A stretch of 64,000 nucleotides of DNA from the NCBI GenBank assembly GCA_000696115.1, contig JJOH01000097.1, forward strand, positions 62,001 to 126,000, given 5' to 3'. Shown piece after piece: positions 1 to 64,000 of this stretch (its first letter is position 1; the number at the start of each line of letters is the position of its first letter). The notes under the pieces were generated by a model. It was not told the origin of the DNA and ran no database searches. It saw only the letters and a list, made by a program, of their open reading frames with translations. A program made the translations under genes and the position numbers. Source of the DNA: Streptomyces olindensis. Lineage in GTDB: Bacteria; Actinomycetota; Actinomycetes; Streptomycetales; Streptomycetaceae.

Positions 1-1
1 G

Positions 2-496
2 CGCGGCCTGGACTACTACACGCGCACGACGTTCGAGTTCGTCCACGACGGCCTCGGCTCGCAGTCCGCCGTGGGCGGCGGCGGCCGCTACGACGGCCTG
101 TCCGAGATGATCGGCGGCCCCGCGCTGCCGTCCGTCGGCTGGGCCCTCGGCGTCGACCGCACGGTCCTCGCGCTGGAGGCCGAGGGCGTCGAGCTCGAAC
201 TGCCCGCCACCACCAGCGTGTTCGCCGTCCCGCTGGGGGAGGAGGCCCGCCGCGTGCTGTTCGCCAAGGTCACGGAGCTGCGCAAGAACGGCATCGCGGC
301 CGACTTCTCCTACGGCGGCAAGGGCCTCAAGGGCGCGATGAAGAACGCCAACCGCAGCGGCGCCCGCTTCACGATCGTCGCCGGCGAACGCGACCTGGCC
401 GAGGGCGTCGTCCAGCTCAAGGACATGGAGTCCGGCGAGCAGACGGCGGTGGGCGTGAACGAGATCGTGGCGGAACTGGAAGCCCGCCTGGGCTGA
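2..496 (+). CDS. hisS: Histidyl-tRNA synthetase, C-terminal part (5' end outside window)
   Basis: Class II aminoacyl-tRNA synthetase that charges tRNA-His in the cytoplasm. The reading frame is open from base 2, and the first residues read RGLDYYT, the histidine-specific motif of HisRS. The class II motif 3 region follows (GGGGRYDGL, then a GWALGVDR stretch), and the rest is an anticodon-binding domain of about 90 residues ending at the TGA at 494-496. Only about 164 of the usual 420 residues are present. The next gene is convergent, and a shared inverted repeat follows. Confidence 0.95.
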
Positions 497-504
497 GGCA
501 CGTC

Positions 505-565
505 GAAGGCGCCGGGCCGCGACGGCCGACCCGCTGCTCGTCCGCCGCGGTCTCCCGGCGCCTTC
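505..565. terminator. Inverted repeat between hisS and the response regulator
   Basis: Perfect 12-bp arms (GAAGGCGCCGGG at 505-516 and its complement at 554-565) enclose a 37-nt loop that has its own small GC hairpin. It lies between two convergent genes, so it can end transcription from both sides. There is no U-tract, which is usual in Streptomyces. Confidence 0.6.
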
Positions 566-566
566 C

Positions 567-1193
567 TCACTGCTCCAGCAACCCGTACCGCAGCGCGCTC
601 GTGACGGCCGCCGTCCGGTCGGCCACGCCCAGCTTGCCGAAGATCCGCAGCAGGTACGTCTTCACCGTCGACTCGCCGATGAACAGCCGGCGGCCGATCT
701 CCGCGTTGGTGCAGCCCTCGGCGACCAGGCGCAGCACGGCCGTCTCCCGCTCCGACAGGCGCGGGCGCTCCGGCCTCGTCCGCAACTGGTCCACCAGCCG
801 CGCCGCCACGGAGGGAGCCAGCACGGTCTCACCGCGCGCCGCCGCCCGGACGGCCTCCGCCAGCTCCGCACGCGGCAGGTCCTTCAGCAGATAGCCCGCC
901 GCCCCGGCTTCCACCGCCCTCAGGATGTCCCGGTCGGTCTCGTACGTCGTCAGCACGACCACCCGGCACGGCAGCCCGGCCGCCGCCATCCGCACGATCG
1001 AGTCCACGCCCCCACCGCCCGGCATGCGCAGGTCCATCAGCACGATGTCGGGCCGCAGCCGGGCCGCCAGTGCCTCGGTCTGCGGACCGTCGGACGCGTC
1101 GGCGACGACCTCCAGGTCGGGCTCCGCACTGAGCATCGCCCGCAGCCCCTCCCGTACGACGGGATGGTCGTCGGCCAGCACGATGCGGATCAC
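567..1193 (-). CDS. NarL/LuxR-type response regulator
   Basis: Two-component response regulator of 208 residues. The receiver domain (about 1-115) has the acidic pair DD at 8-9, phospho-acceptor D54 in VLMDLRMP and K104 in YLLKD. A LuxR-type HTH follows at about 143-200 (LSERETAVLRLVAEG, then GESTVKTYL). Its ATG overlaps the stop of the kinase gene by 4 nt, so the two are translationally coupled and form a cognate pair. It is the last gene of a reverse-strand unit ATPase-permease-kinase-regulator, which suggests that it controls that exporter in response to a membrane signal. The signal cannot be read from the sequence. Confidence 0.92.
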   Translation of the reverse strand: MIRIVLADDHPVVREGLRAMLSAEPDLEVVADASDGPQTEALAARLRPDIVLMDLRMPGGGGVDSIVRMAAAGLPCRVVVLTTYETDRDILRAVEAGAAGYLLKDLPRAELAEAVRAAARGETVLAPSVAARLVDQLRTRPERPRLSERETAVLRLVAEGCTNAEIGRRLFIGESTVKTYLLRIFGKLGVADRTAAVTSALRYGLLEQ

Positions 1194-2377
1194 GGCGTCT
1201 CCCTCCTCAGGACCGGCAGCCGGACGGTCACGGCCGTGCCGTCGCCCGGGGCGCTGCGCACCTCGGCCGTACCGCCCACTTCGACGGCCCGGGCCCGCAG
1301 GCCCGCCAGACCGTACCCGCCCCGCACGGCGGCCGGGTCGAAGCCGCAGCCGTCGTCCCGCACGGACACCGTCAGCAGGTCGTCGGCGTACGCCACCGAC
1401 ACCCCCACCGTCACCGAACTCCCCGCGTGCTTACGGGCGTTGGCCAGCGCCTCCTGGCAGGCCCGCAGCGCGACCACCTCGGGCCCGGCGGGCAGCGTGC
1501 GCACCGGGCCGGACACCTCCAGCGCCGCGTCATGGCGCGCGGCGAGCCGCCGCAGCGCGTCCGGCAGGGACGCGCCGTCCAGGTCGGCCGGCGCGCCCCC
1601 GGCGACCAGGGCCCGGGCCTCGGCGAGGTTCTGCCGGGCCGTCTCGTCCATCAGCCGCAGATGGCGCCGCGCCGCGGGCAGGTCGTGCTCCAACTCCGCC
1701 TCGACCGCCTGGACCAGCATCACCAGACTCGTGAAACCCTGCGCGAGCGTGTCGTGGATCTCCCGGGCCAGCCGCTCCCGCTCGGCCAATGCCCCGTGCG
1801 CCTCGGACAGCCGCCCGATCTCATGGCGGCTCGCGTCCAGTTCCGCGATCAACTCGGCCCGCTCCTGGCTCTGCTCGATGATCCGGATGATCCAGATGCC
1901 GACGGCGATCGAGAACACGAAACTGACCAGGGAGAACAACGCGTTGAAGGCCACGTCCCGGGCACCGGGCCGCCACAGCAGTGCCCAGCCCGCCACGGGC
2001 ACCAGGTTCACCACGGCCACGGCCACCAGCGCCGACCGCAACCGCAGCGTCATGAAGCACTGCGGGATCAGCGCGAAGGCGAGCAGCCGCGTCTCGCCCA
2101 CCAGGACCGCCGACGGCAGGACCAGGGCCAGCGCCGCCGCCAGGTAGCCGATCGCCTGCCGCTGGTCGGGCGGGTCGCCCCGGATCAGACGCCGCCCGGT
2201 CCGCACGTACAGCGGGACGAGCGGGACGAGCAGCGACGCCGCGACCACCCGGAGCGGCGGGCCGGGCTGTTCCGTGGCGAGCACGTAGGCCACCGTGGCC
2301 GCCCAGATCAGCGCGAAGTACGTGTCCCAGAGCCGGAACGAGCGCTCCCAGTGGTAGGCGCTCGCGGCATCGCTCAT
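1190..2377 (-). CDS. Membrane sensor histidine kinase (HisKA_3 / NarX-DesK class)
   Basis: Sensor kinase of 395 residues. The N-terminal 165 residues form about five membrane segments with almost no extracytoplasmic domain. A coiled linker follows, then the HisKA_3 dimerisation box with phospho-acceptor H208 (REIHDTLAQG). The C-terminal ATPase has an N-box (EALANARKHA), a G1 box (DDGCGFDP) and a G2 box (GYGLAGLRARA). I chose the ATG at 2377 because it makes a 4-nt ATGA overlap with the stop of the permease gene and gives a normal N-terminus; the frame stays open upstream only as an antisense artefact over the permease. A kinase without a sensor domain, next to its own ABC exporter, is the layout of intramembrane-sensing antibiotic or envelope-stress modules; that role is inferred. 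Confidence 0.9.
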   Translation of the reverse strand: MSDAASAYHWERSFRLWDTYFALIWAATVAYVLATEQPGPPLRVVAASLLVPLVPLYVRTGRRLIRGDPPDQRQAIGYLAAALALVLPSAVLVGETRLLAFALIPQCFMTLRLRSALVAVAVVNLVPVAGWALLWRPGARDVAFNALFSLVSFVFSIAVGIWIIRIIEQSQERAELIAELDASRHEIGRLSEAHGALAERERLAREIHDTLAQGFTSLVMLVQAVEAELEHDLPAARRHLRLMDETARQNLAEARALVAGGAPADLDGASLPDALRRLAARHDAALEVSGPVRTLPAGPEVVALRACQEALANARKHAGSSVTVGVSVAYADDLLTVSVRDDGCGFDPAAVRGGYGLAGLRARAVEVGGTAEVRSAPGDGTAVTVRLPVLRRETP

Positions 2378-3219
2378 CCGGTGCGCCGGTCCTTCCAGCG
2401 GAACGTCAGCAGACACAGCGCCAATCCTCCGACGCACCACGACGCGAGCACCAGGGCCACGCGACCCAGCTCCCAACTCCCCGCCTGCTCCAGCACCTGA
2501 GCCGACTCCGGCAGGAACACCCCGCGCAGCCCCTGGCACATCCACTTCAGCGGGAACAGCGCCCCGACGGTCAGCATCCAGTCCGGGATCGTGCCGATGG
2601 CGATGTACACCCCGGAGATGAACTGCAGCACCAGGAAGGGCAGGACGACCACGGACGACGCGCTGTTCGCCGACCGCGGCACCGAACTGATCGCGATGCC
2701 CAGCAGGGCACACGCCGTGATCCCCAGCACGAAGATCCACGCCAGATCGAACCAACGGCCCGCGTCGGAGGGCAGGTCCACGTCGTACAGGGTCGTGCCG
2801 ACGAGGAGCAGGACCGCCGTCTCCAGCAGACCGGTGAACAGAACCAGCCAGATCTTGCCGAGGAAGTACGCCGCCGGCGGCATCGGCGTGCCCCGCAGCC
2901 GGCGCAGCACCTTCTCCTCCCGCTCGATCGCGATCGAGACCCCGAGCGCCTGGAAACTCGTCGACATGATCCCGGCCGCCATCATCGCCGGGACGTACAA
3001 CTGCGACGCGGTGATGCCCGCGCCCTCCACGTCGTCCCGGAAGATCGACGCGAACAGGAACAGGAAGACCACCGGGAAGGCGAACGTGAACACCACCTGG
3101 TCGCGCTGCCGGAAGAACTGCGTGATCTCCAGGCGTCCCCGCCGCAGCCCCAGCCCCCACGCGCCGGGCAGCCGGTCCGCACCGACCGCCGTCCGGTCCT
3201 CCTCGACGGTCGCGGTCAT
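2374..3219 (-). CDS. ABC-2 type transporter permease
   Basis: Membrane subunit of an ABC exporter, 281 residues. After about 35 cytoplasmic residues there is a first membrane span (QVVFTFAFPVVFLFLFASIF), a large loop and then five further hydrophobic segments, the ABC-2 (DrrB-like) pattern. The ATG at 3219 overlaps the stop of the ATPase gene by 4 nt and the gene's own stop overlaps the kinase start by 4 nt, so all four genes are one coupled transcript. The substrate is unknown. DrrAB-type pairs commonly export drugs or lipophilic compounds. Confidence 0.9.
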   Translation of the reverse strand: MTATVEEDRTAVGADRLPGAWGLGLRRGRLEITQFFRQRDQVVFTFAFPVVFLFLFASIFRDDVEGAGITASQLYVPAMMAAGIMSTSFQALGVSIAIEREEKVLRRLRGTPMPPAAYFLGKIWLVLFTGLLETAVLLLVGTTLYDVDLPSDAGRWFDLAWIFVLGITACALLGIAISSVPRSANSASSVVVLPFLVLQFISGVYIAIGTIPDWMLTVGALFPLKWMCQGLRGVFLPESAQVLEQAGSWELGRVALVLASWCVGGLALCLLTFRWKDRRTG

Positions 3220-4082
3220 GCCGGTGCCTCCTGTCCGGTCAGCCGGAGGTAGACGTCCTCCAGGGTGGGGCGGCTCACCGTCAGCCCCGGGATCTCGCCG
3301 TCGAAGCGGTGCGTGAGCCCGGCGATCGTCCTGGTCGGCGTCCCGGTGCGCTCCACGCGCGGCGTGCCGTCCGGCCCCGTCCAGGTGACGACGGCCTCGC
3401 TGCCGAACCGCTCCCGCAGCGCCCCCGGCTCGCCCTCGGCGACGACCCGGCCCCGCGCGACGATCGCCAGCCGCTGCGCGAGCGCCTCCGCCTCCTCCAG
3501 GTAGTGCGTGGTCAGCAGGATCGTCGTGCCGTCGTCGGCCAGGGCGCGGATCAGCGACCAGAACTGCCGCCGCGCCGCCGGGTCGAACCCGGTCGTCGGC
3601 TCGTCCAGGAGCAGCAGATCGGGACCGCCGATCACGCCGAGCGCCACGTCCAGGCGTCGGCGCTGACCGCCCGAGAGCGCCTTGATCCTGCTGTCCGCCT
3701 TCGCCTCCAGGCCGACCAGGCCGATGACCTCCTCCGGGTTCCGCGGCCGCGGGTAGTAGCGGGCGAAGTGCCGCACGGTCTCGCGGACCGTCAACTCCGC
3801 GGGCGCCGATTCGTCCTGCCAGACGATTCCGACACGTGAGCGCCACGCGCGCGTGCCGGTCGCCGGGTCCGCCCCGAGCACGGACACCTCGCCCGCGTCC
3901 CGGTCCCGGTTGCCCTGGAGGATCTCCACCGTGGTGCTCTTGCCCGCGCCGTTGGGCCCGAGCAGGCCGAACACCTCGCCCCGCCGGATGCCGAGATCGA
4001 TGCCGTCGACGGCGGTCACGTCCCCGTAGCGCTTGCGCAGACCCCGCACCTCGACGGCGAGGTCGTACCCCTGTGCTGTCAT
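3216..4082 (-). CDS. ABC transporter ATP-binding protein (DrrA-like)
   Basis: ATPase of the exporter, 288 residues. Walker A GPNGAGKST lies near residue 40, the Q-loop glutamine in IVWQDE, the ABC signature LSGGQRRR, Walker B LLLLDEP followed by the D-loop, and the switch His in LLTTHYLEEAE. The C-terminal 80 residues are the accessory domain typical of DrrA-type ATPases. I start it at the ATG at 4082 (MTAQGYD), just before the conserved VEVRGLRKRYG; longer in-frame starts would run through the promoter dyad at 4139-4158. First gene of the four-gene unit. Confidence 0.92.
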   Translation of the reverse strand: MTAQGYDLAVEVRGLRKRYGDVTAVDGIDLGIRRGEVFGLLGPNGAGKSTTVEILQGNRDRDAGEVSVLGADPATGTRAWRSRVGIVWQDESAPAELTVRETVRHFARYYPRPRNPEEVIGLVGLEAKADSRIKALSGGQRRRLDVALGVIGGPDLLLLDEPTTGFDPAARRQFWSLIRALADDGTTILLTTHYLEEAEALAQRLAIVARGRVVAEGEPGALRERFGSEAVVTWTGPDGTPRVERTGTPTRTIAGLTHRFDGEIPGLTVSRPTLEDVYLRLTGQEAPA

Positions 4083-4138
4083 GCGACGAGCATCCGGCCG
4101 GAACGCCCCCCTCAGGGACGACCGGGCGGACATCCTTA

Positions 4139-4158
4139 TGTCCACTGAACGGTGGACA
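4139..4158. promoter_or_regulatory. Candidate operator dyad between the ABC unit and the VKOR gene
   Basis: Perfect dyad TGTCCAC-6 nt-GTGGACA in the divergent intergenic region. It lies 57 nt upstream of the ATPase start. On the reverse strand TAAGGAT just downstream could serve as a -10; on the forward strand TAGGCC follows directly. A LuxR-type regulator dimer is a plausible binder, most simply the response regulator encoded at the end of the unit. Confidence 0.4.
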
Positions 4159-4225
4159 CATAGGCCCGTGCGGCACAATGAACCTGCCCGAAGGTGTTCA
4201 GGTCTCAAGTGACGGAATCGGCGTG

Positions 4226-4882
4226 ATGAGCAAGACGACAGTCAGGGACGTCTCCACTGAGCCCGAGCCGGAGCGCGCCGAGATCGCGCCCCGCACGGAG
4301 GGCGGCAGCCGGGCCTTCGCCCTGCTGCTGGTGATCACCGGTGCGGCCGGACTGCTCGCCGCGTGGGTCATCACGCTCGACAAGTTCAAGCTCCTCGAGG
4401 CCAAGGTCGAGGGCAAGACCTTCACCCCGGGCTGCAGCCTCAACCCGGTCGTCTCCTGTGGCAGCGTCATGGAGAGCAAGCAGGCCGCCGTCTTCGGCTT
4501 CCCGAACCCGATGCTCGGCCTCGTCGCCTACGGCATCGTCGTCGGCGTCGGCATGGCCCTGCTCGCCCGCGCCCGCTTCCCGCGCTGGTACTGGCTCACC
4601 TTCAACGCCGGCTGCCTGTTCGGCGTCGTCTTCTGCGCCTGGCTGACGTTCCAGTCCCTGTACCGGATCAACGCGCTGTGCCTGTGGTGCTCCCTGGCCT
4701 GGGTCGCCACGATCGTCATGTTCTGGTACGTGACGTCGTTCAACATCCGCAAGGGCTTCCTGCCCGCCCCGAGCTGGCTCAAAGGCTTCTTCGGCGAGTT
4801 CACCTGGGTCCTGCCCGTACTGCACATCGGCATCATCGGCATGCTGGTCCTGACCCGCTGGTGGGACTTCTGGACCAGCTGA
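4226..4882 (+). CDS. Vitamin K epoxide reductase (VKOR) family membrane protein
   Basis: Bacterial VKOR homologue of 218 residues, expected to reoxidise a DsbA-like partner or to pass electrons to the quinone pool during extracytoplasmic disulfide formation. Five hydrophobic segments are visible. The loop cysteine pair is present (GCSLNPVVSCGSV), as is the redox CxxC (LCLWCSL) in the fourth helix, with the conserved loop serine/asparagine stretch between. I chose the ATG at 4226; a GTG one codon upstream and an ATG at 4178 are also in frame. A DsbA-like thioredoxin domain is not fused and no DsbA gene is adjacent, so the partner is encoded elsewhere. Confidence 0.88.
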   Translation: MSKTTVRDVSTEPEPERAEIAPRTEGGSRAFALLLVITGAAGLLAAWVITLDKFKLLEAKVEGKTFTPGCSLNPVVSCGSVMESKQAAVFGFPNPMLGLVAYGIVVGVGMALLARARFPRWYWLTFNAGCLFGVVFCAWLTFQSLYRINALCLWCSLAWVATIVMFWYVTSFNIRKGFLPAPSWLKGFFGEFTWVLPVLHIGIIGMLVLTRWWDFWTS

Positions 4883-4938
4883 CCCGGGCGCTCCGGGGCC
4901 CGGACGGATTGTCAGTGCCGTGATTTAGGGTTTTGGAC

Positions 4939-6294
4939 GTGGAGCCCGACCTGTTCACCGCCGCAGCCGAAGACCGCCAGGAGAAGGAGCCGTCCAGCAG
5001 CCCCCTGGCGGTGCGGATGCGCCCGCGCACGCTCGACGAGGTCGTGGGCCAGCAGCACCTGCTGAAGCCGGGCTCGCCCCTGCGCAGACTGGTCGGCGAG
5101 GGCGCCTCCGGCCCGGCCGGCCCCTCCTCGGTGATCCTGTGGGGCCCGCCCGGCACCGGCAAGACGACCCTGGCGTACGTCGTCTCCAAGGCGACCGACG
5201 CCCGCTTCGTGGAGCTGTCCGCGATCACCGCCGGCGTCAAGGAGGTCCGCGCGGTCATCGACGGCGCCCGCCGCGCCTCCGGCGGCTACGGCAAGGAGAC
5301 CGTCCTCTTCCTCGACGAGATCCACCGCTTCAGCAAGGCCCAGCAGGACTCCCTGCTCCCGGCCGTCGAGAACCGCTGGGTGACGCTCATCGCGGCGACG
5401 ACGGAGAACCCCTACTTCTCGGTGATCTCACCCCTGCTGTCCCGCTCCCTGCTGCTCACTCTCGAACCGCTCACGGACGACGACATCAGGGGCCTGGTCC
5501 GCCGCGCCCTCGCCGACGAGCGCGGCCTCAACAGCGCGGTCACCCTCCCCGAGGAGACCGAGAGCCACCTCCTGCGCATCGCCGGCGGTGACGCCCGCCG
5601 CGCCCTGACCGCCCTGGAGGCGGCCGCCGGAGCCGCCCTCGACAAGGGCGAGGCGGAGATCGGCCTGACCACCCTGGAGGAGACGGTCGACCGGGCGGCC
5701 GTGAAGTACGACCGCGACGGCGACCAGCACTACGACGTGGCCAGCGCCCTGATCAAGTCCATCCGCGGCTCCGACGTCGACGCCGCCCTGCACTACCTGG
5801 CCCGCATGATCGAGGCCGGCGAGGACCCCCGCTTCATCGCCCGGCGCCTGATGATCTCCGCGAGCGAGGACATCGGCCTGGCGGACCCGACCGCCCTGCA
5901 GACGGCGGTCGCCGCCGCCCAGGCCGTCGCCATGATCGGCTTCCCCGAGGCCGCCCTCACCCTGAGCCACGCCACGATCGCCCTCGCCCTGGCGCCGAAG
6001 TCCAACGCCGCGACGACGGCGATCGGCGCCGCCCTGGAGGACGTACGCAAGGGCCTGGCCGGACCGGTGCCGGCCCACCTGCGCGACAGTCACTACAAGG
6101 GCGCGACCAAGCTCGGCCACGGCCAGGGCTACGTCTACCCGCACGACCTGCCCGAGGGCATCGCCGCCCAGCAGTACGCCCCGGACGCCCTCAAGGACCG
6201 CCAGTACTACGAGCCCACCCGGCACGGCGCGGAGGCCCGCTACGCGGACGCGGTCGAGTGGACCCGCAAGAACCTCGGTCGAAAGCGGTCCTGA
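4939..6294 (+). CDS. rarA: Replication-associated recombination protein A (AAA+ ATPase)
   Basis: RarA/MgsA family (Mgs1/WRNIP1 homologue), a clamp-loader-like AAA+ ATPase that acts at stalled replication forks. Walker [10 protein letters not shown], Walker [10 protein letters not shown], sensor 1 in AATTENP, then an arginine-finger region and the C-terminal tetramerisation domain ([13 protein letters not shown], later [15 protein letters not shown]). 451 residues, normal length. I use the GTG at 4939 because the AGGG at 4927-4930 is then 8 nt away; the TTG at 4933 is too close. The next gene, rpsD, has its own promoter region. Confidence 0.93.
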
Positions 6295-6308
6295 GGACCC
6301 TGTAAACT
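6279..6308 (+). promoter_or_regulatory. Candidate promoter for rpsD
   Basis: TCGAAA (6279-6284), an 18-nt spacer and TAAACT (6303-6308) fit a vegetative-type promoter at the 3' end of rarA. It would start transcription about 285 nt before rpsD, leaving a long leader. Confidence 0.4.
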
Positions 6309-6315
6309 CGATCGG

Positions 6316-6598
6316 AGTGCCGCGTCCCGTGCAGTCAGAACGGGACAGTCGGCCGGAGCCCGATCCTCCGGGATCGGCTCCAGGAGCGTCGCGCACCGTC
6401 GAACGGTGTCGCGGGCAGCCCACCACCCCTCGTCGTACGGACGGGACCGGTCGGTGGGCCACTCGCGTGCTGCACGTATGTGCCCAGACCAGGGGAGCGG
6501 CTGCCCACTGAGGCCCACCAGGACCGAGGCGGGTTTCCCCGGCTGCGGATGCGACCTCCCTCAACCCTGACAAGCCGAATCCAGGAAATGAGAAAGCA
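6316..6598 (+). promoter_or_regulatory. Long structured 5' leader of rpsD
   Basis: About 280 nt with no convincing gene. At least three stable stems can be drawn by eye: TCCCGT/ACGGGA (6325-6345), GGAGCC-GATCC/GGATC-GGCTCC (6355-6381) and CACCGT/ACGGTG (6394-6408). A possible longer pairing CCCACC/GGTGGG follows. The ribosome binding site AGGAAATGAG sits at 6582-6591. S4 is a translational autoregulator in several bacteria, so a protein-binding leader is plausible; I cannot match it to a known S4 leader class. Confidence 0.45.
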
Positions 6599-7213
6599 GT
6601 GGCGAACCAGTCCCGCCCCAAGGTCAAGAAGTCGCGTGCCCTCGGCATCGCGCTGACCCCGAAGGCCGTCAAGTACTTCGAGGCCCGCCCCTACCCGCCG
6701 GGTGAGCACGGCCGTGGCCGCAAGCAGAACTCGGACTACAAGGTCCGTCTGCTCGAGAAGCAGCGTCTGCGCGCGCAGTACGACGTGTCCGAGCGCCAGC
6801 TCGTCCGCGCCTACGAGCGTGCCTCCAAGGTCCAGGGCAAGACCGGTGAGGCCCTGATCATCGAGCTGGAGCGCCGTCTCGACGCCCTGGTCCTGCGTTC
6901 GGGCATCGCCCGCACGATCTACCAGGCCCGCCAGATGGTCACGCACGGCCACATCGCGGTCAACGGCAAGAAGGTCGACAAGCCCTCCTTCCGTGTCCGC
7001 CCGGACGACGTCGTGCAGGTCCGCGAGCGCTCCAAGGAGAAGACGCTCTTCACGATCGCCCGTGAGGGTGGCTTCGCCCCCGACGGCGAGACCCCGCGCT
7101 ACCTCCAGGTGAACCTCAAGGCCCTGGCGTTCCGCCTGGACCGCGAGCCGAACCGCAAGGAGATCCCGGTGATCTGCGACGAGCAGCTCGTCGTCGAGTA
7201 CTACGCCCGCTGA
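6599..7213 (+). CDS. rpsD: 30S ribosomal protein S4
   Basis: Primary 16S rRNA-binding protein that nucleates 30S body assembly, 204 residues. The N-terminal domain contains [12 protein letters not shown] and the S4 RNA-binding domain is at about 94-155 ([19 protein letters not shown], then [10 protein letters not shown]). The N-terminus has no cysteines, so this is the zinc-free form of S4. The start is a GTG with AGGAAATGAG upstream. It is a single-gene unit outside the alpha ribosomal operon, as in other actinomycetes, and ends at a strong hairpin. Confidence 0.97.
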
Positions 7214-7238
7214 TCCCCGGCAGGCACGCGGTACCCCG

Positions 7239-7281
7239 GCCCGCCGTCTCCCCGCCCCTGTGGGCGGGCGAGGCGGCGGGC
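7239..7281 (+). terminator. rpsD terminator
   Basis: A long GC-rich hairpin of about 19 bp with one mismatch and a bulge around a CTGT loop, with CTTT on its 3' side, starts 25 nt after the rpsD stop. Confidence 0.75.
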
Positions 7282-7397
7282 TTTCGCGATTGACCAGCCC
7301 CCGGCGGGTAATCCGGTACGGAGCGCCACCCCCGGCGCGATAGGCTCGTCGCACGACTTTTTCGATGTTCAGGCACGTTTCAGGGAGCGGGTGCACA

Positions 7398-7829
7398 GTG
7401 TCCGGTGGAGAGGTGGCCGGAATCCTGGTGGCCGTCTTCTGGGCGATCCTGGTCTCCTTCCTCGCCGTCGCGCTGGCGAGGCTGGCCCAGACGCTCAGGG
7501 CGACCACCAAGCTCGTGGCGGACGTGACCGACCAGGCCGTCCCGCTGCTGGCCGACGCATCCTCGGCGGTCCGCTCCGCGCAGACCCAGATCGACCGGGT
7601 CGACGCGATCGCGTCCGACGTCCAGGAGGTCACGTCGAACGCCTCCGCGCTGTCGACCACCGTCGCCTCCACCTTCGGCGGCCCCCTGGTCAAGGTCGCG
7701 GCCTTCGGCTACGGCGTGCGCCGGGCCCTCGGCGGCCGCAAGGAGGACGTGCCCGCCAAGACGCCGAGGCGTACCGTGATCGTGGGCCGCACGGTCTCCC
7801 GGCGCAGCTCCCGAGGGAAGAGGGACTGA
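7398..7829 (+). CDS. DUF948-type membrane protein
   Basis: Small protein of 143 residues: one N-terminal membrane helix (GILVAVFWAILVSFLAVALA) and then a long, mostly alpha-helical region of methyl-accepting-like heptads (TTKLVADVTDQAVPLLADAS and on). The tail is basic. This matches the DUF948 family as I remember it; no function is established. I start it at the GTG at 7398, since the longer in-frame start at 7365 lacks a ribosome binding site. A TAGGCT at 7341-7346 may be its -10. It is followed after 9 nt by another small conserved gene and then alaS, an arrangement typical of actinomycetes, so it is probably cotranscribed with alaS. Confidence 0.75.
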   Translation: MSGGEVAGILVAVFWAILVSFLAVALARLAQTLRATTKLVADVTDQAVPLLADASSAVRSAQTQIDRVDAIASDVQEVTSNASALSTTVASTFGGPLVKVAAFGYGVRRALGGRKEDVPAKTPRRTVIVGRTVSRRSSRGKRD

Positions 7830-7838
7830 GAGCCAGCG

Positions 7839-8183
7839 ATGTTCCGCCGCACCTTCTGGTTCACCACGGGCGTCGCCGCCGGTGTGTGGGCCACCACCAA
7901 GGTCAACCGCAAGCTGAAGCAGCTGACCCCCGAGAGCCTCGCCAGAACCGCTGGGAACAAGGCGATCGAGGCCGGTCAGCGCCTCAAGGACCGCGCGGTG
8001 GACTTCGCGCTCGACGTCCGGGACAACATGGCCGTGCGGGAGGCCGAGTTGGGGGACGCCCTCGGGATCAACGAGAACCCCGAACTCCCCGCACCCCGGC
8101 GGTACGCCGCCATCGAGAACCGCAGCAACCCGAAGTACGTCGACAGGACGACGTACTCGTACAACCGGAATGAGGACCACTGA
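7839..8183 (+). CDS. Small conserved actinobacterial protein (DUF6167-like)
   Basis: 114 residues, with a short hydrophobic N-terminus ([20 protein letters not shown]), a basic helical middle and a polar tail that ends NRNEDH. It resembles the DUF6167 family as I remember it; the function is unknown. Its stop TGA shares a base with the alaS ATG, so it is translationally coupled to alaS. It may be peripheral to the membrane and may work with the preceding DUF948-type protein; that is inference from position only. Confidence 0.7.
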
Positions 8184-10852
8184 TGGAGTCGGCTGAGATC
8201 CGCCGCCGCTGGTTGAGCTTCTTCGAGGAGCGCGGTCACACCGTCGTCCCTTCGGCGTCGCTCATCGCGGACGACCCGACTCTGCTCCTCGTCCCGGCCG
8301 GCATGGTGCCCTTCAAGCCCTACTTCCTGGGTGAGGTCAAGCCGCCCTACGCCCGCGCCACGAGCGTGCAGAAGTGCGTGCGCACGCCGGACATCGAAGA
8401 GGTCGGCAAGACCACCCGGCACGGCACGTTCTTCCAGATGTGCGGCAACTTCTCCTTCGGCGACTACTTCAAGGAAGGCGCCATCAAGCTCGCCTGGGAG
8501 CTGCTCACCAGCCCCCAGGACAAGGGCGGTTACGGCCTCGACCCCGAGCGCCTGTGGATCACCGTCTACCAGGACGACGACGAGGCCGAGCGCATCTGGC
8601 ACGAGGTCGTCGGGGTGCCCAAGGAGCGCATCCAGCGCCTGGGCAAGAAGGACAACTACTGGGACATGGGCGTACCCGGTCCCTGCGGTCCCTGCTCCGA
8701 GATCAACTACGACCGCGGCCCCGAGTTCGGTGCCGAGGGCGGCCCCGCCGTCAACGACGAGCGGTACGTGGAGATCTGGAACCTCGTCTTCATGCAGTAC
8801 GAGCGGGGTGAGGGACCGGGCAAGGACTACCCGATCCTCGCCGAACTGCCCAGCAAGAACATCGACACCGGCCTCGGCCTCGAGCGCCTCGCCATGATTC
8901 TGCAGGGCGTGCGGAACATGTACGAGATCGACACCTCGATGGCCGTCATCGACAAGGCCACCGAACTGACCGGCGTCCGCTACGGCGACGCCCAGGCCTC
9001 GGACGTCTCCCTGCGCGTGGTCACCGACCACATGCGCACCGCCACCATGCTCATCGGCGACGGCGTCACCCCCGGCAACGAGGGCCGCGGCTACGTACTG
9101 CGCCGCATCATGCGCCGCGCCATCCGCAACATGCGCCTGCTCGGCGCCACCGGCCCGGTCGTCAAGGACCTGATCGACGTCGTCATCGGCATGATGGGCC
9201 AGCAGTACCCCGAGCTCATCACCGACCGCGAGCGCATCGAGAAGGTCGCCCTCGCCGAGGAGAACGCCTTCCTCAAGACGCTGAAGGCCGGCACCAACAT
9301 CCTCGACACCGCCGTCAGCGACACCAAGGCCGCCGGCGGCACCGTCCTGCCCGGCGACAAGGCCTTCCTGCTCCACGACACCTGGGGCTTCCCGATCGAC
9401 CTCACCCTGGAGATGGCCGCCGAGCAGGGGCTGTCCGTGGACGAGGAGGGCTTCCGCCGCCTGATGAAGGAGCAGCGGGAGCGCGCCAAGGCCGACGCCC
9501 AGGCCAAGAAGACCGGCCACGCCGACATGGGCGCCTACCGCGAGATCGCCGACCGCGCCGGTGCCACCGACTTCATCGGCTACACCGACACCGAGGGCGA
9601 GTCCACGATCGTCGGCATCCTCGTCGACGGCGTCTCCTCCCCGGCCGCCACCGAGGGCGACGAGGTCGAGATCGTCCTCGACCGCACCCCCTTCTACGCC
9701 GAGGGCGGCGGCCAGATCGGCGACACCGGCCGCATCAAGGTGGACTCGGGCGCCGTCATCGAGATCCGCGACTGCCAGAAGCCGGTCCCCGGTGTCTACG
9801 TGCACAAGGGCGTCGTCCAGGTCGGCGAGGTCACCGTGGGCGCCAAGGCCCACGCCGCCATCGACGACCGCCGCCGCAAGGCCATCGCCCGTGCCCACTC
9901 GGCCACGCACCTCACCCACCAGGCCCTGCGCGACGCCCTCGGCCCGACGGCCGCCCAGGCCGGTTCCGAGAACCAGCCCGGCCGCTTCCGCTTCGACTTC
10001 GGCTCCCCGTCCGCCGTTCCGACGGCCGTGATGACCGACGTCGAGCAGAAGATCAACGAGGTGCTCGCCCGCGACCTCGACGTCCGCGCCGACGTCATGG
10101 GCATCGACGAGGCCAAGAAGCAGGGCGCCATCGCCGAGTTCGGCGAGAAGTACGGCGAGCGCGTGCGCGTGGTCACCATCGGCGACTTCTCCAAGGAGCT
10201 GTGCGGCGGCACGCACGTGCACAACACCGCCCAGCTGGGCCTGGTGAAGCTGCTCGGCGAGTCCTCCATCGGCTCCGGTGTGCGCCGCATCGAGGCCCTC
10301 GTCGGCGTCGACGCCTACAACTTCCTCGCCCGGGAGCACACGGTCGTCGCGCAGCTCCAGGAGCTGATCAAGGGCCGCCCGGAGGAGCTCCCGGAGAAGG
10401 TCTCCGCCATGCTCGGCAAGCTGAAGGACGCCGAGAAGGAGATCGAGAAGTTCCGCGCCGAGAAGGTCCTCCAGGCCGCCGCCGGTCTCGCCGAGTCCGC
10501 CAAGGACGTCCGCGGCGTTGCCGTCGTGACCGGTCAGGTCCCGGACGGCACGACCGCCGACGACCTGCGCAAGCTCGTCCTCGACGTGCGCGGACGCATC
10601 CAGGGCGGCCGGGCCGCCGTGGTCGCCCTGTTCACGGTGGCGAACGGCAAGCCGCTCACGGTCATCGCCACCAACGACGCCGCCCGCGAGCGCGGCCTCA
10701 AGGCCGGCGACCTGGTCCGCACGGCCGCCAAGACCCTCGGCGGCGGCGGTGGCGGCAAGCCGGACGTCGCCCAGGGCGGCGGCCAGAACCCGGCCGCCAT
10801 CGGTGACGCCGTGGACGCCGTCGAGCGACTCGTCGCCGAGACGGCCAAGTAA
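8183..10852 (+). CDS. alaS: Alanyl-tRNA synthetase
   Basis: Class II synthetase for tRNA-Ala, 889 residues, full length. Class II motif 2 surrounds [19 protein letters not shown]; the editing domain carries HSATH (HxxxH) and CGGTHV zinc ligands; the C-terminal C-Ala domain includes the glycine-rich segment [15 protein letters not shown]. The start overlaps the previous stop by 1 nt, and ruvX follows after 15 nt, so it belongs to a DUF948-DUF6167-alaS-ruvX-mltG-aroE run. Confidence 0.97.
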
Positions 10853-10867
10853 GAGACGGTCGAGAAC

Positions 10868-11332
10868 ATGCGCAGAGGACGTCGACTCGCGATCGACGTC
10901 GGGGACGCCCGCATCGGGGTCGCCTCGTGCGACCCCGACGGGATCCTCGCCACCCCGGTGGAGACGGTCCCGGGGCGTGACATCCCCGCAGCTCAGCGAC
11001 GGTTGAAACAACTCGTCGAGGAGTACGAGCCCCTCGAGGTCGTGGCCGGTCTCCCGCGCTCCCTCAAGGGCGGCGAGGGCCCGGCCGCGGTCAAGGTCCG
11101 CGGCTTCGTCCAGGAACTGGCACGCATGATCGCCCCGGTTCCGGTGAGACTCGTGGACGAACGCATGACGACGGTGACGGCCACTCAGGGACTGCGCGCT
11201 TCGGGCGTGAAGTCCAAGAAGGGGCGGTCCGTCATCGACCAGGCGGCGGCCGTGGTCATCCTGCAGCAGGCCCTCGAATCCGAACGGGTGTCAGGTAAAG
11301 CACCCGGCGAAGACGTCGAAGTGGTCATCTGA
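10868..11332 (+). CDS. ruvX: Holliday junction resolvase-like / pre-16S rRNA nuclease (YqgF family)
   Basis: RNase H-fold protein of 154 residues. The first acidic strand is AIDVGDARIGVASCD, the central glutamate lies after PLEVVAGLP, and the C-terminal DERMTT and VIDQAAAVVIL motifs are present. In E. coli YqgF takes part in 16S rRNA 5' processing. It lies directly after alaS and before mltG, a very conserved order in actinobacteria. Confidence 0.93.
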   Translation: MRRGRRLAIDVGDARIGVASCDPDGILATPVETVPGRDIPAAQRRLKQLVEEYEPLEVVAGLPRSLKGGEGPAAVKVRGFVQELARMIAPVPVRLVDERMTTVTATQGLRASGVKSKKGRSVIDQAAAVVILQQALESERVSGKAPGEDVEVVI

Positions 11333-11454
11333 TCGCGATACGGTAACGTTCCGCGCGATGCGGCGGGCATTCGAACAGCCGCCGCACAGCAAGAGGCGGG
11401 ACGGGAGCCGAGCCGGAAGCCGCGTGACCGCCGCCTCGCGGCTCTAGGGGATCG

Positions 11455-13158
11455 ATGACTGAGTATGGCCGGGGCCAAGGCTCCGAACCGTGGCATCCGG
11501 AGGACCCGTTGTACGGGGACGGCGGATGGGGAGGACAGGAGGCCCACCAGGGTCGGCAGTCCCCCTACGGCGGCCAGCCGCAGCACTATCCAGAGCAGCC
11601 GCAGCAGCCGCAGTACGGCGACTGGGGCACCGGCGAGCAGGCCGGATACGGTCAGGCGCAGCAGCAGTACCCGTACGACCAGCAGTACGCGGCACAGGCC
11701 CACGGGCACCAGCAGTACCCGGGCCAGGGCGACCACCACCAGCAGCAGGCCCAGGGCTACCACCAGCAGCAGTACGACGACGGCGGCTGGAACACCGGCG
11801 CCCACCAGCAGGCCTCCTACCCCGGGGATCCGGCGGACCCCTACGGGCAGCAGACCGGCTCCTACGGCGGGGGCCAGCAGGACTACTACGGCACGCCCGA
11901 CGCGTATCCGCCCCCGGAGCCGCCCGGCCGCCGACAGGCCGAACCGGAACCGGAGACCGACTGGGACCCCGGCCCCGACCAGGGCGAACACGCCTTCTTC
12001 GCGGGCGGGGACGACGATGACGACGAGCCGGAGGACCGCCGGGGGCGCGAGGACAAGCGCGGACGCGGCGGCAAGCCCAAGAAGCGCCGCAACGGCATGG
12101 CCTGCCTGCTGGTCGTCCTGGTCCTCGGCGGCGGCATCGGCGGCGTCGGCTACTTCGGCTACCAGTTCTTCCAGGATCGTTTCGGCGACGCCCCGGACTT
12201 CGCGGGCGACGGCAACGGGCAGGAAGTGACCGTCGAGATCCCCCAGGGCGCGGACGGCTATGCGATCGGCCGGGCGCTGAAAGCCGCGGGTGTCGTCAGG
12301 AGCGTCGACGCGTTCGTCTCGGCCCAGGCCGGCAATCCCGACGGCCGGAGCATCCAGGACGGCGTGTACACGCTGCAGAAGCAAATGTCGGCCAAGAGTG
12401 CAGTCGAACTGATGCTCAGCCCGGAGAGCCGGGACAACCTGATCATCGCCGAGGGCAAGCGCAACGTCGACATCTACCGGCTCATCGACAAGCGGCTGGA
12501 GGTCAAGGAGGGCACCACCGCCGCGGTCGCCAAGAAGGACTACAAGAAGCTCGGCCTGCCCGCCTGGGCGCAGAACCAGCCGAACGTCAAGGACCCGCTG
12601 GAAGGCTTCCTCTACCCGTCCAGCTACGGCGTCAGCGAAGGCCAGAAGCCCGAGGACGTCCTGAAGCAGATGGTCAAGCGGGCCACCGAGACCTACGAGA
12701 GGTTCGGCGTCGAGAAGAAGGCCGAGAGCCTCGGACTCGAGAACCCCTGGCAGCTCGTCACCGTCGCCAGCCTGGTCCAGGCCGAGGGCACCAGCCACAG
12801 CGACTTCCGCAAGATGGCCGAGGTCGTCTACAACCGCATGAAGCCCGGGAACCCACAGACCAACGGCATGCTGGAGTTCGACTCCACCTACAACTACATC
12901 AAGAACCAGAGCAAGATCGACCTGAGCCTGAGCGAACTGCGGAACTACGACAACCCGTACAACACGTACTTCCACAAGGGCCTGCCGCCCGGTCCGATCG
13001 ACAACCCGGGAGAGGACGCGATCAAGGGCGCCCTCAACCCGACGGACGACGGCTGGTACTACTTCATCTCGCTCGACGGCAAGACCAGCAAGTTCACGAA
13101 GACGAACGCGGAACACCAGAAGCTGGTCGACCAGTTCAACGCCTCACGGAACAACTGA
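11455..13158 (+). CDS. mltG: Endolytic murein transglycosylase MltG, with a long disordered N-terminus
   Basis: Membrane-anchored lytic transglycosylase that cuts nascent glycan strands. 567 residues. Residues 1-200 are a low-complexity cytoplasmic region very rich in Gln, Tyr, Gly and His (for example QQYPYDQQY). A basic stretch is followed by one membrane helix at about 215-237, then a LysM-like subdomain and the YceG catalytic domain with E444 in LVQAEGTS as the likely catalytic glutamate and FDSTYNY downstream. E. coli MltG has about 340 residues, so the N-terminal extension is the unusual part. ATG with AGGGGATCG before it. Confidence 0.93.
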   Translation: MTEYGRGQGSEPWHPEDPLYGDGGWGGQEAHQGRQSPYGGQPQHYPEQPQQPQYGDWGTGEQAGYGQAQQQYPYDQQYAAQAHGHQQYPGQGDHHQQQAQGYHQQQYDDGGWNTGAHQQASYPGDPADPYGQQTGSYGGGQQDYYGTPDAYPPPEPPGRRQAEPEPETDWDPGPDQGEHAFFAGGDDDDDEPEDRRGREDKRGRGGKPKKRRNGMACLLVVLVLGGGIGGVGYFGYQFFQDRFGDAPDFAGDGNGQEVTVEIPQGADGYAIGRALKAAGVVRSVDAFVSAQAGNPDGRSIQDGVYTLQKQMSAKSAVELMLSPESRDNLIIAEGKRNVDIYRLIDKRLEVKEGTTAAVAKKDYKKLGLPAWAQNQPNVKDPLEGFLYPSSYGVSEGQKPEDVLKQMVKRATETYERFGVEKKAESLGLENPWQLVTVASLVQAEGTSHSDFRKMAEVVYNRMKPGNPQTNGMLEFDSTYNYIKNQSKIDLSLSELRNYDNPYNTYFHKGLPPGPIDNPGEDAIKGALNPTDDGWYYFISLDGKTSKFTKTNAEHQKLVDQFNASRNN

Positions 13159-13169
13159 GGACACCTTTG

Positions 13170-14000
13170 ATGGCCGCCGCACCACGCCGAGCCGCCGTAC
13201 TCGGCTCCCCGATCGCCCACTCGCTCTCCCCGGTCCTGCACCGCACCGCCTACCGGGAACTGGGGCTGAGCGGCTGGACGTACGACAGGTTCGAGGTGGA
13301 CGAAGCCGGCCTGCCCGGGTTCTTCGACACACTCGGCGCCGAGTGGGCCGGGCTGTCGCTGACCATGCCGCTGAAGCGGGCCGTCATCCCGCTGCTCGAC
13401 GAGATCAGCGAGACGGCGGCCTCCGTCGACGCCGTCAACACCGTCGTCCTCACGGAGGACGGCCGCAGGACCGGCGACAACACCGACATCCCCGGCATGG
13501 TCGCGGCGCTGCGCGAGCACGGCATCGACAAGGTGGAGGCCGCCGCGATCCTCGGCGCGGGCGCCACCGCCTCGTCCGCCCTGGCCGCGCTGGCGCGGAT
13601 CTGCCCGGGCGAGATCGCCGTGTACGTGCGCAGCGAGGCCCGGGCCGACGAGATGCGGCAGTGGGCCGAGCGGCTGGACGTCGCGGTGCGCATCGCCGAC
13701 TGGACGGACGCCGAGCAGGCGCTGCGCGCCCCGCTGGTGATCAGCACCACGCCGGCCGGGGTCACCGACACCCTCGCCCGGTCCGTGCCGGAGCGGCCGG
13801 CGGCCCTCTTCGACGTGCTGTACGACCCCTGGCCGACCGCCCTCGCGGCCCGCTGGTCGGCGTACGGCGGCGCCGTCGTCAGCGGCCTCGACCTGCTGGT
13901 GCACCAGGCCGTGCTCCAGGTCGAGCAGATGACGGGGCTGGCCCCGGCACCCCTGGACGCCATGCGAAAAGCCGGCGAGCGCGCTCTCTCCGCCCGCTAA
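13170..14000 (+). CDS. aroE: Shikimate dehydrogenase
   Basis: NADPH-dependent reduction of 3-dehydroshikimate to shikimate, 276 residues. The substrate motif GSPIAHSLSPVLH is near the N-terminus, the conserved lysine is in MPLKRAV, NT-D is in DNTDIPG, and the Rossmann loop is GAGATASSAL. I chose the ATG at 13170 (GAGGAC 7 nt upstream) over the TTG just before it. It starts 11 nt after mltG and leads the aro block, together with aroC, aroK and aroB. Confidence 0.93.
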   Translation: MAAAPRRAAVLGSPIAHSLSPVLHRTAYRELGLSGWTYDRFEVDEAGLPGFFDTLGAEWAGLSLTMPLKRAVIPLLDEISETAASVDAVNTVVLTEDGRRTGDNTDIPGMVAALREHGIDKVEAAAILGAGATASSALAALARICPGEIAVYVRSEARADEMRQWAERLDVAVRIADWTDAEQALRAPLVISTTPAGVTDTLARSVPERPAALFDVLYDPWPTALAARWSAYGGAVVSGLDLLVHQAVLQVEQMTGLAPAPLDAMRKAGERALSAR

Positions 14001-14050
14001 GATCCGCTCTCGGTTCCGCAGGGGCGGAACAGGGGAGGGGAAAAGCCGTC

Positions 14051-14473
14051 ATGTCCGCAGGCCTGCCTCAGGCGTCCGTCAAGTCCCAGATATTCGAGTC
14101 GGTGCTCGGCTTCCTGCCCGACTGGGTCCAGATCACGGTGCTCGCGCTGATCGTGCTCGTCGTCGTGGCGTCCTGGGTCGTGAAGATCAAGCGCAAGATC
14201 GCCTACCGGCGCGCCGTCCGCAGCGGGCAGCCCGTCCACGCGGCGGCCCGGTACGGGCAGGGGCGCGGGGCGGACTACCTGGGGGAGTACGCACCACAGC
14301 GGGCTCAGCAGACGCAGCCGGCCCAGCAGCAGGTCAGCGGGGCCGACTTCCTCGGCGCGTACGGCCCGCAGCAGGCCCAGCCCGCGCAGCAGCCGAGCGG
14401 CGCCGACTTCCTGGGGGCGTACGCGCCGCCGCAGCGCCAGGGCGACGGTCCGTCCGCGAGCGCGTCCGCTTGA
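14051..14473 (+). CDS. Small membrane protein with three GADxLGxY repeats
   Basis: 140 residues, of no family I recognise. There is one hydrophobic helix at about 25-44 (QITVLALIVLVVVASWVV), a basic stretch (KIKRKIAYRRA), then a Gln/Ala/Pro-rich tail with three copies of an 8-residue motif: GADYLGEY (73-80), GADFLGAY (97-104) and GADFLGAY (117-124). ATG with GGGGAGGGGAAAAG upstream. It sits between aroE and aroC in the same direction. The regular motif in a cytoplasmic tail looks like a docking site for a partner protein; that is inference. Confidence 0.75.
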   Translation: MSAGLPQASVKSQIFESVLGFLPDWVQITVLALIVLVVVASWVVKIKRKIAYRRAVRSGQPVHAAARYGQGRGADYLGEYAPQRAQQTQPAQQQVSGADFLGAYGPQQAQPAQQPSGADFLGAYAPPQRQGDGPSASASA

Positions 14474-14610
14474 TGGACCGGCCGCCGGACGGACGGCCGG
14501 GACGTGGGAGGATCGGAGGTGGCGGACCGGGCCGCGCACCCGGTCGGGCCGTCGCCGTAAGCGAGGACGCGCGTACGCAGCAGTACGGGCGCGAGCACTG
14601 AGGAGCACCG

Positions 14611-17395
<2,785 letters not shown>

Positions 17396-17450
17396 GTCCA
17401 CCGGCGCGCCTTCCGCCCGAAATCGCCTTACGGCGCCGGGCACTTCGGGC

Positions 17451-17486
17451 CGCCCCCGGCCGTTCACACATCGATGACCGGGGGCG
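17451..17486 (+). terminator. Hairpin after aroB
   Basis: Perfect 9-bp arms (CGCCCCCGG at 17451-17459 and its complement at 17478-17486) around an 18-nt loop, 56 nt after the aroB stop. The stretch just downstream (GGTACCGTTCGGTAGC) could contain a promoter for the next gene. Confidence 0.45.
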
Positions 17487-17559
17487 GTACCGTTCGGTAG
17501 CAGCGGGTTCCGCCCCCGCTGTCAGCGCCCATCGCCTGTACGAGACGGAGTGGCACCGG

Positions 17560-18444
17560 ATGCAGCACGCAGTGGGTTCTCCGCTGCCGCCGCCCCATCA
17601 GCCGGGGCACGGACCGGCCGCCGGCTGGTCGCCGGCCGCACACCACCCGGGTCCGCACCACCCGGGCGCGCACCAGGGCTCCGTGCCCGTGCCCCCGCCG
17701 CCCCCGGCACCGGGGTATCCCGCGCCCCCACCCGGCCCGGCCGCGCCCCCACCGGGCCCGGCCGCACCTCCACCGCAGGCTTCCGTTCCACCGCCGCCGG
17801 ACACCACCGGCCATGTGCCCCTGCCGCCGGGCGGCCCCGTCGCCATGCCGAGCGCGCCGCCCGCCGCGACGGCTCCCGACCCCGCCGGTACGACGCTCGC
17901 CGTGCTGCTCATAGGCCCCGCGGGCGCGGGCAAGACCAGCGTCGCCAAGTACTGGGCGGATCATCGCCGCGTGCCCACGGCGCACATCAGCCTCGACGAC
18001 GTACGCGAGTGGGTCCGCTCCGGCTTCGCCGACCCGCAGTCCGGGTGGAACGACAACTCCGAGGCGCAGTACCGCCTGGCCCGCCGCACCTGCGGCTTCG
18101 CCGCGCGGAACTTCCTGGCCAACGGCATCTCGTGCATCCTTGACGACGCAGTCTTCCCCGACCGGCCGGTCGTCGGCCTCGGTGGCTGGAAACGCCACGT
18201 CGGCCCCGGCCTGCTCCCCGTCGTCCTGCTCCCCGGGCTGGACATCGTCCTCGAACGCAACGCGGAGCGCTCGGGAAACCGGCGGCTGTCGGACGAGGAG
18301 GTCGCCCGCATCCATGGCCGCATGGCCGGGTGGTACGGGTCCGGCCTGCCGATCATCGACAACTCACAGCTGGACGTCCCGGAGACGGCGAGGGTGCTGG
18401 ACGACGTCCTGGCCCGCTCCATCGCCAGCCCACCCCAGTGGTGA
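17560..18444 (+). CDS. P-loop kinase-like ATPase with proline-rich N-terminus
   Basis: 294 residues. Residues 8-100 are dominated by Pro, His, Gly and Ala with PAAPPPGPAAPPP-type repeats. A P-loop fold follows: Walker A IGPAGAGKTS at about 118-127, an aspartate pair in SLDDVREW, a lid-like arginine region (ERNAERSGNRR) and a C-terminal helix. This is like AAA_33/zeta-type small kinases. The substrate is unknown and no antitoxin lies beside it, so a toxin role is not supported. ATG with GAGACGGAG upstream. Conserved position after aroB in Streptomyces as I remember it. Proline-rich tracts suggest binding to SH3/WW-like or membrane partners; that is inference. Confidence 0.7.
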   Translation: MQHAVGSPLPPPHQPGHGPAAGWSPAAHHPGPHHPGAHQGSVPVPPPPPAPGYPAPPPGPAAPPPGPAAPPPQASVPPPPDTTGHVPLPPGGPVAMPSAPPAATAPDPAGTTLAVLLIGPAGAGKTSVAKYWADHRRVPTAHISLDDVREWVRSGFADPQSGWNDNSEAQYRLARRTCGFAARNFLANGISCILDDAVFPDRPVVGLGGWKRHVGPGLLPVVLLPGLDIVLERNAERSGNRRLSDEEVARIHGRMAGWYGSGLPIIDNSQLDVPETARVLDDVLARSIASPPQW

Positions 18445-18456
18445 GCGCACCTTAGA

Positions 18457-18480
18457 GGCGCGGGGAACTGCGCGATCAGC
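18457..18480. repeat. Copy 1 of a 24-nt interspersed intergenic repeat
   Basis: The 24 bases here are identical to 44351-44374; the core is GCGCGGGGAACTGCGCG. The ends CGCG/CGCG can pair over an 8-nt loop. I remember this word as very common in Streptomyces intergenic regions. It begins 12 nt after the stop of the P-loop gene. Confidence 0.7.
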
Positions 18481-18570
18481 TCCCACCGGCTCGCGGACGA
18501 CGAACGTGCGGCTGCCCCACTCGGCCTCTCCCGAACGGCGCCGAACCCGCGGAGCTCATACGCTCGGGTC

Positions 18571-19680
18571 ATGTCAGAGGTGTACGCGGCCCGCCGGACG
18601 CGTCTGAGGGAATACTGCAACGCGGGCGGCAGCGCGGCGGCGCTGGTCTCCCGCCCCGCCAACGTGCGCTATCTCGCGGGCGCCGCCCCGCTCGGCGCCG
18701 TTCTGCTGCTGGGCAGGACCGAGGACCTCCTGGTGTGTCCCGGCTCGTCCGCGGACCGACCCACGCAGGAGCGCCCCGACGAGGCCCTGCGCGTACAGAC
18801 CCTGCCCGGAGCCGACGGCGGTGACCCCGCCGTCGCGGCGGCCCGCCTCGCCGCCGGCCAGGGCGCCGACTCCCTCGCCGTGGAGGAGCACCACCTCACC
18901 GTGGCCCGGCACCGGGCCCTCGGCTCGGTCGCCCCCCGGCTGCGCCTGGCCAACCTCGGCGGCGCCGTCGAGCAGCTCCGGGTCGTCAAGGACGAGGAGG
19001 AGATCTCCTGCCTCCGCATCGGCGCCGAGATCGCCGACCAGGCCCTCGGCGAACTGCTGGAGTCCATCCTCGTCGGCCGCACCGAGCGCCACCTCGCCCT
19101 GGAGCTGGAGAGACGCCTGGTCGACCACGGAGCCGACGGCCCGGCCTTCCCGACCTCCGTGGGCACGGGGCCCAACGCCGGGCGGCCGGGCCACCGCCCC
19201 ACCGACCGCCGTGTCGAGGAGGGCGACTTCCTCTCCGTCTGCCTCGGCGCGACGTACCGCGGCTACCGCTGCGAGATCGGCCGCACGTTCGTCATCGGCA
19301 CCGCGCCCGCCGACTGGCAGATCGAGCTGTACGACCTGGTCTTCGCCGCCCAGCGGGCCGGACGTGAGAGCCTGGTACCCGGCGCCGCCTGCCGGGACGT
19401 CGACCGCGCCGCCCGCCAGGTCCTGGACTCCGCGGGCTACACCGAGGGCCTCACGGTCCTCACCGGACACGGTGTCGGGCTCGAAATCGACGAGGACCCT
19501 CAGTTGAGCCCGGCGGCCATGGGTAAACTGGACGCTTGCGTGCCGGTCACCGTCGAACCGGGGGTCCACCTCCCGGGCCGGGGCGGCGTCCGGATCGATG
19601 ACACGCTCGTCGTCCGCCCCGAGGCGGACGGCGGACCCGAGCTACTCACCATCACGACCAAGGAGCTGCTCGCCCTGTAG
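18571..19680 (+). CDS. M24 (prolidase/aminopeptidase P) homologue with degenerate active site
   Basis: 369 residues with the creatinase-type N-domain (1-125) and the pita-bread fold C-domain, clearly related to actinobacterial PepQ. The metal and catalytic residues are altered: the first metal Asp of the usual DFGA is C224 (VCLGA), the second Asp of SDxTRT is E235 (CEIGRT), H300 is kept (TGHGVG), the catalytic His of the usual HE.P is D307 (IDEDP), E329 is kept (VEPG) and the last Glu is D343 (RIDD). It is therefore probably not an ordinary dimetal peptidase. It lies 49 nt before efp, the usual pepQ-efp neighbourhood. Confidence 0.85.
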
Positions 19681-19729
19681 GCAGGTGCGTGCCCCGGGGT
19701 CGTACGTCAGTCCAGGAGATTCCGCAACC

Positions 19730-20296
19730 GTGGCTTCCACGAACGACCTCAAGAACGGCATGGTGCTCAAGCTCGAAGGCGGCCAGCTCTGGTCCGTCGT
19801 CGAGTTCCAGCACGTCAAGCCCGGCAAGGGCCCGGCCTTCGTGCGCACCAAGCTCAAGAACGTGCTCTCCGGCAAGGTCGTCGACAAGACCTTCAACGCC
19901 GGCGTCAAGGTCGAAACGGCCACCGTCGACAAGCGCGACATGCAGTTCTCCTACATGGACGGCGAGTACTTCGTCTTCATGGACATGGAGACCTACGACC
20001 AGCTCATGGTCGACCGCAAGGCCGTCGGCGACGCCGCCAACTTCCTCATCGAGGGCTTCATGGCCACCGTCGCCCAGCACGAGGGCGAGGTGCTCTTCGT
20101 GGAGCTCCCGGCCGCCGTCGAGCTGACCGTCCAGGAGACCGAGCCGGGCGTCCAGGGCGACCGCTCCACCGGCGGCACCAAGCCCGCCACCCTGGAGACC
20201 GGCCACCAGATCCAGGTCCCGCTCTTCATCACCACCGGTGAGAAGATCAAGGTCGACACCCGCACCAGCGACTACCTCGGCCGGGTGAACAGCTAA
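19730..20296 (+). CDS. efp: Elongation factor P
   Basis: Relieves ribosome stalling at polyproline stretches. 188 residues with the three beta-barrel domains. The tip loop [10 protein letters not shown] contains the conserved lysine. The C-terminal signature is present ([18 protein letters not shown]). GTG start with AGGAGA 10 nt upstream. The nusB GTG follows after 2 nt, so the two are cotranscribed. The proline-rich P-loop protein at 17560 and mltG are the kind of proteins that need EF-P. Confidence 0.96.
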
Positions 20297-20298
20297 CC

Positions 20299-20733
20299 GT
20301 GGCTGCCCGCAACACGGCCCGCAAGCGTGCCTTCCAGATCCTCTTCGAGGGCGACCAGCGCGGCGCCGACGTCCAGACGGTCCTCGCGGACTGGGTCCGG
20401 CACTCCCGGACGGACACCCGGCAGCCGCCGGTGAGCGAGTACACGATGGAGCTGGTCGAGGGCTACGCGCAGCACGCGAAGCGCATCGACGAGCTGATCG
20501 CCCAGTACTCGGTCGGCTGGACGCTCGACCGGATGCCGGTCGTCGACCGCAACATCCTGCGGCTCGGTGCCTACGAGCTGATCTGGGTCGACGGGACCCC
20601 GGACGCCGTCGTCCTCGACGAGATGGTGCAGCTGGCGAAGGAGTTCTCCACGGACGAGTCGCCCTCGTTCGTGAACGGTCTGCTCGGCAGGCTGAAGGAG
20701 CTCAAGCCCTCGCTGCGCCGCGACGAGGTCTGA
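20299..20733 (+). CDS. nusB: Transcription antitermination factor NusB
   Basis: Binds the boxA RNA with S10 in rRNA antitermination. All-helical protein of 144 residues: RNTARKRAFQILFEGD at the N-terminus, and the C-terminal conserved block RMPVVDRNILRLGAYEL then FVNGLLGRL. It follows efp at 2 nt and ends just before the double terminator region. Confidence 0.95.
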   Translation: MAARNTARKRAFQILFEGDQRGADVQTVLADWVRHSRTDTRQPPVSEYTMELVEGYAQHAKRIDELIAQYSVGWTLDRMPVVDRNILRLGAYELIWVDGTPDAVVLDEMVQLAKEFSTDESPSFVNGLLGRLKELKPSLRRDEV

Positions 20734-20741
20734 GACAGACA

Positions 20742-20789
20742 GAACGCCGGAGGGCCCGCAGCGTGACCGCCGCGGGCCCTCCGGCGTTC
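20742..20789. terminator. nusB terminator
   Basis: Perfect 18-bp arms (20742-20759 and 20772-20789, GC-rich, starting GAACGCCGGAGG) around a 12-nt loop, 9 nt after the nusB stop. Confidence 0.85.
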
Positions 20790-20824
20790 CCACGTACCAG
20801 CGGGGGCCGCCAGGCCCGGAGAAC

Positions 20825-20870
20825 GCCGCCGGGGTGGCCGGAACCACAAGGTTCCGGCCACCCCGGCGGC
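20825..20870. terminator. bldD-side terminator
   Basis: Perfect 21-bp stem (arms 20825-20845 and 20850-20870) with a 4-nt ACAA loop, lying 28 nt beyond the bldD stop. It can work in both directions and, together with the previous hairpin, isolates convergent nusB and bldD. Confidence 0.85.
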
Positions 20871-20898
20871 ACGTTTCTGCTGGGCCCCAGCGGAGCGC

Positions 20899-21402
20899 TC
20901 AGCCCTCCTCGTGGGTCGCCACCGCGCGGCGCGCGTCCGCGTCCAGGACACCCCAGCTGATCAGCTGCTCCGTGAGCACCGACGGCGACTGGTCGTAGAT
21001 GACGGCGAGTGTGCGCAGGTCGTCCTGGCGGATCGAGAGCACCTTGCCGTTGTAGTCACCGCGCTGCGACTGGATCGTGGCCGCGTAGCGCTGCAGGGGG
21101 CCCGCCTTCTCGGCCGGCACCGTGGCCAGCCGCTCCAGGTCCAGGACCAGCTTCGGCGGCGGCTCGGCGGCGCCGCCCGGGGTCGTGCCCGGAAGCAGCT
21201 CCTGCACCGGAACGCCGTAGAAATCCGCCAGCTCGGCAAGGCGCTGCACGGTCACGGCACGGTCGCCGCGCTCGTAGGAACCGACCACGACCGCCTTCCA
21301 GCGTCCCTGGGACTTCTCCTCGACACCGTGGAGGGAAAGGCCCTGCTGGGTGCGGATCGCCCGGAGCTTGGCCCCGAGCTGTTTGGCGTATTCGCTGGAC
21401 AT
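20899..21402 (-). CDS. bldD: BldD, c-di-GMP-responsive master regulator of development
   Basis: Represses sporulation genes during vegetative growth; a c-di-GMP tetramer drives its dimerisation. 167 residues. N-terminal XRE-type HTH at about 8-65 (LGAKLRAIRTQQGLSLHGVE). The C-terminal domain carries the c-di-GMP signature exactly as known: R114-G-D116, eight residues, then R125-Q-D-D128. ATG at 21402 with GGGGAGC upstream. Lies alone on the reverse strand between nusB and pyrR, with a BldD box in its own promoter. Confidence 0.97.
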   Translation of the reverse strand: MSSEYAKQLGAKLRAIRTQQGLSLHGVEEKSQGRWKAVVVGSYERGDRAVTVQRLAELADFYGVPVQELLPGTTPGGAAEPPPKLVLDLERLATVPAEKAGPLQRYAATIQSQRGDYNGKVLSIRQDDLRTLAVIYDQSPSVLTEQLISWGVLDADARRAVATHEEG

Positions 21403-21471
21403 ATAGCTCCCCGGCACTGTGTCGACGCGTCTGGCGTGGGTGCCAGCCCGCGCGGCTGGTAACTCACTGTG

Positions 21472-21501
21472 AGGTTACGCAGCGTTACTCTGCCGCGTCA
21501 A
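21472..21501 (-). promoter_or_regulatory. bldD promoter with overlapping BldD box
   Basis: On the reverse strand, TTGACG (21501-21496), an 18-nt spacer and TAACCT (21477-21472) form a good vegetative promoter. The bases GTTACGCAGCGTTAC at 21474-21488 fit the published 15-bp BldD box (nTnACnCWGnGTnAn) at every fixed position, and they lie over the spacer and -10. A second imperfect dyad TAACTCAC-GTGAGGTTA covers 21460-21477. This supports direct autorepression. Confidence 0.8.
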
Positions 21502-21618
21502 GCCGAATGGTCCGCACCGACTCTTCCGTGGTAGTGGCACCGCGTTGGGCCGAATAGGTGATCCGAGGGGGCCGTCCGGGCGATCGCGGGGGCCTGCTAC
21601 CGTGGATGGCGCAATCCC

Positions 21619-21660
21619 GACGTCCTTTAAGGTCCGTCCCGTGAGGCGGAGAAGGAGGTC
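21619..21660 (+). promoter_or_regulatory. PyrR-binding RNA hairpin masking the pyrR ribosome binding site
   Basis: The loop side TCCCGTGAGGC (21637-21647) fits the PyrR-binding consensus UCCNGNGAGGY. The outer stem pairs GACGTCCTT (21619-21627) with AAGGAGGTC (21652-21660) with one mismatch, so the Shine-Dalgarno AGGAGG is inside the stem. Translational repression by PyrR in this manner is known in Mycobacterium smegmatis. No attenuator terminator is seen before the ATG at 21669. Confidence 0.75.
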
Positions 21661-21668
21661 CGTTTCGT

Positions 21669-22235
21669 ATGGACAAGCACGACGCGCAGTCCGATGCCCG
21701 GCCCGTTCTCGAAGGGCCCGACATCGCGCGGGTACTGACCCGCATCGCCCACGAGATCGTCGAACGCGCCAAGGGCGCCGATGACGTGGTGCTCCTCGGC
21801 ATCCCGACCCGGGGCGTCTTCCTCGCCCGCCGGATCGCCGACAAGCTGGAGCAGATCACCGAGCGCAAGGTCCCGTGCGGCTCGCTCGACATCACCATGT
21901 ACCGCGACGACCTGCGCATGCACCCGCCGCGTGCGCTGGCCCGCACCGAGATCCCCGGTGACGGCATCGACGGCAAGCTGGTCGTCCTCGTCGACGACGT
22001 GCTCTTCTCCGGCCGCACCATCCGCGCCGCCCTCGACGCCCTGAACGACATCGGCCGCCCGCGGGCGGTGCAGCTCGCCGTGCTCGTCGACCGCGGTCAC
22101 CGTGAACTGCCCATTCGCGCCGACTACGTCGGCAAGAACCTCCCCACGTCGTTGCGGGAGACGGTCAAGGTCCAGCTCGCCGAGGAGGACGGTCGCGACA
22201 CCGTGCTGCTCGGCGCCAAGCCGGACGCCCAGTAG
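21669..22235 (+). CDS. pyrR: Bifunctional pyr operon regulator / uracil phosphoribosyltransferase
   Basis: RNA-binding regulator of pyrimidine synthesis that responds to UMP/UTP and PRPP. 188 residues with a type I PRTase fold. The PRPP loop is [28 protein letters not shown] is near the N-terminus; basic residues at the C-terminal side serve RNA binding. First gene of the pyr operon; its own leader hairpin hides its Shine-Dalgarno, so it is autoregulated. Confidence 0.95.
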
Positions 22236-22242
22236 CGCCTCA

Positions 22243-22265
22243 GGCGTACGCCGCTGTCGTACGCC
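22243..22265 (+). promoter_or_regulatory. Intercistronic hairpin between pyrR and pyrB
   Basis: Perfect 8-bp arms GGCGTACG/CGTACGCC around a 7-nt loop, followed by a GCGCGCGC-rich segment. No U-tract. It may be a weak attenuator or an RNA-processing/stability element in the 102-nt gap. Confidence 0.4.
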
Positions 22266-22337
22266 GGCTCAGTGCGCGCGCTCGCGCGCCCGTCTGCCCC
22301 GAATCTCCCGTTTGAACTGCCTTACGGAGCCTGACAG

Positions 22338-23324
22338 ATGCAGCGTCATCTCATCTCGGCCGCCGACCTCACCCGCGACGACGCCGTCCTGATCCTCGAC
22401 ACCGCCGAGGAGATGGCCCGGGTCGCCGACCGGCCGATCAAGAAGCTGCCGACCCTGCGCGGCCGCACGATCGTCAACCTCTTCTTCGAGGACTCCACCC
22501 GCACCCGGATCTCCTTCGAGGCCGCCGAGAAGCGGCTGTCCGCGGACGTCATCAACTTCTCCGCCAAGGGATCCAGCGTCTCCAAGGGCGAGTCCCTGAA
22601 GGACACCGCCCAGACCCTGGAGGCCATGGGCGTCGACGCCGTGGTCATCCGGCACGGCGCCTCGGGCGCCCCGTACCGGCTGGCGAACTCCGGCTGGATC
22701 GACGCGGCCGTGGTCAACGCCGGTGACGGCACCCACCAGCACCCGACCCAGGCCCTGCTGGACGCCTTCACCATGCGCCGTCGCCTGATCGGCCCGGACG
22801 CCGGACTCGGCCAGGACCTCGCCGGCCGGCGCATCACGATCGTCGGCGACGTCCTGCACAGCCGCGTCGCCCGCTCCAACGTCGACCTGCTGCACACCCT
22901 CGGCGCCGAGGTCACCCTCGTCGCCCCGCCGACCCTGCTGCCGGTCGGCATCGAGACCTGGCCGTGCGAGGTCTCCTACGACCTCGACAGCACCCTGCCC
23001 AAGTCCGACGCGGTGATGATGCTGCGCGTCCAGCGCGAGCGGATGAACGCCGCGTTCTTCCCGACCGAGCGCGAGTACTCCCGCCGCTACGGCCTCGACG
23101 GCGACCGCATGGCGCGGATGCCCGAGCACGCCGTCGTGATGCACCCCGGGCCGATGGTCCGCGGCATGGAGATCACCGCCGAGGTCGCCGACTCCGACCG
23201 CTGCACCGTCGTCGAGCAGGTCGCGAACGGAGTCTCCATCCGGATGGCCGTCCTGTACCTGCTGCTCGGTGGAAACGAGCCCGCCGTCACCCACACCCGT
23301 ACCGAGGAGAAGCAAGACCGATGA
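22338..23324 (+). CDS. pyrB: Aspartate carbamoyltransferase, catalytic subunit
   Basis: Condenses carbamoyl phosphate with aspartate. 328 residues. Carbamoyl-phosphate loop [11 protein letters not shown], the HPTQALLD motif, and the aspartate-binding region near MLRVQRERM. No pyrI regulatory subunit is next to it, as usual in Gram-positive bacteria. It overlaps pyrC by 4 nt. Confidence 0.96.
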
Positions 23325-24607
23325 GCAAGATCCTGATCCGTGGTGCCAAGGTGCTCGGCGGCGAGCCGCAGGACGTGCTGATCGACGGGCAGACGATCGC
23401 GGAGGTCGGTGCCGGTCTGAGCGCCGAGGGCGCCGAGGTCGTCGAGGCCGGGGGCAAGGTGCTGCTGCCGGGCCTGGTCGACCTGCACACCCACCTGCGT
23501 GAGCCGGGCCGCGAGGACTCCGAGACCGTCCTCACCGGCACCCGCGCCGCGGCCTCCGGCGGCTACACCACCGTCTTCGCCATGGCCAACACCTTCCCCG
23601 TCGCCGACACCGCCGGCGTCGTCGAGCAGGTCTGGCGGCTCGGCAAGGAGCACGGCTACTGCGACGTCCAGCCGATCGGCGCCGTCACCGTCGGCCTCGA
23701 CGGCAGGAAGCTCGCCGAGCTGGGCGCCATGCACGAGTCGGCCGCCGGCGTCACCGTCTTCTCCGACGACGGCAAGTGCGTCCACGACGCCGTGATCATG
23801 CGCCGCGCCCTGGAGTACGTGAAGGCCTTCGGCGGTGTCATCGCGCAGCACGCGCAGGAGCCGCGGCTCACCGAGGGCGCCGAGATGAACGAGGGCGTCG
23901 TCTCCGCCGAGCTGGGTCTCGGGGGCTGGCCCGCGGTGGCCGAAGAATCGATCATCGCCCGGGATGTCCTGCTCGCCGACCACGTCGGCTCCCGCGTCCA
24001 CATCTGCCACCTGTCGACCGCCGGGTCCGTCGAGATCGTCCGCTGGGCCAAGTCCCGCGGCATCGCCGTCACCGCCGAGGTCACCCCGCACCACCTGCTC
24101 CTCACCGACGAGCTGGTCCGCACGTACAACCCGGTCTACAAGGTGAACCCGCCGCTGCGCACCGAGCGTGACGTCATGGCGCTGCGCGAGGCGCTCGCCG
24201 ACGGCACGATCGACATCGTCGCCACCGACCACGCCCCGCACCCGCACGAGGACAAGGACTGCGAGTGGGCCGCGGCCGCCATGGGCATGGTGGGGCTGGA
24301 GACGGCGTTGTCAGTGGTCCAGGAGACCATGGTCGACACGGGCCTGCTGGACTGGGCCGGCGTCGCCGACCGCATGTCCTTCAAGCCCGCGCAGATCGGA
24401 CAGGCCACGGGCCACGGCCGTCCCGTCTCGGCAGGTGAGCCCGCCAACCTCACCCTGGTCGACACGGCATACCGTGGGCTCGTGGAACCCGCGGGCTTCG
24501 CCTCGCGCAGCCGCAACACCCCCTACGAGGGGCGTGAGCTGCCGGGCCGTGTGACGCACACGTGGCTGCGGGGCAAGGCCACACTCGTCGACGGGAAGCT
24601 CACGTGA
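23321..24607 (+). CDS. pyrC: Dihydroorotase
   Basis: Zinc amidohydrolase (type I, about 45 kDa) that cyclises carbamoyl aspartate. 428 residues. Metal motif [10 protein letters not shown], the middle His in IAQHAQEP and ICHLS, and the catalytic Asp in [11 protein letters not shown] within the pyrB stop (ATGA), and its own stop overlaps the next start by 4 nt (GTGA). Active PyrB and PyrC are both encoded, so there is no DHO-like fusion here. Confidence 0.96.
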
Positions 24608-25173
24608 CACCTGTACTGCTGCTGGCCGCCGAGAAGGAATCGGCGCAAGTGACCGACTGGGCCGCCCGCATCGGCTGGGTCGTCGGCCTCGCCCTCTTCG
24701 TCGCGCTCGTCTACTGGCTGATGCGCGAGGGCTGGAAGTGGCGCGGCACCCTCCAGGGCGACCTGCCCGAGCTGCCCGTCACGCCGGACGACCCGGGCCC
24801 GGCGCGCCTGACCATGAGCGGCCGCTACCACGGCTCGACCACCGCCGGGCAGTGGCTCGACCGCATCGTCGCCCACGGCCTGGGCACCCGCAGCCGCGCC
24901 GAGCTGACGCTCACAGACGCCGGCCTGGACGTCGTACGCCCCGGAGCGGACGACTTCTTCGTCCCGGTGGCGCAGCTGCGCGAGGCCCGGCTCGACAAGG
25001 GCATCGCCGGCAAGGTGCTCACCGAGGGCGGCCTGCTGGTCGTCACCTGGGCGCACGGCGACCGGCTGATCGACTCCGGCTTCCGCTCCGACCACGCGGC
25101 CGAGCACAACGAGTGGGTCGAAGCCCTCAACTCCATGATCGAAACGAACACCAGGGAAGGCGCCGAACGATGA
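24604..25173 (+). CDS. PH-like domain membrane protein in the pyr operon
   Basis: 189 residues. A single membrane helix at about 24-42 ([18 protein letters not shown]) is followed by a soluble domain rich in beta strands ([16 protein letters not shown], then [14 protein letters not shown]) with a C-terminal helix, like a PH-type fold. GTG start overlaps the pyrC stop and its own stop overlaps carA ATG by 4 nt, so it is tightly coupled to the pathway. A protein of the same kind lies between pyrC and carA in mycobacteria (Rv1382, as I remember). Function unknown; possibly membrane anchoring of the CAD-like enzymes. Confidence 0.8.
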
Positions 25174-26304
25174 CCACCTCCACCAGGGGAGCCGCCAAAA
25201 CTCCCGCCGTACTCGTCCTGGAGGACGGCCGGGTCTTCCGGGGCCGCGCCTACGGGGCCGTGGGGGAGACCTTCGGCGAAGCGGTGTTCTCCACCGGCAT
25301 GACCGGCTACCAGGAGACCCTCACCGACCCGTCGTACCACCGCCAGGTCGTGGTGATGACCGCCCCGCACGTCGGCAACACCGGCGTGAACGACGAGGAC
25401 CCCGAGTCCCAGCGCATCTGGGTCGCCGGTTACGTCGTGCGCGACCCCGCGCGCGTGCCGTCCAACTGGCGCTCCCGGCGCACGCTCGACGAGGAGCTGG
25501 CCGCGCAGGGCGTCGTCGGAATCTCCGGCATCGACACCCGCGCCCTCACCCGCCATCTGCGCGAGCGCGGCGCCATGCGCGTCGGCATCTTCAGCGGCGA
25601 CGCCGTCCAGGACGACGGCGCCCTCCTCGCGCGCGTGCAGGAAGCCCCGCAGATGAAGGGCGCGAACCTCTCCGCCGAGGTCGCCACCACCGAGCCGTAC
25701 GTCGTCCCCGCGATCGGCGAGAAGAAGTTCACCGTCGCCGCCGTCGACCTCGGCATCAAGGGCATGACCCCGCACCGCATGGCCGAGCGCGGCATCGAGG
25801 TGCACGTCCTCCCGGCGACCGCCACCGTCGACGACGTCTACGCGGTCAACCCGGACGGCGTGTTCTTCTCCAACGGCCCGGGCGACCCGGCCACCGCCGA
25901 CCACGCCGTCTCCGTCATGCAGGGCGTCCTGGAGCGCGGCACCCCGCTGTTCGGCATCTGCTTCGGCAACCAGATCCTCGGCCGCGCCCTCGGCTTCGGC
26001 ACCTACAAGCTGAAGTACGGCCACCGCGGCATCAACCAGCCGGTGCAGGACCGCACGACCGGCAAGGTCGAGGTCACCGCTCACAACCACGGCTTCGCCG
26101 TCGACGCCCCGCTCGACCAGGTCTCCGAGACCCCGTTCGGCCGCGCCGAGGTGTCGCACGTCTGCCTGAACGACAACGTGGTGGAGGGGCTCCAGCTCCT
26201 CGACCGCCCCGCCTTCAGCGTCCAGTACCACCCCGAAGCAGCGGCCGGCCCGCACGACGCCGCCTACCTGTTCGACCGCTTCGTGAAGCTCATGGAGGGC
26301 CAGC

Positions 26305-26312
<8 letters not shown>
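25170..26312 (+). CDS. carA: Carbamoyl phosphate synthase, small (glutaminase) subunit
   Basis: Hydrolyses glutamine and channels ammonia to CarB. 380 residues. The N-terminal CPSase domain contains [17 protein letters not shown]. The class I amidotransferase triad is GICFGNQ (Cys), with His/Glu in SVQYHPEA. The ATG overlaps the previous stop by 4 nt, and the stop lies 8 nt inside carB. Confidence 0.97.
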
Positions 26313-29613
<3,301 letters not shown>

Positions 29614-29620
29614 CAGCCCC

Positions 29621-29650
29621 GAGGGGGACACCGGAAACGGTGTCCCCCTC
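29621..29650 (+). terminator. Hairpin after carB
   Basis: Perfect 13-bp arms (GAGGGGGACACCG/CGGTGTCCCCCTC) with a GAAA tetraloop, then TTCG. It lies inside the pyr gene run, so it may limit readthrough into pyrD or protect the carB 3' end. Confidence 0.75.
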
Positions 29651-29655
29651 TTCGT

Positions 29656-29680
29656 GAGGACGCCACGTCCTCGTGAGGAC
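29656..29680 (+). promoter_or_regulatory. Alternative hairpins over the pyrD ribosome binding site
   Basis: CGTGAGGAC occurs twice (29653-29661 and 29672-29680). CGTCCTC (29666-29672) lies between and can pair with the first GAGGACG (29656-29662) or with the second GAGGAC (29675-29680), the pyrD Shine-Dalgarno, 3 nt before the ATG. The second pairing needs a short loop. The pairings exclude one another, so a two-state switch is possible. Confidence 0.4.
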
Positions 29681-29683
29681 ACC

Positions 29684-30786
<1,103 letters not shown>

Positions 30787-30790
<4 letters not shown>

Positions 30791-31632
30791 GTGGTCTCGA
30801 ACCCTTCGGCGCCCGCCTGCGCCGGGCCATGGACGAGCGCGGTCCGCTGTGTGTCGGCATCGACCCGCACGCCTCCCTGCTCGCCGAGTGGGGCCTGAAC
30901 GACGACGTGGCGGGCCTGGAGCGGTTCAGCCGCACGGTCGTCGAGGCCGTGGCCGACCGGGTGGCCGTGCTCAAGCCGCAGAGCGCGTTCTTCGAGCGCT
31001 TCGGCTCGCGCGGCGTCGCGGTGCTGGAGCAGTCCGTCGCCGAGGCGCGGGCGGCCGGCGCGCTGGTCGTGATGGACGCCAAGCGCGGCGACATCGGCTC
31101 GACCATGGCCGCCTACGCCGAGTCCTTCCTGCACAAGGACGCGCCGCTGTTCTCGGACGCGCTGACGGTCTCCCCGTACCTCGGCTACGGCTCGCTCAGC
31201 CCGGCCGTCGCGCTGGCCCGGGAGAGCGGCGCGGGGCTGTTCGTGCTGGCGCTGACGTCCAATCCGGAGGGCGGCGAGGTCCAGCACGCCGTGCGCTCCG
31301 ACGGTCGGAACGTCGGAGCGACGATGCTCGCCCACCTCGCCGCCGAGAACGCGGGAGAGGAGCCCCTGGGGTCCTTCGGCGCGGTCGTCGGCGCCACCCT
31401 CGGTGATCTGTCGACGTACGACCTCGACATCAACGGCCCGCTCCTCGCACCCGGCATCGGCGCCCAGGGGGCCACGCCGGCCGATCTTCCCCGGGTCTTC
31501 GGCGCCGCGGTGCGCAACGTCGTGCCGAACGTCAGCCGGGGAGTGCTACGCCACGGTCCCGACACGGTCGCTCTGCGTGACGCCGCGGACCGCTTCGCGG
31601 AGGAGATCCGTCACACCGTGGCGCCGTCCTGA
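30787..31632 (+). CDS. pyrF: Orotidine 5'-phosphate decarboxylase (type 2)
   Basis: Final step to UMP. 281 residues, the type 2 (mycobacterial) form. [12 protein letters not shown] at the N-terminus and the catalytic [15 protein letters not shown] are present. Overlaps pyrD by 4 nt and completes the UMP pathway encoded in this window except orotate phosphoribosyltransferase (pyrE), which is not here. Confidence 0.95.
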
Positions 31633-31761
31633 CCTCTTCCGGAGACCTCCGATGAGTGGTCCGGGGCCCGCTTGAGTCTGAATACATCCTCAAATCCGGG
31701 GCAGTATGTCCTAAATGTCCGTTCAGATGAAGGCTGACCAGGACTTTTCCGCTGTTCTCGC

Positions 31762-31790
31762 TGACTCTGGCGGACTTGCCCGCTAGTCTC
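31762..31790 (+). promoter_or_regulatory. Candidate sihF promoter
   Basis: CTGACT (31762-31767), a 17-nt spacer and TAGTCT (31785-31790), 108 nt before the sihF GTG. It fits the vegetative pattern. The 266-nt gap before sihF otherwise shows only AT-richer sequence than its surroundings. Confidence 0.5.
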
Positions 31791-31898
31791 CGACGAGAGT
31801 GAACGGGCAAGCGTGTTGCTCGTGGCTCCCCAGGTGTGGGGCGACTAGGTTCCTCACCGGTCCGTATCCGACAGTTCGACATCCGAGGTGACGTAGGC

Positions 31899-32222
31899 GT
31901 GGCTCTTCCGCCCCTTACCCCTGAACAGCGCGCAGCCGCGCTCGAAAAGGCCGCCGCGGCTCGCCGGGAGCGGGCCGAGGTCAAGAATCGACTCAAGCAC
32001 TCCGGCGCCTCCCTCCACGAGGTCATCAAGCAGGGCCAGGAGAACGACGTCATCGGCAAGATGAAGGTCTCCGCCCTTCTTGAGTCCCTGCCGGGCGTGG
32101 GCAAGGTCCGCGCCAAGCAGATCATGGAGCGACTCGGTATCTCCGAGAGCCGCCGTGTGCGCGGCCTCGGTTCCAACCAGATCGCCTCCCTGGAGCGCGA
32201 GTTCGGCAGCACCGGCTCCTGA
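31899..32222 (+). CDS. sihF: Actinobacterial integration host factor (sIHF/mIHF)
   Basis: Nucleoid-associated DNA-binding protein of 107 residues, unrelated to HU. N-terminal helix ([18 protein letters not shown]), then the helix-two-turn-helix region with [17 protein letters not shown] and a basic tip. Essential in mycobacteria; in Streptomyces it affects nucleoid compaction and sporulation. I chose the GTG at 31899 because it gives the known 107-residue protein. It lies 58 nt before gmk. Confidence 0.95.
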
Positions 32223-32280
32223 ACCGGGCACTCCGGGGAAGCGAGTCCCGGGCACTCCGGGATTGCTGGATAATCGCTGC

Positions 32281-32874
32281 ATGGCTGTAACACCCCGGGG
32301 GACGACCCCCGTACCCCCGGACGCACGTCCGCGGCTGACCGTGCTCTCCGGCCCCTCCGGGGTCGGCAAGAGCACGGTCGTCGCCCATATGCGCAAGGAA
32401 CACCCCGAGGTCTGGCTCTCCGTGTCGGCGACGACCCGCAAGCCCCGCCCCGGCGAGCAGCACGGCGTCCACTACTTCTTCGTCACCGACGACGAGATGG
32501 ACAAGCTGATCGCCAACGGCGAACTGCTGGAGTGGGCCGAGTTCGCCGGCAACCGCTACGGCACGCCGCGTGCGGCCGTGCAGGAACGCCTGGAGAAGGG
32601 CGAGTCCGTCCTGCTGGAGATCGATCTCCAGGGCGCCCGCCTGGTGCGGGAGTCGATGCCGGAGGCCCAGCTGGTGTTCCTGGCCCCTCCCTCCTGGGAG
32701 GAGCTGGTGCGCAGACTGACCGGGCGGGGTACCGAACCGCCCGAGGTGATCGAGCGCAGGCTGGCGGCCGCCAAGATCGAGCTGGCCGCCGAACCGGAGT
32801 TCGACACGACGCTGGTCAACACCTCCGTCGAGGACGTGGCGCGCGAGCTGCTAGCCTTGATGAACGTCGTGTGA
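32281..32874 (+). CDS. gmk: Guanylate kinase
   Basis: Phosphorylates GMP to GDP with ATP. 197 residues: P-loop [12 protein letters not shown]-binding [13 protein letters not shown] and [10 protein letters not shown], lid [16 protein letters not shown] at 32281. A possible GATAAT -10 lies 11 nt upstream in the gap after sihF. rpoZ follows, the conserved gmk-rpoZ-coaBC order. Confidence 0.95.
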
Positions 32875-32944
32875 CCATCGCTGATCGATCCGGTCCTCGC
32901 TGATCACCCCGACAGAATCTTTCCCATCCATCGGAAGGTAGAGC

Positions 32945-33217
32945 GTGTCCTCTTCCATCTCCGCGCCCGAGGGCATCATCAACCCGCCGATCGACGAGCT
33001 CCTCGAGGCCACCGACTCGAAGTACAGCCTCGTGATCTACGCGGCCAAGCGGGCCCGCCAGATCAACGCGTACTACTCGCAGCTCGGCGAGGGTCTCCTC
33101 GAGTACGTCGGTCCTCTCGTCGACACCCACGTCCACGAGAAGCCGCTCTCGATCGCCCTCCGCGAGATCAACGCGGGGCTCCTGACGTCCGAGGCCGTCG
33201 AGGGCCCGGCGCAGTAA
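32945..33217 (+). CDS. rpoZ: RNA polymerase omega subunit
   Basis: Small subunit that helps assemble the beta' subunit. 90 residues; [20 protein letters not shown] is the family core. GTG with GGAAGG at 32934-32939. A strong hairpin follows 29 nt after the stop. Confidence 0.95.
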
Positions 33218-33246
33218 GTCGTATTAGCAGCTTGATGCTGACTTTT

Positions 33247-33281
33247 CCACAGGCCCGGCAGGCCGACTGCCGGGCCTGTGG
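33247..33281 (+). terminator. rpoZ terminator
   Basis: Perfect 14-bp arms (CCACAGGCCCGGCA at 33247-33260 and its complement at 33268-33281) with a 7-nt loop. It lies between rpoZ and coaBC; the gap after it must carry the coaBC promoter. Confidence 0.8.
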
Positions 33282-33355
33282 TGTGTCATGGAGTCGTACG
33301 GTGTGCCGGTTGCCGAGGTCCGGGTCGCCGAGTCCGGGGAGAGACGGGGAGAGAC

Positions 33356-34558
33356 GTGGACAAGCCGAAGGTCGTTCTGGGGGTCAGCGGTGGCATCGCC
33401 GCCTACAAGGCCTGTGAGCTGCTGCGGCGGCTGACGGAGTCGGGCCATGAGGTACGCGTGGTGCCCACGGCCTCCGCGCTGCAGTTCGTCGGCGCCGCCA
33501 CCTGGTCCGCGCTCTCCGGGAACCCGGTCTCCACGGAGGTCTGGGACGACGTGCACGAGGTGCCGCACGTCCGCATCGGACAGCACGCCGACCTGGTCGT
33601 CGTCGCCCCGGCCACCGCCGACCTGCTCGCCAAGGCGGCCCACGGCATCGCCGACGACCTCCTCACCAACACCCTGCTCACCGCCCGCTGCCCCGTCGTC
33701 TTCGCCCCCGCCATGCACACGGAGATGTGGGAGCACCCGGCCACCCAGGAGAACGTGGCGACGCTGCGCCGCCGCGGCGCCCTCGTCATCGATCCCGCCG
33801 TGGGCCGCCTCACCGGCGTCGACACCGGCAAGGGCCGGCTGCCCGACCCGGCCGAGATCTTCGAGGTCTGCCGCCGGGTGCTGGCCCGGGGCGTGCGGGA
33901 ACCGGACCTCAAGGGCCGACACGTCGTGGTCAGTGCCGGGGGCACCCGCGAGCCCCTGGACCCCGTCCGGTTCCTCGGCAACCGCTCCTCCGGCAAGCAG
34001 GGCTACGCCCTCGCCCGCACGGCGGCCGCCCGCGGTGCCAGGGTCACGCTCATCGCGGCCAACAGCACCCTGCCCGACCCGGCGGGCGTGGACGTCGTCC
34101 CGGTCGGCACGGCCGTGCAGCTGCGCGAGGCCGTACTGAAGGCCGCCGCCGACGCCGACGCCGTGGTCATGGCGGCCGCGGTGGCGGACTTCCGCCCGGC
34201 GACGTACGCGGCCGGGAAGATCAAGAAGAAGGACGACCAGGAGCCGGAGCCGATCACCCTGGTGCGGAATCCGGACATCCTCGCGGAGGTCTCCGCCGAC
34301 CGCGCCCGCGCCGGGCAGGTGGTCGTCGGCTTCGCCGCGGAGACGGACGACGTCCTCGCCAACGGCCGCGCCAAACTGAAGCGCAAGGGGTGCGATCTGC
34401 TGGTGGTGAACGAGGTGGGCGAGCGCAAGACCTTCGGCTCCGAGGAGAACGAGGCGGTCGTCCTCGGCGCCGACGGCAGCGAGACGGCGGTGCCGCACGG
34501 CCCCAAGGAAGCCCTGGCCGAAACCGTGTGGGACCTGGTCACGGAGCGCCTCCAGTGA
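33356..34558 (+). CDS. coaBC: Phosphopantothenoylcysteine decarboxylase / synthetase
   Basis: Bifunctional enzyme of coenzyme A synthesis, 400 residues. The N-terminal flavoprotein decarboxylase (CoaC) has GVSGGIAAYKA, the HF-type region in ATADLLAKAAHGIADDLL and PAMHTEMWEHPATQ. The C-terminal CoaB ligase starts near VSAGGTREPLDPVRFLGN. GTG start with GGGGAGAG upstream. Confidence 0.95.
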   Translation: MDKPKVVLGVSGGIAAYKACELLRRLTESGHEVRVVPTASALQFVGAATWSALSGNPVSTEVWDDVHEVPHVRIGQHADLVVVAPATADLLAKAAHGIADDLLTNTLLTARCPVVFAPAMHTEMWEHPATQENVATLRRRGALVIDPAVGRLTGVDTGKGRLPDPAEIFEVCRRVLARGVREPDLKGRHVVVSAGGTREPLDPVRFLGNRSSGKQGYALARTAAARGARVTLIAANSTLPDPAGVDVVPVGTAVQLREAVLKAAADADAVVMAAAVADFRPATYAAGKIKKKDDQEPEPITLVRNPDILAEVSADRARAGQVVVGFAAETDDVLANGRAKLKRKGCDLLVVNEVGERKTFGSEENEAVVLGADGSETAVPHGPKEALAETVWDLVTERLQ

Positions 34559-34795
34559 TGCTCCAGTCCCTCTCGAAGCCGATCAAACCCGGCCGATCGA
34601 GGCGTGGCGCCTCTGGCCAACGGCGCTCGGCATTGGGCAGAATGCCCGTGCCGCAGGTCACAGCACTCCCGAGTGGCGAGACAGGGGGACCGTGGCCGAA
34701 GCGTGACCGATAAACTGTTCCACGGACGGCGCCGGGTGCAGCCCCCGCCGTCCGCCAATGATCAGCCAGCAGCCGCTGCAACCCCAGGGAGCGTT

Positions 34796-36004
34796 GTGTC
34801 CCGTCGCCTGTTCACCTCGGAGTCCGTGACCGAGGGTCACCCCGACAAGATCGCTGACCAGATCAGCGACACCATTCTCGACGCGCTCCTGCGCGAAGAC
34901 CCGTCCTCCCGGGTCGCCGTCGAGACCCTGATCACGACCGGCCTGGTGCACGTGGCCGGCGAGGTCACGACCAAGACGTACGCGGACATCGCGACGCTGG
35001 TCCGGAACAAGATCCTCGAGATCGGCTACGACTCCTCGAAGAAGGGCTTCGACGGCGCCTCCTGCGGCGTCTCGGTGTCGATCGGCGCCCAGTCCCCGGA
35101 CATCGCCCAGGGCGTGGACACGGCGTACGAGTCCCGTGTCGAGGGCGACGAGGACGAGCTGGACAAGCAGGGCGCGGGCGACCAGGGCCTGATGTTCGGC
35201 TACGCGACGGACGAGACGCCGACGCTGATGCCGCTGCCGATCTTCCTGGCCCACCGCCTGTCGAAGCGCCTGTCCGACGTGCGCAAGAACGGCACGATCC
35301 CCTACCTCCGCCCGGACGGCAAGACCCAGGTCACCATCGAGTACGACGGCGACAAGGCGGTCCGCCTGGACACCGTCGTCGTCTCCTCCCAGCACGCCTC
35401 CGACATCGACCTGGACTCGCTCCTGGCGCCGGACATCAAGGAGTTCGTCGTCGAGCCGGAGCTGAAGGCGCTCCTGGACGAGGGCATCAAGCTCGACACG
35501 GAGAACTACCGCCTGCTGGTCAACCCCACCGGCCGCTTCGAGATCGGCGGCCCGATGGGCGACGCCGGCCTCACCGGCCGCAAGATCATCATCGACACCT
35601 ACGGCGGCATGGCCCGCCACGGCGGCGGTGCCTTCTCCGGCAAGGACCCGTCCAAGGTCGACCGCTCGGCGGCGTACGCGATGCGCTGGGTCGCCAAGAA
35701 CGTCGTCGCCGCGGGTCTCGCCACCCGCTGCGAGGTCCAGGTCGCGTACGCGATCGGCAAGGCCGAGCCGGTCGGTCTGTTCGTCGAGACCTTCGGCACC
35801 GCCAAGATCGACACGGACCGGATCGAGAAGGCCATCGACGAGGTCTTCGACCTCCGCCCGGCCGCCATCATCCGCGACCTCGACCTGCTCCGCCCGATCT
35901 ACTCCCAGACGGCGGCGTACGGCCACTTCGGCCGCGAGCTCCCCGACTTCACGTGGGAGCGGACGGACCGCGTGGACGCGCTGCGCAAGGCGGCGGGGCT
36001 GTAA
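34796..36004 (+). CDS. metK: S-adenosylmethionine synthetase
   Basis: Makes AdoMet from methionine and ATP. 402 residues, normal. [16 protein letters not shown] at the N-terminus, [15 protein letters not shown], and the P-loop-like [19 protein letters not shown] start with AGGGAG just upstream. The 237-nt gap before it has no gene; TAAACT at 34711-34716 is a possible -10. I see no SAM riboswitch there. Confidence 0.96.
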
Positions 36005-36023
36005 CGAGCCCCGAGGCTTGAGG

Positions 36024-36053
36024 AGGCCCGGTTCCCTTCGGGGAGCCGGGCCT
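36024..36053 (+). terminator. metK terminator
   Basis: 13-bp stem with one G-U pair (arms AGGCCCGGTTCCC and GGGAGCCGGGCCT) capped by a TTCG tetraloop, 19 nt after the stop. Confidence 0.8.
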
Positions 36054-36118
36054 TCGCCGTGCCCCGGGCCCCTCCCGGGCGCCGTCGTCTGTCAGTGGTG
36101 TTTGGTAAGAATGCAAGC

Positions 36119-38278
36119 GTGAGCAGCGAGAACGAACAGGCGGGTGGCGGTGGCGAGGGTGCGCCGCCCGAGCAGCTCGCGCTCATCCGGGAGAGTGTGC
36201 GGAAGGCGAAGACGCCCCGGGCCAAGCCGCGGACGTGGCGGGGGGCCGCGCTCGCCAAGGAGCTGCCCGTGGCGCGGGTGCTCGTCGACAAGGGCGTGCT
36301 GCACCTCGACCGGTACTTCGACTACGCCGTCCCCGAGGAGCTGGACGCGCAGGCCCAGCCGGGCGTGCGGGTCCGGGTGCGGTTCGGGGCCGGGCGGCAC
36401 CGGGTGCGGGAGGGACGCCGTGAGGGCGGCGGGCTGATCGACGGCTTCCTCGTCGAGCGGCTGCCCGAGTCCGACTACTCCGGGCCGCTGGCCGCCCTCG
36501 CCCAGGTCGTCTCGCCCGAGCCGGTGCTGAGCGAGGAACTGCTCGGGCTGGCCCGGGCGGTCGCCGACCGGTACGCGGGCAGCCTCGCCGACGTCCTGCA
36601 GCTCGCGGTGCCGCCGCGCAACGCCCGGGCCGAGCAGCGCGCCTCCCCCGAGCCCCTGCCGCCGCCCCCGGCACCGGAGCCGGGGTCCTGGCAGCGGTAC
36701 GAGCGGGGTGCGGCCTTCCTGGAGTCGCTGGCCTCCGGCGGCGCGCCCCGGGCCGTGTGGAACGCGCTGCCCGGGCCGCAGTGGAGCGAGGAGCTTGCCC
36801 GGGCCGTCGCGGCGACCCTGGCCTCCGGCCGAGGGGCACTCGTCGTCCTGCCGGACGGGCGGGCCGTCGCCCGGGTCGACGCCGCGCTGACGGCCCTGCT
36901 GGGGGAGGGGCGGCACGCGGTGCTCACCGCCGACGCCGGTCCCGAGAAGCGGTACGCGCAGTGGCTCGCGGTGCGGCGGGGATCCGTGCGGGCCGTGATC
37001 GGGACCAGGGCCGCGATGTTCGCGCCGGTCCAGGGCCTCGGTCTGGTCGCCCTCTGGGACGACGGGGACGACAGCCACAGCGAGCAGCACGCCCCGCAGC
37101 CGCACGCCCGCGAGGTGCTCCTGCTGCGGGCCGCCCAGGACAAGTGCGGCTTCCTGCTGGGCAGCTGGTCCTGCACGGTGGAGGCGGCGCAGCTCGTGGA
37201 GAGCGGCTGGGCGCGGCCGCTCGTCGCCGGGCGGGAGCAGGTGCGCGGAGCCGCTCCGCTCGTACGGACCGTCGGGGACGGGGATCTCGCCCGGGACGAG
37301 GCCGCTCGCGCCGCCCGGCTGCCGAGCCTCGCCTGGCAGGCCGTCAGGGACGGCCTGCGGGAGGGGCCGGTGCTGGTGCAGGTGCCCCGGCGGGGCTACG
37401 TGCCGCGCATGGCGTGCGCCGGCTGCCGTGCCCCGGCGCGGTGCCGGCACTGCTCGGGGCCGTTGGAGACGCGGGACGGCGGTGCCCTGTGCTGCGGCTG
37501 GTGCGGGCGTGAGGAGAGCGGCTGGCACTGCCCGGAGTGCGGGGCCTTCCGGCTGCGGGCCTCGGTCGTGGGAGCCCGGCGGACCGCCGAGGAACTCGGA
37601 CGGGCCTTTCCCGCCGTGCCGGTGCGGACCTCGGGGCGTGAACATGTGCTCGACACGGTGCCGGGAGCGCCCGCGCTGGTCGTGAGCACGCCGGGGGCCG
37701 AGCCCGTCGCCGAGGGCGGTTACGCCGCGGCGTTGCTGCTGGACGGCTGGGCCATGCTCGGGCGGCCCGATCTGCGGGCGGGGGAGGACGCGTTGCGGCG
37801 GTGGATCGCGGCCGCGTCCCTCGTCCGGCCGCAGTCGGCCGGGGGGACGGTGGTGGTCGTCGCCGAGCCGACGCTGCGGCCCGTGCAGGCGCTCGTGCGG
37901 TGGGACCCCGTGGGACACGCGGTGCGCGAACTGGCGGAGCGGGCCGAGCTGGGCTTCCCGCCGGTGTCGCGGATGGCGGCCGTGTCGGGGCCGGCGGATG
38001 TGGTGGCCGACTTCCTCCGCACGGCCGAACTGCCGCCGGAGGCAGAGGTGTTGGGACCCGTGTCGCTGCCCGTTCCCCCTCCGGGGCGACCGAGGCGTGC
38101 GGGGGCGCCGCCGCCCGGGGAGCAGTGGGAGCGGGCGTTGTTGCGGGTGCCGCCGGGGAAGGGCGCGGCGCTGGCGGCGGCGCTGAAAGCCGCGCAGGCC
38201 GCGCGGATGGCCCGGGGGAGTGGGGGAGGGAGCGGTACCGGGGTCTGGGTGCGGATCGATCCGGCGGATATCGGGTGA
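36119..38278 (+). CDS. priA: PriA-like primosomal protein lacking helicase motifs
   Basis: 719 residues, aligned with PriA over its length but without the ATPase sites. N-terminal 3'-DNA-binding domain (VLVDKGVLHLDRYFDYAVP). At the Walker A place the protein reads NALPGPQWSEELA (from 215) rather than GVTGSGKT, and the DEAH place reads WDDGD (313-317). The zinc cluster is intact: CAGC from C433, then CRHC, CGWC and CPEC. It may still be a structural replication-restart factor, but it should not unwind DNA. Other actinobacteria have the same loss, as I remember. GTG at 36119, with TAAGAAT just upstream that could serve as a -10 for a leaderless mRNA. Confidence 0.88.
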   Translation: MSSENEQAGGGGEGAPPEQLALIRESVRKAKTPRAKPRTWRGAALAKELPVARVLVDKGVLHLDRYFDYAVPEELDAQAQPGVRVRVRFGAGRHRVREGRREGGGLIDGFLVERLPESDYSGPLAALAQVVSPEPVLSEELLGLARAVADRYAGSLADVLQLAVPPRNARAEQRASPEPLPPPPAPEPGSWQRYERGAAFLESLASGGAPRAVWNALPGPQWSEELARAVAATLASGRGALVVLPDGRAVARVDAALTALLGEGRHAVLTADAGPEKRYAQWLAVRRGSVRAVIGTRAAMFAPVQGLGLVALWDDGDDSHSEQHAPQPHAREVLLLRAAQDKCGFLLGSWSCTVEAAQLVESGWARPLVAGREQVRGAAPLVRTVGDGDLARDEAARAARLPSLAWQAVRDGLREGPVLVQVPRRGYVPRMACAGCRAPARCRHCSGPLETRDGGALCCGWCGREESGWHCPECGAFRLRASVVGARRTAEELGRAFPAVPVRTSGREHVLDTVPGAPALVVSTPGAEPVAEGGYAAALLLDGWAMLGRPDLRAGEDALRRWIAAASLVRPQSAGGTVVVVAEPTLRPVQALVRWDPVGHAVRELAERAELGFPPVSRMAAVSGPADVVADFLRTAELPPEAEVLGPVSLPVPPPGRPRRAGAPPPGEQWERALLRVPPGKGAALAAALKAAQAARMARGSGGGSGTGVWVRIDPADIG

Positions 38279-38295
38279 GCGGGGGCCGTGCTGGC

Positions 38296-38610
38296 AGCCG
38301 TAACACCGTCCGGATGGGTTGCCGCGCATCGCCTGGATGGGGCGCGGCGTACCGTCGGGATGTGCGGCCGTGCGCCGGCCGGATGGGGCGCCGCGCATCG
38401 CCTGGATGGGGCGCGGCGTACCGTCGGGATGTGCGGCCGTGCGCCGTCCGGATGGGGGCCGCGCATCGCCCGGATGGGTCGCCGCGTACCGTCCGGATGT
38501 GTGGCCGTGCGCCGTCTGGATGGTCGTCGCGCATCGCCTGAATGGGCCGCCGCGTACCGTCCGGATGGGTCGCCGCGCGCCACGCGGATGCGCCGCCGCA
38601 CACCGCTCTG
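38296..38610. repeat. Tandem repeat of 22-23 bp, about 13 units, with a three-unit superperiod
   Basis: Imperfect units of the form (GCCGCGyryCGyCyGGATGGGy), each holding GGATG; 13 units and a partial one. Units alternate in a three-step order around CATCGCC, GTACCGTC and GCGCCGTC, giving about 67 bp. The 393-nt gap from 38279 to 38671 holds no other feature. Because the unit is not a multiple of three, open frames through it are artefacts. Confidence 0.85.
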
Positions 38611-38671
38611 ACACGCCGTCGCCCTCCCGGCGGTGTATCCGGGAGGGCAGGACGGGGGAGGCAGAGTTGTG

Positions 38672-39217
38672 TCAGCCGTTGCGTGGGCCCGGGAAGGCCG
38701 TCGGTCGTGCCTCGTCGCGGATCGCCGGGCTGCCGGCCGTCGGCTGCGTGGGCATGGAACGGGCCGCGGGGACCGTCGGCACCGTGGGGAGGCCGGTGCC
38801 CACACTGACCGTGCGCGTGCCGGACGGTTCCGGCGTGCGCTCCGGCTCGGCCGCGGTCGGCTGGGCCGTGGCACGGCGGGCGCCGTAACGGCGGTGGACC
38901 GCCTGTTTGGTGACTCCGAGTGCGGAGCCCACCGCGTCCCACGAGAAACCGAGTGAGCGATCGAAGTCCACGGCCGCCGTGACCAGGGTCTCGACACTGT
39001 CCCGCAGCTCCTGGGCGAGACGTACCGTCGGGGCGGGGGCCCGTCCGTAGACGACGAAGCCCGTGGAGGGGCCGGAGCGGCGCGGACGGTAGACGTTGCC
39101 CAGCTGGGCGGTCAGGGTGCGCAGTGCGTCCACCTGCCGGCGGACCCGCTCGATGTCCCGCACCAGCAAGTGCAGGCTGGCCCGAGCCTGGGCGTCGTGG
39201 GTTGCGTGGTCGGCCAT
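38672..39217 (-). CDS. Small helix-turn-helix protein with a disordered tail
   Basis: 181 residues. N-terminal helical segment ([22 protein letters not shown]), then a HTH near 90-115 ([23 protein letters not shown]) similar to the Mor/sigma-like short HTH of actinobacterial proteins, followed by a tail of about 65 residues rich in Pro, Thr and Ala. I use the ATG at 39217; a TTG two codons earlier is also in frame. Lies alone on the reverse strand between priA and fmt. I do not know its targets. Confidence 0.75.
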
Positions 39218-39368
39218 GAACAAGCCTCTCGAACCGGCGTTGAAAGGAATGGGCCGCGATCGCGGCCCGAAGTGGTCAACTCTGTCTTGACCAACGCGGA
39301 TTCGCTCCGCGGGTCACGGTGTGGGGGCGTGGGGGCATATGCGTGCGCCCGTTTGCGCCGGGCGTGCG

Positions 39369-39441
39369 CCTTCGGCCTTCGGCCTTCGGCGTTCGTCTCC
39401 CACCCGCGCAGCGCCCGTATCCCACCCGCGCAGCGCCCGTA
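39369..39441. repeat. Short direct repeats upstream of fmt
   Basis: Three copies of CCTTCGG (39369-39389), then two perfect 22-bp copies (39398-39419 and 39420-39441) that begin TCCCACCCGCGCAGCG. They lie in the 347-nt gap 39218-39564, which otherwise holds the divergent starts of the HTH gene and fmt, and no gene. Confidence 0.8.
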
Positions 39442-39564
39442 ACTGTTGGCCGAGAGGCCGAGCTCTCCCGTGGGGGCGGGCCGTCGTCGGCGGCTGTGCG
39501 TTCGCGGCTCATAGACTTGGGCGTTGCCCGTCATCGCCCCCGCCCGAGAGGCCCCCAGCACCCC

Positions 39565-40497
39565 ATGAAGCTCGTCTTCGCCGGTACACCCGAGGTCGCC
39601 GTTCCCGCTCTGGACGCTCTGCTCGCCTCCGGGCGGCACGAGGTGGCCGCCGTCGTCACGCGGCCCGACGCGCCGGCCGGGCGCGGGCGCAGGCTCGTCG
39701 CGTCGCCCGTCGCCGAGCGGGCGGAGGAGGCCGGGATCGAGGTGCTGAAGCCCGCGAAGCCGAAGGACCCCGAATTCCTGGAGCGGCTGCGGGAGATCGG
39801 GCCGGACTGCTGCCCCGTCGTCGCCTACGGCGCACTGCTGCCCCGGGTCGCCCTCGACGTCCCCGCGCACGGCTGGGTCAATCTGCACTTCTCCCTGCTG
39901 CCCGCCTGGCGGGGCGCCGCGCCCGTGCAGCACGCCATCATGGCCGGTGACGAGATCACCGGGGCCTCCACCTTCCTGATCGAGGAGGGGCTCGACTCCG
40001 GCCCGGTGTACGGGACGGTGACCGAGGAGATCCGGCCCACCGACACCAGCGGCGACCTGCTGACGCGGCTCGCCTTCGCCGGTGCCGGGCTGCTCGCGGC
40101 CACCATGGACGGGATCGAGGACGGCACCCTCAAGGCCGTGCCGCAGCCCGCCGAGGGGGTCACGCTCGCCCCGAAGGTCAACGTCGAGGACGCCCGCGTC
40201 GACTGGAACGCTCCCGCGCTGCGCGTCGACCGGGTGGTACGGGGCTGCACCCCGGCCCCCGGCGCCTGGACCACGTTCCGCGGTGAGCGGCTCAAGCTGA
40301 TCCAGGTGACCCCCGTTCCCGACCGGACCGACCTCGCCCCGGGGCAGATCTCCGCCGGGAAGAACAACGTGTATGTCGGCACCGGCTCGTACGGCGTGGA
40401 GCTGCTGTGGGTGCAGGCGCAGGGCAAGAAGCCGATGCGGGCGGCGGACTGGGCGCGCGGCGTGCGGATCGGCGAGGGGGAGCGGCTCGGGGGCTGA
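39565..40497 (+). CDS. fmt: Methionyl-tRNA formyltransferase
   Basis: Formylates initiator tRNA using 10-formyl-THF, 310 residues. [19 protein letters not shown] at the N-terminus, catalytic N/H in [19 protein letters not shown] in [11 protein letters not shown], and a C-terminal tRNA-binding domain. An array of hairpin repeats follows. Confidence 0.94.
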
Positions 40498-40505
40498 CCC
40501 GCCAC

Positions 40506-40672
40506 GGGGCAGCCGGCCGATCCGGCTCGCCCCACTCCAGGGGCAGCCGGCCGATCCGGCTCGCCCCACTCCAGGGGCAGCCGGCCGATCCGGCTCGCCC
40601 CACTCCAGGGGCAGCCGGCCGATCCGACTCGCCCACCCAGGGGCAGCGGCCGACACGGCTCGCCCCACCCCG
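40506..40672. repeat. Tandem array of about five 34-bp hairpin units
   Basis: Units start at 40506, 40540, 40574, 40608 and 40640. The first three are near-identical and the last two have changed. Each can fold as GGGGC-A-GCCGG / CCGGC-TC-GCCCC with a short CCGAT loop. The array starts 8 nt after the fmt stop and ends about 95 nt before rsmB, in a 271-nt gap with no other gene. Confidence 0.85.
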
Positions 40673-40768
40673 CGTGTCCTGCCGCCCCGCCCACCTGGCC
40701 CCGGTCCGCACGGCGTCGCGGCGTAGGCTGGAGGGCGCACTTCATCTCACACCCGGAGCACCTTTTTC

Positions 40769-42196
40769 GTGAGCGACCAGCCTCGTCGGCCCCGTCCGTC
40801 CGGCAAGCCCTACCGTCGGCCCAAGAAGGACCCCGTCCGCGTCCTCGCCTTCGAGGCGCTGAGGGCCGTGGACGAGCGGGACGCCTACGCCAACCTCGTA
40901 CTGCCGCCGCTGCTGCGCAAGGCGCGGGAGAAGGAGGGGCCCGAGGCGTTCGACGCCCGCGACGCGGCGCTCGCCACCGAGCTTGTCTACGGGACGCTGC
41001 GGCGGCAGGGCACGTACGACGCGGTCCTCGCGCGGTGCGTCGACCGGCCGCTCGGCGAGGTCGATCCGCCGGTGCTGGACGTGCTGAGCCTCGGCGCGCA
41101 CCAGTTGCTCGGGACGCGTATCCCCACCCACGCGGCCGTGTCCGCCACGGTCGAGCTCGCCCGGGTCGTGCTGGGCGACGGGCGGGCGAAGTTCGTCAAC
41201 GCCGTGCTGCGCAAGGTCGCCCAGGACGATCTGGACGGCTGGCTGGAGCGGGTCGCGCCGCCCTACGACGAGGACCCCGAGGACCATCTCGCCGTGGTCC
41301 ACTCGCACCCGCGCTGGGTCGTGTCCGCGCTGTGGGACTCCCTCGGCGGCGGGCGCGCCGGCATCGAGGAGCTGCTGCGCGCCGACAACGAGCGGCCCGA
41401 GGTGACCCTGGTGGCCCGGCCCGGCAGGGCCACCACCGAGGAACTGCTCGGGGAGGACGCCGCCGTGGCCGGGCGCTGGTCGCCGTACGCCGTGCGGCTG
41501 GCCGAGGGCGGTGAGCCGGGCGCCATCGCGGCCGTGCGGGACGGGCGCGCGGGCGTGCAGGACGAGGGCAGCCAGCTCGTGGCCATCGCCCTCGCCAACG
41601 CGCCCCTGGACGGGCCCGACCGGCGGTGGCTGGACGGGTGCGCGGGCCCCGGCGGCAAGGCCGCGCTGCTGGGCGCGCTCGCGGCGCAGCGGGGCGCCGC
41701 TCTCGTGGCCTCGGAGAAGCAGACCCACCGTGCCGGGCTGGTGGCCCGCGCGCTGGAGGGCAACCCCGGGCCGTACCAGGTGATCGCCGCGGACGGGACC
41801 CGTCCGGCCTGGCGGCCGGGCAGCTTCGACCGGGTGCTGGTCGACGTGCCGTGCACCGGGCTCGGTGCCCTGCGGCGCCGCCCCGAGGCACGCTGGCGAC
41901 GCCGGCCGGAGGACCTGGAGGGGTTCGCGCCGCTCCAGCGCGGGCTGCTGCGGACCGCCCTGGAGTCGGTCCGGGTCGGCGGTGTCGTCGGCTACGCGAC
42001 CTGCTCGCCGCACCTGGCCGAGACCCGGGCCGTGGTCGCCGACGTCCTCAAGCAGTACCCGGACAGCGACCTCGTCGACGCCCGGCCGCTGCTGCCCGGC
42101 GTACCGGACCTGGGCGAGGGGCCCGACGTCCAGCTGTGGCCGCATCTGCACGGGACCGACGCGATGTACCTGGCGCTCATTCGCCGGACCGGCTGA
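40769..42196 (+). CDS. rsmB: 16S rRNA (cytosine-967-C5)-methyltransferase (Fmu/Sun family)
   Basis: 475 residues. An N-terminal NusB-like RNA-binding domain (VLAFEALRAVDERDAYANLVLPPLL) is joined to the AdoMet methyltransferase. Two cysteines typical of the family are visible: VDVPCTGLGALRRRPEARW and the nucleophile in GYATCSPH. The AdoMet loop is DGCAGPGGKAALLG. GTG start. It overlaps the 3' end of the convergent MMPL gene by 20 nt. Confidence 0.93.
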   Translation: MSDQPRRPRPSGKPYRRPKKDPVRVLAFEALRAVDERDAYANLVLPPLLRKAREKEGPEAFDARDAALATELVYGTLRRQGTYDAVLARCVDRPLGEVDPPVLDVLSLGAHQLLGTRIPTHAAVSATVELARVVLGDGRAKFVNAVLRKVAQDDLDGWLERVAPPYDEDPEDHLAVVHSHPRWVVSALWDSLGGGRAGIEELLRADNERPEVTLVARPGRATTEELLGEDAAVAGRWSPYAVRLAEGGEPGAIAAVRDGRAGVQDEGSQLVAIALANAPLDGPDRRWLDGCAGPGGKAALLGALAAQRGAALVASEKQTHRAGLVARALEGNPGPYQVIAADGTRPAWRPGSFDRVLVDVPCTGLGALRRRPEARWRRRPEDLEGFAPLQRGLLRTALESVRVGGVVGYATCSPHLAETRAVVADVLKQYPDSDLVDARPLLPGVPDLGEGPDVQLWPHLHGTDAMYLALIRRTG

Positions 42197-44318
42197 CCCC
42201 CGCCGGGACGCTCTCCCGGACCGCCGCGCCCCCGTCCTCGCGCGCCAGCCGGTGCGGCCACCACACCTTCGGGCCCACGTCCAGGAACAGCGACGTCACG
42301 AGGACCGAGCGCACCACGAAGGTGTCCAGGAGCACGCCGAGGGCGACGGCGAAGCCGATCTCGGCGAAGGCGACCATCGGGAGGGTGCCGAGGGCGGCGA
42401 AGGTGCCGGCCAGGACCAGGCCGGCCGACGTGATGACCGCGCCGGTGGCGGCCAGCCCCGTGACCACGCCCGGTCTGGTGCCCTGGCGGGCCGCCTCCTC
42501 GCGGATGCGGGTGGTGAGGAAGATGTTGTAGTCGATGCCCAGGGCCACCAGGAAGACGAAGACGAACAGCGGGAAGTCCGTCGTCTCGCCCGCGTAGTCG
42601 AAGACGTACCGGAAGGCGAGCGCGCTGATGCCGAGCGCCGCCGCGAACGACAGGATCACCGTCCCAATGAGCAGCAGCGGGGCGATCAGGGCGCGCAGCA
42701 GCACGCAGAGGATCAGCAGCACGACCACCAGCACCAGCGGGATGATCAGCACGTTGTCGTGCGTGGTCGCCTTGTCCATGTCCAGCAGGGCCGCCGTGCC
42801 GCCGCCCACCCGGGCGTCGGCGTCCGGCACCGCGTGCACCGCGTCCCGCACCCGCTCCACCGTCTGCTTGGCAGCCTCGCTGTCCGCCGGGGCGGTCATG
42901 GTGGCCTCGAACAGCACTCTGCCCTCGAAGACCGGTTTCGCGCCGGGCGGCAGCCCGAGGGACTGGGGGACCACGCCCTGCGTGGCGGCGACCGCGCGGC
43001 CCACCTGCTCGGCCTGTGCCTGGTTGCTGACGATGACCAGGGGATCGCCGCTGCCCGCCGGGAAGTAGCGCGCCGACACCTCCTGGCCGGTGATCGAGTC
43101 CGGTTTCCCGGTGAACGCGTCCGCGTTGCCGATGCCCTCCGCGCGCAGCTGGATCAGCCCCAGCGAGCAGACCGCCAGGACCAGTGCCGTCACGGCCCAC
43201 GTCATCCGCGGCCGGTGGGCGATGCGGCGGCCCATGCGGGCCCACACGCCGCGCTCGGTCGGCTCGGGGGAGCCGAGGTGCGGGATCACCGGCCAGAAGA
43301 TCCACCGGCCGAAGATCACCAGAAGGGCCGGGAACAGGCTCATCATCGCCAGCAGGGCGACGGCGACGCCGATCGCGGCTACCGGGCCCAGGCCGCTCGT
43401 CGAGTTCATCTCGGCGGCCAGCAGCACCAGCATGCTCAGCACGACCGTCGCGCCGGAGGCCAGCACCGCCGGGCCGGCGCGGTGCAGCGCCAGGGCCATC
43501 GCCTCGTGCCGGTCCTCGTGCCGGCGCAGCTCCTCCCGGTAGCGGGCGACCAGCAGCAGGGCGTAGTCCGTCCCCGCGCCGAAGACGAGCACCGTGAGGA
43601 TGCCGGCGCTCTGGCCGTTGACCGTCAGGCCCGCGTGCTCGGCCAGCAGGTAGATCAGCGCCTGGGAGGCGAACAGCGCGCAGACCACCGCGACCAGGGG
43701 CACCAGCAGCAGGGTCAGGCTGCGGTAGGTGATCAGCAGCATGACGATGACGACGGCCATCGCCGAGAACAGCAGGGTCGAGTCGATGCCCTCGAAGCCC
43801 TCCGCGAAGTCCGCGGACGTGCCGCCTGGGCCGGTGATGTGCACGGCCAGCCCACCGCCGCCCTCCCCGACGTCCTCCCGGATGGAGTCGACGGCGGGCG
43901 AGATCCGCTCCCAGCCCTTCTCGTCCATCGTGATCGGCACGAAGACCTGCGCCGCCCGCGGATCGGTCTGCCGGTCGAAGACCGGGCCCCGGGTCTGCTC
44001 ACCGATGATGCCGTGGTCACGCAGCTGCTTGAGCTGTGTGACGTCCTCGGCGATCTCCGCCCGGTCCCGCGCCGTCAGCCCACCGTCCCGGGCGTAGATC
44101 ACCACCGCCGGGATCTGCTCCGGCCGGAAGTCCTCTGACTCCTGCAGGACCTGCGTCGACTCGGCGGATCCCGGCAGCCAGGACGTGGCGTCGTTGTCCT
44201 GCGCTTCGGTCAGCTTCATGGCGACCGGCGCGGCGACGACCAGCACCACCACCCACAGCGCCAACACCAGCCACTTGGCCCGCCGGCCGCAGACGAGATG
44301 CGCGACGCCCTGCTTCAT
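42177..44318 (-). CDS. MMPL/RND-family membrane transporter
   Basis: 713 residues with two repeats of one helix, a large periplasmic loop and five helices, typical of MMPL proteins. Conserved intramembrane elements such as GAGTDYALLLVARYREELRR in the first half and ALGIDYNIFLTTRIREEA in the second are present and serve proton coupling. The N-terminus is the short cytoplasmic part before WLVLALWVVVLVVAAPVA. Lipid or drug export is the usual function; the substrate is unknown. No adjacent regulator or biosynthetic genes on this strand. Confidence 0.9.
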   Translation of the reverse strand: MKQGVAHLVCGRRAKWLVLALWVVVLVVAAPVAMKLTEAQDNDATSWLPGSAESTQVLQESEDFRPEQIPAVVIYARDGGLTARDRAEIAEDVTQLKQLRDHGIIGEQTRGPVFDRQTDPRAAQVFVPITMDEKGWERISPAVDSIREDVGEGGGGLAVHITGPGGTSADFAEGFEGIDSTLLFSAMAVVIVMLLITYRSLTLLLVPLVAVVCALFASQALIYLLAEHAGLTVNGQSAGILTVLVFGAGTDYALLLVARYREELRRHEDRHEAMALALHRAGPAVLASGATVVLSMLVLLAAEMNSTSGLGPVAAIGVAVALLAMMSLFPALLVIFGRWIFWPVIPHLGSPEPTERGVWARMGRRIAHRPRMTWAVTALVLAVCSLGLIQLRAEGIGNADAFTGKPDSITGQEVSARYFPAGSGDPLVIVSNQAQAEQVGRAVAATQGVVPQSLGLPPGAKPVFEGRVLFEATMTAPADSEAAKQTVERVRDAVHAVPDADARVGGGTAALLDMDKATTHDNVLIIPLVLVVVLLILCVLLRALIAPLLLIGTVILSFAAALGISALAFRYVFDYAGETTDFPLFVFVFLVALGIDYNIFLTTRIREEAARQGTRPGVVTGLAATGAVITSAGLVLAGTFAALGTLPMVAFAEIGFAVALGVLLDTFVVRSVLVTSLFLDVGPKVWWPHRLAREDGGAAVRESVPAGVSRSGE

Positions 44319-44350
44319 GACATCCCCCTCCGCGGAGCCCGCCCACGAGG

Positions 44351-44374
44351 GGCGCGGGGAACTGCGCGATCAGC
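44351..44374. repeat. Copy 2 of the 24-nt interspersed repeat
   Basis: Identical over 24 nt to 18457-18480. It lies in the divergent gap between the MMPL gene (start 44318) and rpe (start 44450). Confidence 0.7.
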
Positions 44375-44449
44375 CACATACGACCCGCACCCAGCGGACC
44401 ACCCGACACCGATGCCCACAACCCCCGGAGGGCATGGCAGGCTTAGGGC

Positions 44450-45136
44450 ATGGCCGTGCAGATCAACCCCAGCATCCTCTCCGCCGACTTCGCCCGCCTC
44501 GCGGACGAGGCGAAGGCCGTGGAGGGAGCCGACTGGCTCCACGTCGACGTCATGGACAACCATTTCGTCCCGAACCTCACGCTCGGCGTGCCGGTCGTAG
44601 AGTCGCTCGCCCGTGCGACGGACACCCCGCTGGACTGCCATCTGATGATCGAGGCCCCCGATCGGTGGGCGCCCCAGTACGTGGAAGCGGGGGCCGGTTC
44701 CGTCACCTTCCACGTCGAGGCGGCCGCCGCCCCCGTTCGGCTGGCCCGGGAGATCCGCGCCAAGGGCGCCCGGGCCTCCATGGCGCTGAAGCCCGCGACC
44801 CCCATCGAGCCGTACGAGGACCTGCTCCCCGAGCTCGACATGCTGCTGATCATGACGGTCGAGCCGGGCTTCGGGGGACAGGCCTTCCTCGACATCATGC
44901 TTCCTAAGATCCGCCGCACCCGCGAGTTGATCAGCAAGCACGGACTGGAGCTCTGGCTCCAGGTCGACGGCGGAGTTTCCGCTTCCACGATCGAGCGCTG
45001 CGCCGACGCCGGAGCCGACGTCTTCGTGGCCGGATCGGCGGTCTACGGGGCAAACGACCCGGCAGAAGCGGTACGTGCACTACGCACCCAGGCGGAGGCG
45101 ACGACGGCGAAGGCCTCCTGGGCCTGCGACCACTGA
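44450..45136 (+). CDS. rpe: Ribulose-phosphate 3-epimerase
   Basis: TIM-barrel metal enzyme of the pentose phosphate pathway. 228 residues. [12 protein letters not shown], catalytic D in [13 protein letters not shown], metal His in DCHLMIE, and the phosphate loop in [10 protein letters not shown] with VDGGVS. ATG with only CTTAGGGC upstream, so a leaderless mRNA is possible. Confidence 0.96.
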
Positions 45137-45214
45137 GCCACAGCAAAGTGAACGGCTCCCATCAGGGCTGATCATCCGCGCCGGATCTGCAAGGATGAAC
45201 GGCGAATCCAGAGT

Positions 45215-46258
45215 GTGAACAGCAGTGAGGAGATCGCCGTGTCGGGTATGTCGGCGGGCCGGTCAGCCATGCGGATGGGACCCGCTGAGCTGGTGCAGGC
45301 GGCGGCCATGGCCCGCCGCTTCTACCTCGAGGGGAAGTCCAAGATCCAGATCGCCGAGGAGTTCGGCGTGAGCCGCTTCAAGGTGGCCCGGGTCCTGGAG
45401 ACCGCCCTCGAACGGGATCTCGTACGCATCGAGATCCGTGTGCCGGCCGAGCTGGACGCCGAGCGCTCGGACGCGCTCCGCGCCCGCTACGGCCTCAGGC
45501 ACGCCGTCGTGGTCGAGTCCCCGGCCGAGGCCGAGGAGACGCCCGACCCCGAGAACCTGGGAGAGGTGGCCGCCGACCTGCTCGGCGAACTGGTCAACGA
45601 AGGTGACGTCCTGGGCCTGGCCTGGGGCCGCTCCACCATCCACATGGCGGCGGCGCTCGACCGGCTGCCGCCCTGCACGGTGGTGCAGCTGACGGGTGTC
45701 TACGACGCCGGGACCGCCGAACGCGGCTCGGTCGAGGCCGTCCGCCGGGCCGCCCAGGTGTCCGGCGGGGACGCCCACCCCATCTACGCGCCGATGCTGC
45801 TGCCCGACGCGGCCACGGCCACGGCGCTGCGCAACCAGACGGGCATCGCCCGGGCCTTCGAGCACTTCGACAAGGTCACCGTCGCCTGCGTCTCCATCGG
45901 CTCCTGGGAGCCGGGCATCTCCACGGTGCACGACATGCTGACCGAGGAGGAGCGCGCCCACTACGCCTCCCTCGGAGTCGCCGCCGAGATGTCCGCGCAC
46001 CTCTTCGACGCCGAGGGCCGCCGGGTCGGCCGGGACCTGGGCGAGCGGTGCATCACCGTCAAGGCCGACCAGCTCCGCCGCATCCCCGAGGTCGTCGCGA
46101 TCGCGGGCGGGCAGCGCAAGGGGCCCGCCATCGACGCGGTGCTGCGCTCCGGGCTCGTCACCAGCCTGGTGACGGACACGTCGGCCGCGGACTACCTGAT
46201 GACGGCGGGCCCGGCCCCGAAGTCCGCGCTCAACCGCTCCGACCCGGACGGAGTCTGA
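45215..46258 (+). CDS. SorC/DeoR-type sugar-binding transcriptional regulator
   Basis: 347 residues. An N-terminal HTH at about 32-62 (SKIQIAEEFGVSRFKVARVLETAL) is followed by the SorC effector domain with VLGLAWGRSTIHMAAAL and TGVYDAG. SorC members bind phosphorylated sugars. It lies 78 nt after rpe, so a pentose phosphate effector and control of rpe or sugar uptake would be a natural guess. GTG at 45215; an ATG at 45248 is an alternative. Confidence 0.85.
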   Translation: MNSSEEIAVSGMSAGRSAMRMGPAELVQAAAMARRFYLEGKSKIQIAEEFGVSRFKVARVLETALERDLVRIEIRVPAELDAERSDALRARYGLRHAVVVESPAEAEETPDPENLGEVAADLLGELVNEGDVLGLAWGRSTIHMAAALDRLPPCTVVQLTGVYDAGTAERGSVEAVRRAAQVSGGDAHPIYAPMLLPDAATATALRNQTGIARAFEHFDKVTVACVSIGSWEPGISTVHDMLTEEERAHYASLGVAAEMSAHLFDAEGRRVGRDLGERCITVKADQLRRIPEVVAIAGGQRKGPAIDAVLRSGLVTSLVTDTSAADYLMTAGPAPKSALNRSDPDGV

Positions 46259-46261
46259 CGG

Positions 46262-46633
46262 GTGGTCGGTCAGACGCACGGGGTGCACGACCCGGCGGGC
46301 CGGATCGTGGTCGTCCTCGACCTCGAAGGGGTCACGGACAAGGCGGGCCTCATGGACCGCTGCGCCCGTGACCTGTCCCTGCCCGAGTGGTTCGGCCGCA
46401 ACTGGGACGCGCTCGCCGACTGCCTGTCCGACCCCGCCCTCTGGCCCGAGGGCGCCGAGGACCGCGGACTGCTGGTCGTCGTCCGGGGCTGGCGGGCGTA
46501 CGCCGAGGCGCGGCCCGAGGAGTGGCAGGTCGCGGAGGAGATCTTCGCCGAGGCGACGGACCGGGGCCCCGGCCTCTTCGTCACCCTCGGCCTTGGAGAA
46601 TCCTCCGAACGGCGCCCTGACCAGCCTGGATGA
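46262..46633 (+). CDS. Barstar-family ribonuclease inhibitor-like protein
   Basis: 123 residues with the barstar core: VVVLDLEGVTDKAGLMDRCARDL, LPEWFGRNWDALADCL and GLLVVVRGW. Barstar blocks the extracellular RNase barnase. GTG start 3 nt after the SorC stop, so probably cotranscribed with it. I see no barnase-like RNase next to it; the target must be elsewhere or it has another function. Confidence 0.82.
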   Translation: MVGQTHGVHDPAGRIVVVLDLEGVTDKAGLMDRCARDLSLPEWFGRNWDALADCLSDPALWPEGAEDRGLLVVVRGWRAYAEARPEEWQVAEEIFAEATDRGPGLFVTLGLGESSERRPDQPG

Positions 46634-46673
46634 TCTGCTGGGGGACGTTCGCGCACCCGGCATGGGAGAATGA

Positions 46674-48185
<1,512 letters not shown>

Positions 48186-48217
48186 CCCGGCCCACGCCCG
48201 CCCAACGCCCTTTCGTG

Positions 48218-48259
48218 CGGCCCCCGTTCGACCTGCCCCGCAGGGAGGGACGGGGGCCG
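48218..48259 (+). terminator. guaB1 terminator
   Basis: Perfect 10-bp arms (CGGCCCCCGT at 48218-48227 and ACGGGGGCCG at 48250-48259) with a 22-nt loop, 33 nt after the stop. Confidence 0.65.
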
Positions 48260-48272
48260 TACGCGTCTGCCC

Positions 48273-48390
48273 GCGCAACGGTCGAAACCGGCGGTGCAAC
48301 GAACCTCCGGTCAGCCTCCATGCACGCAATGATCTTGCGTGTACGCGCAAGGTTGCTGCATTTCGACAGCAACGCCGCTCCTCGTAGGCT
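48273..48390 (+). promoter_or_regulatory. Permease promoter with a cluster of TTGC/GCAA half-sites
   Basis: Promoter TCGACA (48363-48368), 16-nt spacer, TAGGCT (48385-48390). Upstream and over it: GCGCAACGG (48273), GTGCAACGAACC (48294), the dyad CACGCAA-5-TTGCGTG (48323-48341), CTTGCG/CGCAAG (48334-48351) and GTTGCTG-8-CAGCAAC (48352-48373). Several sites on one face of the helix fit an Lrp/AsnC octamer; the gene for such a protein follows the permease. This is the only content found in the 309-nt gap besides the terminator. Confidence 0.5.
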
Positions 48391-48494
48391 GTCGCCTCGT
48401 ACGTGGCGTGGCGGGGACTCCGCTCGACGGGTCCCTGCTCAAGGGTGCCCGCGGTCCCTGCCGCCCTGACCGGCAGCGATGAAGGAGCCAGCGC

Positions 48495-49964
48495 GTGCTC
48501 GACCAAGGCGCACCCCCGCAGAACCCAGGCCAGACGGCCGCCCCCTCGTCCCCGGGCGTCGGCGCGCGCCTCATGCGCCGCAAGCCCGTGGAACGCCTGG
48601 TCGCGGAGGGTGGCCAGGGCGAGGGAGGGTCGCTGCGGCGTACCCTCGGGCTCTGGCAGCTCACCATGATCAGCATCGGTGCCACCCTCGGCACCGGCAT
48701 CTTCGTCGTCCTCGGCGAGGCCGTCCCGAAGGCGGGCCCGGCCGTCACGCTCTCCTTCGTCATCGCGGGCCTCACCGCCCTCTTCTCGGCCCTGTCCTAC
48801 GCCGAGCTGGCCGGCACCATCCCCGTCTCCGGGTCCTCCTACTCGTATGCGTACGCAACGATGGGCGAGCTGATCGCCTGGGTCTGCGGCTGGTGCCTGG
48901 TCCTGGAGTACGGCGTGTCGGTCGCCGCCGTCGCGGTCGGCTGGGGCGAGTACCTCAACGAACTGCTCGACGGGACCATAGGCGTCACCATCCCGGCCGC
49001 CCTGTCCGCACCGCCCGGTGACGGCGGCGTGTTCAACCTGCCCGCGCTGATCGTCGTGCTCCTCGCGATGGCGTTCCTGCTGGGCGGTGCCCGCGAGTCC
49101 GCCCGCGCCAACACCGTGATGGTCATCGTGAAGATCGGCGCGCTGGTGCTGTTCTGCGCCATCGGCGTCCAGGGCTTCCGCTCCGGCAACTACGAGAACT
49201 TCATGCCGCTCGGCATGGCCGGGGTCAGCGCCGCCGGTGCCACCCTGTTCTTCTCCTACATCGGCTTCGACGCCGCCTCCACCGCCGGCGAGGAGGCGAA
49301 GAACGCCCAGCGCGACCTGCCCCGCGCGATCATGCTGTCGCTGGTCATCGTCACCGCGCTGTACGTCCTCGTCGCCGCCGTCGCCGTCGGCGCCAAGCCC
49401 TGGCGGAACTTCACCGACTCCGAGGCCGCCCTGGCCCAGATCATGCGCGAGGTCACCGGGCAGACCTTCTGGGGCACGCTGCTGGCGTTCTGCGCGGTCA
49501 TCGCCATCGCGAGCGTCGTGCTGACCGTGCTCTACGGCCAGACCCGCATCCTGTTCGCCATGTCCCGCGACGGGCTGGTGCCCAAGGTGTTCGCCAAGGT
49601 CCACCCCAAGACCGGCACGCCCCGCGCCAACACCCTGATCGTCTCCCTGTTCTGCGGCGTCCTGGCCGCCGCGATCCCGCTGGGGCAGCTCGCCGACGCC
49701 ACCAGCATCGGCACCCTGTTCGCCTTCGCCCTGGTCAACGTGGCCGTCGTGGTGCTGCGCCGGACCCGGCCGGACATGCCCCGCACCTTCCGCGTGCCGC
49801 TCTCCCCGGTCCTGCCCGCGCTGGGCTTCGGCTTCTGCGTCTGGATGATGGGCAGCCTGTCGACCGTGACCTGGGTGGTCTTCGGTGTCTGGATGGCCGC
49901 CGGGCTCGTGTTCTACTTCGTGTACGGCTACCGCCGTTCCCGACTGGCACCATCCGAGAAGTGA
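48495..49964 (+). CDS. APC-superfamily amino acid permease
   Basis: Amino-acid/polyamine transporter of 489 residues with about 12 to 14 helices. The first helix carries IGATLGTGIFVVLGEAV, the substrate region of APC transporters (GxG). Later GVSAAGATLFFSYIGFDAASTAGEE is characteristic of the cationic amino acid transporter branch. GTG start. An Lrp/AsnC gene follows after 10 nt, so the two are cotranscribed. Confidence 0.9.
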   Translation: MLDQGAPPQNPGQTAAPSSPGVGARLMRRKPVERLVAEGGQGEGGSLRRTLGLWQLTMISIGATLGTGIFVVLGEAVPKAGPAVTLSFVIAGLTALFSALSYAELAGTIPVSGSSYSYAYATMGELIAWVCGWCLVLEYGVSVAAVAVGWGEYLNELLDGTIGVTIPAALSAPPGDGGVFNLPALIVVLLAMAFLLGGARESARANTVMVIVKIGALVLFCAIGVQGFRSGNYENFMPLGMAGVSAAGATLFFSYIGFDAASTAGEEAKNAQRDLPRAIMLSLVIVTALYVLVAAVAVGAKPWRNFTDSEAALAQIMREVTGQTFWGTLLAFCAVIAIASVVLTVLYGQTRILFAMSRDGLVPKVFAKVHPKTGTPRANTLIVSLFCGVLAAAIPLGQLADATSIGTLFAFALVNVAVVVLRRTRPDMPRTFRVPLSPVLPALGFGFCVWMMGSLSTVTWVVFGVWMAAGLVFYFVYGYRRSRLAPSEK

Positions 49965-49974
49965 ACGACCCACA

Positions 49975-50427
49975 GTGCTGAACGATCTCGACGAACGCAT
50001 CGTGCACGCCCTCGCCGAGGACGCCCGCCGCTCCTACGCCGACATCGGCCACCTCGTCGGCCTGTCCGCGCCCGCCGTGAAGCGGCGCGTGGACCGGCTG
50101 CGGGCCACCGGAGCCATCACCGGCTTCACCGTCCGCGTGGACCCGGGCGCCCTGGGCTGGGAGACCGAGGGGTTCGTCGAGATCTACTGCCGCGGCAACA
50201 CCTCCCCGGAGACCATCCAGCGCGGCCTGGAGCGCTACCAGGAGGTCGTGGCCGCCTCCACCGTCACCGGGGACGCCGACGCGATCGCCCAGGTCTTCGC
50301 CTCCGACATGCGGCACTTCGAACGGGTCCTGGAGCGCATCGCCGGGGAGCCGTTCGTCGAGCGCACCAAGTCCGTGCTCGTGCTGTCGCCGCTGCTGCGG
50401 CGCTTCTCGTCGGGATCGCCCACGTAA
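49975..50427 (+). CDS. Lrp/AsnC-family transcriptional regulator
   Basis: 150 residues: N-terminal HTH (NDLDERIVHALAEDARRSYADIGHLVGLS, then APAVKRRVDRLRATGAI) and a C-terminal RAM ligand-binding domain (GDADAIAQVFASDMRHFERVLERI). Feast/famine type, likely an octamer bound by an amino acid. GTG start 10 nt after the permease stop, so it may autoregulate the unit through the half-sites at 48273-48390. Confidence 0.9.
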   Translation: MLNDLDERIVHALAEDARRSYADIGHLVGLSAPAVKRRVDRLRATGAITGFTVRVDPGALGWETEGFVEIYCRGNTSPETIQRGLERYQEVVAASTVTGDADAIAQVFASDMRHFERVLERIAGEPFVERTKSVLVLSPLLRRFSSGSPT

Positions 50428-50576
50428 CGGGCGGGCGAAATCCAGGGGCCGATCCGCCGGACACCGCCTAGCATCGGTGTCATGACCTGGCGACATTGAT
50501 CCACCCGCCGTGCCTCCCGAGGACCGCCTCGGCCGCCGTACCTCCGGCGTCCGATCGGTCCTTACGGGAAGGCCTC

Positions 50577-51773
50577 ATGACACTCTCACCCGCACGCGTG
50601 CCCGCCACCGGCGTCCGGCGGCTGACGACCACGCTGTACGGCTACGCGTTCCTCGACGACTTCGTCCTGCTCTACCCGGTGTACGCGCTGCTGTTCGCCG
50701 ACACCGGCCTGTCGCTCTGGCAGATCTCCTCCCTGTTCGCCCTGTGGTCGATCACCGGCGTGCTGCTCGAAGTGCCCTCCGGCGCCTGGGCGGACGCCGT
50801 CTCGCGCCGTCGGCTGCTGTGGATCGGCCCGCTGCTCACCGCCGCCGGCTTCGCGCTGTGGGTGGCTCTCCCCTCGTACGGCGCCTTCGCGGTCGGCTTC
50901 GTCCTGTGGGGCGCCGGCGGAGCGCTCGGCTCGGGCGCGCTGGAGGCCCTCGTCTACGACGAGCTGGACCGCCTCGGCGCCGCCGGCCGGTACGCGCGGG
51001 TCATGGGCCGGGCCCGGGCCGCGCGGCTGACGGGCACCGTGGCCTCCCTGGGCCTCGCCGGACCCGTCTTCGCCCTGGGCGGCTACGAGGCCGTCGGCGC
51101 CGCCAGCATCGTGGCCTGTGTACTGACCGCCCTCACCGCGACCCGGTTCCCCGAGCACCGGGTGCGCCCGGAGGCATCCGGCGACAGCTGGGCGGCGACC
51201 CTGCGGACCGGGCTCGCGCAGGTCCGCGGGGACCGTGCGGTGCGCGGCGCCCTGCTGCTGGTCCCGGCCGTCGCCGCGGTGTGGGGCGCGCTCGACGAGT
51301 ACACCCCGCTGCTCGTGCGGGACATCGGCGTCGCGGAGGCGACGGTGCCCTACCTGGTCATGCTGATCTGGGCGGGCGTCACCGTCGGCAGCCTCCTGGC
51401 CGGACCGGCCGAGCGCCTCGGCACGGCCGGGTTCGCGGCCATGCTCGCGGGCGGAGCGCTCGCCCTGGCCGTGGGCGCCGCCTCCCACTCACTCGCCGGT
51501 ATCGCCCTGGTGAGCCTCGCCTTCGCCGGGTTCCAGCTGGCGGAAGTGCTGGCCGACGTCCGTCTCCAGCACCGCATCGACGAGTCCCGCCGGGCCACGC
51601 TCACCTCGGTGGCGAGCCTGGGCACCGAGCTGGCCACGGTCGCCACGTTCGGCGTGTACGCGCTGCTCGGTGCCCGTCTGACGCACGGCACCGTCTTCGC
51701 GGTGCTTGCCGTGCCCTACCTGGTGACGGCCCTGGCGCTGGTCAGAGCTCGGGCTGCCAGGGCACGACCGTGA
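50577..51773 (+). CDS. MFS transporter
   Basis: 398 residues with 12 hydrophobic segments. The motif A-like loop in GVLLEVPSGAWADAVSRRRLL marks an MFS protein of the drug-exporter type. ATG with GGGAAGG upstream. The 3' end overlaps the convergent secreted-protein gene by 32 nt. Substrate not readable. Confidence 0.88.
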   Translation: MTLSPARVPATGVRRLTTTLYGYAFLDDFVLLYPVYALLFADTGLSLWQISSLFALWSITGVLLEVPSGAWADAVSRRRLLWIGPLLTAAGFALWVALPSYGAFAVGFVLWGAGGALGSGALEALVYDELDRLGAAGRYARVMGRARAARLTGTVASLGLAGPVFALGGYEAVGAASIVACVLTALTATRFPEHRVRPEASGDSWAATLRTGLAQVRGDRAVRGALLLVPAVAAVWGALDEYTPLLVRDIGVAEATVPYLVMLIWAGVTVGSLLAGPAERLGTAGFAAMLAGGALALAVGAASHSLAGIALVSLAFAGFQLAEVLADVRLQHRIDESRRATLTSVASLGTELATVATFGVYALLGARLTHGTVFAVLAVPYLVTALALVRARAARARP

Positions 51774-52311
51774 AGTCGCCCGTCCCCTTCGCGACCTTCT
51801 CGAAGGGGGCGGAGCTCACGCACTTGGGCAGCCCGTCCGTCTCGGCGGGGGTGCCCGTGGCGGCCCAGCTGTAGCCGAGCCGGTCGTGGCGGCCCAGGTC
51901 GTGGACGGTGACCCCGACCCGCTTGCCCTCGGCGCCGGGCAGGTCGGACTCGGTGACGATGCCCGAGACGACGGCGACCTTGCCGCCGGTCAGCAGGCAG
52001 TCGACGGCGACCTCGGCCCGGGCCCCGTTGCCGTTCTGGTAGTGGCTGAACGCGAAGGTGCCGGTGGCCTTCATGGGGTCGGCCTTGTCCTTCGCGGCCA
52101 GGTGCGCGTCGAAGGAGAAGGTGATGTCGTCCCCGGCCGAGCGGTACAGCTTGGCGGTGCCGGTGAGGGCCGCCGCCTCGCGCGGCCGGTCCGCCTCCGA
52201 CGCCGCCGCCTCGCGCGGCCGGGGCGGGTCCGACGCGGTCGCGGCCGAGGCCGCCCCGGCGGTGAGCAGCAGTGCGGTGCCGAGCACGACGATCTTGGTA
52301 CGGCGCTTCAT
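51742..52311 (-). CDS. Small secreted protein
   Basis: 189 residues. A signal peptide (MKRRTKIVVLGTALLLTAGAA) with likely cleavage after ASA. A short repeat RPREAAA-SEADRPREAAA follows, encoded by a near-perfect 20-bp direct repeat. The rest has no family that I recognise, with two cysteines that could form a disulfide. ATG with GGAAAGGAC upstream. Confidence 0.75.
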   Translation of the reverse strand: MKRRTKIVVLGTALLLTAGAASAATASDPPRPREAAASEADRPREAAALTGTAKLYRSAGDDITFSFDAHLAAKDKADPMKATGTFAFSHYQNGNGARAEVAVDCLLTGGKVAVVSGIVTESDLPGAEGKRVGVTVHDLGRHDRLGYSWAATGTPAETDGLPKCVSSAPFEKVAKGTGDFTVVPWQPEL

Positions 52312-52384
52312 CGCGGTCCTTTCCGCAGGTCGTGTGGACAGCCCTTACTCTCCCGGCCCGGCGCGGACGGGACATCGCGCTGCG

Positions 52385-52565
52385 GACGCAACCCCGCCTC
52401 CGCCGCCCGGCGGGGAAGACCGGCCCGGACCGCGCTCCCAGGAGGAGCGGGGCTGGGCCCGAAGTCGCGCAACGAATCGCCGCCGGACCTCGGAAGCACG
52501 CAACGAACCGTCCACCGGCGCGCAACGGCTCCCGCTTGTCCGCCCTGGTCAGCCGCCCGTACCGT
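52385..52565 (+). promoter_or_regulatory. Promoter of the amidase-monooxygenase unit with GCAACG repeats
   Basis: TTGTCC (52536-52541), an 18-nt spacer and TACCGT (52560-52565). Upstream are copies of GCAAC at 52387, GCGCAACGAA (52467), ACGCAACGAACC (52498) and GCGCAACGG (52520). The last two, 22 nt apart, match the pair in the permease promoter (21 nt apart, opposite order). The 318-nt divergent gap 52312-52629 holds no gene. Confidence 0.5.
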
Positions 52566-52629
52566 CTACGTGGCCCCTCCAACGACCCCGCGGGCCCTCC
52601 GACCACCCTTCGCCCGGTGAGGAACACGC

Positions 52630-53418
52630 ATGCGCACCGCCCTGCTCCAGAGCTCCGGCCGCCCCGGCTCCACCGTCGAGAACCTCAAGGTCCTCGACGA
52701 GGCCGCGGGCCGGGCCGCCGCCGCGGGTGCCGGGCTGTTGCTCACGCCGGAGATGTTCCTGACCGGCTACGCGATCGGCGACGAGATCGGCCGGCTCGCC
52801 GAGCCCGCCGACGGCGACTGCGCGGACGCGATCGCCGAGATCGCGACGAGCCACGGCCTGGCCATCGCCTACGGCTACCCCGAGCGGGCCGGCGAGGCGG
52901 TGTTCAACTCCGCCCAGCTGATCTCCGCCGACGGCACCCGCCTGGTGAACTACCGCAAGACCCACCTCTTCGGCTGCTTCGAACGCGACCACTTCACGCC
53001 GGGGGAGCAGCAGGTCGTCCAGGCGGAGATCGACGGTCTGCGCGTCGGGATCCTGATCTGCTACGACGTGGAGTTCCCGGAGAACGTCCGCGCCCACGCC
53101 CTGGCTGGCACCGACCTGCTGGTCGTCCCGACCGCGCAGATGCACCCGTTCCAGTTCGTCGCCGAGTCGATGATCCCGGTGCGGGCCTTCGAGAGCCAGA
53201 TGTACGTCGCCTACGTCAACCGGGTCGGCCGGGAGGGTGAGTTCGAGTTCGTGGGCCTGTCCACGCTCGCCGGGCCCGACGGCATCGCCCGGACCCGGGC
53301 CGGACGGGGCGAGGACCTCGTCCTGGCCGACGTCGACCCGGCCTTCCTCGCCGCCTCGCGCGAGAACAACCCGTATCTGCGGGACCGGCGCCCCGGCCTG
53401 TACGGGTCGCTCGTCTGA
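52630..53418 (+). CDS. Carbon-nitrogen hydrolase (DavA-like aminovaleramidase)
   Basis: Nitrilase-superfamily amidase of 262 residues with the triad E41 (LTPEMF), K110 (NYRKTHLF) and C144 (LICYDVEFPE). Length and its pairing with the following flavin oxidase match Pseudomonas DavA (5-aminovaleramide to 5-aminovalerate). Amides from other amino acids are possible substrates. ATG; the monooxygenase follows after 47 nt. Confidence 0.8.
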   Translation: MRTALLQSSGRPGSTVENLKVLDEAAGRAAAAGAGLLLTPEMFLTGYAIGDEIGRLAEPADGDCADAIAEIATSHGLAIAYGYPERAGEAVFNSAQLISADGTRLVNYRKTHLFGCFERDHFTPGEQQVVQAEIDGLRVGILICYDVEFPENVRAHALAGTDLLVVPTAQMHPFQFVAESMIPVRAFESQMYVAYVNRVGREGEFEFVGLSTLAGPDGIARTRAGRGEDLVLADVDPAFLAASRENNPYLRDRRPGLYGSLV

Positions 53419-53465
53419 AACCCCCACACCCGCCAGTTCGTCACCGTGCAAGGAGTCCGTACCCC

Positions 53466-55163
53466 ATGACGTCCACCGTGCCCAACGCCGTCGAGCACGC
53501 AGACGCGCAGCAGCCGCCGATCACCATGTTCGGCCCGGACTTCCCGTACGCCTACGACGACTTCCTCGCCCACCCGGCGGGCCTCGGCCAGATACCCGCG
53601 ACCGAGCACGGCACGGAGGTCGCGGTCATCGGCGGCGGCCTGTCCGGCATCGTCGCCGCGTACGAGCTGATGAAGATGGGCCTCAAGCCGGTCGTCTACG
53701 AGGCCGACCAGATCGGCGGGCGGCTGCGCACGGTCGGCTTCGAGGGCTGTGACGACTCCCTGACGGCCGAGATGGGCGCGATGCGCTTCCCGCCGTCCTC
53801 CACGGCCCTGCAGCACTACATCGACCTCGTCGGCCTCGAGACGCGGCCGTTCCCGAACCCCCTCGCGGAGGCGACCCCGTCGACCGTCGTCGACCTCAAG
53901 GGCGAGTCGCACTACGCCGAGACGATCGACGACCTGCCCCAGGTCTACCGGGACGTCGCCGAGGCCTGGAACCGCTGCCTGGAGGAGGGCGCCGACTTCT
54001 CCGACATGAACCGCGCCCTGCGCGAGCGGGACGTCCCGCGCATCCGCGAGATCTGGTCCCGGCTCGTCGAGAAGCTCGACAACCAGACCTTCTACGGGTT
54101 CCTGTGCGACTCCGAGGCGTTCAAGTCCTTCCGGCACCGGGAGATCTTCGGCCAGGTCGGCTTCGGCACGGGCGGCTGGGACACCGACTTCCCCAACTCC
54201 ATCCTGGAGATCCTGCGGGTCGTCTACACCGAGGCCGACGACCACCACCGCGGCATCGTCGGCGGCTCCCAGCAGCTGCCGCTGCGCCTGTGGGAGCGCG
54301 AGCCGCAGAAGATCGACCACTGGTCCCAGGGGACCTCGCTGGCGAGCCTGCACGAGGGCCGCGAGCCCCGCCCGGCAGTGACCCGGCTGCACCGCACGGC
54401 CGGCAACCGCATCACGGTGACCGACGCGCGCGGCGACATCCGCACCTACCGGGCGGCCGTCTTCACCGCCCAGTCCTGGATGCTGCTGTCGAAGATCGAC
54501 TGCGACGACTCGCTCTTCCCGATCGACCACTGGACGGCCATCGAGCGCACCCACTACATGGAGAGCTCCAAGCTGTTCGTGCCGGTGGACCGCCCGTTCT
54601 GGCTGGACAAGGACGAGGAGACCGGCCGGGACGTCATGTCGATGACGCTCACCGACCGCATGACGCGCGGCACCTACCTCCTCGACGACGGCCCGGACAA
54701 GCCCGCCGTCATCTGCCTGTCGTACACCTGGTGCGACGACAGCCTGAAGTGGCTGCCGCTGTCCGCGAACGAGCGGATGGAGGTCATGCTGAAGTCGCTC
54801 GGCGAGATCTATCCCAAGGTCGACATCCGCAAGCACATCATCGGCAACCCGGTGACCGTGTCCTGGGAGAACGAGCCCTACTTCATGGGCGCGTTCAAGG
54901 CGAACCTGCCCGGCCACTACCGCTACCAGCGGCGCCTGTTCACGCACTTCATGCAGGACCGGCTGCCCGAGGACAAGCGCGGCATCTTCCTCGCCGGCGA
55001 CGACATCTCCTGGACGGCCGGCTGGGCCGAGGGCGCGATCCAGACCGCCCTCAACGCGGTCTGGGGCGTCATGCACCACCTCGGCGGCACGACCGACCCG
55101 ACCAACCCGGGCCCGGGCGACGTGTACGACGAGATCGCGCCCGTCGAACTGCCGGAGGACTAA
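53466..55163 (+). CDS. Flavin amine monooxygenase (DavB-like lysine 2-monooxygenase)
   Basis: 565 residues. FAD Rossmann fold at GGGLSGIVAAYELMK (about 57-71), GGRLR, the N-terminal phrase ITMFGPDFPYAYDDF, a middle FGQVGFGTGGWDTDFPNS and C-terminal FAD motif FLAGDDISWTAGWAEGA. These agree closely with Pseudomonas lysine 2-monooxygenase DavB as I remember it; tryptophan 2-monooxygenases are the other close group. The product would be the amide of the shorter acid, then hydrolysed by the upstream enzyme. Lysine is favoured but not proven. Confidence 0.8.
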   Translation: MTSTVPNAVEHADAQQPPITMFGPDFPYAYDDFLAHPAGLGQIPATEHGTEVAVIGGGLSGIVAAYELMKMGLKPVVYEADQIGGRLRTVGFEGCDDSLTAEMGAMRFPPSSTALQHYIDLVGLETRPFPNPLAEATPSTVVDLKGESHYAETIDDLPQVYRDVAEAWNRCLEEGADFSDMNRALRERDVPRIREIWSRLVEKLDNQTFYGFLCDSEAFKSFRHREIFGQVGFGTGGWDTDFPNSILEILRVVYTEADDHHRGIVGGSQQLPLRLWEREPQKIDHWSQGTSLASLHEGREPRPAVTRLHRTAGNRITVTDARGDIRTYRAAVFTAQSWMLLSKIDCDDSLFPIDHWTAIERTHYMESSKLFVPVDRPFWLDKDEETGRDVMSMTLTDRMTRGTYLLDDGPDKPAVICLSYTWCDDSLKWLPLSANERMEVMLKSLGEIYPKVDIRKHIIGNPVTVSWENEPYFMGAFKANLPGHYRYQRRLFTHFMQDRLPEDKRGIFLAGDDISWTAGWAEGAIQTALNAVWGVMHHLGGTTDPTNPGPGDVYDEIAPVELPED

Positions 55164-55873
55164 CCTCGGAGCGGCGGTTCGGCCAGGGGCGTGAGCAGCA
55201 TGCGTCCCGCGAGGCCCACCGCCGTGTCCAGGTGTTCCGTGAACTCCCCGGCGATGTCGGGGAGTCCGCGCAGGGCCCACAGGGCCCGGGCCGCCGTCCA
55301 GGCCGCGTCGCGGGCCCGCTCCAGGCTCCAGGAGCCGAGCAGGTGGGTGAGCGGGTCGGCGATCTGGAGGAGATCGGGGCCCGGCATCAGATCTTCGCGG
55401 ATGCGCTCCTCCAGCGAGACGAGGAGATCACCCACCGCGTCGAACTCGTCCTGCAGGTCGACGGGTGCGCAGTCGAGCGTACGGCAGGTGTCCACGACGG
55501 CCAGCGCGAGATCGTGCCCGATGTGCGCGTTGATGCCCGCCAGCGCGAACTGCAACGGCCGTACCCCGGGATGGCGGCGGAGCTGGAACAGCGGCCGCCA
55601 GCAGGCCGGTGCGCGCCGGTCCCGCGCGGCCGCCTCGACGGCGTCGAGATACCGCTCGGCGAACCGTACGTCCAGCGTGATCGCGGCCCGCGGGTCCGTG
55701 AACCGTCCCCTGTCGACGTGCCCGTCCACCGCCTCCGTCACCGCCAGATAGACGCGGTTGAAGACCGCCACCCCGTCCCGGGGGTGCAGGGTCGCACCGA
55801 GGGCGCGCATACGGGAGATGACGGCGTCGACCGGTGTGTCCACGGCTGGGGGGACTTGTTCGCATCGCGGCAT
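55160..55873 (-). CDS. DUF5995-type protein
   Basis: 237 residues, mostly helical and with no membrane segment. The centre contains LRRHPGVRPLQFALAGINAHIGHDLALAVVDTC, typical of the DUF5995 family as I remember it; function unknown. Conserved histidines in NAHIGHDLA could bind a metal or haem. Its stop overlaps the monooxygenase stop region by 4 nt on the opposite strand. ATG at 55873. Confidence 0.75.
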   Translation of the reverse strand: MPRCEQVPPAVDTPVDAVISRMRALGATLHPRDGVAVFNRVYLAVTEAVDGHVDRGRFTDPRAAITLDVRFAERYLDAVEAAARDRRAPACWRPLFQLRRHPGVRPLQFALAGINAHIGHDLALAVVDTCRTLDCAPVDLQDEFDAVGDLLVSLEERIREDLMPGPDLLQIADPLTHLLGSWSLERARDAAWTAARALWALRGLPDIAGEFTEHLDTAVGLAGRMLLTPLAEPPLRG

Positions 55874-55976
55874 GCGGGCAGAGTCCCAGCTCTAGGCTGG
55901 CGGGAGTACCGGCGGGCCCGGCGCTTCCCCGGAACGGGGGAACGCCGCCCGCCGCAGGGGGAGGGGGAGCAGCACC

Positions 55977-57185
55977 GTGTCAGGCTCGCGTGCGCAGCGC
56001 CTGGCCGCTCGCAGGGCCGCGCGCAGGCGCGCCGCCCGGCGCGGCGCGATGGTCGTGGCGGCCTCCGTCGTGGTCGCGGCCGGCGCGGTCGCGGGGGTCC
56101 TCTCCGCGTTCGAGGACGGGCGCGGCTCGGACCAGGCCCGGCGCCCCCAGGTGTCCGCCTCGCCCCGCCTGGCGCCCCTGCCCGCCGTGCCGTCGGCGTC
56201 CCCGACCGCCGCCGCCGAGTCCGCTTCGCCCTCGCCCTCCACGTCGGTGCGCAGGACGCCGAGCCCCCTGCCGTCACCCTCGAGGACCGAGCAGAAGCGG
56301 GAGCGGACCGCGACCGTGGCCACCCGGCTCTACCGCCATCCGGACTCCCAGGTGCTGGACTGGGTCCGGGCCCATGCCGGCGATCCCCGTCACGCGGTCA
56401 TCGCGTCCCGGATCGCCGACCAGCCGGCCGCCGTCTGGTTCGCCGAGTACGCCCCGGACACGCTCACCGCGCGGGTCGCCGCGGTGACGTCGGGCGGCGC
56501 GGCCCAGGGCCGGGTGCCCGTCCTCGTGCCGTACGCGATCCCCGGCCGCGACTGCGGCGGCCACTCCCAGGGCGGGGCGCCCGACCTGGACGCCTACGAC
56601 GCCTGGATCGACCGGTTCGCGGCCGGGCTGGGCTCCGGCGAGGTCATCGTCGTCCTGGAGCCGGACTCGGTCGCCCAGGCCGAGTGCCTCACCGCTGGCG
56701 AGCGCGCGGACCGCTTCGCCTCCCTGGCCCGGGCCGGACGCGTCCTGAAGGCCGCCAACCCCCGGGCCCGCGTCTACTTCGACGCGGGACACTCGGGGTG
56801 GAACGCCCCCGGCAAGCAGGCGGCGTGGCTGCGGCAGGCCGGTGCCGCCTCGCCCGGGTCCTCCGACGGGATCTCCAGCAACGTCTCCAACTTCCACACC
56901 ACCGCCGACGAGGTCGCCCACGACCGGCGGGTCCTGGACGCCCTCGGCGGCCCGGCGAGCCTGGGCGCCGTCATCGACACCAGCCGCAACGGCAACGGCG
57001 CCCCGGCCGACGGCCAGTGGTGCGACCCGGCGGGCCGCAAGCTCGGCCGGACACCCACCCTCAGCACCGGCGAGCCCCGGATCGACGCCTATCTCTGGGT
57101 CAAGTTGCCGGGGGAGTCGGACGGCTGCAAAGGCCGGCCCGGGACGTTCACCGCGTCGTACGCCTACGACTTGGCCTCGTCGTAG
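55977..57185 (+). CDS. Glycoside hydrolase family 6 (secreted or membrane-anchored glucanase)
   Basis: 402 residues. Basic N-terminus and one hydrophobic helix at 24-45, then a Ser/Pro/Ala linker to about 110, then a GH6 catalytic domain. Catalytic acids: D192 in IPGRDCGG and D230 in VVLEPDS; the C-terminal block YLWVKLPGESDG is family-typical. There is no cellulose-binding module. The leading helix may be a signal peptide or an anchor. GTG start; 22-nt overlap with the convergent permease gene. Confidence 0.85.
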   Translation: MSGSRAQRLAARRAARRRAARRGAMVVAASVVVAAGAVAGVLSAFEDGRGSDQARRPQVSASPRLAPLPAVPSASPTAAAESASPSPSTSVRRTPSPLPSPSRTEQKRERTATVATRLYRHPDSQVLDWVRAHAGDPRHAVIASRIADQPAAVWFAEYAPDTLTARVAAVTSGGAAQGRVPVLVPYAIPGRDCGGHSQGGAPDLDAYDAWIDRFAAGLGSGEVIVVLEPDSVAQAECLTAGERADRFASLARAGRVLKAANPRARVYFDAGHSGWNAPGKQAAWLRQAGAASPGSSDGISSNVSNFHTTADEVAHDRRVLDALGGPASLGAVIDTSRNGNGAPADGQWCDPAGRKLGRTPTLSTGEPRIDAYLWVKLPGESDGCKGRPGTFTASYAYDLASS

Positions 57186-58543
57186 GAGCTGGTGCCCTCG
57201 TCCAGCAGCGGCCGCTGCGTCTTCAGGTGGGCCGGGGCGAAGGCCCGCAGGGCGTGGTAGCCGGTGATGACGACGAGCGTGCCGAGGGCGATGCCGCTCA
57301 GCGAGAACGTGTCCGTGAACGTCATGGTGACGTTGCCGACGCCGATGATGATGCCCGCCGCCGCCGGGACCAGGTTCAGCGGATTGCGCAGGTCCACCCC
57401 CGCGTTGATCCAGATCTGCGCGCCGAGCAGCCCGATCATGCCGTACAGGATGACGGTGATGCCGCCGAGCACCCCGCCCGGGATCGCGGCGACGACCGCG
57501 CCGAACTTCGGGCAGACACCGAAGAGCAGGGCGAAGCCGGCGGCGGCCCAGTAGGCGGCCGTGGAGTAGACGCGGGTCGCGGCCATCACGCCGATGTTCT
57601 CGGAGTACGTGGTGTTGGGCGGGCCGCCGACCGCCGTGGACAGCATCGAGCCGACGCCGTCGGCGGAGATCGCCGTGCCGAGCTTGTCGTCCAGCGGGTC
57701 GCCGGTCATCTCGCCGACCGCCTTGACGTGCCCGGCGTTCTCCGCGACCAGCGCGATCACGACCGGCAGGGCGACCAGGATCGCGGACCACTCGAACGAC
57801 GGGCCGTGCAGGGTCGGCAGCCCGATCCAGTCGGCCTGGCCCACGCCGGACAGGTCCAGCCGCCAGTGGTCGGTCAGCTTGCCGCTCGCGTCCACCGAGT
57901 GGATCTTGCCGAAGACCCGGTCGAAGACCCAGGAGACGCCGTACCCGAAGACCAGCCCCAGGAAGATGGCGATCCGGGACCAGAAACCGCGCAGGCACAC
58001 CACGGCGAGACCGGTGAACAGCATCACCAGCAGGGCCGTCCACTGGTCCTGCGGCCAGTACGTCGAGGCCGTCACCGGCGCCAGGTTGAAGCCGATCAGC
58101 ATCACCACGGCACCCGTCACGATCGGCGGCATCGTGGCGTGGATGATCCGCGCCCCGAACCGCCGCACGGCGAGCCCCACCAGGAACAGCGCGGCCCCGA
58201 CGACGAAGACCGCGCCGGTCACGGTCGCGCTGCTCCCGCCCTGGGCGCGGATGACCGCCGCCACACCGACGAACGAGAGCGAGCAGCCCAGGTAGCTGGG
58301 AACCCGGCCCCGCGTGGCGAGCAGGAACACGACGGTCGCGACACCCGACATCATGATCGCGAGGTTGGGGTCCAGGCCCATGAGGACCGGGGCCACGAAC
58401 GACGCCCCGAACATCGCCACCACGTGCTGGGCGCCGAGCCCGACCGTGCGGGGCCAGGAGAGCCGCTCGTCGGGGCGGACCACCGCGCCGGGCGCCGGGG
58501 TGCGTCCGTCGCCGTGCAGTTTCCAGCGGACGCCGAGATCCAT
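57164..58543 (-). CDS. Uracil/xanthine permease (NCS2 family)
   Basis: 459 residues with 12 to 14 helices. Core signature GMSVATVVFLLATRG, then VALVAENAGHVKAVGEMTG and SADGVGSMLSTAVGGPPNTTYSENIG, matching nucleobase transporters of the UraA/PyrP branch. Located far from the pyr operon here; a pyrimidine salvage role is likely. ATG at 58543. Confidence 0.9.
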   Translation of the reverse strand: MDLGVRWKLHGDGRTPAPGAVVRPDERLSWPRTVGLGAQHVVAMFGASFVAPVLMGLDPNLAIMMSGVATVVFLLATRGRVPSYLGCSLSFVGVAAVIRAQGGSSATVTGAVFVVGAALFLVGLAVRRFGARIIHATMPPIVTGAVVMLIGFNLAPVTASTYWPQDQWTALLVMLFTGLAVVCLRGFWSRIAIFLGLVFGYGVSWVFDRVFGKIHSVDASGKLTDHWRLDLSGVGQADWIGLPTLHGPSFEWSAILVALPVVIALVAENAGHVKAVGEMTGDPLDDKLGTAISADGVGSMLSTAVGGPPNTTYSENIGVMAATRVYSTAAYWAAAGFALLFGVCPKFGAVVAAIPGGVLGGITVILYGMIGLLGAQIWINAGVDLRNPLNLVPAAAGIIIGVGNVTMTFTDTFSLSGIALGTLVVITGYHALRAFAPAHLKTQRPLLDEGTSSYDEAKS

Positions 58544-58662
58544 GGTGCGGTTTCGCTTTCGTCGTACGGGCGAGTGTCCGGACCATTGTCGGGGTGCGTC
58601 GCGAGCGCCGGTGACCGGGGCTGTCCGGTCCGGCAGGGTGCCCGCTCAGCCCCGGTGTCCGT

Positions 58663-59868
58663 TCACGGACGCGGGTCCGGGACCGCCGCGTCCGGCCGGC
58701 TGATCTTCGGCCGGTCGCCGGGGCGCAGCACGCCCGCGAACGCCACCAGGCCGCACGACAGCGCTGTCACCAGGCAGAACGACACCATCAGGCTGGTCAC
58801 CTGCGCCAGCATGCCGATCGCGCTCGGCGCGATCAGGCCCGAGGTGTAGGTGATGGTCGCGACGCCCGCGATGGCCAGGCTCGGGTTGGAGCCGCTGCGG
58901 CCCGCCGCCGCGAAGCACAGCGGCACGACCACCGCGATGCCCAGCCCCATCAGCGCGAAGCCGCTCATGGCCACCGCGGGCTCCTCGGCGACCACGATGA
59001 GCAGCCCGCCGAGGACGGCGAGCACCCCGCTCGCCCGCACGGTCCGCACCGCGCCGAAGCGGTCCACGATCCTGTCGCCGGCGATCCGGGCGAGCGCCAT
59101 GGTGAGTGTGAAGCCCGTCGTGCACGCCGCCGCGAGACCGGCCGAGGTGTCCAGCTGCTCGCGCAGGTAGACGGCGGACCAGTCCAGGCTCGCGCCCTCC
59201 GCGAAGACCGCGCAGAACCCGATCGCGCCGATGAGAAGCGCCGACCGGGGCGGCAGCGCGAACCTCGGCGGCGGCTCCTCGTCCTCGGCGGGCTGCAGGT
59301 CGAGCACCCACCGGCAGGACAGTACGCCGATCACGGTGAGGACCGCGGCGGCCAGGGCGTGGTGCAGCCGGGCGTCCGAGCCGAGGTGCGCGGCGAGCGT
59401 GCCGGCCGCCGAGCCGATCAGGGCGCCCGCGCTCCACATGCCGTGCAGCCCCGACATGATCGACCGCTCGAGGCGGTTCTCGACCTCCACGCCCAGCGCG
59501 TTCATCGCGACGTCCGCCATGCCCGCCGTCGCGCCGTAGGCGAACAGGGCCAGGCAGAGCGTGAGCAGGTTGGGGGCGAGGGAGGGCAGGACCAGCGACA
59601 GCGTCCACAGCGCGATCAGTCCGCGCAGCGCGTTCCGGGCCCCGAAGCGGTGGCTGACACTGCCCGCGAGCGGCATCGCGACGGACGCGCCGAGCGCGGG
59701 GAAGGCCAGCGCGATGCCCAACTGCCCGGCGCTGACGCCCGCGTGGTCCTGGATCCACGGCACGCGGGTGGCGAACGAGCCGGTCACGGCGCCGTGCACG
59801 GCGAAGACGGCGGCCACGGCGTACCGGGACCGCTTCACCTCGCGCAGATCGTCGACCACGTTGCCCAT
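58663..59868 (-). CDS. MFS transporter
   Basis: 401 residues with 12 hydrophobic segments; sugar/drug-type MFS protein with GSVSHRFGARNALRG as the motif A loop. ATG with GGAGGGGGAC upstream. It lies divergently from the ROK regulator at 60002 with an operator dyad between, so the ROK protein probably controls it and a sugar may be the substrate. Confidence 0.87.
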   Translation of the reverse strand: MGNVVDDLREVKRSRYAVAAVFAVHGAVTGSFATRVPWIQDHAGVSAGQLGIALAFPALGASVAMPLAGSVSHRFGARNALRGLIALWTLSLVLPSLAPNLLTLCLALFAYGATAGMADVAMNALGVEVENRLERSIMSGLHGMWSAGALIGSAAGTLAAHLGSDARLHHALAAAVLTVIGVLSCRWVLDLQPAEDEEPPPRFALPPRSALLIGAIGFCAVFAEGASLDWSAVYLREQLDTSAGLAAACTTGFTLTMALARIAGDRIVDRFGAVRTVRASGVLAVLGGLLIVVAEEPAVAMSGFALMGLGIAVVVPLCFAAAGRSGSNPSLAIAGVATITYTSGLIAPSAIGMLAQVTSLMVSFCLVTALSCGLVAFAGVLRPGDRPKISRPDAAVPDPRP

Positions 59869-59920
59869 TCTGCGGTCCCCCTCCAGGTCTCTGCCTCGCT
59901 CGCGTCGCTGCGGGCGTAAA

Positions 59921-59943
59921 CTATCAGGAACCCTGCCTGATAG
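59921..59943. promoter_or_regulatory. Candidate ROK operator
   Basis: Perfect dyad CTATCAGG-7 nt-CCTGATAG in the 133-nt divergent gap between the MFS gene and the ROK gene. It lies 53 nt from the MFS start and 59 nt from the ROK start, over probable promoter sequences (TAAACT on the forward strand just before it, TTTACG on the other). Confidence 0.6.
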
Positions 59944-60001
59944 ATAAGGGCATAAACCGTCGGCCCGTCCGTCCGCCCCGCCGATCTAGGAGGATCCCGG
60001 C

Positions 60002-61249
60002 ATGCCCGCATCCCCGAGCACCGCCCGGGCCATCAACGACCGGCTCGCCCTCAGCCTGCTCCAGCAGGAAGGCCCGCTCACGGCAGGGCGGTTGAAACAG
60101 CTGACCGGCCTGTCCCGGCCGACCGTCGCCGACCTCGTCGAACGCCTCACCGCCGCCGGCCTGATCGCGGTGGTCGGTGAGGCCGGCGAGCAGCGGCGCG
60201 GCCCCAACGCCAAGGTCTACGGCATCGTCGCCGACCGGGCGCACCTCGCCGCGCTGGACGTACGCACCGAGGGCGTCGCCGTGACCGTCGCCGACCTGGT
60301 GGGCCGGGTGCTGGCCGAGGCATCGGTGCCCATCGACGGCGACACGGGGACGGGCCCGGCCGTGGAGCAGGCGGTCGCGCTGGTCGAGCGCGTGGTGAAG
60401 GAGGCCGGGGCCGACCGGCTGCACACCGTCGGCATCGGCGCGCCCGGCCTGATCGACCCGGCGAGCGGCGAACTCCGCGACTCCGGCGGACTGCCGGCCT
60501 GGCACCGCCGCCTGGTCGCCGCCCTCCAGGAACGGCTGCCCGAGGCCCGCGTCAGCGTCGAGAACGAGACCAACCTCGCCGCGCTGGCCGAGCAGCGCGA
60601 CGGAGCGGCCCGGGACCGGGACACGTTCGTCCTGTTGTGGCTGGGTCACGGCACCGGAGCGGCCGTGGTCCTCGACGGCGCACTGCGGCGCGGCGCCTCC
60701 GGCGGCACGGGGGAGATCGGCTTCCTCCCGGTCCCGGGCACGGCGGCCCTGCCGTCGGCGACGGACTGCGCCGGCGGCTTCCACTCCCTGGCCGCGGCGG
60801 CCGCGGTCGTGGACCTCGCGGCGCGGTACGGGATGTCACCGGCGGGAGGGGAGGGGCCGTCGGCGGTGGGCGTGGTGAGGGCGGCCGTCGACGTGGTGGA
60901 GGCGGCGGTGGGCCGGGTGCGGGAGCCGAGCAACGGCGTCGTGCCCGCGTCTTCCGCCGGCCGTTTCCTCGACGCCCTCGCCGACCGTCTCGCCGTCGGC
61001 ATCGCGGCGGTCGTCGCGATCCTGGACCCGGGGTGCGTGGTGCTCGGCGGAGAGGTCGGCCGGGCCGGGGGCGAGGAACTCGCCGCGCGGGTGCAGGACC
61101 GCATCGCCCGGATGACCCCCCTGGCCACCGAGGTGCGCTCGACCACCCTGGGCGGCGGCGCGGTCCTGCGCGGCGCGCTGCTGACGGCCCGGGAGCGCGC
61201 GCAGGAGGAGCTCTTCACCCCTCGGGAGCGTCCGCTTCCCCGGGTGTGA
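60002..61249 (+). CDS. ROK-family transcriptional repressor
   Basis: 415 residues: winged HTH at 14-65 (LLQQEGPLTAGRLKQLTGLSRPTVADLVERL) and a sugar-kinase-like C-domain with VGIGAPGLIDPASG, VENETNLAALAEQ and LGHGTGAAVVLDG. The usual ROK zinc-type cysteine cluster (CxCGxxGC) is missing; the place reads DCAGGFHSL. It may bind a sugar and repress the divergent MFS gene. ATG with AGGAGGATC upstream. Confidence 0.85.
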   Translation: MPASPSTARAINDRLALSLLQQEGPLTAGRLKQLTGLSRPTVADLVERLTAAGLIAVVGEAGEQRRGPNAKVYGIVADRAHLAALDVRTEGVAVTVADLVGRVLAEASVPIDGDTGTGPAVEQAVALVERVVKEAGADRLHTVGIGAPGLIDPASGELRDSGGLPAWHRRLVAALQERLPEARVSVENETNLAALAEQRDGAARDRDTFVLLWLGHGTGAAVVLDGALRRGASGGTGEIGFLPVPGTAALPSATDCAGGFHSLAAAAAVVDLAARYGMSPAGGEGPSAVGVVRAAVDVVEAAVGRVREPSNGVVPASSAGRFLDALADRLAVGIAAVVAILDPGCVVLGGEVGRAGGEELAARVQDRIARMTPLATEVRSTTLGGGAVLRGALLTARERAQEELFTPRERPLPRV

Positions 61250-61266
61250 GGCGGCGTGGGAAGGCC

Positions 61267-61288
61267 CGACGGCGGGCAAGGGCCGTCG
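61267..61288 (+). terminator. Hairpin after the ROK gene
   Basis: Perfect 7-bp arms CGACGGC/GCCGTCG with an 8-nt loop, 17 nt after the stop. No U-tract. Confidence 0.4.
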
Positions 61289-61331
61289 TCACCGCCGCCG
61301 GGCCGGTCTGTGGATGGCGCCGACCCTAGAA

Positions 61332-61343
61332 AGGACTAGACCA
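61332..61343. promoter_or_regulatory. DasR-like (dre) site without a chitinase gene
   Basis: AGGACTAGACCA matches 10 of 12 positions of the DasR half-consensus TGGTCTAGACCA. In S. coelicolor a chitinase gene lies just upstream of ribE, as I remember; none is present here between the ROK gene and the FMN riboswitch (61250-61516, which holds no gene). The site may be a remnant. Confidence 0.35.
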
Positions 61344-61516
61344 CAGCGTCAATAGGTACGGACCAACCCCGACTCGTCAAGGCCGGATCGCCGCACGGAA
61401 GTTGGGCGGAGGTGTCGCGCTGGGGAAGGGGCATGACACGTTCTGTGAGGCACCCCACACGCATCGCCGGTCTGGACACCGATGAGGCGTGGCACACTGG
61501 CCCTGTACCAGTAGCA

Positions 61517-61643
61517 GCGCACTCCGGGGTCGGTGAAAGTCCGAACCGGCGGTTACAGTCCGCGACCCGGTCGCCTCCAGCGGCCGGTTGACCAGGTGAA
61601 ATTCCTGGACCGACGGTTAAAGTCCGGATGGGAGGCAGTGCGC
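61517..61643 (+). ncRNA. FMN riboswitch (RFN element)
   Basis: All conserved blocks of the RFN element are readable: GGGGTCGGTGAAAGTCCGAA, CCGGCGGTTACAGTCC, GACCAGGTGAAATTCCTGG, ACCGACGGTTAAAGTCCGGA and GGGAGGCAGTGCGC. The P1 stem is GCGCACT (61517-61523) with AGTGCGC (61637-61643). A downstream hairpin AGTCCG...CGGACT (61675-61695) and the AGGAGG before ribE are the likely expression platform. FMN shuts off the operon. Confidence 0.96.
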
Positions 61644-61789
61644 GGCGAGCGGGCATCCGTGCGCGCCGCCCAGAAGTCCGTCCTGAGGGCGGACTCCATC
61701 CGGCGTCGTCCCCGGTGTTCCCGCTCGTACCTTCTGTCGTCATCGACAGCCCCGGAGTCCGTGCCCGAAGAGGCAGGAGGACCCGGGAA

Positions 61790-62419
61790 GTGTTCACCGG
61801 AATCGTCGAAGAGCTGGGCGAGATCACCGCCGTCGAGACCCTCGACGACGCCTGTCGCTTCCGCCTGCGCGGCCCCGTCGTCACCCAAGGCGCGAAACAC
61901 GGCGACTCCATCGCCGTCAACGGCGTCTGCCTCACGGTCGTCGACCACGAGGGCGACGAGTTCACCGCCGACGTCATGGCCGAGACGCTGAACCGCTCCA
62001 GCCTCGGCGCTCTCGAGGTCGGCTCCCGCGTCAACCTCGAACGCCCCATGGCCGTCGGCGAACGCCTCGGCGGGCACATCGTGCAGGGCCACGTCGACGG
62101 CACCGGCGAGATCCTGGAGCGCAAGCCGTCCGAGCACTGGGAGATCGTGAAGATCTCCCTCCCCGCCGAGCTCACCCGGTACGTCGTCGAGAAGGGCTCC
62201 ATCACCGTCGACGGCATCAGCCTCACCGTCGTCGACGCCGGCCCCGACTACTTCACGGTCAGCCTCATCCCCACCACCCTCGACCTGACCACGCTCGGCC
62301 ACAAGCAGCCCGGCGACCCGGTCAACCTCGAGGTCGACGTCATCGCCAAGTACGTCGAGCGGATGCTGGGCGACCGTGCGCAGGGGGCGGCCGACCGTGC
62401 GCAAGGGGTGGCCCGGTGA
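61790..62419 (+). CDS. ribE: Riboflavin synthase, alpha subunit
   Basis: Dismutates two lumazines to riboflavin. 209 residues with two homologous barrels, beginning [11 protein letters not shown] and again near [20 protein letters not shown]. The N-terminal MFTGIVEE is the family signature. GTG start with AGGAGG 9 nt upstream; overlaps ribM by 4 nt. FMN riboswitch controlled. Confidence 0.95.
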
Positions 62420-63057
62420 ACGCGCTGAACTCCGAGGCGTTCGTCCTCTTCGGCCAGCACATCCTCTGGTCCGACATGGTCGGAAACCTCTTCGGCCTGG
62501 CCGCCCTCGCCCTCGGCTGGCGACGCTCCATCTGGACCTGGCCCGTGCAGTTCCTGGCCGGCCTCATCCTCTTCGGCGCCTTCTTCGGCCACCTCACCGG
62601 CAGCGCGGGCAAGCAGGCCGTCGTCATGCTCGTCGCCCTCTACGGCTGGTGGCAGTGGCAGCGCGGCAAGGGCCAGGGCGAGGACGGCCACATCGCCGTA
62701 CGGTTCGCCACCTGGCGCGAGCGCGCCGCGATGGCCGCGGCGGCCGCCGCCGGCACGGTCGCCGTGGCGCTGCTCTTCAAGGCGTACCCGACCCTGTCCT
62801 GGGACCCCTGGCCGGACGCCTACATCTTCGTCGGCACGATCGTCGCGATGTACGCCCAGGCCCGCGGCATGGTCGAGTTCTGGTTCGCCTGGCTCCTCGT
62901 CGACCTCGTCGGCGTGCCCCTCAACTTCGCCAACGGCTACGCCTTCTCCGGCTTCGTCTACGTCCTCTACGGCGCGCTCGTCCTGTGGGGCCTGCGCGAC
63001 TGGTGGCTGCGCTCGCGCGCGGCAGCACGGCCCACCCTGGAAGGAGCGCCGGCATGA
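62416..63057 (+). CDS. ribM: Riboflavin transporter RibM (PnuC family)
   Basis: 213 residues with about seven helices, PnuC-type (nicotinamide riboside transporter fold) with [10 protein letters not shown]. In Streptomyces davawensis RibM and in Corynebacterium PnuX such proteins carry riboflavin, and the operon position between ribE and ribBA with the FMN riboswitch favours that here. Overlaps ribE and ribBA by 4 nt each. Confidence 0.85.
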
Positions 63058-64000
63058 GCACGGCACCGATCCTGTACAGCACCGACGGTGAGTTCGAGGA
63101 CCTCGCGCTCGACCCCGTCGAGCAGGCCATCGCCGACATCGCGGCGGGCCGCCCGGTCGTGGTCGTCGACGACGAGGACCGGGAGAACGAGGGCGACCTC
63201 GTCATCGCCGCCGAGAAGGCCACCCCCGAGATCGTCGCCTTCATGATGAGCGAGTGCCGCGGCCTGATCTGCGCCCCCATGGAAGGCGACGAACTGGACC
63301 GGCTGCGCCTGCCGCAGATGGTCGACGACAACACCGAGTCGATGAAGACCGCCTTCACCGTCTCCGTCGACGCCTCGGCCGCCCACGGCGTGAGCACCGG
63401 CATCTCCGCCGCCGACCGCGCCACCACCCTCCGGCTGCTCGCCGACGGCGTCTCCGGGCCCGACGACTTCGTCCGCCCCGGCCACATCTTCCCGCTGCGC
63501 GCCCGGCCCGGCGGCGTCCTCACCCGCAACGGCCACACCGAGGCCGCCGTCGACCTCGCCCGCCTCGCGGGTCTGCGCCCGGCCGGCGCCATCGTCGAGA
63601 TCGCCGGCGAGGACGGCCGCATGCTGCGCCTGCCCGAGCTGGTCCCCTTCGCCCGCAAGCACGGCCTGACGATCATCTCCATCGAGGACCTGATCGCCTA
63701 CCGCCGCAGCAGCGAGCCCACCGTCCGCCGCGAGGCCAGGACGCAACTGCCCACCGCCCACGGCACCTTCACGGCGTACGGCTACCGCTCCACCGTCGAC
63801 GGCGTCGAGCACGTCGCCCTGGTGCACGGCGAGATCGGCGACGGCGACGACGTCCTGGTCCGCGTCCACTCCGAATGCCTCACCGGCGACGTCTTCGGCT
63901 CGGCCCGCTGCGACTGCGGCCCCCAGCTGGACGCCTCCCTGGCCCGCATCCAGTCCGAGGGCCGCGGAGTGGTCGTCTACCTGCGCGGACACGAGGGCCG
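63054..64000 (+). CDS. ribBA: Bifunctional DHBP synthase / GTP cyclohydrolase II, 5' part
   Basis: First steps of riboflavin synthesis. About 315 residues are in the window and the frame runs past its end. The N-terminal RibB domain (to about 205) shows [26 protein letters not shown] and [10 protein letters not shown]. The RibA domain starts near 220 and shows the zinc cysteines [17 protein letters not shown] and then [15 protein letters not shown] at 63054 overlaps the ribM stop by 4 nt. Confidence 0.95.

Follow-up and report, generated by a model that had tools for sequence, protein, structure and literature searches.

A probable pseudo-prolidase beside efp in Streptomyces: loss of the M24 active site and a conserved helix hairpin

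We examined a gene for an M24 peptidase homologue that lies next to efp in Streptomyces olindensis. The window, meaning the whole 64,000-nucleotide stretch analysed (contig JJOH01000097.1, positions 62,001 to 126,000), carries it between a P-loop kinase-like gene and efp, and positions are counted from the first letter of the window. We take its neighbours to be efp and a nusB-like gene downstream, and aroB-like genes and the P-loop gene upstream. SCO1492 is presumably the S. coelicolor orthologue. Three genes are central to the locus:

17560-18444, + strand: gene whose product joins a proline-rich N-terminus to a P-loop kinase-like domain (AAA_33) and whose presence tracks the degenerate M24 gene
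18571-19680, + strand: putative pseudo-prolidase gene, 369 aa, an M24B orthologue without the active-site set (open reading frame, Pfam, phmmer and row comparison)
19730-20296, + strand: efp (elongation factor P), whose linkage with the M24 gene extends across the class (neighbour searches)

The M24 reading frame starts with ATG, ends with TAG and runs for 369 residues without interruption; efp begins with GTG at 19730. Against Pfam, the window protein matches Peptidase_M24 (PF00557; E=1.8e-52, 178.6 bits, cut-off 23) and Creatinase_N (E=3e-14). Its predicted structure has a mean pLDDT of 92.5 and aligns with the Xaa-Pro dipeptidase 3q6d with a Z of 43.5 and an rmsd of 2.2 over 354 residues. 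Sequence and modelled fold therefore both place it in the M24 superfamily, and the model indicates that the prolidase fold is kept. A preliminary description of the gene had held that fold and efp-side position are retained, and both points stand, the latter with a 49-base gap between the genes.

The active site tells a different story. In phmmer alignments to four solved prolidases (1wy2, 1pv9, 1wn1 and 5giu), C224 and E235 fall opposite two aspartates, H300 falls on one conserved histidine and D307 on another, and E329 and D343 fall opposite two glutamates, bearing out all six residue assignments of the preliminary description. In M24B, the aligned Asp/Asp/His/Glu/Glu positions are the metal ligands and the second conserved histidine is catalytic. 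A further change, absent from that description, replaces the PH-motif histidine with G207. Where an active M24B peptidase has the ligands D, D, H, E, E and catalytic histidines at 207 and 307, the window protein thus has C, E, H, E, D together with G207 and D307. Judged by these residues, the peptidase role that the family name suggests is ruled out. Comparison extended to 266 distinct intact orthologue rows, of which 36 are canonical (H207, D224, D235, H300, H307, E329, E343) and 230 are degenerate:

19189-19191, + strand: codon 207, Gly where the canonical residue is the PH histidine; His in 36/36 canonical and 6/230 degenerate rows
19240-19242, + strand: codon 224, Cys at the first metal Asp position; Asp in 0/230 degenerate rows
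19273-19275, + strand: codon 235, Glu at the second metal Asp position; Asp in 0/230 degenerate rows
19468-19470, + strand: codon 300, His at the metal His position, kept; His in 221/230 degenerate rows
19489-19491, + strand: codon 307, Asp at the catalytic His position; His in 3/230 degenerate rows
19555-19557, + strand: codon 329, Glu at the first metal Glu position, kept here; Glu in 184/230 degenerate rows
19597-19599, + strand: codon 343, Asp at the second metal Glu position; Asp in 182/230 and Glu in 44/230 degenerate rows

These rows were gathered with the window protein (P0001) as query in overlapping samples of the genus, family, order, class, phylum and a set of named genomes. Matches were found in 59 of 61 genus genomes (E<=1e-60), 120 of 121 family and 142 of 147 order genomes, 120 of 197 class genomes (E<=1e-30) and 35 of 119 phylum genomes (E<=1e-50). 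For the named genomes, the best 80 of 568 relatives, that is, the nearest ones, were retained, and all 76 distinct rows from them are degenerate. The 266 rows were read out of 288 loci, leaving aside L001-L007 (paralogues, and the window's gene region in a second copy), two frame-broken loci (L100, L108), one at a contig end (L104), those from the efp search (L201-L208) and 5 identical rows. Three of the class places down to E 6.5e-50 (G074, G091, G125) lie outside the row set.

The degenerate rows comprise Streptomyces and most of its family, and all 230 distinct rows of this clade are degenerate. Among the canonical rows, seven come from that family itself (genera coded g91 and g94) and another three from two neighbouring families in the order. 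All 60 further class orthologues are also canonical, 56 of them with efp in the fetched stretch, so that 96 of 96 rows outside the clade keep the full set. Position before efp of the best match, together with tree position, assigns the window gene to an efp-linked prolidase group of Actinomycetes. The preliminary description had asked whether the changes are fixed among orthologues, and within the clade they are, without exception. It had also counted close relatives keeping D, D, H, E, E as evidence against its reading; none does so inside the clade, whereas sister lineages do, which dates the loss. An M24 fold, lost active-site residues and conservation of that loss together describe an inactive M24 homologue. 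The concordance of all 230 rows rules out a local accident or sequencing error as the cause of the residue loss.

Two subclades differ in what remains of the ligand set. Subclade A (n=187; Streptomyces and several other family genera), which we defined by residues, mostly keeps H300 (186/187), E329 (184), D343 (182) and E235 (174), with C224 in 147. Subclade B (n=43) has Gly or Ala at 329 in 43/43 rows and Glu at 343. Row L097 falls outside both A and B on the tree. Because C, D, E or H occupies each of the five ligand positions in 146 of 187 A rows, a changed metal site is possible in A, and C224/E235/H300/E329/D343 could bind another metal, or a single one, and catalyse a different reaction. 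Such a ligand set occurs in none of the 43 B rows, though, and Arg occupies 224 in 35 A rows and Arg or Gln occupies 235 in 12; several Streptomyces rows that branch early in A have Arg or Gln instead of Asp. Positions 207 and 307 also vary widely in a fast-evolving pocket. We consider a retuned metalloenzyme quite unlikely.

Two side observations concern individual rows. Histidine is present again at 307, without the metal Asp pair, in three degenerate rows (L041, L091, L127), probably through drift. A record titled Kitasatospora aureofaciens NRRL B-2183 (L227) holds a copy that shares 90% identity with that of the window and has the residues G/C/E/H/D/E/D; this identity is at Streptomyces level, and the species name of the record may be out of date.

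We traced the origin of the loss with trees. Maximum likelihood, applied to 95 of the 266 rows (including 31 of the 36 canonical ones) with the seven sites removed, groups the 64 degenerate rows into one clade with support 100/100 on a stem of 0.34 changes per column. A tree of all 266 rows concurs (stem 0.40, support 0.967). Both trees indicate that the active site was lost once, on a long branch, in one ancestor within the Streptomyces family; by the residue patterns, both metal aspartates went in that ancestor and both catalytic histidines in nearly all descendants. The long branch is seen in M24 and not in EF-P. Among 52 rows, mean M24 distance to outgroups is 1.54 for degenerate rows and 0.80 for canonical rows of the order, compared with EF-P distances of 0.56 and 0.49 for the same groups of genomes, and the degenerate rows do not form one clade on the EF-P tree. 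We looked in 22 genomes for P0003, a canonical paralogue or near relative, and 19 gave a match (E<=1e-60). With identities of 47-100%, some of these matches may be another paralogue; residues were read in the window genome's copy. Simple takeover of the peptidase role by P0003 is not supported, because the three genomes without a match are basal Streptomyces carrying the degenerate gene.

Is the gene still maintained? By likelihood, omega was 0.066, 0.087, 0.099 and 0.116 for the four sets of degenerate rows, compared with 0.069 and 0.043 for the two canonical sets; the gene is thus maintained as a protein. Pairwise NG86 medians exceed the likelihood values, at 0.18 to 0.38 in degenerate sets and 0.24 and 0.26 in canonical ones. 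The subclade B medians (0.34 and 0.38) lie above the canonical pair, and by this measure the gene is perhaps held somewhat less tightly in B. The EF-P omega of 1.000 in the subclade B set was taken as an optimiser failure and is unused. With a fixed loss, one origin and purifying selection, the proposal that the protein was retained as a non-peptidase is well supported at the sequence level.

A few genomes lack a readable gene. One (G028) has the gene end alone, at a contig edge. Three (G050, G443, G285) also yield no efp match (E<=1e-40); either their assemblies or the search must therefore have missed the region. Four family f42 genomes (G363, G367, G368, G370; loci L203-L206) have the aroB-like gene and efp close together with no M24 match between them; the M24 gene is absent from its efp-side place there. 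Frame breaks occur in G323, where the M24 gene is split over three frames and the adjoining efp is readable, and in G316, where M24, efp and aroB are all broken, which suggests sequencing errors in the latter. These breaks, and the longer branches after the loss, are what a decaying pseudogene might leave. Against decay stand 230 distinct intact rows, an omega close to that of the canonical gene and, for the clade as a whole, an invariant helix hairpin. We regard a pseudogene as extremely improbable.

Mapping changes on the trees by parsimony revealed where constraint now sits. Two segments stand out:

19051-19131, + strand: helix hairpin (residues 161-187), which hardly varies across the degenerate clade; the main candidate binding surface
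19627-19677, + strand: C-terminal tail, residues 353-369, near-invariant; constraint partly at nucleotide level in subclade A

The totals are 2573 changes for canonical and 5675 for degenerate rows. Nineteen pocket or near-pocket positions collected 34 changes in canonical rows and 366 in degenerate ones, where about 75 would be proportional. The reverse holds for residues 156-188 (239 canonical versus 40 degenerate), 161-170 (96 versus 4) and 361-369 (52 versus 2). On the degenerate tree, the C-tail contains 16 consecutive residues that each changed no more than once, the longest such stretch, and 0 of 2000 domain shuffles reached this length. By these counts, constraint has left the pocket, which evolves fast, and now rests on the hairpin and the C-tail. 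They also speak against one function the preliminary description had raised, the binding of proline-containing peptides, in so far as this would use the old pocket. In the model, residues 161-187 cover the last part of helix 142-165, then a turn, then helix 172-185; the two helices are the first of the pita-bread domain, and in this fold the hairpin is expected on the domain's outer face. Its conservation might reflect self-assembly through this surface or a need for stability.

Synonymous variation separates protein-level from nucleotide-level constraint. Across residues 156-188 it is normal (A, 0.380 observed versus 0.317 expected; B, 0.221 versus 0.248), which rules out a DNA-level cause for the frozen hairpin and puts its constraint at the protein level. 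Over the last 49 codons, it is halved in A (0.165 versus 0.314), somewhat reduced in B (0.235 versus 0.280) and not reduced in canonical rows (0.452 versus 0.418). Two kinds of constraint, protein and nucleotide, thus act on the C-tail, and because the latter contributes in A, the hairpin alone gives clean evidence for a protein surface. Frozen-block codons in A include AAA at 319 (184/187) and CTA at 358 (186/187), both rare in Streptomyces. In A, synonymous variation also drops sharply in a second stretch, 19624-19665 (codons 352-364), for which we found no promoter, RNA family or repeat to account. Rfam returned two matches, both far under the gathering score. One conserved 3' block has no other copy in the window's genome at up to 3 mismatches, and the other has ten copies elsewhere in it with 2 or 3 mismatches each.

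The surface constraint is older than the loss. The ratio of hairpin to rest-of-domain divergence is 0.07 in a 47-row subsample of A and 0.15 in B, but also 0.53 in the 10 canonical rows of the order, compared with 1.42 in the 26 other canonical rows. The canonical rows of the order already carry a similar hairpin sequence and the tail, so an origin of the constraint together with catalytic loss is ruled out; on this comparison, it began in still-canonical relatives. The plain reading would be that a second, surface role came first and catalysis was lost later. This order of events is testable, since the new constraint is found in canonical relatives before the loss.

We then considered the DNA of the gene itself, which carries two promoter-like elements:

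18559-18564, + strand: TACGCT, -10-like, 12 bases before the ATG; candidate leaderless-type promoter of the M24 gene (row comparison)
19522-19529, + strand: GGTAAACT, -10-like, inside the M24 gene; candidate efp promoter (TAnnnT in 312/326 rows)

Ahead of the M24 gene, TAnnnT stands at -12 or -13 from the start codon in 187/187 A, 42/43 B and 25/34 canonical rows, and is therefore kept in 229/230 degenerate rows. The window has no clear ribosome-binding site ahead of the M24 gene. This layout suggests a leaderless transcript and an expressed gene. Within the gene, TAnnnT falls at codons 318-320 in 187/187 A, 43/43 B and 34/36 plus 48/60 canonical rows. It is mostly GG-TAnnCT there despite differing residues (for example GKL, GTL, GRL, DTL), and the next best place for TAnnnT in that codon phase reaches 45% in A and 8% in canonical rows. 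A simple promoter and terminator scan, which demands a fair -35, returned 0 and 0. According to a study modelling the HrdB regulon, S. coelicolor efp (SCO1491) is a member, and the HrdB -10 is taken as TANNNT, with G or GG just upstream considered and a weak or absent -35 (PMC6344877). In a germination study of S. coelicolor, efp is one of the translation genes with high expression (PMC3767685). The motif counts indicate that an HrdB-type efp promoter probably lies at 19522-19529 and is common to much of the class. It would give an old reason for the linkage of M24 and efp, independent of the fate of the peptidase.

An internal promoter raises the alternative that the gene is kept merely as DNA, its 3' end housing the efp promoter. 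The near-universal element at codons 318-320 and the halved synonymous variation over the last 49 codons in A are in keeping with this. Yet omega is 0.07-0.12 across the whole gene, the hairpin is frozen as protein with normal synonymous variation, the M24 gene keeps its own -10-like element, and the four f42 genomes have efp without it. We find retention as DNA very unlikely. The internal promoter has a practical consequence, in that deleting the gene may remove the efp promoter and a simple knockout would be misread.

The same linkage bears on the idea, also raised in the preliminary description, that the protein acts with EF-P at the ribosome. The conserved neighbourhood invites it, and there is a precedent in Ebp1, an M24-fold protein that works by binding and is located at the human ribosomal tunnel exit (PMC7005732). 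But the linkage is older than the loss and is shared by canonical forms, so EF-P as partner is unproven, and the promoter-like element offers another likely reason for it. EF-P itself has little extra change where M24 has much, and efp persists in the f42 genomes that have no M24 gene beside it. A joint role with EF-P or the ribosome is thus not shown, and we judge it unlikely.

The upstream kinase gene, by contrast with efp, follows the state of the M24 gene. It is flanked by the aroB-like gene and the M24 gene, and its product has many PP/PPP runs in the N-terminus and an AAA_33 match above cut-off (4.4e-8); no NCBIfam model reaches cut-off on it. We found the kinase in the upstream stretch (0.4-1.4 kb) of 174/182 A and 15/42 B rows and in 0/36 and 0/38 canonical rows. 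At whole-genome level, all 12 genomes with a degenerate M24 gene have it and none of 17 others does. Across the family sample it occurs in 113 of 121 genomes, which are all 113 with a degenerate M24 gene (two frame-broken); it is absent from the seven canonical-gene genomes and from G285, which also has no efp or M24 match. Where it is not adjacent, it can be found for instance about 14 kb away (G288, G323) or on another contig (G267, G306, G358), and in G291 it was matched as two pieces. The kinase core has an omega of 0.028 over nine rows, more constrained than the M24 gene. The P-loop can be read in 199 of 221 rows, and short flanks affect many of the 22 loci where it cannot. Proline makes up a median of 35% of the first 100 residues of the kinase protein (range 5-42%; 173 rows, some reading into non-coding sequence). 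The kinase model (pLDDT 86.1) is nearest to 1zp6 (Z 18.9), with 1qhs at Z 16.2. No kinase was found in viral contigs. Phage records hold 23 relatives of the window protein, all below 60% identity and without bearing on our reading. PADLOC has no family for P0001 and gives the kinase weak ATPase matches.

This co-occurrence would fit a module of dead prolidase and kinase, gained in its present form on one branch, with the M24 protein as a subunit of the kinase. Adjacency in most A rows and the strong constraint on the kinase core are in its favour. Kinase gain and loss of catalysis share that branch and so count as one coincidence, which is striking without amounting to proof; a Fisher test of kinase presence against M24 state (p of 1.7e-11) ignores this and carries no weight here. 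Adjacency is also limited to 15 of 42 B rows, and partial correlations of distance matrices over 141 loci, to which we give little weight, are no stronger for M24-kinase (0.45) than for kinase-EFP (0.46), with M24-NusB at 0.30 and M24-EFP at 0.25. Finally, the hairpin constraint is older than the kinase, which cannot, for that reason, have been the first partner. We see the kinase module as possible but somewhat unlikely. In its fuller form, which we put forward tentatively and with the same reserve, the dead prolidase would be a targeting or regulatory subunit of the P-loop kinase, itself specific to the family and proline-rich at its N-terminus. The pair would be tied to translation by its place against efp, whose promoter it would contain, and the old enzyme would have been captured before it was disarmed.

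The reading we favour, with reasonable though incomplete confidence, is a pseudo-prolidase that has lost catalysis, is under strong selection and acts as a binding or scaffold protein. The enzyme would first have gained a second, binding role through its hairpin and tail face; peptide cleavage would then have become dispensable and been lost; and the protein, translated from a probably leaderless transcript of its own, would now serve as a binding or scaffold subunit. Among possible partners, we rank self-assembly or an order-wide partner first, the upstream P-loop kinase second and EF-P or the ribosome third. If so, the locus offers a dated bacterial case of an enzyme becoming a non-enzyme, in a genus of great practical importance, and the loss points to an unstudied kinase that tracks it.

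The closest known systems are the M24B Xaa-Pro dipeptidases and aminopeptidases (prolidase, PepQ, YpdF; 1wy2, 1pv9, 3q6d, 5cnx). The window protein is homologous to them over its whole length with a like fold, and its true class orthologues at the same place before efp are of the M24B kind. It differs from these enzymes in lacking the metal Asp pair and the catalytic His pair, in its changed second Glu and in its relaxed pocket constraint. The upstream kinase resembles P-loop small-molecule kinases such as Atu3015 (1zp6) and chloramphenicol phosphotransferase (1qhs) but, unlike them, has a proline-rich N-terminus in most rows. As a non-catalytic relative, the N-terminal domain of Spt16, which does not perform catalysis, shares an aminopeptidase-P-like fold (5ce6, Z 35.2); it is part of a eukaryotic histone chaperone, the FACT complex, and at 18% identity we claim no orthology. 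In our search of the open-licence literature, judged by title or abstract, no paper treats the efp-linked degenerate prolidase of Streptomyces. The portion of a 2024 metallopseudopeptidase review that we draw on names Ebp1 for M24, states that it retains only two of five metal-binding residues, and makes no mention there of prolidase, creatinase, Spt16 or Streptomyces (PMC11266112). LmaPA2G4 of Leishmania is described as another M24 pseudoenzyme (PMC3888471). Like Ebp1/PA2G4 as given in that part of the review, the window protein has two metal-binding residues left, here H300 and E329. Ebp1 is eukaryotic and of methionine-aminopeptidase type, whereas the window protein is bacterial and of prolidase type, has an N-terminal creatinase-type domain and underwent a separate loss. 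From its sequence, a bacterial pseudo-prolidase thus joins the known inactive M24 proteins.
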